Source: Oscillospiraceae bacterium (GTDB lineage Bacteria; Bacillota; Clostridia; Oscillospirales; CAG-272). Taken from it: a stretch of 38,379 nt of DNA. Shown here in pieces: positions 1-38,379 of this stretch. The stretch is taken from NCBI GenBank assembly GCA_015063625.1, contig SVTT01000017.1, positions 1 to 38,379 of the forward strand, read 5' to 3'. Made by a program: the position numbers and the translations under genes. Below the pieces are notes generated by a model that was given only the letters and a program-made list of their open reading frames with translations, was not told where the DNA came from and did no database searches. Numbering within the stretch: position 1 is the first letter of the stretch; each line of letters starts with the position of its first letter.

Positions 1-386
1 GGTGATTTTGTCACTGCTCGATGCAGTCAAGTATTACTTTACAAAGAGAGCAGGGGCAAAAGCGCCCGTAAAATGCGCCTGTGGGCGTGCTCAACTCGCT
101 CTCTTGTCCCTAGGCAAGAGAGCGAATTGAACACGGTTTCAAGGGGCAGATGTCCGCCCATGCTGCCGCAAAAGTCTTGTAAATATCCGCATATTCACGG
201 CGGCTTTTGCGTTGCCTTGGCAAAAATCTGCTCCCTTGAAACTCGCCTCGACCCACAGTCGATGGTTTTCGCGGTGATTTTGCCACTGCTCGATGCAGTC
301 AAGTATTACTTTACAAAGAGAGCAGGGGCAAAAGCGCCCGTAAAATGCGCCTGTGGGCGTGCTCAACTCGCTCTCTTGTCCCTAGG
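1..386. repeat. hairpin-rich repeat element with a 114-bp end duplication
   Basis: Positions 1-114 recur at 273-386 with one mismatch (T11 versus C283). Copy 1 begins at the window edge, so the repeat may extend further left. Between the copies is palindromic DNA: 96-106 and 115-125 are perfect 11-bp inverted arms around TCCCTAGG, and about 136-151 pairs with about 227-243 with one indel. Smaller stems lie inside both. Reading frames cross the region but show no recognisable domain and no ribosome binding site. I read it as a non-coding mobile or palindromic repeat, not a gene. The right copy ends at CCTAGG exactly where homology to an XRE regulator resumes. Confidence 0.75.
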
Positions 387-388
387 GC

Positions 389-667
389 TTGAGTCAAGAA
401 AAGCTTGCAGAGCTTTCCGGGTGTCATCCCACATACATCGGTCAAATTGAGCGCGGCGAGAAAAACGCTACGATCGAAAGCATCGAAAAAATCGCCTCGG
501 CTTTGAACATTTCGTTGTCAAAGCTGTTTGAAAAGCTTGGTGCTCAAGAGGACGGGGTCCGCAATATTCCGCTTGAATGCTATGAATTTCTTTCGGCAAA
601 GACCCAAAAGGAGCAGGAACACATTCATCGCATTTTACTTGAAGTGGACAATTACAAAAGGAATTGA
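389..667 (+). pseudogene. XRE/Cro-CI-type HTH regulator, N-terminus removed
   Basis: The reading frame encodes a Cro/CI-type helix-turn-helix: SQEKLAELSG is helix 2, HPTYIGQIERGEKNATIES is the recognition helix and following turn, then IEKIASALNISLSKLFE. Family members normally carry about 15 further residues before the GLSQEKLA motif, forming helix 1. Here the in-frame codon at 383-385 is TAG, inside the CCTAGG that ends the upstream repeat, so helix 1 is missing. The first usable codon is a TTG at 389 with no Shine-Dalgarno before it. The rest, including a helical tail of about 30 residues, is intact and has its own terminator. The likely history is a repeat insertion or rearrangement replacing the promoter and helix 1. 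A shortened product made from TTG cannot be excluded. Confidence 0.7.
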
Positions 668-676
668 ACATTTCCG

Positions 677-706
677 AAAAGCTATCCGTCAAGGGTAGCT
701 TTTTGA
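677..706 (+). terminator. rho-independent terminator of the truncated XRE gene
   Basis: The stem AAAAGCTATCC / GGGTAGCTTTT, with a short loop, is followed by T-rich DNA. It lies 10 bases after the XRE stop codon. Confidence 0.75.
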
Positions 707-1031
707 TTTTAGCAGCCATTGTTGATCGGCAATGATCAAGCATAAAAAAGGGGCTGATTCATTTAGCGCCGAACAAAAACACACAAAGAGGAAACTGAAA
801 AATGAAGCCGCTTTATCTGTCAAAAATGGCAGAAAAGGCGGCTTTTTAGGTAGAAATTCTTGCGAATTTCAATTTGAATGTGTGTTTTTTAGGTGCGCTC
901 TTGGCACTCGACGTATTTGTATACGCCTAACGTGCCAAGATCACACCTTCTGCATCTAAATGACGTAGCCCCTTTTCTTCGTTTTAGTATCTCCACGCGT
1001 CCGCAGGACAAGTCAGTTCCTTGCTTCGCCG
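707..1031. other. gene-free interval with two hairpins
   Basis: No convincing gene is visible. A terminator-like stem (about 804-846, AAGCCGCTTT / AAAGGCGGCTT followed by Ts) and a second inverted repeat (899-907 TCTTGGCAC with 932-940 GTGCCAAGA, with a smaller GTATTTGTATAC stem inside) fill the middle. The first could terminate transcription from the left. The second lies between the converging XRE remnant and uxuB and has no T-tract. Confidence 0.5.
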
Positions 1032-1883
1032 TCACACGCCGGAATAGGCGGAAAAGCCGCCGTCAACGGGGAGCACGACGCCTGTGATAAAGCTTGCGGC
1101 ACGGTCATTGAGCAGGAAGAGAAGTGCACCCTCCAGCTCTGTGGGCTCACCGAAGCGCCCCATCGGGGTGGCGGCAAGGATCTTGCCCGTGCGCGCCGTC
1201 GGCGTGCCGTCCGGGGCAAAGAGCAAGGCGGCATTCTGCTTGGTTGAGAAAAAGCCGGGGGCGATCGCATTGACGCGAATACCCACCCTTGAAAAATGCA
1301 CGGCAAGCCATTGCGTAAAATTGGAGATCGCCGCCTTTGCGCCCGAATAGGCGGGGATCTTGGTCAGGGGCGTGTAGGCATTCATGGACGAGATATTAAG
1401 GATCGAGCAGCCTGCTCTTCCCACCATCTGCGTCGCAAACGCCTGTGTGGGGATCAGCGTTCCGAGAAAATTCAGATCGAACACAAAGCCCACGCCCTCG
1501 GCATCGAGATCAAAAAAGCTCTTGGTTTCGGCATCCAGATCTCCCTGCTCAAAATACTCCTTGTCGGTGGTGGCTCTCGGACTGTTTCCACCCGCACCGT
1601 TGATCAGAATATCGCAGGCGCCAAGCTCGCGCCTGACTGCCTGTGCCACTGCGGTGCAGTCCTCTTTTTTTAACACGTTGCAGGGGTAAGCGCGTGCGAT
1701 CCCCCCCTCTGCCGTGATGCGCTCGGCACAGCGCTCTGCTGCCTCACCGTTCAGATCCAGCAGTGCGACGCGCGCACCCGCCCTCGCCAGCACCTCGGCA
1801 AATGCACTGCAAAGCACGCCACCCGCGCCGGTCACCACTGCCACCTTGCCCGAAAGATCGGTGTTTAACACGTTTTGCTTCAT
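1032..1883 (-). CDS. uxuB: SDR-family D-mannonate oxidoreductase (fructuronate reductase)
   Basis: A 283-residue short-chain dehydrogenase/reductase. The Rossmann glycine motif is VVTGAGGVLCSAF (17-29), in the GGVLC form typical of the Bacillus YjmF/UxuB type. NAG-like INGAGG is at 94-99, the catalytic serine region NISSMNAY is at 163-170, and the Y179-x3-K183 dyad is intact. The predicted reaction is reversible NAD(P)H reduction of D-fructuronate to D-mannonate in the cytoplasm. It is the last gene of the leftward uxaC-uxuA-uxuB unit, 12 bases after uxuA, with AAGGAGG seven bases before its ATG. The enzyme is unrelated to the longer polyol-dehydrogenase UxuB of E. coli. The neighbours make the mannonate assignment strong; a gluconate-type SDR is the alternative. 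Confidence 0.88.
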   Translation of the reverse strand: MKQNVLNTDLSGKVAVVTGAGGVLCSAFAEVLARAGARVALLDLNGEAAERCAERITAEGGIARAYPCNVLKKEDCTAVAQAVRRELGACDILINGAGGNSPRATTDKEYFEQGDLDAETKSFFDLDAEGVGFVFDLNFLGTLIPTQAFATQMVGRAGCSILNISSMNAYTPLTKIPAYSGAKAAISNFTQWLAVHFSRVGIRVNAIAPGFFSTKQNAALLFAPDGTPTARTGKILAATPMGRFGEPTELEGALLFLLNDRAASFITGVVLPVDGGFSAYSGV

Positions 1884-1895
1884 ATATCGTCCTCC

Positions 1896-2966
1896 TTACT
1901 GCTTCTGCCCGTCGGGAGCGCACATGCGCTCACACGCTTCAAAAAGACCGTTGAGATAGGTGGCGCCCAGCGCGCGGTCGTAAAGCCCGTAGCCGGGCTT
2001 CCCTTTCTCACCGAAGATCATGCGCCCGTGGTCGGGACGCACGTAGCCCTCAAAGCCGTTTTCCGCCAATGCGCGCACCACCTCCAGCATGTCCAGCGAG
2101 CCGCAGGAAGAAAGATGGGCGCGCTCCTCAAAGGAGCCATCCTCCATGATCTTGACGTTTCTGATGTGCATAAAGGCGATCCTGCCCATCCGCGCATATT
2201 TGCGAACCATCAGAGGAATATCGTTGAAAGCGGCACAGCCAAGGCTGCCCGTGCAAAGGCAAAGCGCATTGGCGGGGCTGTCGACCAGCGAGAGAAGCCG
2301 ATCCAGATTTTGTTCATTGGTGATGATGCGCGGCAGACCGAAGATGGGATAGGGCGGATCGTCGGGGTGGATCGCCATCCTCACGCCGCACGATTCGGCA
2401 ACCGGGATCACCTTCTCAAGGAAGCGCTTCAGATTGCGCCAAAGCCCCTCCTCGCCGAGAGCAGCGTAGGCGGTGATCAGCTCTCGGATCTCCTCCTTGG
2501 TATAGCTGGCATCCCAGCCGGGCAAATCGATGTCATCGACCAAGGGGTCAAGGTCCTTCATCTGATCCCAATACATCACCAAGGAGGTGGAGCCGTCGGC
2601 TGCCAGATGGTCAAGCTGCGTTCTCGTCCAATCAAACACCGGCATGAAGTTGTAGGTCACGCACCTGACGCCGTGTCGCGCACACCGACGGATATTCTCG
2701 CAATAGACCTCGAGCAGATGCTCCACGTCCCCTCTGCCGAGCTTGATATCCTCGTGAACGGGGATCGATTCGACCACGTCAAACACCAGTCCATGCCGAC
2801 GGGATGCCTCGGCGATCTCCCGAAGGCTCTCCTCGGGCCAGACCTCGCCGGGCTTGACGTCATAGACCGCCGAAACCACCGAGCGCATCCCCGGGATCTG
2901 CGCAATATAATCGAGCGATATGGGATCCTCCTTGCCATACCAGCGAAAGGAAAGCTTCATTTTCAT
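1896..2966 (-). CDS. uxuA: mannonate dehydratase
   Basis: Dehydrates D-mannonate to 2-keto-3-deoxy-D-gluconate in the cytoplasm. The family is metal-dependent (Fe2+ or Mn2+) with a xylose-isomerase-like TIM barrel. The sequence shows the usual start MKMKLSFRWYG, the hallmark HPDDPP motif in mid-protein, FMHIRNVK near the C-terminus and a late RPDHGRM motif, all typical of UxuA. I chose the ATG at 2966 (356 residues, normal length) rather than an upstream one. It overlaps the uxaC TGA as ATGA and has GGAGG just upstream, so translational coupling with uxaC is likely. It is the middle gene of the uronate unit. No kdgK or kdgA gene for the next steps is in the window. Confidence 0.95.
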   Translation of the reverse strand: MKMKLSFRWYGKEDPISLDYIAQIPGMRSVVSAVYDVKPGEVWPEESLREIAEASRRHGLVFDVVESIPVHEDIKLGRGDVEHLLEVYCENIRRCARHGVRCVTYNFMPVFDWTRTQLDHLAADGSTSLVMYWDQMKDLDPLVDDIDLPGWDASYTKEEIRELITAYAALGEEGLWRNLKRFLEKVIPVAESCGVRMAIHPDDPPYPIFGLPRIITNEQNLDRLLSLVDSPANALCLCTGSLGCAAFNDIPLMVRKYARMGRIAFMHIRNVKIMEDGSFEERAHLSSCGSLDMLEVVRALAENGFEGYVRPDHGRMIFGEKGKPGYGLYDRALGATYLNGLFEACERMCAPDGQKQ

Positions 2967-4381
2967 GTTAAAACCTCCGATTCCAATCCGAAATAACGGC
3001 ATGCATTGCCAAAGCAGATATCCTTAACCAGCGCTTCAAGCGCCATGGGATCGTCGGGATATTCTCCCCCCTCCACCCATTCACCGATGAGATCGCAGAG
3101 AATGCGGCGGAAATAGTCATGCCTTGTGTAGCTGAGAAAGCTTCGTGAGTCGGTCAGCATACCGATAAAATTACCGAGAATGCCGAGCGATGCAAGACTC
3201 TTCAGCTGTGCACGGATCCCCTCCTTGTGGTCATTGAACCACCAGGCACTGCCGTGCTGCACGCTGCCTCTCACACCCGCACCGCAAAAGGCGCCGATCA
3301 GGCTATCCAAAAACGCATTGTCGGCAGGGTCAAGGCTGTAAAGCACGGTGCGCGGCAGGCACCCCTCGCGATAAAGGCGGTCAAGCAGCGAGGCAAGCGC
3401 CCTGCTGCCGTTAGCGGGACCGATGCAATCGAAGCCTGTGTCAGGCCCGAGCGCGCGCAGCATCGCGGAATTGGGATCTCGGATGCAATTGTAATGAAGC
3501 TGCATGACAAAGCCAAGCCGCGCATATTCCGCGGCACAGAACAGCAAGAGCTCAGTCTTGAATGCCTCCTCCTCTTCCCTTGTGACCGCCTCCCCTGCCA
3601 ATGCGCGGCGCATGATTCCGCAAAGCTCGGCTTGGCTTGCCTCCCGATAGCAGGCACGGTCAAGCCCGTGGTCGCTGGCGCGGCAGCCGTGTGCGGCAAA
3701 ATGCGCCATACGGCGTGAAAGAGCCTGCTTAAGGCTGTCAAGATCAGTGATCGCAATATCTGCCGCATCGCCAAGCGTGACGAGATAGTCACGCCAGCCC
3801 TGCTTCTCGATCCCCAACGCACGGTCGGGTCGGAAGGTGGGGGCGACCACGGCTTTAAGGGTCCCCTCCCCGGCGAGCAGGCGATGATAAACGAGAGGAT
3901 CGACAGGATCGTCGGTGGTGCCGATAAAGGCAACACCGCTTTTTTCGATGATATCGCGCGCGCAAAGCCCCCCTTCACCGAGAACGCGCGCGCAGAGCGC
4001 ATAGACCTCCTCGGCGGTATCGGCGCTCAGCACACCGCGGTAGCCGAAATAGGTCTTCAGCTCCATGTGACACCAATGGTACATGGGGTTTCCGATCGCC
4101 CTTGGTAGCAGGGAAGCAAATCGATAAAACTTCTCAAAATCGGGGGCATCACCCGTGATATAGCGCTCCTCCACGCCGTTCTCACGCATCAATCGCCATT
4201 TGTAGTGATCCCCCGAAAGCCAAAGCTCGGTGATGCTCTGAAAGCGGCGGTTTTCATAGATCTCGCGCGGGCTGACGTGACAATGGTAGTCCACGATGGG
4301 GAGCTCCGACGCATACTCGCGGTAAATGCGCTGTGCGGTGGGGGTTCTGAGCAGAAAATTCTCATCCAAAAAATGCGGCAC
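2963..4381 (-). CDS. uxaC: glucuronate (uronate) isomerase
   Basis: Interconverts D-glucuronate and D-fructuronate, and galacturonate and tagaturonate, in the cytoplasm. It is a 472-residue member of the amidohydrolase superfamily, matching the usual UxaC length of about 470. The metal-binding HxH is in DYHCHVSP (His33, His35), followed by the family-typical WLSGDHYKWRLMRENG, and GMLTDSRSFLSYTRHDYFRRILC lies near the C-terminus. The start is a GTG at 4381 (MPHFLDENFLL) preceded by AAAGGAGG; longer frames begin before this ribosome site and are unlikely. It is the first gene of uxaC-uxuA-uxuB, transcribed leftward from the promoter at 4452-4479 and diverging from the transporter and glycosidase genes. 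Confidence 0.96.
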   Translation of the reverse strand: MPHFLDENFLLRTPTAQRIYREYASELPIVDYHCHVSPREIYENRRFQSITELWLSGDHYKWRLMRENGVEERYITGDAPDFEKFYRFASLLPRAIGNPMYHWCHMELKTYFGYRGVLSADTAEEVYALCARVLGEGGLCARDIIEKSGVAFIGTTDDPVDPLVYHRLLAGEGTLKAVVAPTFRPDRALGIEKQGWRDYLVTLGDAADIAITDLDSLKQALSRRMAHFAAHGCRASDHGLDRACYREASQAELCGIMRRALAGEAVTREEEEAFKTELLLFCAAEYARLGFVMQLHYNCIRDPNSAMLRALGPDTGFDCIGPANGSRALASLLDRLYREGCLPRTVLYSLDPADNAFLDSLIGAFCGAGVRGSVQHGSAWWFNDHKEGIRAQLKSLASLGILGNFIGMLTDSRSFLSYTRHDYFRRILCDLIGEWVEGGEYPDDPMALEALVKDICFGNACRYFGLESEVLT

Positions 4382-4451
4382 GGCGTTTCCTCCTTTTGGG
4401 TGACGGCGCATCCGACTGCCAAGGACATTCGGGCGTTCTCTCCTATCTACT

Positions 4452-4479
4452 ATTTTAGCACGATCGACATGGCAATCAA
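4452..4479 (-). promoter_or_regulatory. sigma-A-like promoter for uxaC-uxuA-uxuB
   Basis: On the minus strand a -35 TTGATT (4474-4479) and a -10 TAAAAT (4452-4457) are separated by 16 bases, about 70 bases before the GTG start. A short inverted repeat TTTGC-AAC-GCAAA (4494-4506) lies just upstream and could be an operator, but it is too short to assign. Confidence 0.6.
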
Positions 4480-4506
4480 TACAATATCTTATGTTTGCAA
4501 CGCAAA

Positions 4507-4773
4507 AACAGGATGATCTTCATATAAGCATCATTTTTCCGCAGTTGAAAACAGCGGCAAGGTGCGGACTATCTTTTCTGCGAGATTTAAAGGATGCTTG
4601 CATAGTTTGAGGAAAGATTGCACATCCATAATACCGCAGCACCGCATCTCAAAGGCGTGATCGGGCTACATCAAAAAGCGTCTTCCGGCGCAACGCGAGG
4701 GAGCTACGGTTATTATCACAGAAAATGCGGAAAACTATACAAACAGCAAATTGCTTGAAAACGAGGAAACGCA
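4507..4773. other. divergent intergenic region, no gene supported
   Basis: Carries the upstream region of the transporter gene. One short stretch on the plus strand (about 4661-4777) stays open up to the transporter ATG but has no start codon or recognisable motif, so I do not call it a gene. No uronate regulator (GntR, LacI or IclR type) is encoded here, so regulation must come from elsewhere. Confidence 0.5.
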
Positions 4774-6231
4774 ATGAAAAAGGAAACGCACATGCAAGGG
4801 AATACGGGACGCCCCTTCGGCATTCTTGACAGTCTGTCCTATGCGGCGGGAGATCTTGGCTGCAACATGAGCTTTGCCCTCAAAAGCACAATGGCGATCT
4901 TCTGGACACAATATATGGGGCTTGAGGTCTGGTATTCCCTGCTGCTGATCGTGGTGCAGGTGTGGGATGCCATCAATGATCCGCTGATCGGCTCGATCAT
5001 CGATGCCGACCGCCGCCAATATCGCCGCCACAAGTTTCTCACCTATATGCTGTTTGGCTCGGTCGGGCTGACTGTGGCGGGCGCGCTCTGCTTTTTGCCC
5101 GTGCCGTGGGCACCGTTATGGGCGCAGGTGCTCATTTTTATCGGGGGCTACGTGATCTGGGATGCCTTTTACACCGTGGTCAACGTGCCCTACGGCTCCC
5201 TGCTCTCCCTGATCTCGGAGGACACTGCCGACCGTGCCTCTCTCTCGGCATGGCGATCGGTGGGCTCTGCCGTCGGCAATATGATCCCCATGGCGATCCT
5301 TCCCTTCCTCATCTATGACCGCAATGACCGCCTGGTCGGTGAGCGCGTGTTTCTCGCCGCACTGATCATGGGCGTGATCGGCTTTCTCGCCTTTCAGTTC
5401 ACCATCCGCACCACCGAGCTGCGTGCAGAGATCGACCTGCCGCTTCACGAAAAAGCACCCCGTCTGTCCTTTTTTACCGCCTTTCGGAATTTCTGGCACA
5501 ACCGCCCCGCCATGGGTGCCACGGTTGCCGCCATGGGCATGCTGCTCGGCATGAAGGGGGGAGAGCTCGCCGTAACCGTGCTCTTTCAGTCCTACTTCCG
5601 CAACGCCAAGATCTCGGGCGTGATACAGGTCTTTTCCATGCTGCCCGTGATCGCGTTTACCCCTCTTGCCCGACGGCTGGTCGTGCGGTACGGCAAAAAG
5701 GAGCTCTCCACCTTCGGTGCGATCTGCTCGCTCTTTGCCTCATTCCTGCTTTTGATCCTGCCCATTCCGCCCAACGCGATCGGCATGGCGACCTACGTCG
5801 GATGTCAGCTCATCAACAGCCTCGGTGTCGGTCTTTATTCCACCGTCAGCTGGGCAATGATGGGGGACGCCATTGATTATAACGAATGGAAAACGGGAGA
5901 GCGCGAGGAGGGTATGGTCTTTTCCCTGCACTCCTTTTTCCGCAAGCTTGCCCAGGGCGTGGGACCCTCTCTCGTGCTGCTGATCATGTACGCCATCGGT
6001 TACGTGGGAAAAAACGGCGGCAACCAGAGCCTTCAGGTGGCAAGTGGGATGCGATATCTGGTCGCGGCACTCTATTTCTTCAGTGCCCTGATGCAATTGC
6101 TGGGTCTTGCGGTGATCTACAATCTGAATAAGCGACAGCTTGCAGAAATGCACGACGCACTTGCTGCCAACCGAGAAAGGAATACTAAAAATCGCGACAG
6201 AGCCATTGATCATAAGGAGGACATGCCATGA
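4774..6231 (+). CDS. GPH-family sugar:cation symporter, probable glucuronide transporter
   Basis: A 485-residue integral membrane protein with about 12 hydrophobic segments, of the glycoside-pentoside-hexuronide (GPH) family that includes MelB, GusB and XynB-type symporters. Family signs are the N-terminal SYAAGDLGCNM, the acidic NDPLIGSIIDAD of helix II-III with basic RRQYRRHK after it, a central PYGSLLSLISED, and WAMMGDAIDYNEWKTGEREEG. It would import a glycoside with Na+ or H+ across the cytoplasmic membrane. ATG 4774 is preceded by GAGG; ATG 4792 is a possible alternative. Its TGA overlaps the ATG of the GH2 gene, so transport and hydrolysis are coupled, and the divergent uronate genes point to a glucuronide or galacturonide. 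The exact substrate is inferred. Confidence 0.9.
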   Translation: MKKETHMQGNTGRPFGILDSLSYAAGDLGCNMSFALKSTMAIFWTQYMGLEVWYSLLLIVVQVWDAINDPLIGSIIDADRRQYRRHKFLTYMLFGSVGLTVAGALCFLPVPWAPLWAQVLIFIGGYVIWDAFYTVVNVPYGSLLSLISEDTADRASLSAWRSVGSAVGNMIPMAILPFLIYDRNDRLVGERVFLAALIMGVIGFLAFQFTIRTTELRAEIDLPLHEKAPRLSFFTAFRNFWHNRPAMGATVAAMGMLLGMKGGELAVTVLFQSYFRNAKISGVIQVFSMLPVIAFTPLARRLVVRYGKKELSTFGAICSLFASFLLLILPIPPNAIGMATYVGCQLINSLGVGLYSTVSWAMMGDAIDYNEWKTGEREEGMVFSLHSFFRKLAQGVGPSLVLLIMYAIGYVGKNGGNQSLQVASGMRYLVAALYFFSALMQLLGLAVIYNLNKRQLAEMHDALAANRERNTKNRDRAIDHKEDMP

Positions 6232-8471
6232 GGACTACTCTTCAGCTCAACAGCGGCTGGGCGTTCAGCAAAAGGGCGACCGAGCCACCTACCGACCTTC
6301 CCACCGCATGGGAAGCGGTCACACTTCCCCACACCTATAACGCCAAGGACGGTCAGGACGGCGGCAACGACTATCACCGCGGTGTCTGTTACTATGCGAG
6401 GCAGCTGAAAAAAAGCGAGCTTCCGCAGGCGGCACGCTATTATCTGGAGATACGGGGTGCCAACTCCTCTGCCGACGTGCTTCTTGACGGCAAGCAGCTT
6501 TGCCACCACGACGGAGGTTATTCGACCTGGCGCGTTGACCTGACGAAGGATCTGAGGGAGGAATCCCTGCTGGTCATCGCCGTGGACAACTCCCCGAATG
6601 ATCGGGTCTATCCGCAAATGGCAGATTTCACCTTTTACGGTGGACTTTACCGCGACGTACGCCTTGTCTGCGTGGAGGATTGCCATTTCGATCTTCTGCT
6701 TGACGGGGGGGAGGGCATCCGCCTGGCACCCACCGTATCGAACGGTCGTGCCGAGGTAAGCATCGAGGCTTCGGTCTGCGGCATGCGCGAGGATGCACAG
6801 CTCCGCTACTGTATTGTTGATGCGAGCGGAGTTACGGTTGCCACCCATACGGGCAAGGAAACCGCCGCCATTCTGACGGTGGAGCAGCCCCATCTGTGGC
6901 AAGGAAAGCAGGACCCCTATCTTTACCGTGCCACGGTGGAGCTGATCCTTTACGGCGACGTGCTTGACCGTGTCAGCCTCCGCTTCGGGTGCCGCAGCTT
7001 TCACATCGATCCCGATCGGGGCTTCTTTCTCAATGGAAAGCACTACCCCCTGCGCGGCGTATCCCGTCATCAGGACCGTCTCGGCATCGGCAACGCCCTG
7101 CTCCCCCACCACCATCTTGAGGACATCGATCTCATTTGCGAGCTGGGTGCCACCACGGTGCGCCTTGCACACTACCAGCACGACCAATACTTTTATGACC
7201 TTTGTGACGAGCGCGGTCTGGTGGTATGGGCAGAGATCCCCTATATTTCAAGGCACATGCCAAAGGGACGGGAAAACACGCTTTCGCAGATGCGTGAGCT
7301 GATCGTCCAGAATCACCATCATCCCTCCATCATCATCTGGGGACTCTCAAACGAGATCACCATGGGGGGTGACAAGGATTCCGACCTTCTCGAAAATCAC
7401 CGTCTTCTCAACGATCTCTGCCATCAGCTTGATCCCACGCGTCTGACCGCCGTTGCCGCCGTATCGCCCTGTCCCATCGACAGCCCTTATCTTCAGATCC
7501 CCGACGTGGTATCCTACAATCATTATTTCGGCTGGTACGGCGGCAATACCGCCATGAACGGTCCATGGTTTGACCGCTTTCACGCACGTCATCCCCAAAT
7601 TCCCATCGGCTGCTCGGAATACGGATGCGAGGCGCTTGACTGGCACACCTCGCACCCCGTGCAGGGTGATTATACCGAGGAATATCAGGCGCATTACCAC
7701 GAGGAGCTGATCAGGCAGCTCTTTGAACGCGAGTATCTCTTTGCCACCCACGTGTGGAACATGTTTGACTTCGGCGCCGACGCACGCAACGAGGGAGGCG
7801 AAAACGGACAGAACCACAAGGGTCTTGTCACGATGGACCGCCGCTACAGGAAGGACGCCTTTTACGCCTATAAGGCATGGCTTTCGGACCGCCCCTTCGT
7901 GCATCTGTGCGGCAAGCGCTACGTCGACCGTACCGAGCCGATCACCCGTGTGACCGTTTATTCCAATCTCCCCGAGGTCGAGCTGCTTGCCAACGGAAAA
8001 AGCCTTGGCAAAAAAAGCGCCCCCGACCACTTCTTTTACTTTGACGTGCCAAACGAGGGAGAAACCGAGCTGGTCGCCGTGGCAGGTGAGCTTCGGGACG
8101 TGGGTCGCCTGCGCCGCGTGGAGCAGTTCAACGAGCGCTATCGCCTGCGCGAGCAGGGGGCGGTCCTCAACTGGTTTGATGTCACCGAGCGCGAGGGCTA
8201 TTTTTCGCTCAACGACCCGATCGGCGAGATCATGAGGACGCCGAAGGGTGCGGCGCTGATGGAAACCTTCCTTCGGACGCTGCTGCCCCCACAGGGCGAG
8301 GGGCAGTCGGGGGGGTTTGAAATGAACGAGGGCATGCAGCAAATGATGCAGGGATTTACTCCGCTGCGCCTTGCGCGCACGGTGGGCGCCATGGGCAGGA
8401 CCCCCACCAAGGAGGAGCTCCTCTCGCTCGGCGAGCTGCTGAACAGCATCAAAAAGCCTGACACGGTGTAA
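6228..8471 (+). CDS. GH2 glycosidase, probable intracellular beta-glucuronidase
   Basis: A 747-residue retaining GH2 enzyme without a signal peptide. The N-terminal jelly roll (about 1-165) holds LPHTYNAKDGQDGG and FYGGLYRDV, followed by an Ig-like domain and a TIM barrel from about 270. The acid/base is Glu376 in GLSNEI and the nucleophile is Glu464 in CSEYG. After them comes ATHVWNMFDFGADARNEGG and an N-x-K triad (Asn529-His-Lys531), which in beta-glucuronidases contacts the sugar carboxylate. Some GH2 beta-galactosidases also carry NDK there, so the motif is not decisive. Ig-like residues (about 585-640) are followed by a roughly 90-residue Met-rich helical tail outside the classical GH2 fold. 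The context (symporter upstream, uxaC-uxuA-uxuB divergent) favours glucuronide cleavage; beta-galactosidase is the alternative. Confidence 0.88.
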   Translation: MRTTLQLNSGWAFSKRATEPPTDLPTAWEAVTLPHTYNAKDGQDGGNDYHRGVCYYARQLKKSELPQAARYYLEIRGANSSADVLLDGKQLCHHDGGYSTWRVDLTKDLREESLLVIAVDNSPNDRVYPQMADFTFYGGLYRDVRLVCVEDCHFDLLLDGGEGIRLAPTVSNGRAEVSIEASVCGMREDAQLRYCIVDASGVTVATHTGKETAAILTVEQPHLWQGKQDPYLYRATVELILYGDVLDRVSLRFGCRSFHIDPDRGFFLNGKHYPLRGVSRHQDRLGIGNALLPHHHLEDIDLICELGATTVRLAHYQHDQYFYDLCDERGLVVWAEIPYISRHMPKGRENTLSQMRELIVQNHHHPSIIIWGLSNEITMGGDKDSDLLENHRLLNDLCHQLDPTRLTAVAAVSPCPIDSPYLQIPDVVSYNHYFGWYGGNTAMNGPWFDRFHARHPQIPIGCSEYGCEALDWHTSHPVQGDYTEEYQAHYHEELIRQLFEREYLFATHVWNMFDFGADARNEGGENGQNHKGLVTMDRRYRKDAFYAYKAWLSDRPFVHLCGKRYVDRTEPITRVTVYSNLPEVELLANGKSLGKKSAPDHFFYFDVPNEGETELVAVAGELRDVGRLRRVEQFNERYRLREQGAVLNWFDVTEREGYFSLNDPIGEIMRTPKGAALMETFLRTLLPPQGEGQSGGFEMNEGMQQMMQGFTPLRLARTVGAMGRTPTKEELLSLGELLNSIKKPDTV

Positions 8472-8527
8472 AAATCCGCTCCCGATCGAACGGGGCAGGG
8501 TTCGTGCAAAGACTTTTTCGCATCCTA

Positions 8528-8556
8528 TTGACAACCTCAAAGGGGAGAGGTATAAT
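8528..8556 (+). promoter_or_regulatory. consensus sigma-A promoter of the histidine phosphatase gene
   Basis: TTGACA (8528-8533), exactly 17 bases, then TATAAT (8551-8556). This is a perfect match to the housekeeping consensus, about 60 bases before the ATG at 8620. Confidence 0.92.
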
Positions 8557-8619
8557 CCTGTTAAGAGAGCTCCGGAAGCGGCACTCACAAAAACACTTCC
8601 CCCGAGGAGGAACCGCGGT

Positions 8620-9207
8620 ATGACCGATAAGATCGTCTATTTTTTAAGACACGGCGAGGCGCAAAGCAACAAAAACGGATTTCTCGCAGGGCACGGCGAC
8701 GTGGAGCTGACCGAGCTCGGAATGGCACAGGCGGCTGCGACCGAGCCGCTGTTGCGCCACGTATCCTTTGACAGGGTCTATTGCAGCGACCTTGCGCGCG
8801 CCAAAAAAACGGCGGCGCTCGCCCTGCCCCACGTCACGCCGATCTACACCCCCGCCATCCGCGAGATCGACGTCGGAGCACTCTCCTTTAAGACTCCCGA
8901 GCAATGCGAGGCTGAATACGGCGAGGCTTATACCGCAGGCAGAGGCAAAAGCAATTTTGTTCCCTTTGGCGGAGAGGACCGACAAATGCTTGCCGAACGC
9001 GTCGGCGCCTTCCTGCGCGAACTGGAGCAGGAGGACCTTGCCACCGTGGGTGTGGTCTGCCACCGCGGCACGATGCTGGCTGCCGCCGCCTATATGCTCG
9101 GCGAGAAATGTCCCACGCTGACCGTGGACAACTGCGGCATCGGCGTCTTTGCTTACCGTAACGGCTGCTGGCGTATGCTGAAGTGGAATGTCACCGCCAA
9201 GCTCTGA
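8620..9207 (+). CDS. histidine phosphatase family protein (phosphoglycerate-mutase-like)
   Basis: A 195-residue protein of the branch-1 histidine phosphatase superfamily. The catalytic RHGE is at the N-terminus (Arg10, His11, Glu13 in YFLRHGEAQSN), followed by GHGDVELTELGMAQA and YCSDLARAKKTAALAL. The acid residue is in REIDVGALSFKTPEQCE, and the second histidine is His148 in VVCHRGTML. Relatives include CobC (alpha-ribazole phosphatase), broad-specificity phosphatases and cofactor-dependent mutases; the length and motifs do not separate them. The B12-dependent MetH unit next door makes a CobC-like role conceivable, but the genes are convergent and no other cobalamin genes are present. GAGGAACC precedes the ATG, and a bidirectional terminator follows. 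Confidence 0.85.
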   Translation: MTDKIVYFLRHGEAQSNKNGFLAGHGDVELTELGMAQAAATEPLLRHVSFDRVYCSDLARAKKTAALALPHVTPIYTPAIREIDVGALSFKTPEQCEAEYGEAYTAGRGKSNFVPFGGEDRQMLAERVGAFLRELEQEDLATVGVVCHRGTMLAAAAYMLGEKCPTLTVDNCGIGVFAYRNGCWRMLKWNVTAKL

Positions 9208-9221
9208 CCTCTTTTATGTAT

Positions 9222-9273
9222 GAAAAAGGCTCGCTTCATCCAACCAAGCGGAAGGACGGAAGCGAGCCTTTTC
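9222..9273. terminator. bidirectional terminator between the phosphatase gene and metH
   Basis: Arms AAAAGGCTCGCTTC and GAAGCGAGCCTTTTC enclose a loop of about 22 bases. The A-tract and T-tract flanks suit both the rightward phosphatase gene and the leftward metH unit. Confidence 0.85.
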
Positions 9274-9306
9274 TGTATTTCGTTTTTTATGATCGCGCCA
9301 CAAAGC

Positions 9307-11730
9307 TTACCGTGGATGCCCCGTATATTCACGCTCCAGGCGCTCTGCACAGCGAACAGCCTCCATCGCGTCCTTGGCATAGGCATGTGCGCCCATTGCC
9401 TCGGCATACTCGGCAGTCAGCACCGCGCCTCCCACCATGACACGGCAGAAGGGCGCATGCTCGCGCAGCAGGCGCACGGTCTCCTCCATCGAGGGCACGG
9501 TGGTCGTCATCAGTGCGCTCAGACCCACGATGGGCGCATGCAGGCGCAGCACCTCCTCCACCACGCGCTCGGGGGGCACGTCGCGCCCGAGATCGGTTAC
9601 GGCAAAGCCGTAATTTTCAAGCAAAAGCTTGACGATATTTTTACCGATGTCGTGAATATCCCCCTTAACGGTGGCGATTACGACGGCAGAGCGATCGGTC
9701 GCGTGTCGGTTTTTCATATGTCCTCTCACCACCTCAAAGGCGGCGCCCGCCGCCTCTGCGCTCATCAGCAGCTGCGGCAGATACACGGTTTTTTTCTCAA
9801 AGCCGACACCCACGGCATCCAGCGCGGGAACGATCTCCCGTTCGATGATCTCAAGAGGAGAGCAGGTGGAGATCAGCTCGGCGGTCAACGCCGCGGCGCG
9901 CTCTCGCATACCCCTGATCACGGCGGTCTGCAGCTCGGAGCCTCCTTCCCTTCCCTGCGCACGGCTCGCCCCGCTTGTCGGCGGCTCGGCGTAAGCGGAG
10001 CAAGGAAGCGCGCTTGCATAGTCGATGTAGGCGGCACAGCGCTCGTCAAGCCCCGCCAGCGCACGGTACGCGGCATAGGTGCTCATCATCTCTGCGGAGT
10101 GGGGGTTCATGATCGCCGCCGAAAGCCCGTTTGCAAGTGCAAGTGCAAAGAAGGTGCTGTTGACAAGATCGCGTTGCGGCAGACCGAAGGACACATTGGA
10201 TACACCCAGCGATGTATGACAGCCAAGCTCGCGGCGGATCATGGAAAGAGCGCGGAGGGTCTCCCGCGCGGCAGTATGATCGGCGCTGACCGTCAGCGCC
10301 AGCGGATCGAACACGAGATCCTTTTTGTCAATGCCGTAGCGCTCTGCCTCGGCAAGGATGCGTCTTGCGATCGCCACGCGATCCTCTGCAAGCACAGGGA
10401 TGCCCTGCTCGTCCAGCGTCAGTGCCACCACCACACCGCCGTATTTTTTGGCAAGGGGGAAGACGGCATCCATGCTCTCGCGCTTGCCGCTGACCGAGTT
10501 GATCATAGCTTTCCCGTTATAGCGGCGCAGCGCACGCTCCATCGCCGCGGGATCCGAGGTATCGATCTGCAAGGGCAGGTCGAGGATCGCCTGTAAGGCA
10601 CACACCGCCTCAGAGAGCATGCTCGGCTCGTCGATGCCGGGCAGACCTACGTTGACGTCAAGCACGTGTACGCCCCTCTCCTCTTCTGCCACGCCCTCCT
10701 TTAGGATATGATCCATGTCGTGCGCGAGAAGCGCCTCCTTGAAGCGCCTCTTTCCCGTCGGATTGATGCGCTCGCCGATCAGGATCGGCTCCCGATCGAG
10801 CACCACAGCGTGCGTATAGGAGGAGATACAGGTGATCTGCTTTTTCGTGATCCTTGCAGGGGTGATCCCCTCGCATGCACCGACCAGCGCCCCGATGTGT
10901 TCGGGAGTCGTTCCGCAGCAGCCACCTGCTGCGCGCACACCCAGCTCCACCGCCTCTCTCATCTCGGCGGCGAACTCATCAGGGGTCACGTCGTAGACAG
11001 TTTTTCCTCCGACCACACGGGGCAGCCCCGCGTTCGGCTTCAGGATCACGGGGACCGACGCATGCGCAAGATATTCGCGCACCACGCCGGAAAGTGCGCG
11101 CGGACCGAGCGAGCAGTTCACACCCACGGCATCGGCACCCATGCCCTCCAGCATGGCGACCATGGCGGCAGGCGAGGCGCCCGTCATCAGCTTGCCGTCC
11201 TCCCCAAAGGCATTGGATACAAACAGGGGCAGGGTGGAATTCTCCTTGGCGGCAAGCAGTGCCGCCTTGGTTTCGTAGCTGTCGTTCATGGTTTCGATGA
11301 AAATGAGGTCGGCGCCGTGCCTCACGCCCGATCTCACGGTTTTTGCAAAGATCTCCACCGCGTCCTCAAAGTCAAGGTCGCCGTACGGGCGAAGCATGCG
11401 CCCCGTGGGTCCGATGTCAAGTGCCACCCACCTCGGCTGCGATCCCCCGACCTCACGGGCTGCCGCACGGGCGTTCGCAATGGCTGCGGCAATGATCTCA
11501 TCCAGCTCCTGCTCACCGAATTTCAGGCTGTTTGCGCCAAAGGTGTTGGCGTTGACCACGTGCGCACCTGCACGGAAGTAATCGCGGTGGATGCCGCGGA
11601 TCACCTCGGGTCGGATCAGATTCCAGCGCTCGGGCAGCTCTCCCGGCAAAAGCCCCTTCTCCTGCAAGAGCGTGCCCATGCCGCCGTCAAGATAAAGCGT
11701 ATGCTGCTGTAAAAATTCGATTATATCCAT
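9307..11730 (-). CDS. metH: cobalamin-dependent methionine synthase lacking the reactivation domain
   Basis: Methylates homocysteine with methyltetrahydrofolate through methylcobalamin. It has 807 residues, against about 1,230 for E. coli MetH. Domains run in order: a homocysteine methyltransferase barrel (about 1-290) with zinc cysteines Cys206 (GVNCSLGP) and Cys271-Cys272 (GGCCGTTPEH); a pterin-binding barrel (about 305-560) starting at GERINPTGKRRFKEAL; a helical cap (about 590-670); and a B12-binding Rossmann domain with the axial His693 in DIHDIGKN. The C-terminal AdoMet-binding reactivation module is absent and is supplied by the gene immediately upstream. I chose ATG 11730 over GTG 11739 because GGAG lies eight bases before it. 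Last gene of the leftward unit with metF. Confidence 0.95.
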   Translation of the reverse strand: MDIIEFLQQHTLYLDGGMGTLLQEKGLLPGELPERWNLIRPEVIRGIHRDYFRAGAHVVNANTFGANSLKFGEQELDEIIAAAIANARAAAREVGGSQPRWVALDIGPTGRMLRPYGDLDFEDAVEIFAKTVRSGVRHGADLIFIETMNDSYETKAALLAAKENSTLPLFVSNAFGEDGKLMTGASPAAMVAMLEGMGADAVGVNCSLGPRALSGVVREYLAHASVPVILKPNAGLPRVVGGKTVYDVTPDEFAAEMREAVELGVRAAGGCCGTTPEHIGALVGACEGITPARITKKQITCISSYTHAVVLDREPILIGERINPTGKRRFKEALLAHDMDHILKEGVAEEERGVHVLDVNVGLPGIDEPSMLSEAVCALQAILDLPLQIDTSDPAAMERALRRYNGKAMINSVSGKRESMDAVFPLAKKYGGVVVALTLDEQGIPVLAEDRVAIARRILAEAERYGIDKKDLVFDPLALTVSADHTAARETLRALSMIRRELGCHTSLGVSNVSFGLPQRDLVNSTFFALALANGLSAAIMNPHSAEMMSTYAAYRALAGLDERCAAYIDYASALPCSAYAEPPTSGASRAQGREGGSELQTAVIRGMRERAAALTAELISTCSPLEIIEREIVPALDAVGVGFEKKTVYLPQLLMSAEAAGAAFEVVRGHMKNRHATDRSAVVIATVKGDIHDIGKNIVKLLLENYGFAVTDLGRDVPPERVVEEVLRLHAPIVGLSALMTTTVPSMEETVRLLREHAPFCRVMVGGAVLTAEYAEAMGAHAYAKDAMEAVRCAERLEREYTGHPR

Positions 11731-11752
11731 AAAATGCACTCCGTTTTGGGGG

Positions 11753-12364
11753 TTAATGGTCGTTTTTGGTGATGCCCACGATGGCAGTCACCGATTTGGA
11801 GGGTGACATCAGAAGACTTGCGTTCAACGAAAGTCCGATTCGTCTTGACGGCTCAAGCAGGGTAAATATCTCTCTTTGCAGCGTAAGGGGAAGATCGCGA
11901 TATCCGGGGCTGAAGCGCGAGGTCAGCAAGCACCCCTCGCTCCTCGCCGCCGCGGCAAGCTCGTTACACAAAAGGTCGCACAGCGTCTCGACACGCTCGG
12001 TGCCGATGGCTTGAAAGAGCAGCGCCCTGGCGGGCGAGAGTGCGCCGTATCTGGCAATCAGGCGGTCGATCCCGACCCCCACGGTGGCGGCAAGCACCAC
12101 CGCGCGATCACATGCTGCAAGATGTGCCGACAGTGCTGCCGAGCCGACCCTTGCAAAGCCGAGATCAAGCAGATCGCCCTCTCGGACAACGGGCACCTCT
12201 GCAAAGCAGATACGGGGCGAGATCGCACCGTCAAGCTCGGCAAGACAGGCGTCAAGCAGTGCCTCGGTCATGGCGTCCCCCTCCCGCACGCCCGCATAGC
12301 GCAGGACCTGCCGACGGTCAACGGAGGGCAGCAGCGGGCGCCTGGCGGTGACCGCGCCCGTCAC
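11753..12364 (-). CDS. stand-alone methionine synthase reactivation (AdoMet-binding) domain protein
   Basis: A 203-residue equivalent of the C-terminal activation domain of MetH, like the separate protein known from Thermotoga (TM0269 type). The family motif R-x-x-x-G-Y is present as Arg150-Phe-Ser-Pro-Gly-Tyr155, followed by RDLPLTLQ and, at the end, SLLMSPSKSVTAIVGI. In the full-length enzyme this module binds S-adenosylmethionine and remethylates oxidised cob(II)alamin with a flavodoxin-type electron donor. Its GTG start overlaps the metF TGA (GTGA), and metH follows 22 bases after its stop. Co-translation with both partners fits a role as a docking subunit of the 807-residue MetH. The start is confirmed only by the overlap, since no strong ribosome site is seen. 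Confidence 0.9.
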   Translation of the reverse strand: MTGAVTARRPLLPSVDRRQVLRYAGVREGDAMTEALLDACLAELDGAISPRICFAEVPVVREGDLLDLGFARVGSAALSAHLAACDRAVVLAATVGVGIDRLIARYGALSPARALLFQAIGTERVETLCDLLCNELAAAARSEGCLLTSRFSPGYRDLPLTLQREIFTLLEPSRRIGLSLNASLLMSPSKSVTAIVGITKNDH

Positions 12365-13245
12365 GGCGTGAGAATATCCGACAGGTTACGGCAGATCGCC
12401 GCCGCCACATCGGGCTTGTTCATCGAATAAACGTGCACGTTTTTAATACCGTTGGCGAACAGATCGATGATCTGGTCGGTGGCATAGGCAATGCCTGCCT
12501 GCTTCATAGCGGCGGGATCGTTGCCGAATTTGTCCACCAATGCCTTAAAGCGCTGGGGCATCAGCGATCCCGACAGCTTGACGGCACGCTCGACCTGATT
12601 TCCGTTGGTAATCGGCATAATGCCGGGGATCACGGGAACCACAATGCCTGCCTCGCGGATCTTGTAAAGAAAATTATAAAACAGATTGTTGTCAAAAAAC
12701 ATTTGCGTGGTCAGAAAATCGCAGCCTGCCTCCACCTTTTCCCGAAGATATGCGATATCCTCTCTTTGATTGGCGCTCTCGGGGTGAACCTCGGGATAGC
12801 AGGCACCTCCCACGCAAAATTCCCCTCCGTATTGCTTCAGCTCACGCACCAGCTGAATGGCGTGTCGGTACGCCCAGCCCGATCGGTCGGCACTCGCAAG
12901 CTCGCGCGGAATATCGCCGCGCAGTGCCATGACGTTCTCAATGCCGGCCGCGCGCATCTGCTCGATCTTTTCATGTACCGTTTCCCTGGTTGAGGAAACG
13001 CAGGTCAAGTGCGCCAGTGTGGGTACACCGTAGCGCTCCTTGATATTTTGGGCAATTTCCAGCGTATAGCGGCTTGTACCGCCCCCCGCACCGTAGGTCA
13101 CACTCATAAAGGAGGGTGAAAGGGTCGCGATCTCCTCGGTGGCGTGTCGCACGCTGTCAAACGCGGAGTCGGTCTTGGGCGGAAAAACCTCAAAGGAGAG
13201 CGAAAGCCTGTCCTCTCCTAAAAATTCGGACAACTTCATCGTCAT
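12361..13245 (-). CDS. metF: 5,10-methylenetetrahydrofolate reductase
   Basis: A 294-residue flavoprotein that reduces methylenetetrahydrofolate to 5-methyltetrahydrofolate, the methyl donor for the MetH encoded two genes downstream. Conserved elements are SFEVFPPKTD near the N-terminus (the catalytic Glu region), FMSVTYGAGGGTSRYT, HLTCVSS, the ALRGDIP loop and CDFLTTQMFFDN. The length equals that of typical bacterial MetF. The ATG at 13245 follows AGAGGAAAGG. It starts 20 bases after the stop of the ferritin-like/VIT1 gene, so there is no room for a SAM or cobalamin riboswitch in front of it. Its own stop overlaps the reactivation-domain gene. It therefore probably relies on the promoter upstream of the membrane iron gene. 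Confidence 0.95.
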   Translation of the reverse strand: MTMKLSEFLGEDRLSLSFEVFPPKTDSAFDSVRHATEEIATLSPSFMSVTYGAGGGTSRYTLEIAQNIKERYGVPTLAHLTCVSSTRETVHEKIEQMRAAGIENVMALRGDIPRELASADRSGWAYRHAIQLVRELKQYGGEFCVGGACYPEVHPESANQREDIAYLREKVEAGCDFLTTQMFFDNNLFYNFLYKIREAGIVVPVIPGIMPITNGNQVERAVKLSGSLMPQRFKALVDKFGNDPAAMKQAGIAYATDQIIDLFANGIKNVHVYSMNKPDVAAAICRNLSDILTP

Positions 13246-13265
13246 TTTTTTCCTTTCCTCTCGAC

Positions 13266-14147
13266 TTAGATATCAACGCCGAGGAACTTTTTGGCAAGGA
13301 TGCCCACGCCAAAGGAGATGATCGCCACGCCGATACTGATCAGCGTCATTTCAAGAAAGCGTGATCGGAAGGGCTGATCCTTGGCGACCGACGTGTAATA
13401 GGTAAAGCCCGCAATGATCACCACGATCATCAGCAGCATGGTCAGAACCGCAGGAATGCATCGGGTTGGCTCAAACAGCAGGAAGGGCAAGATCAGCAGC
13501 ACCACCGTGATCAGATAAGCGATGCCCGTGTAGGCACAGGATCTGAGCGCGTCGCTCCGCCCCTCGCTTTTGGCAGAGAGAAACTCGCTGGACGCCATCG
13601 AAAAGGTGGCAGAGATACCCACGATCAAGCCCGAAAGAGCCACCAGACGGGTGTTTTGCAGGGCAAAGGTAAAGCCTGCAAGACTGCCTGCCAGCTCAAC
13701 CAGTGCATCGCTGAGCCCGAGCACCATGCTGCCCACGTATCGCAGGCGTTCCTCATCCAGCATGGCAAGCAGCGCCGCCTCGTGCTCCTCCTCCTCGCGG
13801 CGGATCGCCACGCTTTCCTCCACCTCTGCGGCAAGCAGGTCGTATGTGTCCTGTGCACCCTTCTCGCCCCGTTCCATGAGCTTGAGCGCAAAGGTAAAGC
13901 CGAAGAGGCGGGCAGCGAGCGTGTATTTGAGCACCTTTCCCCGTCGGGGCTTCATCTCGGTGCCCGTATAGTGCCGCCAGATCTCATAGTGAGCCCGTTC
14001 CTCGGCGGAAAGCCGCAGCAGTGTTTCTTTATTTTCCTTCCCCTTGGCAAAGCCGGCAACCTTTTGGTAGATCACGCTTTCGGTCAGCTCATTTTGCTGC
14101 ATGCGGCGGATCACTGCCATTGCCTTTGGTGATATCGCTTCTGACAT
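13266..14147 (-). CDS. ferritin-like domain fused to a VIT1/CCC1 membrane transporter
   Basis: A 293-residue fusion. Residues 1-135 are a rubrerythrin-like four-helix domain with di-iron ligands: Glu20 with Tyr27 in ELTESVIY, E50-x-x-H53 in AEERAH, and a second E-x-x-H ending at His122 in REEEEHEAALL. From about 138 it becomes a VIT1/CCC1 domain with GLSDALVELAGSLAG, the family's first-helix metal motif, and about five membrane segments. This architecture matches membrane-bound ferritin A (MbfA), an iron exporter in Bradyrhizobium. Export or compartmentation of iron or manganese is therefore the likely job, with the ferritin domain collecting the metal on the cytoplasmic side. It is the first gene of a unit continuing into metF and metH. 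Its promoter is overlaid by a palindrome. Confidence 0.88.
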   Translation of the reverse strand: MSEAISPKAMAVIRRMQQNELTESVIYQKVAGFAKGKENKETLLRLSAEERAHYEIWRHYTGTEMKPRRGKVLKYTLAARLFGFTFALKLMERGEKGAQDTYDLLAAEVEESVAIRREEEEHEAALLAMLDEERLRYVGSMVLGLSDALVELAGSLAGFTFALQNTRLVALSGLIVGISATFSMASSEFLSAKSEGRSDALRSCAYTGIAYLITVVLLILPFLLFEPTRCIPAVLTMLLMIVVIIAGFTYYTSVAKDQPFRSRFLEMTLISIGVAIISFGVGILAKKFLGVDI

Positions 14148-14170
14148 ATTCTGCCCCCCTTTGACAGGTC

Positions 14171-14208
14171 GTTGTATATATTATACAACGCCGTGCTCTG
14201 CAATGCAA
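14171..14208 (-). promoter_or_regulatory. promoter with operator-like palindrome for the VIT1/met unit
   Basis: On the minus strand TTGCAT (14203-14208) and TATAAT (14180-14185) are separated by 17 bases. The -10 lies inside a perfect inverted repeat, GTTGTATA-TAT-TATACAAC (14171-14189). A repressor bound there would block polymerase. Its composition recalls AT-rich PerR/Fur-type boxes but does not match a consensus I can name, so an iron or redox regulator is only a guess. Confidence 0.75.
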
Positions 14209-14299
14209 GCCCCTTTGAAAAAGCCGCGCTACCCCGAGAGAGTCGGGCCATCCGAGGTCAAGCGAGCGCGAAGGGCTTGCTCCTGCGAAGGAGTCAGGG
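14209..14299 (-). other. intergenic region with small hairpins after the FliB-family gene
   Basis: Contains CTCCT-TCGC-AGGAG and CCCGA-CTCTC-TCGGG stems on the minus strand, then GCGCGGCTTTTTC. These may form a weak terminator for the FliB-family gene ending at 14300. No gene is seen. Confidence 0.4.
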
Positions 14300-15208
14300 C
14301 TACGGAGCCCTGAGTGCCGCGCCGATCGCCTCGGCATTGTCCTCGGAATATTCAAGCTCCTCGGACAGCATCACCGCGCTCTGCACGGGTGACATCCGAT
14401 CGCCGCATACAAGAGCACGGAACAGACGCTCAAGCTCCAGTGCAAAGCCGACCGCCGTACGGAACTCCGCCTCGCACTCGGCAGGGCTTGCGTGCCGATA
14501 AACAAGATAGGCAAAAAAACGCTCGCAAAGCAGGGCGCGCGCTCCCGCGGCGTCGGGAGGATCGGGAAGCGCCGCCAGAAGAGGTCGGTGCGCCCCGTCA
14601 AGATATTCTAACCCGAGCAGCAGCTCACGGCGTGCCTCCCGCGGTAAAGGAGAGCCTGTGGCATAGGAGCTCGCGATCGCCGAAAGCCGTTCGCCGTAGG
14701 AGAGCGTTGCGTCCGAGAGCAGTGAGAACAGCTGCTCTCGCCATGCAACCGCATCAAAATCGCACCCCGTTGCCTCACTGACGTCCATATCAAGCATGCC
14801 GACCGCGACCGCCGTCTGATAGTCAGAGGCACCAAGGATCAGACGTGCAGCCTCCTCGCAGGCTGCCCCGACGCCGCATTCCATATGATCGCCGACGAGA
14901 TTGTAAAAGCGCGGATGCTCACGGCAGATCTCGGAAAGATAGTCGTCACCGAGCTCGGAAATGATCCTGCACAGCCCCCGGCCGTCAAGGTGAGGGCATT
15001 TCCCCTCGGGCGTCAGGGCAAAGCAGGCAACCTCCCCCTCGTGCCTGATGCTGGCACGAATGGCTTCACCCGATGCACCGGGGAGCGCCTCGTACCTCTC
15101 CATTGTCACGTCATCAATATCGATCTCCCAGCCGATGCAGCAGCTGTGCGCACAGCGGTTGGCAATGCAGTGAAACTGCGGATAATAGCTCGGTGCAAAA
15201 AGCTCCAT
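14300..15208 (-). CDS. FliB-family (flagellin lysine-N-methylase-like) cysteine-rich protein
   Basis: A 302-residue protein with the N-terminal cysteine pattern of the FliB/YkgJ-type family: SYYPQFHCIANRCAHSCCIGW gives Cys14, Cys19, Cys23 and Cys24. It continues with GKCPHLDGRGLCRI, LSEICREHPRFY and HMECGVGAACEEAARLIL. The cysteines probably bind a metal or an iron-sulfur cluster. In Salmonella FliB methylates flagellin lysines, but many Clostridia carry the family without flagella, and no flagellar gene is in this window, so the real substrate is unknown. I start at ATG 15208 because AAAGGAG lies ten bases upstream; a longer frame back to 15304 runs through two hairpins and has no ribosome site. 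It stands alone between terminators. Confidence 0.82.
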   Translation of the reverse strand: MELFAPSYYPQFHCIANRCAHSCCIGWEIDIDDVTMERYEALPGASGEAIRASIRHEGEVACFALTPEGKCPHLDGRGLCRIISELGDDYLSEICREHPRFYNLVGDHMECGVGAACEEAARLILGASDYQTAVAVGMLDMDVSEATGCDFDAVAWREQLFSLLSDATLSYGERLSAIASSYATGSPLPREARRELLLGLEYLDGAHRPLLAALPDPPDAAGARALLCERFFAYLVYRHASPAECEAEFRTAVGFALELERLFRALVCGDRMSPVQSAVMLSEELEYSEDNAEAIGAALRAP

Positions 15209-15279
15209 TCCGGATCGGCTCCTTTCTCCTAAAATATCTGTTTTTACACACCGTTTTGCGGTGTTTTTAAAAATGACAC

Positions 15280-15313
15280 GAAGGGCAAGTGCAGCGCGCT
15301 GCACTTGCCCTTC
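15280..15313 (-). terminator. terminator of the SGNH hydrolase gene
   Basis: A perfect 34-base palindrome (17-base arms: GAAGGGCAAGTGCAGCG and its complement). On the minus strand it is followed after four bases by a T-tract, 12 bases past the hydrolase stop. A second small hairpin (15247-15264, ACACCG / CGGTGT) sits beyond it in the leader of the FliB-family gene. Confidence 0.85.
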
Positions 15314-15325
15314 CCGACTCGCCCC

Positions 15326-15982
15326 TCAAAAGCGTGCCAGCTCCTCCTTCAGGACCTCCCTGTAAAGATCCGCATAGATGTCATAGCCTGCCTGATCGAA
15401 ATGCACGCCGTCCTCCACAAAGATATCCTTGCGCATCAAGGGCTCGTAGTGCAGCACGTCCACAAAATGGCAATTGGGGGTCTCGGCAGCAAAATTACGC
15501 ATGGCGCGGTCGATCCTTTCTGCATCTGCCTGCTCTGACCAATTAAAGTCCTTCTTCGTGGGGTGAACGCCCACCAGATAGATCCTGATGTCAGGAAAAT
15601 CGGTTCTTGCATAGGCGATCACGCGCTGGGCGATCTCAAAGCTCTCCTGTGCCGAGTAGCCGAAGCTGGAGCCGTTACCATGAAAATGATAGACCAGCAC
15701 AGAGGGCGCAAGCGGTCTGATCATGCGATCGTAATAATAAAGCTGATGCTCGGCGCAGCTGGAGCCGAAGCCGCGGTTGATCACACAGGAGGCACCGCTT
15801 TTTCCGCGTAGGACCTCTGCCATCGGCTTCATGCCGTACGCCTTGCTCCAACGGGTGAAGTAGGAGGGACCGTAGAATACGATCTGCCTCTGCTTCTGCT
15901 CTTCCTTTTCATATTCGCGCACTGCGGTTTCCAGGCAGTCCTTCCAAACCTCGATATAGCGAAGTCCTACTTTAACTGGCAT
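15326..15982 (-). CDS. SGNH/GDSL-type hydrolase
   Basis: A 218-residue cytoplasmic esterase-like protein with all four SGNH blocks: Ser40 in VFYGPSYFTRW (replacing GDSL), glycine in NRGFGSSC (71-73), Asn103 in HGNGSS, and Asp191-x-x-His194 in EDGVHFDQAGY. Relatives hydrolyse acetyl groups or other ester links on carbohydrates. There is no signal peptide, so it would act inside the cell, perhaps on imported oligosaccharides. It follows the glycosidase-like gene at 16001-17320 by 18 bases and shares its promoter, suggesting one sugar-processing unit. The natural substrate cannot be read from the sequence. Confidence 0.85.
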   Translation of the reverse strand: MPVKVGLRYIEVWKDCLETAVREYEKEEQKQRQIVFYGPSYFTRWSKAYGMKPMAEVLRGKSGASCVINRGFGSSCAEHQLYYYDRMIRPLAPSVLVYHFHGNGSSFGYSAQESFEIAQRVIAYARTDFPDIRIYLVGVHPTKKDFNWSEQADAERIDRAMRNFAAETPNCHFVDVLHYEPLMRKDIFVEDGVHFDQAGYDIYADLYREVLKEELARF

Positions 15983-16000
15983 AGCTGTCCCCTCAAACGG

Positions 16001-17320
16001 TCAGACCGTTTCCTTTTCCAGATAATATTCAATGAGATAAGGTGCTTCCTCTGCGCTCTGAATACGGTAAAGGGCAAGGTCACCGGGGCCAAGCTCCGCG
16101 ATAAAGCCCTTGGCGCTCTGATAGACCATGCTTTGCTCGCCGTCTGCCTTGCTGACGCGATAAACGTGAGAAGGATTCTTCAGCTTCAGTGACACAAAGG
16201 AATCTCTTTCGTAGTCGCGGTTGAGCACCATCAGATAGCGATTGCCGTATGTGTCGGTATGCTCCGACACCGAAACGCGGGAGGGCAGCGTGCCCGTCAG
16301 CAGCTCGCTTTCCTCCATCGGGGTGCGCAGCCCCTCCATATAGGGGCAATCCTTCAGCAGCGTGCCGTCGTGGATCACGCGCAGGCAGGTGAGCGCCATC
16401 AGGGTATTGCCCAGTGCGCCTATCTCCTCGTTGAGGCGCCTTTGCTCCTCGAAATAGATACCGTGTCCGCCTGTTTCAGGGTCGATCACACCCTCCATCT
16501 CGATGTAGCAGGAGAGTGCCTTGGCACCGTGCAGCATGCCTGCGTGTGCCATGGCGCGCACCATGGTAAAGGTGAAACGGTCTGCATGATGCTTGAAGGG
16601 ATATTTATGTCCCTGATAGTAAAACCAGAAGGGGATCTCTCGATTCCCTGCTGCACGGCGCACGGTTTCAAGATCGCACCACATCAGCGACTCGTCGAGC
16701 TGAGTTGCCTCGGTGCATTCCTTCATGCCGATGGGGTAATAGTCGAAATCCATCTGTGCGGGATCAACAATGCTGACAAAGCGTTCGATGTAAGGAGCGT
16801 AAGCCCCGTTCTCCCAGAGAAAAAGGGGATGATAGCTGGGGTTTGCCACAGTATAGGGCAGCTTGTCGGGCTGCTCCTGCTCACACAGCTCGATCATGCG
16901 GTGAGTATGCATCAGCTGCTCGTCGGTGGCGGGCTCGTCCCACATAAAATAACCTGCAACCGATTTCCAGTTCTTTTTCTCGCGCATCACGCCGAGCAGA
17001 TCGTCACTTTCGCAAAAGATATTTTTGTGCCCCATTCCGCCAAAGCGCTTCAGATCCTGAAAGATCACTGCCCCACCAAGCGACTCGGCAGTGCGAAGGA
17101 TCTCGCGCCCGATCCGCTTGCTTGACCAGATGGTCTGAAGCATGTCAAAGCCCGCCTCCATGCAGGTCCTGACGCCGCGTCTTGCCTTTTCTGCCGACAG
17201 GTCGTCCTCCACGTCAAGACCCAGAGGTCCCGGATTTGCCACCGTTCGAATAAAGCGATCCTGCCTCCAAAGACGGCGCGGATTGCCGATCGGATATCGT
17301 GCAAGCAGTCTTTTTTCCAT
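16001..17320 (-). CDS. putative TIM-barrel glycoside hydrolase of unassigned family
   Basis: A 439-residue soluble protein that I do not place in a numbered GH family. The N-terminal three quarters read like a (beta/alpha)8 barrel: repeated strand-like motifs such as MLQTIWSS, GGAVIFQDL, GYFMWDEPATDEQL (candidate acid/base Glu after WD), MDFDYYPIGM, PFWFYYQGHKYPF and ALSCYIEMEGV. The last 100 residues look like a beta-sandwich (NRYLMVLNRDYERDSFVSLKL, GDLALYRI), as in the C-terminal domains of GH42- and GH5-related enzymes. ATG 17320 follows GAGG. It is transcribed with the SGNH hydrolase from the promoter at 17376-17404. Possible roles include removal of a side-chain sugar, but this is inference. 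Confidence 0.65.
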   Translation of the reverse strand: MEKRLLARYPIGNPRRLWRQDRFIRTVANPGPLGLDVEDDLSAEKARRGVRTCMEAGFDMLQTIWSSKRIGREILRTAESLGGAVIFQDLKRFGGMGHKNIFCESDDLLGVMREKKNWKSVAGYFMWDEPATDEQLMHTHRMIELCEQEQPDKLPYTVANPSYHPLFLWENGAYAPYIERFVSIVDPAQMDFDYYPIGMKECTEATQLDESLMWCDLETVRRAAGNREIPFWFYYQGHKYPFKHHADRFTFTMVRAMAHAGMLHGAKALSCYIEMEGVIDPETGGHGIYFEEQRRLNEEIGALGNTLMALTCLRVIHDGTLLKDCPYMEGLRTPMEESELLTGTLPSRVSVSEHTDTYGNRYLMVLNRDYERDSFVSLKLKNPSHVYRVSKADGEQSMVYQSAKGFIAELGPGDLALYRIQSAEEAPYLIEYYLEKETV

Positions 17321-17375
17321 AACAGCCTCGTACCTCACCCTGAATTGACACGGCGATCTCCCCGTGCCTGCCCTC

Positions 17376-17404
17376 AGTATAACAAAAGCATGTGCAAAAC
17401 GCAA
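17376..17404 (-). promoter_or_regulatory. promoter of the barrel-hydrolase/SGNH unit
   Basis: On the minus strand TTGCGT (17399-17404), 17 bases, TATACT (17376-17381). A 7-bp inverted repeat CATTTTC / GAAAATG (17409-17415, 17433-17439) sits between this and the divergent promoter at 17451 and could be a shared operator. Confidence 0.65.
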
Positions 17405-17450
17405 TAGTCATTTTCAAAAAACAATAAAAAATGAAAATGCGGAAAAAATG

Positions 17451-17479
17451 TTGACTTTTCCCGTGAAGCGTGCTATATT
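17451..17479 (+). promoter_or_regulatory. promoter of the membrane protein gene at 17513
   Basis: TTGACT (17451-17456), 17 bases, TATATT (17474-17479). The ribosome site AAAGGAG lies within a small AGGAG-CAG-CTCCT hairpin ending two bases before the ATG, which could lower translation. Confidence 0.8.
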
Positions 17480-17512
17480 TATAATATCATAATATGTAAA
17501 GGAGCAGCTCCT

Positions 17513-18409
17513 ATGAGATTAGACAGCAAATACTATTCTTACTGTAAGCAGATCGGTATCCTTAAGGAAAATTGCAGCCACCAGAGCGCATTGGATACCA
17601 TCATCAAGGCAGTCAAGGGCACCAAGCAGGCTGACCCCGAGTTTGTTGAGGCAGTTTCAAAGCTGACCCTCTCCTCCCCCGAGGTTTCGATCCGTTCCTG
17701 CATGCTCTACCGCTATGACATCGAGCTTGACTACTGGGTCAACGGCAACAAGCGCCACGGGCGCATTGCCGACTTTGGTCAGTCCGGCGTCCCGGATAGC
17801 CTGCAGATCACCAATTACGCGGGCGACGGTACCTACACGGTCCTCAAGGATTTCTCCAGCGTCCCCTACTCCATCTATAACGACCAGAACATCTTCACCT
17901 TTGAGGAGATCAAGAACGCACTCAAGGGCGTGATCAACAAGCAGATCCCCAAGGGAACCACCCGTTACGAGTCGACCGAATGGTGGGTCTCCGCCTACAT
18001 CGTTCCCGTGCTGGTCATCTGCCTCAACTTCAAGGGCAAGGAATACCAGATGTACTACAACCTCCAGAACAACCGCTACCACTGGAAGTGGGCGGATAAC
18101 CCCAAGCTGCTGGAGAACGGCAAGAAGGCAAGAACCTACGCCACCCTGATCAAGATCGCCGCCTTCTTCTTCAACGTGCTCGGCATCATCCTCGCCATCA
18201 GCGGCGAATTCAGCGCCTTCCCCTTTGTGGTCGGTCTTGCCGCACTGGTCATTAACATTCTGATCGCGAAAAAGAAGAGCAAAACCAAAAAGCAATATCA
18301 GGATATGTTCTTGAAGAACCCCACCAAGAAGCTTGCCTCCGCACTCAAGACGCCGATCGCCATGGCGATCATCGCCTTTATTGCCTTCATCATCGGCGCT
18401 GCCGGCTGA
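17513..18409 (+). CDS. membrane protein of unknown function
   Basis: A 298-residue protein I do not recognise. Residues 1-145 are soluble and mixed alpha/beta (KYYSYCKQIGILKENCSHQSA, then MLYRYDIELDYWVNGNKRHGRIADFG). A hydrophobic strand-rich part follows (WWVSAYIVPVLVICLNF, then KGKEYQMYYNLQNNRYHWKW). Three clear membrane segments lie near 209-229, 231-250 and 278-296, with a very basic stretch (KKKSKTKKQY) between the last two. There is no signal peptide, so the N-terminal domain is probably cytoplasmic and anchored by the C-terminus. Codons are strongly biased to C-ending and AAG forms compared with the neighbouring membrane genes, and promoter and terminator are both strong, suggesting high expression. 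Neighbours give no functional clue. Confidence 0.85.
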   Translation: MRLDSKYYSYCKQIGILKENCSHQSALDTIIKAVKGTKQADPEFVEAVSKLTLSSPEVSIRSCMLYRYDIELDYWVNGNKRHGRIADFGQSGVPDSLQITNYAGDGTYTVLKDFSSVPYSIYNDQNIFTFEEIKNALKGVINKQIPKGTTRYESTEWWVSAYIVPVLVICLNFKGKEYQMYYNLQNNRYHWKWADNPKLLENGKKARTYATLIKIAAFFFNVLGIILAISGEFSAFPFVVGLAALVINILIAKKKSKTKKQYQDMFLKNPTKKLASALKTPIAMAIIAFIAFIIGAAG

Positions 18410-18431
18410 TCGGCACAGGCATATCAACAGA

Positions 18432-18466
18432 AAAATCGCCCGTGGCAAGCTGCCACGGGCGATTTT
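18432..18466. terminator. strong bidirectional terminator
   Basis: 16-base arms AAAATCGCCCGTGGCA / TGCCACGGGCGATTTT with a 3-base loop, 22 bases after the stop of the membrane protein gene. It could also end a former leftward gene whose remnant stops at 18475. Confidence 0.9.
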
Positions 18467-18474
18467 CGCATTTT

Positions 18475-18753
18475 TCAGAGCTCCTCCGCGCGGGCAATGA
18501 TCCCGTAACCGACATAGTCAAAGATGGGGGCGTCAGCGGTGCCGCAGAGAAAAACCGCTCCGACTGCCCGTGGGCTCTATCCCTTTGACCTTCCCGACGG
18601 TTATTCGCCCGAAGCGGCAAGGATTTGGTGATCCGAGTCGGACAGGCAGCATCCCATAACCTAACATATCACAAAAGGAAGGGGAAATCGCAAGCGATCT
18701 CCCCTTCCCTTTGCTTTTCACTCTGTCGGAAACGATCGGGCGGCATGCCACGC
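18475..18753. other. interval with a possible gene remnant and a terminator
   Basis: On the minus strand 18475-18573 stays open and ends in a protein-like tail (GTADAPIFDYVGYGIIARAEEL, stop at 18475) right beside the bidirectional terminator. It has no good start and is cut by a stop upstream, so it may be the end of a decayed gene. A second hairpin, AAAAGGAAGGGGAAATCGC with GCGATCTCCCCTTCC (about 18673-18710), terminates the leftward GH39 gene. No intact gene is present. Confidence 0.4.
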
Positions 18754-20100
18754 TCATTTATTTTTGATCAAAACGACTTGATTTGCCGCCATGGTAAAGT
18801 CGGCAGCAGAAAGCTCCGTTTCGGTCAGATAATGCTCCTGATCGATCAGATAGACCGTCCAGTCGCCATCGATGTTCAAGTGGATCCGTCGCGCCTCCTC
18901 GGAATGGTTGACGATCATCACCGCCCTGCGTTCGGCATCGGCGGCGGCAACTGCGTAGATCCCCTCCTCCTCGCACTCGCATGCCACCTGATTTTTCAAG
19001 GCGTAAAGCTCACCGAACGCGACAAAGGGATAGTAGGTACATACGGGCTCAAGCGTCAGCGGATGAAAGAAGCCTGCATATGCGCCTGCCCCGAGCCGCG
19101 TATCATAGTAGCACAGCATATCCGTATGGGAATTTTGCATCGCACAGATCATTGCGGCATTTGCCGCCGAGGCGAAGGAGCTTCCGTGCAGTGACACGCT
19201 GTGGGCGTTGTTCCACTCGTTCAAATGCCGTTCAAGGTCGCCGTAGCCGTATTCACACAGCTTTTTATGGATAAACGAATCGATGACCAGCGTCTTTTCC
19301 ACCTTCGCATAGCTGTGCCAAGAAAAGAAGTCGATGGGCGAGCCGTGCTCCTTGATGTAGTCCAAAAAGCCAAGGAAAAATTCCACGCGGTAGGTGTCGC
19401 CCTCATACCGATCGTCAGGCTCTCTTTTCGGAACGTCTATGCCGTATTTCTCGGGATGGTAATAAAGCCCGTACATGCCGCTGGCGCCGTAGCCGCCAAC
19501 CTTGATGCGATCCCCGAAGCAGGACTTCAGGTGCTTTGCGGTCACGTCGTACAATTCATAAAACTGCTCTGCCGTGCCGGTCCACATCTGGTTCTTCCCT
19601 CTGACCCCGTTCTCGGGCTCGTTCCATATCTCCCAATACTCGATCCCGTAGTCAAAGCCGTCTGCCCAGCCCTCATTGTAATGTCGGATCACGTGCTCGC
19701 AGATCCGCGCCCATTTGGCAAAGTCCTTGGGGGGATGGATATGATAAGCCTTGATATGTGCTTGATTTTCAATGGTGACACCAAGGCGGAAGATCGGCTT
19801 GATATCATATTCATGCATTGCTTTGATCAGCACGTCTGTAAAAGCAAAATCATAGGCTTCCGGGTCGTTTTCATCGGCATCAAAATTGCGAAACAGATTG
19901 GGGATATCCACAAAACGGTTGCCGCCGAAGGCGCCGCCCACGTCGTGGAGTCTGGAATAAGGGATGTTCGCCTTTTTCAGGTGATCTATGTAGGAAAAAT
20001 CGAACTTGAGAAAGCCACCGGCAAACGGAGGCTGACCCACGGCATGCATGGGCTTGATCCTACCGACCGTTCTGTTGAAATCGACACAAATATTTGTCAT
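18754..20100 (-). CDS. GH39-family glycosidase (beta-xylosidase-like)
   Basis: A 448-residue retaining glycosidase of clan GH-A. The acid/base is Glu161 in EYWEIWNEPENG, the GH39 signature, and the nucleophile is Glu295 in RHLNEWN. The start of the barrel carries SRLHDVGGAFGGNRFVDIPNLF, as in GH39 xylosidases, and DFFSWHSYAKVE precedes the nucleophile. A short C-terminal beta domain (about 375-448) follows. No signal peptide is present, so it is cytoplasmic. Known GH39 members cleave beta-xylosides, alpha-iduronides or related sugars; with no transporter beside it, the substrate stays open. AGGAGG precedes ATG 20100. It appears monocistronic, with its terminator at about 18673-18710. Confidence 0.87.
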   Translation of the reverse strand: MTNICVDFNRTVGRIKPMHAVGQPPFAGGFLKFDFSYIDHLKKANIPYSRLHDVGGAFGGNRFVDIPNLFRNFDADENDPEAYDFAFTDVLIKAMHEYDIKPIFRLGVTIENQAHIKAYHIHPPKDFAKWARICEHVIRHYNEGWADGFDYGIEYWEIWNEPENGVRGKNQMWTGTAEQFYELYDVTAKHLKSCFGDRIKVGGYGASGMYGLYYHPEKYGIDVPKREPDDRYEGDTYRVEFFLGFLDYIKEHGSPIDFFSWHSYAKVEKTLVIDSFIHKKLCEYGYGDLERHLNEWNNAHSVSLHGSSFASAANAAMICAMQNSHTDMLCYYDTRLGAGAYAGFFHPLTLEPVCTYYPFVAFGELYALKNQVACECEEEGIYAVAAADAERRAVMIVNHSEEARRIHLNIDGDWTVYLIDQEHYLTETELSAADFTMAANQVVLIKNK

Positions 20101-20438
20101 AGCTACCTCCTGCCATCACCGAGCTCCGACGTTGGGGCGTTACCGCCATGGCGGTACATTCCGTCACAAGATCGGGGTCAAAGGAGCGGACAAGACCAAG
20201 ACCGATCGGATATATGGTGCGATAACCGTGTATCACATCGCGCATAAAAAGCCATGCACCGCAAAGGTAAGGTCCTTGACATCTTGATCCGCCTTTTCTT
20301 TATTTTACCTTTAATAGCAAGAAAAAGCAAGGAGCTTTAAAATTTCGAAAATCTTTCGTTGCACCCCAAAGCACTAAGTCCCGTCGGCCACATAGCCCGA
20401 GAATGTCGCAGCGCACACGGCGCCGCGCGAGCAAACTG
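20101..20438. other. leader of the GH39 gene and gene-free interval
   Basis: Carries a perfect 16-base palindrome, TACCGCCATGGCGGTA (20141-20156), 41 bases before the GH39 ATG and a candidate operator. A rightward promoter-like pair (TTGACA at 20278-20283, 17 bases, TTTATT) precedes no gene. Nothing else coding is seen to 20438. Confidence 0.45.
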
Positions 20439-20471
20439 AAAAGGGGCTGAGTGAATGACTCAGCCCCTTTT
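20439..20471 (-). terminator. terminator of the membrane lipoprotein gene
   Basis: Arms AAAAGGGGCTGAGT / ACTCAGCCCCTTTT with a 5-base loop, 11 bases past the stop codon at 20482. Confidence 0.85.
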
Positions 20472-20481
20472 CCATAAAGCT

Positions 20482-21360
20482 TTATTCGGCATCCGTGCCG
20501 TTTTGGTTTGATCCCCACTCGGGCTCGCTCGGCGGGGGCGCTTGCTCCTCCGGGATCGGCTCGCCCACAACCTCGGGAGCAGGCTTTACGACAAGCTGCT
20601 TGCGCAATATAAAATACAAGATCGCGCCGAGAGGCAGCATGACACGGAACACCGTCGTGCCTCCGCCGTAAAGGATCAGGGCCGAGTATCCAAGCAACCA
20701 GGCCAAATTGAAATTGAAATTCAATCGGGTCGCGCCAAGGGTTATTCCAACGGTGACCAGCGCAAGCAGGATCAAGACGATCCACAGCGGCTTCCGCTGT
20801 ATCTTACGGCGGCAAGCGTCGATAAGGGCAAAAACGACCAGAGCGATCGAGATCAGATTTGAAAGCAGCATGACCCATTGGAGGGCATTTGCACCCTCCA
20901 TCGCACCAAGCTCGCCCGTTCTGTAATAATCCGTTTTCTCATAAGGGGTAACGTAAAAGGCAGCCAAGTTTTCACATGTTGAATGCGTAGCAACATCGAT
21001 GACATAGCGCTCCGTGCCCACGGTCATCATATAGGAGGCCTGGACCGAATCAACCGTTTCCCCGTCTTGGATAGAGCGATTTCGGTAAATCGCAAGCGGC
21101 TCAAGCTCATACGTATCCGCATTGCCGAAAAGCTGGCGAAGCGCGGTGAGCAGCGATCTGAACTCCGCCTTTGTGCAAACATCGTCAATCAGTGCGTATC
21201 CCGCATCAAGATCATTTTCAACGATCGCATCAAGCATGGCTTCGGTATATCCGCGGAGCTCCTCGTCCTCCACCGCATCAAGCAGCTGCGAGCACCCCAT
21301 GCATGACAAAAGCAAAAGGAGAGCAAGCACGATCATCATGATCCTTCCCATATGTTTCAT
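20482..21360 (-). CDS. membrane lipoprotein of unknown function
   Basis: About 292 residues. An N-terminal hydrophobic stretch (MKHMGRIMMIVLALLLLLSC) ends in a lipobox-like LLSC, with CMGC three residues on as an alternative cleavage site. An extracytoplasmic domain of about 110 residues follows (ELRGYTEAMLDAIVENDLDAGYALIDD), resembling the helical DUF3887/NTF2-like domains common in Clostridia. Three or four membrane segments then run from about 155 to 255, and the tail is Pro/Glu-rich and probably cytoplasmic. Cysteine anchoring plus later membrane helices is unusual. ATG 21360 has AAAGGAG ten bases upstream; TTG 21363 is an alternative. The gene has its own promoter and terminator. No function is assigned. 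Confidence 0.8.
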   Translation of the reverse strand: MKHMGRIMMIVLALLLLLSCMGCSQLLDAVEDEELRGYTEAMLDAIVENDLDAGYALIDDVCTKAEFRSLLTALRQLFGNADTYELEPLAIYRNRSIQDGETVDSVQASYMMTVGTERYVIDVATHSTCENLAAFYVTPYEKTDYYRTGELGAMEGANALQWVMLLSNLISIALVVFALIDACRRKIQRKPLWIVLILLALVTVGITLGATRLNFNFNLAWLLGYSALILYGGGTTVFRVMLPLGAILYFILRKQLVVKPAPEVVGEPIPEEQAPPPSEPEWGSNQNGTDAE

Positions 21361-21392
21361 CAATCAAAGACTCCTTTGTCAGCGTTAATATC

Positions 21393-21421
21393 ATTTTACC
21401 ATAAAAAGCCCAAATTGTCAA
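21393..21421 (-). promoter_or_regulatory. promoter of the membrane lipoprotein gene
   Basis: On the minus strand TTGACA (21416-21421), 17 bases, TAAAAT (21393-21398), about 30 bases before the ATG. Confidence 0.85.
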
Positions 21422-21542
21422 TGTTCTGCATACCTCTGCCGAGAACGGCAACCTACTTTATGGGGGCTGCGATTTTCAAGCTTCTCCAATCGTCCTTTCA
21501 CTTGTTAATACTGTAAAATCTACTGTTCTTCAAACAAAAACG

Positions 21543-21577
21543 AGGCCGACTCAAGCCGCAAAAACCTGAGCCGACCC
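21543..21577 (-). terminator. terminator of the PadR-HAAS-DUF4097 operon
   Basis: On the minus strand GTCGGCTCAG pairs with CTTGAGTCGGC (one mismatch) around a 9-10 base loop, followed by CTCGTTTTTG. It lies about 20 bases past the DUF4097 stop. The interval 21422-21542 shows nothing else. Confidence 0.7.
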
Positions 21578-21597
21578 CTTTGTGGTGTGCGTTCCGA

Positions 21598-22560
21598 TCA
21601 TGACCGTTGTATGCTGATCCTGATATCTCCCGTGTCGGTGGTGATCTCGCATCTGCCGCCTGTGATCGTATCGGGAACCTCTTTTTTGCCCGTATCGGTG
21701 CTCACAACAAACACCTTTTCCGACAGCAAGCTCCCCTCAACGTCGCCCGTATCCGTTTTCACAAAAATTTCAGCGGCGTCGCAACTCTCAAAATTTACGT
21801 CACCGGTGTCTCTTTCAACAGAAAACCTTTCTGTGGCGATCACATTCCTCAAGGATATATCGCCCGTATTTCCTCTTGAGGTAACGCTTTTGCACGTAAT
21901 ATCGGTCAGATATGCCTTGCCCGTGTCAACGGTAACAGAAACATCACCGCCGCATGTCACTCCCGAAACGGTCACGTCGCCCGTGGAGACCGAAAGGTCA
22001 AGCAAGCCTGCGGATATGTCCTCAACACAAATTTTACCCGTGGTGGTCTTGATCCTTACGCCCTCCGAAGCCGAAGCATAATTCGTTACGTCGCCGGTCC
22101 TTTCCGAAATATCTATGCTCGTAAAATGAAAGTCCTCGGGTATTTCCACGTCGCCCGTGCGCGACTTTACCGAAAGCGCACCGTATTCGCCCTGCGGAAT
22201 ATATACCGTTATCTTGGGAGAAGCCAAATTGATACCTATATACTCATACCATTTTCTTGCATCGACGACCTCGATCACAAGCGTGCCATCCTTTACCGTG
22301 ACCGAGTGCTTCACGTTTTTCTGCTCGTAGCAAGTGACTGCGCCGGTTTCGGATGGAACAAACACAATATCGGCGGTGTTGGTATCAATCGAGATCGCGC
22401 TGAAGCCTTCGTTGATCTCGTAACTGTTTGTTTCGTATTTGCTCGTTGACAATTTCGTAAAATCCCATTTTAACATTGACATTGCACCCCAAAAAATGAT
22501 ACATCCGATCAACACGAGAGAAGCTGCTATAACAAGCCTTAGCTTCGTTGTCTTTCTCAT
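21598..22560 (-). CDS. DUF4097-family beta-strand-repeat membrane protein
   Basis: A 320-residue protein with one N-terminal membrane helix (about 8-28, LRLVIAASLVLIGCIIFWGAM) and an extracytoplasmic beta-solenoid. The solenoid is made of about ten 20-residue repeats marked by TGD or TGK: SRTGDVEIP, ERTGDVTNY, TTTGKICVE, VSTGDVTVS, VDTGKAYLT, GNTGDISLR, RDTGDVNFE, DTGDVEGS, DTGKKEV and DTGDIRIS. This is the DUF4097 (LiaG-like) fold seen beside envelope-stress regulators. Its ATG overlaps the stop of the HAAS gene (TGATG), so it is the third, coupled gene of the PadR operon. It likely forms an envelope-exposed sensor or scaffold; the ligand is unknown. Confidence 0.9.
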   Translation of the reverse strand: MRKTTKLRLVIAASLVLIGCIIFWGAMSMLKWDFTKLSTSKYETNSYEINEGFSAISIDTNTADIVFVPSETGAVTCYEQKNVKHSVTVKDGTLVIEVVDARKWYEYIGINLASPKITVYIPQGEYGALSVKSRTGDVEIPEDFHFTSIDISERTGDVTNYASASEGVRIKTTTGKICVEDISAGLLDLSVSTGDVTVSGVTCGGDVSVTVDTGKAYLTDITCKSVTSRGNTGDISLRNVIATERFSVERDTGDVNFESCDAAEIFVKTDTGDVEGSLLSEKVFVVSTDTGKKEVPDTITGGRCEITTDTGDIRISIQRS

Positions 22561-23159
22561 CACGCTTCCCCCCTCTTGATCAACCGATTTTTTATCGATA
22601 TTGCCATTTTCTTTGTGAGTATCAAAGCACCCTTTGTTGCTGCCTTGCATCCGTAAAGCATAAAAATGGAAAGTCCGAGACAAACAATTCCTGCGGCGAG
22701 CACGGCAACACCTGAAGCACCGTTACCGCCTACGGCAAAAATGACACACGTGGGTACACTGCCAATAGGGCAAACGGCAAGCGAAGCAAAGACTGCCCAC
22801 AGAGAAACGATCACAGCCCATAAAGAGGCATAGAGCGAAAAAATTACGGCGAATGCGGCAACAGCCAACGAAAGCCATATCGGAGAACCAAGCGCCAAAA
22901 AGAGGATCTCCCACGCTCTGAGCCGCCTTTTCGGCTTAACTCTTTCCTTTACGATTTTTGTGAGAGGGATATCCGCTATGATCTGTGCCGCGATTTCCTC
23001 CACAGAGCCAATGTCCAAAACCGCTTCCTCCTCCGAAAGCCCTTCCTCCACTCTGTCATCGATCATTTCGCCATAAAAATTAAGGCGCTCTCCGACATCT
23101 TGCTTTGGCAGACCCGATAGCTTCGTCCTGAGCGCATCGAGGAATTCTTGTTTTCTCAT
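22560..23159 (-). CDS. HAAS/DUF1700 membrane protein
   Basis: A 199-residue protein. The N-terminal 65 residues form the HAAS (DUF1700) helical domain: MRKQEFLDALRTKLSGLP, then ERLNFYGEMIDDRVEEGLSEEEAVLDIGSVEEIAAQI. A hydrophobic region of about three or four membrane segments follows (about 85-180) with a basic C-terminus. HAAS domains are encoded next to PadR regulators and are thought to control membrane partners. The ATG at 23159 overlaps the PadR stop (ATGA) and its own stop overlaps the DUF4097 start, so all three proteins should be made in fixed proportion. The longer frame back to 23216 runs inside padR and has no ribosome site. Confidence 0.9.
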   Translation of the reverse strand: MRKQEFLDALRTKLSGLPKQDVGERLNFYGEMIDDRVEEGLSEEEAVLDIGSVEEIAAQIIADIPLTKIVKERVKPKRRLRAWEILFLALGSPIWLSLAVAAFAVIFSLYASLWAVIVSLWAVFASLAVCPIGSVPTCVIFAVGGNGASGVAVLAAGIVCLGLSIFMLYGCKAATKGALILTKKMAISIKNRLIKRGEA

Positions 23160-23476
23160 TTTTTCGCCGCCTCCTCCTTGGTCACAAATTGATAAATCGA
23201 CATCACCTCGCGCCACTCTCTCTTGAAATCCTCGATCCGCCCGATTCCCGCCTCGGTAATACGATAATATTTTCGCAGTCTTCCCGCGTGCTCGGAGGTG
23301 CGTACCGTCAGCATCCCCGAAAGCTCCAGGCGCTTCAGGATCGTATAGAGAGTCGATTCCGACATTTCAAGATACGGCTTCACATCCTTGATGATCTGAT
23401 AGCCGTATGAATCCTCATTCTTGATGGCGGCCAATACACATACGTCAAGCAGCCCGCGCTTTAATTGAATATCCAT
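23156..23476 (-). CDS. PadR-family transcriptional regulator
   Basis: A 106-residue winged-helix protein of the short PadR type: QLKRGLLDVCVLAAIKNEDSYGYQIIKDVKPYLEMSESTLYTILKRLELSGMLTVRTSEHAGRLRKYYRITEAG covers helices 1-4 and the wing. A short C-terminal dimerisation helix follows. Such proteins repress their own operons and respond to envelope-active compounds or small ligands. It is the first gene of padR-HAAS-DUF4097 and has a consensus promoter with an inverted repeat near the -10, which suits autorepression. GGGGGAG precedes the ATG. Confidence 0.93.
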   Translation of the reverse strand: MDIQLKRGLLDVCVLAAIKNEDSYGYQIIKDVKPYLEMSESTLYTILKRLELSGMLTVRTSEHAGRLRKYYRITEAGIGRIEDFKREWREVMSIYQFVTKEEAAKK

Positions 23477-23495
23477 AGCATACTCCCCCTTGCGT

Positions 23496-23529
23496 AATAC
23501 ATCATATCACGAAGTATTGTTTTTGTCAA
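23496..23529 (-). promoter_or_regulatory. promoter and possible operator of the padR operon
   Basis: On the minus strand TTGACA (23524-23529), 17 bases, TATGAT (23501-23506). AATAC (23496-23500) and GTATT (23514-23518) form an inverted repeat spanning the -10, a plausible PadR site. Confidence 0.82.
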
Positions 23530-23587
23530 TAGGCTTCTGAAAAATTATTTTCAACATCCCACTCATGGAGCATTCGCTTCATGATAA

Positions 23588-23618
23588 AGAAAAAAGCAGT
23601 CGCAAGACTGCTTTTTTC
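23588..23618. terminator. bidirectional terminator-like hairpin
   Basis: AAAAAAGCAGTC-GCAA-GACTGCTTTTTT. It lies about 140 bases past the zinc-ribbon gene stop and may terminate that leftward transcript. The surrounding 23530-23756 interval holds no convincing gene. Confidence 0.7.
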
Positions 23619-23756
23619 TTTGGGGGCGGAGGAATTTTCTTTGCCCCGCCGAAGCACCGTCGTGCGTCTTCGCCGCAGCATGCACGGCTTGCCGCACTCC
23701 TTGTTTTCGTGACACATCCCGGGGCTTTCTCGCAAGCGCGATGCCGTTACCCGATT

Positions 23757-25217
23757 TTAGTCATTGTGATCCGGTGCCACCACTTCATATTTGCCAAACT
23801 CATCTTCCCATCTGATGGTTTTACCAATGCAGCTTCCCTCATACGTTGTGGCAACCGTTCCATCCTCCCGTACAACGACTGCATTTTCACAAGCTCCATA
23901 TATAAAGCTTCCATCGGAATATGTTGCCATATACGCAACCTTTTCTATTTTACGTGTGGTGTTGGTTTGATCCGAATATCTTTCCGTAACATGAAATACC
24001 TGAACCTTATCAGGCTTTTTGACGAAAGAAGCAAGACCGTCAACAACGACATGATTGTAAACAACTTTTTTCACATGGCTATCACCGTCGTAAGTGATCT
24101 CTGCTTTGCCATATGCCAAAGTTTCTTGCTCGGCTTCAAGATTTTTGGCTTGCCTAAGCAAGCCCGAAATACGGTCATCGCCTTGCTCGATCGCAAGAAG
24201 GGCATACCTTTGATTACGTTCCAGCCTCCCGAGAAAATCAATATAATTGTCCGTATAGTAGACTGCCTGATATTGGTCTTCGGAAGCCCCCTTTGGCACA
24301 TAAGAGGTTCCAAGCTCATTTTCAACAGAGGATTTACCAAGCTCAAATTTGCCTGCATCTTCCTCCAGCATTTGCTTTAAATCATCGGCATCAAAGGACT
24401 TACCTTCAAATCTCGGTACCACACCGTTTGAGGCAGCGGTCACTGAAATTACAGCAATGATGGGTATAACTAAAAATTTAGCAAATCTAAAGCCTGCTCC
24501 ATTGGCTGCCTTCTTTGCCTTGGGGGCTTTGCCTTCGGCTTTTACCCTTTGGCGTTCTTCCTTCCAGATCTCAAGGATCCGGGGGTTTGACCTTTCATGC
24601 GAATTGCACAAAGCGATAGATATGACAACGGTCAATAAGCAGACGATAGACAAAATAACGGCGAGAATAGGATAAGAAGCAACCCTGATAATTCCCAAGC
24701 CCTCATCAGCTGCGTTGATCCTCCCAATGATTGCAATTGCAAACAATAGGCAACCTAAAACAAACACAACAGATATAACTTCCAATGATTTATACAGCGG
24801 TTTGCCGAATAATGTGCGATACTTCAGCACACTGAATCTATTTATTAAAAGCACAGCCGCATAAATGATTGTGACCAGAGTAGCAACCAGTAGGATGACA
24901 GACAGATGATTCAGCCCCGCGATCTCATCAAATCCGGTACCGTTTAAAATACTGCCATAATTTTCATTCAAGCCAAATGCATGGACCCTTGCAACCGGCA
25001 ATATCACCGCAAAAACAACCATTAACCCTGCAAAAATCGCAAAAGCCACTGCCGGAATCAAGCTTAAAATGTTGTATGCTTTATTCGATAATTTATTTCC
25101 CTTGTTCATTTGAGCTTCTCCCTGTGAATCTCCTCCACATGATGGACACACATCTCCATCAAATTCAGCTTGACAGTGAGTACATTTCGACCTTGAGCCT
25201 TCAAAAAAGCTTTCCAT
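23757..25217 (-). CDS. zinc-ribbon multi-pass membrane protein of unknown function
   Basis: 486 residues. A short zinc ribbon opens the protein (Cys12-x2-Cys15 in KCTHC and Cys24-x2-Cys27 in VCPSCGG). Four membrane segments follow (about 48-75, 104-124, 143-165, 178-202), then a charged linker (EERQRVKAEGKAPKAKKAANG), one further helix (about 246-262) and a 220-residue C-terminal domain, probably outside the cell, with many Tyr-rich strands (AVYYTDNYIDFLGRLERNQRYALLAIEQGDDRISGLL, YMATYSDGSFIYGACEN). It matches no family I can name. AAAGGAG precedes ATG 25217. A consensus promoter overlapping a palindrome, shared with the divergent XRE gene, suggests repression by that regulator. Confidence 0.85.
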   Translation of the reverse strand: MESFFEGSRSKCTHCQAEFDGDVCPSCGGDSQGEAQMNKGNKLSNKAYNILSLIPAVAFAIFAGLMVVFAVILPVARVHAFGLNENYGSILNGTGFDEIAGLNHLSVILLVATLVTIIYAAVLLINRFSVLKYRTLFGKPLYKSLEVISVVFVLGCLLFAIAIIGRINAADEGLGIIRVASYPILAVILSIVCLLTVVISIALCNSHERSNPRILEIWKEERQRVKAEGKAPKAKKAANGAGFRFAKFLVIPIIAVISVTAASNGVVPRFEGKSFDADDLKQMLEEDAGKFELGKSSVENELGTSYVPKGASEDQYQAVYYTDNYIDFLGRLERNQRYALLAIEQGDDRISGLLRQAKNLEAEQETLAYGKAEITYDGDSHVKKVVYNHVVVDGLASFVKKPDKVQVFHVTERYSDQTNTTRKIEKVAYMATYSDGSFIYGACENAVVVREDGTVATTYEGSCIGKTIRWEDEFGKYEVVAPDHND

Positions 25218-25285
25218 AAAAGTTCTCCTTTCAACGTGTGAGCATACCGAAATTGTTTGAGTTACATTTTAACTCATTCGTGATT

Positions 25286-25339
25286 ATTATAATATAAATC
25301 AAACTATTTGTCAATAGTTTTAGTTAAAGATGCTATAAT
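25286..25339. promoter_or_regulatory. divergent promoters sharing a perfect palindrome
   Basis: Leftward promoter: TTGACA (25309-25314), 17 bases, TATAAT (25286-25291). Rightward promoter: extended -10 TGCTATAAT (25331-25339) with a weak -35. The palindrome AAACTATTTGTCAATAGTTT (25301-25320, 7-base arms) covers the leftward -35 and lies at the rightward -35 position. One dimeric regulator, most simply the adjacent XRE protein, could control both genes. A second inverted repeat GAGTT/AACTC (25259-25275) lies in the leftward leader. Confidence 0.85.
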
Positions 25340-25362
25340 GAACAAAAAGGAGGGGGGAATGG

Positions 25363-25641
25363 ATGAATATTGGCGAAAAAATACGGAATGCACGAGAGGA
25401 TATGGACTTATCGCAAAGAGAAATGGCAAATCTTATTCCTATGAACCAGTCCAATTACTCCAAAATCGAGCGCGACGTTCAAGAGCCGAATCTTGAGCAG
25501 CTGCGTCGAATTTGCCAAATCCTAAATCTTGACCCTCGTTACCTTCTGAATTTCGGAGATCATTCAGCAATTACCGAAGCTGACATGAAGCTTCTCAGGG
25601 ACATAAAGGCATTCATAAAAGAGCACACGACAGAAAAATAG
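25363..25641 (+). CDS. XRE-family HTH regulator
   Basis: A 92-residue protein whose first 65 residues are a complete Cro/CI-type helix-turn-helix: MNIGEKIRNAREDMDLSQREMANLIPMNQSNYSKIERDVQEPNLEQLRRICQILNLDPRYLL. A short helical tail (DMKLLRDIKAFIKEHT) probably dimerises. No sensor domain is present. The start ATG follows AAGGAGGGGGG. It is transcribed away from the zinc-ribbon membrane protein gene, and the perfect palindrome between them is its likely binding site, giving autoregulation and control of the membrane protein. It is comparable in size and fold to the truncated XRE remnant at 389-667 but not a close copy. Confidence 0.93.
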   Translation: MNIGEKIRNAREDMDLSQREMANLIPMNQSNYSKIERDVQEPNLEQLRRICQILNLDPRYLLNFGDHSAITEADMKLLRDIKAFIKEHTTEK

Positions 25642-25692
25642 CAGGGCACTCGGCGTGTTAATGTCGCGCGACCTCATGGAAAGTTGAACACG

Positions 25693-25723
25693 AGAACTCC
25701 GCTTCAAATTGAAGCGGAGTTCT
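25693..25723 (+). terminator. terminator of the XRE gene
   Basis: 15-base perfect arms AGAACTCCGCTTCAA / TTGAAGCGGAGTTCT around a single A, then TTG. Confidence 0.8.
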
Positions 25724-25748
25724 TTGCGCACGCCTGAAAATCAAAAAG

Positions 25749-25793
25749 GTTCCCGCTTTCGACTCCGATTGTTACGGGTTCTAAAGCGGGAAC
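25749..25793 (-). terminator. terminator of the GH78 gene
   Basis: On the minus strand GTTCCCGCTTT pairs with AAAGCGGGAAC across 23 bases, followed by CTTTTTGATTTT. It lies about 110 bases past the rhamnosidase stop. A short open frame between (25805-25901) is not supported as a gene. Confidence 0.7.
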
Positions 25794-25901
25794 GTATTCA
25801 GTTTTTATAATTTCTTTTCATGTTTTTCCTTTACGTGCAATTTTGGTTGACAAAAACGCTCCATATGATAATCGATTGCCTTGAATAGATGCCGGTCGGT
25901 G

Positions 25902-28133
25902 TCATACCCGAATGATTCGATAGGTGCCACTCCCGATAGATTTTGAACGTTCACCGTCTTCAAAACAGAACCGTGGCTCCATTTTCGCCGTTGCACAGAT
26001 ACCCTTCGGAATTTCCACATCAAGAATAATGCTTTGTCCTTCCTTTCGCCACGACACCGATATTTTCCCCGACGGGGCAATATGATAAGCTGACACCTCA
26101 GCAAGTGCGTCGATGAAGGAGGGGCGTATTTCTAACTCATTTACGTTATCCTTATTGGGATTTAACCGAATGCCCGCGAGGCATTTCATAAACCACGCGC
26201 TGATATCTCCCCAAAAGTGATGGTTCATAGAGGAGACCCGATCAGGTTTAAAATCCTCCCACAGTGTGGTCGCGCCGCGTTTGAGCCAATTTCCGTAAGA
26301 TGGATAATCCTCCCGTGTGATCATCTTATATGCCAGATCGCTGTATCCGAACTGTGTGAGCACGTGGAATATAACTCTGCCACCAAGCACGCCAACATCT
26401 ATGTGATCGCTGTAATCGTGGATCATCTCCAGAAGCCTCTCAAAGGCAACGCTTTGCTCGGATTCCTCAAAGACACCATAATACAGCGCCATCGCCTGAC
26501 TGCTTTGACAATCGCCCATAACGCGCATACTCGTGAAATCGACAAGCTCTGTGCGGATGGCATCTCTGTATTTTGCTGCTTCAGCGCGGGCATAGTCCGC
26601 GTCCTCAGGCATATTAACCGCATCCAGCATATCCGCCATTTTATTAGCAACATCCATAGATATCACCGTATCCGTAAACACAAGCGGTGCCTTGGGCTTG
26701 ATGCCGCCTACGTGGCACCAGTCGCCAAGACCGATGCTCAGCAAGCCGTTTTCATCGCAACGAGTTCTCAAATACCGCAAATAAGCGACAAATGACGGCG
26801 CCGATTCGATGATCATAGCAACCTCACCGCGATAGATATAAGCATAGTAGGGAAGATACGCCAAAACGCAATCCCATGCGGGACCGTTTCCCCAATGAAA
26901 TCCCCAGCCCCCCGTGGGCACAATGCCCGGCAGTGCTCCGTCTTCACGTTGCGCTTTGCAAATGTTTCGCATCCATTCAAGATAGTTTCTTTCAGGATCA
27001 AAATTCAGCAACGCCGCTTCACAGGAAAGGGCTGCATCCGCCGTCCAGCCATTCTTCTCACGTTGAGGGCAATCGGTGGGAAAATGGTGAAAATTGGATA
27101 CGATACTACGCCTTGTGATTTCCTGAAGGGTTGTCGTCACATGGTCGGAGCAACTAAAATCTCCGCGCGTATGCAATTCCGTATGATAAACAAGATAAGT
27201 CAGAAGATCCGTGGTGGCCTGTTCTTCGGTGATTCCACTCACCTTGACATACCGAAAGCCGTGATAGGTAAATGTAGGCTGATATACTTCCGTACCAATA
27301 CCCTTGCAAACATAAGTATCTTTATGTACGATATTTTGATCACGATCCCAGTTGTCGCGAAACCATATCTGCGCGAGGTTGACATCTCCGTCCTTCAACG
27401 AGTCTGAATGCCGGAGCTCGATTTTTTGCCCTTTTGCTCCCTTAACGCGCAATTTGCAAACGCCCGCATTGCATTCTCCAAAATCATAAATATAGCTGCC
27501 GCCATTGCCGGGAAAGATTGCAACGGGTGTGATCTCGCGCTCCTTTATGATGGGGGAGATATCCGCCACGCGAAGCTCTCCCCTCGGCGGTTTAGCAGTC
27601 AAAGCACTTTCCCAAGCGGAATCGTCAAAGCCCTTTTGATTCCAGCCATCGATCTCCTCATTTGCGTCATAGTATTCTCCAAAACGGTAATCGTCGCTTC
27701 GGATAGGAGAGGGCGCGATTTTGAAGGACTCATCACTATGGAGTAAAACCTGCTGTCCCTGTGTTACCGATACAGCAAACATTGGCGCGCTTCTGAAGCC
27801 TGCCTTGTCAAAGTCCCAGATATATCCGCCGGGATTGTTCTGAAAACCGTTGCCAAGCAAAACGCCGATCACGTTTTCGCCTGCATCGAGCATAACATCA
27901 TATTCATCGTAGTATATATAATCGTCCGTATTGCTGATGTATGGAGATAAAAAGCCTTTTGTTATCCGCGTTCCGTTAAGATAGAGTTCATAAAAACCGC
28001 ATGCCGCGACCATGAGCTTTGCGGCAACGGCTTGATCGGAAACAAGTGCCCGTCTGAAGTAATAAGCAGGTACGTTCTCTTCAAGCGTGTTAAATTTTTC
28101 GGTTGCTTTGATAAAGTTGCTTTTCAAAATCAT
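25902..28133 (-). CDS. GH78-family alpha-L-rhamnosidase
   Basis: A 743-residue inverting glycosidase predicted to release terminal alpha-L-rhamnose in the cytoplasm (no signal peptide). N-terminal beta domains carry AACGFYELYLNGTRITKGFLSPYISNTDDYIYY, the usual rhamnosidase accessory fold, and GGSYIYDFGECNAG. The catalytic (alpha/alpha)6 barrel has DCPQREKNGWTADA with Asp, Glu, Trp and Asp spaced +0, +5, +9 and +12, as in Bacillus RhaB. Near the end of the barrel, SMNHHFWGDISAWF occupies the place where many GH78 enzymes have the general-base Glu, which here appears to be Ala. ATG 28133 follows GGAGGG by ten bases; further upstream starts are weaker. Its base composition is more AT-rich than that of the 1-20 kb genes. 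Confidence 0.92.
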   Translation of the reverse strand: MILKSNFIKATEKFNTLEENVPAYYFRRALVSDQAVAAKLMVAACGFYELYLNGTRITKGFLSPYISNTDDYIYYDEYDVMLDAGENVIGVLLGNGFQNNPGGYIWDFDKAGFRSAPMFAVSVTQGQQVLLHSDESFKIAPSPIRSDDYRFGEYYDANEEIDGWNQKGFDDSAWESALTAKPPRGELRVADISPIIKEREITPVAIFPGNGGSYIYDFGECNAGVCKLRVKGAKGQKIELRHSDSLKDGDVNLAQIWFRDNWDRDQNIVHKDTYVCKGIGTEVYQPTFTYHGFRYVKVSGITEEQATTDLLTYLVYHTELHTRGDFSCSDHVTTTLQEITRRSIVSNFHHFPTDCPQREKNGWTADAALSCEAALLNFDPERNYLEWMRNICKAQREDGALPGIVPTGGWGFHWGNGPAWDCVLAYLPYYAYIYRGEVAMIIESAPSFVAYLRYLRTRCDENGLLSIGLGDWCHVGGIKPKAPLVFTDTVISMDVANKMADMLDAVNMPEDADYARAEAAKYRDAIRTELVDFTSMRVMGDCQSSQAMALYYGVFEESEQSVAFERLLEMIHDYSDHIDVGVLGGRVIFHVLTQFGYSDLAYKMITREDYPSYGNWLKRGATTLWEDFKPDRVSSMNHHFWGDISAWFMKCLAGIRLNPNKDNVNELEIRPSFIDALAEVSAYHIAPSGKISVSWRKEGQSIILDVEIPKGICATAKMEPRFCFEDGERSKSIGSGTYRIIRV

Positions 28134-28341
28134 TATCAATATACCCTCCATTCTTTCAATGCAATCTGTAACTTGGCAATAAAGTCAGCCTTGCCGTGAG
28201 CGTAAAAATCTTCTCTGATATTTGCACCTAGGCAAGAGGGAGCGATCTGAACCCGCCCGAAAGCCCTGATTTTCAGCGCTGTCGGCGGCAAGTGCGCCTA
28301 TGCTTGTTCCCGAGCGTAATTATACCATAATTTTGAGAGTC
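28134..28341. other. leader of the GH78 gene
   Basis: No gene is visible. At 28227-28252 the sequence CCTAGGCAAGAG followed by GGAGCGA resembles 109-132 of the repeat at the left end of the window, a possible scar of the same element family. No clear promoter for the GH78 gene was found. Confidence 0.35.
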
Positions 28342-28848
28342 TGTAAAGAGTGATGATTGCCCTTATAGGCAAGTGATGTAGTGCTACGCACAGTGATGTA
28401 CTGCGCCGATGGCGCAAAGTGATGTGATGTGTTCCTTTCCACGCCCGAAGGACACATCACAAGGCGAAGCCGTCATCACGCACGCAGTGCGCATCACGTT
28501 CCGCACAAGCGGAACACATCGTTCCAAAAACGAAAAAAGGGGAGACCCGGCGACTGAAAATCGTAAAATCTCCCTGAAAGTTAATTATTAAAGTTTGAAT
28601 CCCATCCACACGGTATTTTGGGCGTTTGTAAAGAGTGATGTTGCGGCGTTGCCGCAGTGATGTTATGCTTCGCATAGTGATGTAGCTCCCGTTGGTCGCA
28701 GTGATGTGATGTGTTCCTTACTCACGCGCGAAGCGCACATCACAAGGCGAAGCCGTCATCACGCACGTAGTGCGCATCACGTTCCGTGCAAGCGGAACAC
28801 ATCGTTCCAAAAACGAAAAAGCAGTCCATTGGACTGCTTTCGTTTTTG
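28342..28848. repeat. 507-bp hairpin-array block, copy 1
   Basis: Tandem partner of 28852-29358 (510-base offset, one difference at 28456/28966 by eye). It contains two modules, A at 28349-28525 and B at 28634-28808. Each module is a run of mini-hairpins joined by AGTGATGT in the left half and by CATCAC, its complement, in the right half, around a larger central stem. Module A stems include TTGCC/GGCAA, GTGC-TAC-GCAC, TGCGCC-GAT-GGCGCA, GGC-GAA-GCC, GCAC-GCA-GTGC and GTTCCGC/GCGGAAC. Short open frames across it are by-products of the repeat. Confidence 0.93.
28809..28848. terminator. terminator-like hairpin closing block copy 1
   Basis: AAAAACGAAAAAGCAGTCCA pairs with TGGACTGCTTTCGTTTTT. The same hairpin ends copy 2 at 29319-29358, directly at the 3' end of the initiator tRNA gene, where it can terminate the leftward tRNA transcript. 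Confidence 0.8.
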
Positions 28849-28851
28849 TGT

Positions 28852-29356
28852 TGTAAAGAGTGATGATTGCCCTTATAGGCAAGTGATGTAGTGCTACGCA
28901 CAGTGATGTACTGCGCCGATGGCGCAAAGTGATGTGATGTGTTCCTTTCCACGCCCGAAGGACACACCACAAGGCGAAGCCGTCATCACGCACGCAGTGC
29001 GCATCACGTTCCGCACAAGCGGAACACATCGTTCCAAAAACGAAAAAAGGGGAGACCCGGCGACTGAAAATCGTAAAATCTCCCTGAAAGTTAATTATTA
29101 AAGTTTGAATCCCATCCACACGGTATTTTGGGCGTTTGTAAAGAGTGATGTTGCGGCGTTGCCGCAGTGATGTTATGCTTCGCATAGTGATGTAGCTCCC
29201 GTTGGTCGCAGTGATGTGATGTGTTCCTTACTCACGCGCGAAGCGCACATCACAAGGCGAAGCCGTCATCACGCACGTAGTGCGCATCACGTTCCGTGCA
29301 AGCGGAACACATCGTTCCAAAAACGAAAAAGCAGTCCATTGGACTGCTTTCGTTTT

Positions 29357-29358
<2 letters not shown>
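28852..29358. repeat. 507-bp hairpin-array block, copy 2
   Basis: Near-identical to copy 1 with modules A at 28859-29035 and B at 29144-29318, then the 29319-29358 hairpin. The identity ends inside the CCA end of the initiator tRNA gene. Near-perfect identity implies a recent duplication or ongoing homogenisation. Confidence 0.93.
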
Positions 29359-29434
<76 letters not shown>

Positions 29435-29450
29435 ATATGAAATTGAAAAA

Positions 29451-29538
29451 TGGTGCCGGAAGCCGGGATCGAACCGGTACGATACAAAGTATCACGGGAT
29501 TTTAAGTCCCGGGCGTCTGCCAGTTCCGCCATTCCGGC
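29451..29538 (-). tRNA. tRNA-Leu (UAA), CCA encoded
   Basis: On the minus strand the gene runs from GCCGGAA to TTCCGGCACCA, 88 bases, with the long variable arm GTGATACTTTGTATCG of a class II tRNA. The anticodon loop CTTAAAA gives anticodon UAA. It is the first gene of the two-tRNA transcript. Confidence 0.96.
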
Positions 29539-29579
29539 AAGCCGAAATGCACAAGGGGTCTTCCCTTACTCGCTCGACT

Positions 29580-29608
29580 ATTATATCATATGCTTCACCT
29601 CTTGTCAA
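29580..29608 (-). promoter_or_regulatory. consensus promoter of the tRNA-Leu/tRNA-fMet transcript
   Basis: On the minus strand TTGACA (29603-29608), 17 bases, TATAAT (29580-29585), about 40 bases before tRNA-Leu. Confidence 0.93.
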
Positions 29609-29628
29609 TACCTTTTTCAAAAAACTTG

Positions 29629-29657
29629 TTGACAAAAAAAGACACAGGGGGTTATAC
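29629..29657 (+). promoter_or_regulatory. promoter of the RNA methyltransferase gene
   Basis: TTGACA (29629-29634), 17 bases, TTATAC (29652-29657), back to back with the tRNA promoter. Confidence 0.8.
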
Positions 29658-29705
29658 TTGAGTTATACTTGATCAGCAGTGATTACTCGGAAAGGAAGGG
29701 CATCC

Positions 29706-31085
29706 ATGATTCCACAAGCATTTCTTGACCGCATGCGTACATATCTCTCCGAGGAGGAATATGCGCGCTTTTGCCTTGCGCTTGACCGACCTGCAGTGCG
29801 CGCTCTGCGCCTGAATCCCATCAAGACCGACGCCGCGCGTGCGCTGCCGCTTCTTCCCTTTGCGAGTGATCCTGTTCCCTTTGCCGAGCACGCCTACTAC
29901 GCCACCTCCGACAAGGTGGGAGCTCATCCCGCACACCACGCAGGAATGATCTATATGCAGGACCCCTCCGCCATCAGTGCCGTTGCCGCCGCCTCTCCGC
30001 AAAAGGGGCTTCGCGTGCTTGATCTTTGCGCCGCACCCGGCGGAAAATCCACCCAGCTCGCCGCCGCCATCGGGGATGGGGGGGTACTGGTTGCCAACGA
30101 ATACGTGCCCGCAAGGTGTCGGATTTTGCAGGGAAACATCGAGCGTATGGGCGTCGGGAACGCCGTCATCACCAATCTCTCCACCAAGGCACTTGCCGAC
30201 TTTTACGGCAGCTATTTTGATCTTGTGGTCGCCGATGCACCCTGCTCGGGCGAGGGAATGCTTCGCAAATACGAGGTGGCGGGGGAGGAATGGAGTGCGG
30301 AAAACGTGGCGCTCTGCGCTGAGCGCCAGCGCGAGATCCTTGACAATGCGGCGCTTTGCGTCGCTCCCGGCGGCAGACTGCTTTATTCCACCTGTACCTT
30401 TTCGATCGAGGAAAACGAGCAGAACGTGGCGCATTTCCTTGACACGCACCCCGATTTCTCGCTCATTCCCGTTTCTCCCGAGGTTGTCGCCGTCACGGCT
30501 GACGGCATGGTCCCCCCCTCCCATCCCCACCGCACCGAGCTGACCCTGACCCGCCGCTTTTATCCGCACCTTGCCAAGGGCGAGGGGCAGTTCGTGGCAC
30601 TGCTTCAGCGCCGCCCGGGCTGTCCCGTGAGCTCCCCCAAAAAAGATGCCGCCATTTCTCTGTCAAGGGGTGAAACCGATACCGTTACGGCGTTTTTTGC
30701 CGACACGGTAAACAAAACTCCTCGTGGAAGGCTCTGCCTCCTGCGTGACACGGTCTGTCTTGCACCCGACATTCCGCTTCCGCCCTCGGGGGTCTTTGTG
30801 GCAGGTGTGGCGCTCGGCACCGTCAGCAAAGGGAGATTGGAGCCGCATCACCATTTTTATTCCGCGCTCGGCAAGGATTTCATCCGTCGACTGGACCTTT
30901 CGGCAGACGATCCGCGCGTACGCGCCTATCTGTTCGGGGAGGAGATCGATGCACCGGAGCTTGCCCCATTCAAAAACGGCTACGCCGTCCTACTCTTCGA
31001 GGGTGCCCCTCTCGGCGGCGGAAAGGCGGTATCAGGACGCCTTAAGAATCACTATCCCAAGGGGCTTCGGAACAAGGTGCGCTGA
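29706..31085 (+). CDS. RsmF-type rRNA (cytosine-C5)-methyltransferase
   Basis: A 459-residue SAM-dependent m5C methyltransferase of the NOL1/NOP2/Sun family, RsmF/YebU type. Motif I is VLDLCAAPGGKSTQLA, motif IV with the first catalytic cysteine is VVADAPCSGEGMLRK, and motif VI with the second cysteine is LLYSTCTFSIEENE. The N-terminal MIPQAFLDRMRTYLSEEEYARF is the RsmF-type start, and the C-terminal part resembles the PUA-like RNA-binding half (PPSGVFVAGVALGTVSKGRLEPHH). It probably modifies 16S rRNA, though a tRNA target is possible. ATG 29706 follows GGAAAGGAAGG; an earlier in-frame ATG at 29679 lacks a ribosome site. A terminator follows. Confidence 0.93.
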   Translation: MIPQAFLDRMRTYLSEEEYARFCLALDRPAVRALRLNPIKTDAARALPLLPFASDPVPFAEHAYYATSDKVGAHPAHHAGMIYMQDPSAISAVAAASPQKGLRVLDLCAAPGGKSTQLAAAIGDGGVLVANEYVPARCRILQGNIERMGVGNAVITNLSTKALADFYGSYFDLVVADAPCSGEGMLRKYEVAGEEWSAENVALCAERQREILDNAALCVAPGGRLLYSTCTFSIEENEQNVAHFLDTHPDFSLIPVSPEVVAVTADGMVPPSHPHRTELTLTRRFYPHLAKGEGQFVALLQRRPGCPVSSPKKDAAISLSRGETDTVTAFFADTVNKTPRGRLCLLRDTVCLAPDIPLPPSGVFVAGVALGTVSKGRLEPHHHFYSALGKDFIRRLDLSADDPRVRAYLFGEEIDAPELAPFKNGYAVLLFEGAPLGGGKAVSGRLKNHYPKGLRNKVR

Positions 31086-31107
31086 CACCCCCCGAAACGG
31101 GGTGATT
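31085..31107 (+). terminator. terminator of the RNA methyltransferase gene
   Basis: CACCCC and GGGGTG arms followed by ATTTT, directly after the stop codon. Confidence 0.65.
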
Positions 31108-31124
31108 TTCCGGGCATCCGCGCC

Positions 31125-31153
31125 TTGACTTTTGCGAGATGTTGCGCTATAAT
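31125..31153 (+). promoter_or_regulatory. promoter of the LRR lipoprotein gene
   Basis: TTGACT (31125-31130), 17 bases, TATAAT (31148-31153). Confidence 0.87.
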
Positions 31154-31208
31154 ATGAACAAGGAATTCCCGACCGATACGCTTCGGTCACGCTGTAAAGG
31201 AGCACCTC

Positions 31209-32723
31209 ATGAAAAAAAAGCTGATCTCTCCCTTCCTCCTGCTGCTGTTGCTGTCCCTGACGGTGATCGCACTCTCCTCCTGCGGCTGCAAGCACGAGCA
31301 GACCGCCTGGAAATACGATCTGGAAGCGACCTGCGAGAGTGAAGGACTGCGCCACATGGTCTGCGGCGACTGCGGAAAAACCCTGGAGGAGGGCGAATAC
31401 ACGGTCGGTCATCGCTATGAAAGCGAGATCTGCGTGTTCTGCGGAGAGCCTCGCTACGGAGAAGAGCTTCTCGAATTTGAGCCTGTCACGGTCAACGGAA
31501 AGATCGGTTACCGCATCACCTCGATCGGCAGTGCGATCCTGACCCATCTCCGCGTCCCCGCCATCCACAACGGAAAGCCCGTATACGCCATTGCAGACGG
31601 CGCCTTCCGCAACAATACGCGTCTTGAAAAGGTGACCTTCCCCGCAAGCACCGTCATCATCGGTGATCTGGCATTTGCCGACTGCAGTGCCCTCAAGGCG
31701 GTCGTTTTTGCCGAGGACAGCGCCCTTACCGAGATTGGCAAGGAGGCATTTTCGGCATGCTCTGCCCTGACCTCCTTCGCGATCCCGTCGGGCGTAACGG
31801 TGCTCCAAGCCGGCGTATTTTCGGGGTGTACGTCGCTGACCGAGCTCGCGCTTCATGACGGCATCACGCGAATCGACGGCGACGCCCTTGAGGGCTGCGC
31901 CAAGCTGAATCTCACCGAACAAAACGGCATTTCCTATCTCGGCAGCAAGGAGAACGCCTATCTCGTGGCGATCGCTCTGAAGGACAAATCCGCAACCTCC
32001 GCGACACTGGAACCAAGCACGAAATTCATCAATTCCTATGCCTTTGCGGGAGCAACCGCACTCACCGATCTCTCCTTGCCCGATGCCCTCCTGCAGATCG
32101 GCGACTTTGCCTTTTCGGGCTGCACGAGCCTCACGCTGCCAACGCTTCCCTCTACACTGACCTCCATCGGCAGCTTTGCCTTTTCGGGCTGCCGTGCCCT
32201 GACCTCGCTTTCCCTGCCCGCTTCACTGCGCGTGATCGGCAGTAATGCCTTCAGGGATTGCGTCCTGCTGTCCTCGATCTCTCTTCCCGACGGGCTGCTC
32301 AGCCTTGGTGCCGCCGCCTTCTTCGGTTGCACGTCGCTTGATTTCGAGGTCTTTGGAAACGGCACCTACCTTGGAAATACACAAAACCCCCATCTCGTGC
32401 TGGTCGGTACCGTCAACACCGCCATCACGTCACTCACGCTTCATGAAAACACCCGTGTGATCGCCGATATTGCCCTTTCGGATTGCACGGCATTGACCTC
32501 GCTCATGCTTCCGAGCAGCCTTTGTGCGATCGGAGCAGACGCCTTTACCGGGTGCACGGCACTCTCCCTTGTGACCTTCCCTGCCGATACCGAATGGTAC
32601 GCAGTCGACACGGCAGGCGATACGGTGGGCAGCGATTTCCCTGTCACTGATGCAGCCGCCGCTGCCGCTGCGCTGAGAGAAAGCGCGCTGCACTGCTACA
32701 TCTACAAAAGAAGCGCATCCTGA
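31209..32723 (+). CDS. BspA-like leucine-rich-repeat surface lipoprotein
   Basis: A 504-residue exported protein. The signal peptide (KKKLISPFLLLLLLSLTVI) ends in a lipobox ALSSC with Cys25 as the lipid-anchored residue. A Cys-rich segment follows (about 25-80: CKHEQTAWKYDLEATCESEG, VCGDCGK, CVFCGEP), the CxxC pattern common in surface proteins of gut Firmicutes. About 100-460 are LRR_5 (BspA-type) repeats of 22-23 residues, for example GDFAFSGCTSLTLPTLPSTL, GSFAFSGCRALTSLSLPASL and GSNAFRDCVLLSSISLPDGL. The Ala-rich tail has no anchor. Such proteins usually mediate adhesion or binding to host or diet polymers. AAAGGAG precedes the ATG, and the gene is monocistronic between promoter and terminator. 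Confidence 0.93.
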   Translation: MKKKLISPFLLLLLLSLTVIALSSCGCKHEQTAWKYDLEATCESEGLRHMVCGDCGKTLEEGEYTVGHRYESEICVFCGEPRYGEELLEFEPVTVNGKIGYRITSIGSAILTHLRVPAIHNGKPVYAIADGAFRNNTRLEKVTFPASTVIIGDLAFADCSALKAVVFAEDSALTEIGKEAFSACSALTSFAIPSGVTVLQAGVFSGCTSLTELALHDGITRIDGDALEGCAKLNLTEQNGISYLGSKENAYLVAIALKDKSATSATLEPSTKFINSYAFAGATALTDLSLPDALLQIGDFAFSGCTSLTLPTLPSTLTSIGSFAFSGCRALTSLSLPASLRVIGSNAFRDCVLLSSISLPDGLLSLGAAAFFGCTSLDFEVFGNGTYLGNTQNPHLVLVGTVNTAITSLTLHENTRVIADIALSDCTALTSLMLPSSLCAIGADAFTGCTALSLVTFPADTEWYAVDTAGDTVGSDFPVTDAAAAAAALRESALHCYIYKRSAS

Positions 32724-32736
32724 AAAAGGCGATACC

Positions 32737-32778
32737 AAAGGCAGCCCACCCGTGCAAAGCACGGGTGGGCTGCCTTTT
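32737..32778 (+). terminator. terminator of the LRR lipoprotein gene
   Basis: 19-base arms AAAGGCAGCCCACCCGTGC / GCACGGGTGGGCTGCCTTT with an AAA loop. Confidence 0.92.
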
Positions 32779-32811
32779 GCCTGAAAATCGGCGTTGGAAG
32801 CGTTTTTCCCA

Positions 32812-32840
32812 TTGCATTCACCAAAGAGATATGTTATAAT
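32812..32840 (+). promoter_or_regulatory. promoter of the comM-purB-ligase unit
   Basis: TTGCAT (32812-32817), 17 bases, TATAAT (32835-32840). The start TTG at 32875 has GGAGG eight bases upstream. Confidence 0.87.
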
Positions 32841-32874
32841 ATATAAAAAATATTGACGGAAGGAGGGACACGTA

Positions 32875-34419
32875 TTGCTTTCAACACTGCTCAGCGCAGG
32901 GATCTGCGGCATCGACGGATTTCTCGTCAGCGTGGAGTGTGACGCTCAGGAGCGCTTCAGTGATTTTGAGATCGTGGGTCTGCCCGACGCCGCCGTCAAG
33001 GAGGCAAAGGAGCGCGTGCGCACTGCGGCACTCAACAGCGGCTTCCGCTTCCCCTCCCTCTCGCTCACCGTCAATCTTGCCCCTGCCGACCGCAAAAAGG
33101 AGGGCTCTGGCTTTGACGTTGCCATTCTCGCAGGCATTTTGCGCTGTGCGGGCGTGATCGACCGCCGTGCCGACCTTTCGCGCATCTGCCTGATCGGCGA
33201 GCTGTCGCTCTCGGGCGAGATCCGAGGTGTCAAGGGCGCACTGTCCATGTGCGTGGCGGCACGCGACGCGGGGCTCGATGCCATCTATGTTCCTGCGGCG
33301 AATGCCAGGGAGGCAGCCGCCGTTTCGGGAATGACCGTCTATCCCCTCACGACCATGCGCGCACTGGTCGACCACCTGAACAGAACGGTGCCGATCGATC
33401 CCGTATCGGAGGATAGCGTCGCCTTTTCCGAGGCGACCACGCGTCACACGCTTGATTTCGCCGATGTGAGGGGACAGGCGCTTGCCAAGCGCGCGATGGA
33501 GATCGCCGCCGCGGGTGGACACAACATTTTGCTGATCGGACCGCCCGGCACGGGCAAATCCATGTTGGCAAAGCGCCTTCCCTCCATTCTTCCGCCCCTT
33601 TCCTTCGAGGAGGCGATCGAAACCACCAAGGTGCACTCGGTTTCGGGCACGTTGCCTGCCGGCATCTCCTTGCTGACCACCCGTCCCTTCCGCGCACCGC
33701 ATCACACCATGTCGGCGGTCAGCCTTGTGGGAGGGGGTGCCAGCCCCACACCGGGCGAGGTGTCGCTTGCCCATAACGGCGTGCTTTTTCTTGACGAGCT
33801 TCCCGAGTTCCCCAAAACCGTCACCGACACGCTCCGCCAGCCCCTTGAGGATCGCCGTGTGACCATCACACGCGCCAGCGGGCGGGTCACCTTCCCCTGC
33901 TCCTTTATGCTGGTCGGTGCGATGAACCCCTGCAGATGCGGCTATTTCGGTCACCCGACAAGGCGGTGCACCTGCTCCCCGCAGGAGGTCAGGCGCTACG
34001 TTTCCCGCATCAGCGGCCCCCTGCTTGACCGCATGGATATCGAGGTCGAGCTCCCCTCTGTTTCCTTTGAGGAGCTCTCCTCCGCCGAGCGACGGGAGGA
34101 ATCCTCCGCCTCGGTGCGCGCCCGTGTCATTGCGGCACGCGCCTTTGCCGCGGCGCGAATGCGCGGCGAGACAAACGTATTCTGCAACGCGCAGCTGGAC
34201 GCCGCAGGGATCCGCAAATACTGCATCACCGACGAGGCGGCAAGCGCTCTGCTGAAGAGTGCGTTTGATCGCATGGGGCTCTCGGCACGCGGCTACGACC
34301 GCATCATGCGTGTGGCGCGCACGATCGCCGACCTTGCAGGAAGCGAGCTGATCCGCGCGCCCCATATCGCAGAGGCGATCCAGCTGCGCAGTCTTGACAA
34401 AAAATATTGGCAAACATAA
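32875..34419 (+). CDS. comM: YifB/ComM-family AAA+ ATPase (Mg-chelatase-like)
   Basis: A 514-residue ATPase of the ComM/YifB family. An N-terminal Lon-S5-like domain (about 1-170) starts GICGIDGFLVSVECD and holds EIVGLPDAAVKEAKERVR. Walker A is GPPGTGKS (222-229), then HTMSAVSLVGGG, Walker B NGVLFLDELPEF, an arginine-finger region TLRQPLEDRRVTITRA, and a zinc-binding CRCGYFGHPTRRCTCS. The C-terminal Mg_chelatase_C helices end at AEAIQLRSLDKKYW. ComM is a helicase that promotes branch migration during natural transformation. The start is TTG with a good ribosome site; no upstream ATG or GTG has one. First gene of a three-gene unit, 24 bases before purB. Confidence 0.93.
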   Translation: MLSTLLSAGICGIDGFLVSVECDAQERFSDFEIVGLPDAAVKEAKERVRTAALNSGFRFPSLSLTVNLAPADRKKEGSGFDVAILAGILRCAGVIDRRADLSRICLIGELSLSGEIRGVKGALSMCVAARDAGLDAIYVPAANAREAAAVSGMTVYPLTTMRALVDHLNRTVPIDPVSEDSVAFSEATTRHTLDFADVRGQALAKRAMEIAAAGGHNILLIGPPGTGKSMLAKRLPSILPPLSFEEAIETTKVHSVSGTLPAGISLLTTRPFRAPHHTMSAVSLVGGGASPTPGEVSLAHNGVLFLDELPEFPKTVTDTLRQPLEDRRVTITRASGRVTFPCSFMLVGAMNPCRCGYFGHPTRRCTCSPQEVRRYVSRISGPLLDRMDIEVELPSVSFEELSSAERREESSASVRARVIAARAFAAARMRGETNVFCNAQLDAAGIRKYCITDEAASALLKSAFDRMGLSARGYDRIMRVARTIADLAGSELIRAPHIAEAIQLRSLDKKYWQT

Positions 34420-34443
34420 AATTTCGGAGAGGAAGATCACGAC

Positions 34444-35874
34444 ATGTCAAACCACGATTCTTATATTTCCCCCTTTTCCACCCGTTACGCCTCCCGTGAG
34501 ATGCAATATCTCTTCTCGGCAGACAAGAAATTCAAGACCTGGCGAAGACTCTGGATCGCGCTTGCCGAGGCGGAGCAGCAGGCAGGTCTGCCCATCACCG
34601 ACGAGCAGATCGAGGAGATGAAGGCACACGCCGAGGACATTGACTATGACAAGGCGGCGGAATACGAGCGCAAGCTCCGCCACGACGTCATGGCGCACAT
34701 CCACGCATGGGGCGACGTCTGCCCCAAGGCACGCCCCATCATTCATCTCGGTGCCACCTCCTGCTATGTTGGGGATAACACCGACATGCTGATCCTGAAG
34801 GAGGCTCTGCTGCTGGTACGCGGAAAGCTTTGCCGCGTGATGGAAAATCTGCGCAAATTCGCCCTGCAATACAAGGGCCTTCCCGCACTTGGCTATACCC
34901 ATCTACAGCCTGCACAAATGGTCACGGTGGGCAAGCGCGCCACGCTCTGGCTCTACGACCTTGTGCTTGACTTCCACGACCTTGAATTCGTGCTCTCCTC
35001 CCTCGCACTGCTCGGCTCAAAGGGCACCACGGGCACGCAGGCAAGCTTTATGGAGCTGCTTGACGGGGACGGCAAAAGGATCGACGAGATCGAGACCTTT
35101 ATCGCCAAAAAAATGGGCTTCTCCAAGGTGGTTCCTGTCAGCGGTCAGACCTACACCCGTAAATTCGATTCCCGTGTACTGAACGTGCTCTCGGGCATCG
35201 CGCAAAGTGCCTATAAGTTCTCAAACGACATGCGTATTCTCCAATCCTTCAAGGAAATGGAGGAGCCCTTTGAGAAGAACCAGATCGGCTCCTCTGCCAT
35301 GCCCTACAAGCGCAATCCGATGCGCTCGGAGCGCATGGGCGCGCTCTGCCGCGCAGTCATCTCCAACGTGAACAACACCGCCATCACCGCTGCGACGCAG
35401 TGGTTTGAGCGCACGCTCGACGACAGCGCCAACCGCCGCATCTCGATCTCCGAGGGCTTCCTTGCCACCGACGCCATCCTCAACGTCTTCATCAACGTCA
35501 CCGACGGACTGGTGGTCTACCCCAAGGTCATCGCGGCACGCATCGCGCGCGAGCTGCCCTTCATGGCATCCGAAAACATTCTGATGGCAGCCGTAAAAAG
35601 AGGCGGCGACCGCCAGACCCTGCACGAGGCGATCCGCGAGCACGCCATGGCAGCAGGTCGCATGGTCAAGGAGGAGGGTCTTGAAAACGACCTTCTTGAG
35701 CGCATTGCCAAGGATCCGCGCTTCGGGCTCAGCAAGGAGGAGATCCTCGCGCATCTTGACCCCGCCGACTACATCGGTCGCTCGCCCGAGCAGGTCGAGC
35801 GCTTTATCAAGGAGGAGGTCGACCCCATTCTCGCCCGCACTGACGCCGTAGGTGGTGCGGCACTGGAGGTCTGA
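34444..35874 (+). CDS. purB: adenylosuccinate lyase
   Basis: A 476-residue fumarase/aspartase-superfamily enzyme for two purine steps: SAICAR to AICAR plus fumarate, and adenylosuccinate to AMP plus fumarate. Signatures are HDVMAHIHAWGDVCP, the loop HLGATSCYVGDNTD, TQASFMELLDG, and the catalytic signature GSSAMPYKRNPMRSE, followed by the conserved ERTLDDSANRRISISEGFLATDA. The length fits the family. GAGAGGAAG precedes the ATG. It lies between comM and the AMP-binding ligase gene (29-base gap), so all three are probably cotranscribed; no other purine gene is nearby. Confidence 0.97.
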   Translation: MSNHDSYISPFSTRYASREMQYLFSADKKFKTWRRLWIALAEAEQQAGLPITDEQIEEMKAHAEDIDYDKAAEYERKLRHDVMAHIHAWGDVCPKARPIIHLGATSCYVGDNTDMLILKEALLLVRGKLCRVMENLRKFALQYKGLPALGYTHLQPAQMVTVGKRATLWLYDLVLDFHDLEFVLSSLALLGSKGTTGTQASFMELLDGDGKRIDEIETFIAKKMGFSKVVPVSGQTYTRKFDSRVLNVLSGIAQSAYKFSNDMRILQSFKEMEEPFEKNQIGSSAMPYKRNPMRSERMGALCRAVISNVNNTAITAATQWFERTLDDSANRRISISEGFLATDAILNVFINVTDGLVVYPKVIAARIARELPFMASENILMAAVKRGGDRQTLHEAIREHAMAAGRMVKEEGLENDLLERIAKDPRFGLSKEEILAHLDPADYIGRSPEQVERFIKEEVDPILARTDAVGGAALEV

Positions 35875-35903
35875 TTCCCCAAAACCAACAAGGAGGCTTC
35901 ACG

Positions 35904-37598
35904 ATGGCTACACCAAGGCATGACAACATCCGCAATGTTCCCGACCTGCGCGAGCTGCTCTGGGGCAGCGCAGGCATGTACGGCACGTATCCCGCCTTTC
36001 GCGAAAAGAGAGACGGCATTTATCAAAGCATCTCCTTCGGCCGCTTCCGCGACGAGACCGAGGCACTGGGCACCGCACTCTGTGCGCGACTGCCGCAGGG
36101 CAAGCGGTCACACGTGCTGATCATCGGCAAAAACAGCTATTTTTGGGTGCTTTCCTACATGGCTCTCGTCTGCGGCGCGGGCATTCCCGTTCCCGCCGAT
36201 GCCGAGCTTTCTGCCGAGGAGCTTTCCGCCCTTGCAGCTGAATGCGACGCAAGTGCCGTGCTTTACGCCGCCGACGAGGCACATAAGATCGCTGCCCTGC
36301 CCGGGCTGATCACGGTTTCCTTTGAGGCGATCCCCCGTCTGGTCGCCGAGGGCAGATCAATCATTGCCGCAGGCGACCGCTCCTTCCGCAGCCGTGATAT
36401 TGACAGGCACGCCCCCGCCGCCCTTTTCTACACATCGGGCACAACGGGGCGCGCAAAGGGCGTTTTGCTCTCGCACGCCAATATCACCTTTTTGCTCTCA
36501 CAGATCGCGCACATGCAGACGGTCACTCCGAGCGACACCTTTCTCTCGGTACTCCCACTCTCGCACGTCTATGAGTGTGTGCTCGGCTTTCTCATGCCTC
36601 TTTACTGCGGCGCTACCGTTGCCTTTGCCGAGGATCTTGCGCATCTGATGCAGAACATGAGGGAGGTCCATCCGACCACCATGGTCACCATTCCCTTCCT
36701 TGCCAACGCCATTTACGAGAAATTCTGGGCGCTTGTCAAGGAGAACGGAACCGAAACTCAGATCCGCCGTGCCATTGCCGTTTCCGACCCCGTTCGCAGC
36801 TATTCTGCCAGACAAACGCTCAAGGAAAAGCTGCTCGAGCGTGCCCGTGCGCCCTTTGGCGGCGTGCTGCGCCGCATGTGGGTGGTGGGTGCATTTCTGC
36901 CTGCCGCCGTGCAAAAGGGGCTCAGACAGATCGGCATTTTTGCCGTACAGGGCTACGGTCTGACCGAATGTGCGGGGCTTGCCGCGCTCGGCAGGGAGGA
37001 CGTCTACCGCGACGGCACTGCCGGTCTTTGCTTCCCCGACAGCGTCATCGATATCTATAACGCTTGCCCCGACGGCAGCGGTGAGATCCGCTACAAGGGC
37101 AAAAATGTCATGCTTGGCTATTACAAGGACGAGGCGCAGACCGCCGCCGTGCTGGACGGCGAGTGGCTCTATACGGGCGACTTTGGCAGAATCGACGCCG
37201 ACGGCTTTTTGCACATCATCGGCAGAAGCCAGAACTGCATCGAAAAGACCGAGGGCAAGGTCTGCCCCGAGGAGCTGGAGGCGCTCCTGATGCAGAGCCC
37301 CTTCGTCAGCGAGGCGGTGGTCGTGGGCGTTCCCAACGCGGACGGCACCGATTACGAGATCGCGGCACTCATCTGGTGTGACCGCGAGCACGCCGCCGAG
37401 GTGCTTGGCATTGATTACACGGCACAAGAGCTGGAAAAAGCGGTGGGCGACTGGGTCTCCGACATCAACGAGGGACTTGTCGAGCACAAGCAGATCCCCC
37501 TGTTTGCCCTGCGTGACCGTCCCTTTGAGCGCAACGCGGCAGGCAGGATCCTGCGCGGCGGCTTGGTTGACGAGATCCTCTCCGCAGCGGAAGAATGA
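35904..37598 (+). CDS. AMP-binding (ANL-superfamily) acyl-CoA synthetase-like protein
   Basis: A 564-residue adenylate-forming enzyme of the long-chain acyl-CoA synthetase type. Motif A3 is LFYTSGTTGRAKGVLLSH, A4 LPLSHVYECVLGF, A5 GYGLTECAGL, A7 WLYTGDFGRIDADG and A8 IIGRSQNCIEKTEGKVCPEELE. It would activate a fatty or other carboxylic acid with ATP, normally passing it to CoA. At the C-terminus, where the adenylation lysine (motif A10, often in a GK or KIKR context) is expected, the sequence is ERNAAGRILRGGL with Arg in place of Lys. This suggests altered catalysis or an alignment shift. AAGGAGG precedes ATG 35904. Last gene of the comM-purB unit, followed by a strong terminator. Confidence 0.88.
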   Translation: MATPRHDNIRNVPDLRELLWGSAGMYGTYPAFREKRDGIYQSISFGRFRDETEALGTALCARLPQGKRSHVLIIGKNSYFWVLSYMALVCGAGIPVPADAELSAEELSALAAECDASAVLYAADEAHKIAALPGLITVSFEAIPRLVAEGRSIIAAGDRSFRSRDIDRHAPAALFYTSGTTGRAKGVLLSHANITFLLSQIAHMQTVTPSDTFLSVLPLSHVYECVLGFLMPLYCGATVAFAEDLAHLMQNMREVHPTTMVTIPFLANAIYEKFWALVKENGTETQIRRAIAVSDPVRSYSARQTLKEKLLERARAPFGGVLRRMWVVGAFLPAAVQKGLRQIGIFAVQGYGLTECAGLAALGREDVYRDGTAGLCFPDSVIDIYNACPDGSGEIRYKGKNVMLGYYKDEAQTAAVLDGEWLYTGDFGRIDADGFLHIIGRSQNCIEKTEGKVCPEELEALLMQSPFVSEAVVVGVPNADGTDYEIAALIWCDREHAAEVLGIDYTAQELEKAVGDWVSDINEGLVEHKQIPLFALRDRPFERNAAGRILRGGLVDEILSAAEE

Positions 37599-37634
37599 TA
37601 TTCACCCACAAGAAAGCGCATCCGATGATGCCGG

Positions 37635-37667
37635 AAGGGCAGAGAACGCAAAGCGTTCTCTGCCCTT
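37635..37667 (+). terminator. terminator of the comM-purB-ligase unit
   Basis: 15-base arms AAGGGCAGAGAACGC / GCGTTCTCTGCCCTT with an AAA loop, then CTTGCTT. Confidence 0.9.
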
Positions 37668-37695
37668 CTTGCTTGAGAAGTGCGACTTGATCAAT

Positions 37696-38045
37696 GATCA
37701 AACCCGGTAGAGGTCGGCGCCCTCAACGACCCGTTTGTCGGCATCCTCGCGGTACGTTTGGGTGTGATCAAACCGCGGTAGGGGTCGGCGCCTTCGACGA
37801 CCCGTTTGTCGGCATCCTCGCGGTACGTTTGGGTGTGATCAAACCGCGGTAGGGGTCGGCGCCTTCGACGACCCGTTTGTCGGCATCCTCGCGGTACGCT
37901 CGGGCATGATCAAACCCGGTAGGGGCCGGCGCCCTCGACGACCCGTTTGTCGGCATCCTCGCGGTACGTTTGGGTGTGATCAAACCCCGGTAGGGGTCGG
38001 CGCCCTCGACGACCCGTTTGTGGGTGCCTTTGCGGCACGTTTATG
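37696..38045. repeat. 70/71-bp tandem repeat array, five units
   Basis: Units begin with GATCAAAC at 37696, 37766, 37837, 37908 and 37978 (spacing 70, 71, 71, 70). The last unit decays after about 50 bases. Each carries GGTAGGGGTCGGCGCC, CGACGACCCGTTTGTCGG, then CATCCTCGCGGTACG. Units differ at a few sites. The period is not a multiple of three, so the open frames across it are incidental. No cas genes or spacers are present. Confidence 0.93.
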
Positions 38046-38321
38046 GTTACCGTTTGTTTGTTACGGGCTGTCGTGGGCGCCAGCCCCTACCATGTATGAT
38101 GTAATTTCAACATTGGTTGATCGGACCGAGGTCCGCAATGACCACAGGGGCAACCGTTGATCGTTCGCGGTGAAAACAGGGCGCACGCGCACCCGATATC
38201 CCACACCCCGCGGTACGCTCGGGCATGATCAAACCGCGGTAGGGGTCGGCGCCCTCTGTCAAGAGCAAGATTGTAAACAGTTGTGCAAGAGGATTGTATA
38301 CACATTTTATGTTCAATCTTT
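38046..38321. repeat. degenerate repeat relics
   Basis: An isolated partial unit (GCGGTACGCTCGGGCATGATC and GGTAGGGGTCGGCGCC, about 38210-38255) and an inverted relic (GGCGCCAGCCCCTACC, 38078-38093) of the 70-bp repeat flank about 110 bases of unique DNA. No gene is seen. Confidence 0.6.
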
Positions 38322-38372
38322 ACGCATTTGGAAGCCGGACGGAGCGTAGCGGAGAGAGGCTTCCAAATGCGT
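38322..38372. repeat. 15-bp-arm hairpin at the window end
   Basis: Perfect arms ACGCATTTGGAAGCC (38322-38336) and GGCTTCCAAATGCGT (38358-38372) around a 21-base loop containing GGAGCGTAGCGG. No T-tract follows within the window. It may be a palindromic repeat or the end of a gene located to the right. Confidence 0.7.
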
Positions 38373-38379
38373 CACGCGG

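Follow-up and report, generated by a model that had tools for sequence, protein, structure and literature searches.

Inverted word arrays behind a bacterial tRNA gene: probable non-coding part of a small mobile element with an IVP-family gene

What is the array of small linked hairpins that lies behind a tRNA-Met gene in an Oscillospiraceae bacterium, and does it have a protein partner? The window considered here, that is, the whole stretch of 38,379 nucleotides that was analysed, is contig C12 of a genome (G000) of 1.76 Mb that is 94% complete. Direct reading of the sequence bore out the design proposed in the initial annotation: four modules in the order A B A B, inside a 510-bp tandem repeat. 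In each, mini-hairpins separate repeated words, which are of the AGTGATGT type in the left half and of the CATCAC type in the right half. With their canonical orientation on the minus strand, the A modules occupy positions 28349–28521 and 28859–29031 and the B modules 28634–28804 and 29144–29314; all four emerge from sequence reading and repeat comparison, the first copy of each also from RNA folding and both B copies from the three-word pattern described below. Modules A and B are 86% identical (172/200). The duplication is as close as had been claimed, since the first unit (28342–28848) equals the second (28852–29358, period 510) except for a single T/C mismatch at 28457, and identity does stop within the CCA end of the tRNA-Met (CAT) gene (29357–29434, minus strand), which lies upstream of the element and adjoins tRNA-Leu (29451–29538). 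A terminator-like hairpin (29317–29359, minus strand) immediately follows the CCA end and is repeated at 28807–28849, and a promoter-like TTTACA-N17-TATAAT (28319–28347, minus strand) comes right after the last linker of module A. Read along the minus strand, the order is thus tRNA-Leu, tRNA-Met, terminator, B, A, B, A, TTTACA-N17-TATAAT and a decayed gene of the IVP family, to which we return. The modules stand behind a terminator, not within one, and behind tRNA-Met, not in an rRNA gene; at the terminator position behind tRNA-Met several relatives (G070, G072 and G076, for instance) have a plain hairpin, as judged by eye.

Is this pattern more than a local accident? The exact three-word pattern has 43 matches in the genome, window included, and none when it is read backwards, so that chance is not its origin. 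The search for further copies, which the initial annotation had proposed, returned 26 elements besides the window, a set that excludes the four window modules (the last base of their words varies), copies cut by contig ends and copies with fewer exact words. The elements are dispersed and use five words: TGATGT in 14, TGAAGT in 7, TGAAAT in 3, TGATAT and CGATAT in one each. Word purity within them is 0.93, against 0.37 in shuffles (maximum 0.44), a value biased upward in that the elements had been detected by one word. The linker had been suspected of being the element that selection keeps, and it is indeed largely uniform inside an element while differing between subfamilies. When no word was presupposed, a scan turned up inverted arrays in 66 of 198 records, which had mostly been retrieved because of such words, against 0 of 198 Markov controls; GTGATGT and GTGAAAT were the commonest words, followed by GTGATAT, GTGAAGT, GCGATAT and a few others. 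Two copies, C6_16k and C7_39k, are 97.3% identical across 373 nt in unrelated flanks. A separate repeat family of about 270 nt also exists in this genome (C22_27k and C9_16k, 90%).

The inversion of the words implies a branched fold, as had been predicted. Inverted complementary sequences appear when the window modules are folded as RNA, with z values against dinucleotide shuffles of −5.8 for module A and −6.7 for module B with its terminator. In 19 of the 26 other elements, chosen by hand, the bases of left words pair with those of right words in 262 of 306 cases as RNA and in 270 of 306 as DNA. The mini-hairpins are equally regular. Over all loci, stems of at least 4 bp fill 116 of 188 intervals on the left and 116 of 184 on the right, compared with 12 and 9 after shuffling, and the triloops fall into two types, TNC prevailing on the left (47/72, with GNA in 1/72) and GNA on the right (50/75, with TNC in 0/75).

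The initial annotation knew of no named family with this design, and here it has to be corrected. Rfam RF01706, Gut-1, matches five of the eight half-modules of the window below its cut-off, namely both B left halves on the plus strand and both B right halves and one A right half on the minus strand, with 29.9, 29.9, 24.8, 23.8 and 23.8 bits against a gathering cut-off of 50; scores above it, of up to 55.7 bits, are reached at four further places in the genome. Up to E=1, Gut-1 has no match in the A left halves and the remaining A right half, and between 27800 and 29900 no Rfam family besides Gut-1 and tRNA was matched. In the alignment of module B to Gut-1, three mini-hairpins stand on a repeated linker, with the word GTGATGT in place of GTGAAAT. 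Both halves of B match on opposite strands, so the module consists of two Gut-1-like units in inverted orientation. Gut-1 is found in 27 of 39 relatives (21 above cut-off) and in 64 of 147 genomes of the order (52 above cut-off); among 14 control genomes Escherichia coli has a match below cut-off and, in one search, so does Bacteroides ihuae. Tandem Gut-1 matches of equal score, resembling the window duplication, occur in G237:C49, G203:C8 and G206:C97, spaced 513, 230 and 349 nt. The 510-bp duplication might be an assembly artefact; its one mismatch and the tandem matches elsewhere speak for a true duplication. The end of contig C2 and the start of C24 (L201 and L202) both stop within the same array half, which suggests that such arrays may interrupt assemblies.

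Excerpts of PMC2864571 present Gut-1 as a non-coding RNA that occurs in environmental sequences from the human gut and in no others. Following that proposal, a transcript of the half-module would act alone, any IVP gene being just a fellow traveller nearby, and the strong folding of the modules fits such an RNA. Yet half-modules come in inverted pairs with opposite triloop types, so that both strands look alike; copies are dispersed, many to a genome, some of them inside the terminators of other genes; and they are tied to IVP genes, as we now set out. We regard an autonomous RNA as unlikely.

The partner gene, its decayed version next to the window array and the insertion of arrays in terminator loops had all escaped the initial annotation. 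The genome has four matches to the S23p/IVP four-helix-bundle protein (PF05635/TIGR02436), three of them above the Pfam cut-off, and all four adjoin an array. Two of these genes are full length, one beside TGATGT and one beside TGAAGT, which are the words of the two numerous array types (14 and 7 of the 26); another matches in its first half only and the last is truncated. The linkage extends well beyond this genome. Within 350 nt of IVP genes, inverted word arrays score at least 6 at 41 of 60 loci, compared with 1 of the 54 control windows drawn from these loci, and with a score of at least 7 the counts are 32 of 60 and 0 of 54; these loci are a non-random sample, their source genomes having been found by the word pattern. 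The score of 6 is reached at 27 of the 30 loci that come from relatives and at 14 of the 30 that come from named genomes, most of which belong to other phyla, and 19 of the 60 loci remain below it. In the named genomes the words are, by eye, mostly tandem, free of hairpins and placed on both sides of the gene. Among loci L257–L286, IVP genes of Bacteroidota, Cyanobacteria, Planctomycetes and others often sit between hairpin-free arrays of 7–8-mers that are inverted on the two sides. Gut-1 and IVP also go together across genomes: in 147 genomes both occur in 55, neither in 67 and a single one in 9 and 16, the 9 being genomes with Gut-1 and no detected IVP (Fisher p=1.4e-16, uncorrected for host kinship), and among 39 nearer genomes 24 have both, 9 neither and 3 and 3 a single one (p=1.7e-4, likewise uncorrected). 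According to excerpts of PMC4990558, the S23p/IVP proteins came to notice in the early 1990s and still have no known function. No paper relating them to repeat arrays came to light, and the link appears new to the open literature, as far as searching reaches.

A protein next to repeated words might simply bind them upstream of its own gene, as an operator or antitoxin-like array would be bound, for control and with no role in mobility. A promoter similar to that of the window does lie between array and IVP start at 7 of 21 array-bearing loci chosen by hand, where shuffles lead one to expect 0.075, and the other 14 are without one. Against an operator speak the 22 of 26 arrays in G000 that have no IVP match beside them and the dispersed copies with unrelated flanks, and we hold this explanation to be improbable.

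The words change along with the IVP lineages. On a tree of 31 IVP rows the words need 15 changes, which is the minimum; shuffled labels need 25.3 on average, and none of 200 shuffles was as low. The labels had been assigned by eye, with L267 and L279 as the only rows from L257–L286 and with L253 omitted. Words and IVP proteins have diversified together in this sample, with GTGAAGT on two separate branches and GTGATGT not forming a single clade. Same-word clades unite f1 with f4, f12, f14 and a Lachnospiraceae MAG, i.e. different bacterial families, from which gene and array seem to travel together. Linked inheritance of the two could by itself yield the clustering. In an Oscillospiraceae MAG (L131:1755–2440), two arrays about 520 nt apart have TGATGT on the left and mainly TGAAGT on the right, perhaps a word switch in progress.

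Mobilisation by a Y1 (TnpA-REP) transposase, as for REP/BIME repeats, had been raised by the initial annotation, and these short palindromes in inverted pairs, intergenic and dispersed, would suit it. The transposase itself is what the genome fails to provide: PF01797 has no match at E<=0.01 in G000, 94% complete as it is, whereas the same search matched 6 of 14 control genomes. The diversity of the words, moreover, tracks IVP. The connection was rejected, and REP/BIME-type mobilisation is left with a barely perceptible chance of being right.

In the window, the IVP gene survives as a remnant in two pieces on the minus strand. The first (LRSGTSIGA, 28293–28319) is a motif as found in intact IVPs; the second (GANIREDFYAHGKADFIAKLQIALKEW, 28148–28228) matches PF05635 at E=0.0063 with 17.2 bits, below the cut-off of 33.8. 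They are split by an insertion of 64 nt (28229–28292), part of which recurs near C9_16k and elsewhere in the genome; the loci noted beside its recurrence are L020, and L220 and L224. The genus yielded 17 tRNA-Met ends, and G000 and G077 alone have an IVP motif at most 1500 nt away; of the remaining 15, 4 are too short to judge. The word-array test used at these sites missed the window's own modules, so that absence of arrays there is judged from the first 420 nt as read and from the IVP motif. The remnant is closest to the protein of G077, which is of the AGTGAAT-word type and sits at the same tRNA, and it is less like the GTGATG-word type. Array and remnant in the window may thus, to go by their sequences, stem from different insertions.

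Where do these elements land? A tRNA or tmRNA gene on the same strand ends at most 420 nt upstream at 14 of the 60 IVP loci, while upstream on the opposite strand there is none and downstream one per strand. Outer terminator arms of at least 10 bp flank 8 of 21 elements in G000 (C19_24k and C9_14k having been dropped), against 38 of 420 cross pairs; one of the eight, the arm of C21_77k, is probably internal to its element. A stricter test over all loci, leaving out elements too close to a locus end, gave a weak result, 10 of 64 against 1–6 in six rounds of cross pairs, and the claim about terminators is therefore carried by the G000 copies and by a comparison of the gene at C5_7k. That copy sits within the terminator loop of a protein gene. 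In 15 relatives the matching gene ends in a plain terminator hairpin in 11 (by eye) and in an array of its own in 2, with array 3' ends that are not resolved, 2 being unclear. A hairpin loop has been replaced at C5_7k, and such replacement is suggested for up to 8 of the 21 elements. The flanks of 10 copies, inspected by eye, have no clear target-site duplication, a feature that a MITE of a DDE transposon would show together with terminal inverted repeats in common with an autonomous element. In rRNA, as excerpts of PMC4990558 have it, intervening sequences coding for the same protein family replace the tetraloops of helices.

The answer that we favour, and think probable, is that the array acts in cis as the non-coding part of a small mobile element, one whose sole gene codes for the four-helix-bundle protein 23S_rRNA_IVP/S23p/TIGR02436. 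A word of about 7 nt repeated on the left, with its reverse complement on the right, would let a single strand fold into stacked word–word stems with mini-hairpins on both sides, and each IVP lineage would have its own word. That word and protein change together suggests direct recognition. A solved relative (2RLD) has five chains in its entry, and we infer that an IVP pentamer may bind the word, as RNA or as single-stranded DNA, and that copying may need this binding. The landing sites suggest hairpins as the target: the element would insert into the loop of a hairpin or right behind one, frequently at the rho-independent terminators of tRNA and protein genes, and the target might be recognised as a hairpin. 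Many copies, as in the window, carry a decayed IVP gene or none. A far broader proposal, to which we give somewhat less than an even chance, is that of a class of mobile elements, spread over several phyla and lacking any known transposase, whose pentameric four-helix-bundle protein would recognise lineage-specific arrays of words of about 7 nt and drive insertion into the hairpin loops of nucleic acids; rRNA intervening sequences, Gut-1 RNA and many heptamer repeats could then be parts or relics of it. The array gives a first concrete handle on the role of the ring-shaped IVP protein, and matching an IVP lineage to its word array opens the function of the protein to binding and mobility assays. 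Gut-1, which Rfam lists as an RNA family, would have to be seen as one half of a mobile element, and the heptamer repeats of several phyla, so far unexplained, would gain a candidate partner protein.

How does this compare with known systems? REP sequences are dispersed inverted short palindromes, and STRR repeats are cyanobacterial. The arrays share those features of REP/BIME elements and differ from them in their partner gene, the Y1 transposase being unmatched here. Avd of the diversity-generating retroelements belongs, in the excerpts of PMC10053308, to a related four-helix-bundle family; one of our four IVP proteins has an Avd match in NCBIfam, weak and below cut-off, and no reverse transcriptase gene was noticed next to the arrays. 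IVP genes near CRISPR loci are already in print (passages of PMC3936711; a legend in PMC10910872), and such neighbourhoods might reflect either repeat arrays of their own or insertion there. The Beggiatoaceae heptamers (TAACTGA) likewise form intergenic arrays of 7-mers, and their author suggested that the mobile element might be a protein that binds the repeats; hairpins between the words are not described for them, however, and the IVP terms looked for are absent from that text (PMC4679880). Gut-1, too, has mini-hairpins joined by words (GUGAAAU), but its model covers a single half with a single word, taken as an RNA; the complete element has two inverted halves, varies in its word and is linked to IVP. 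Comparable as well are the intervening sequences of 23S rRNA with an S23p/IVP reading frame, which have the same protein family in an inverted-repeat element at a former hairpin loop (excerpts of PMC4990558). The arrays described here differ in lying in terminators or behind tRNA genes, in combining a lineage-specific word with mini-hairpins, and in being present in many copies, most of them without a gene.
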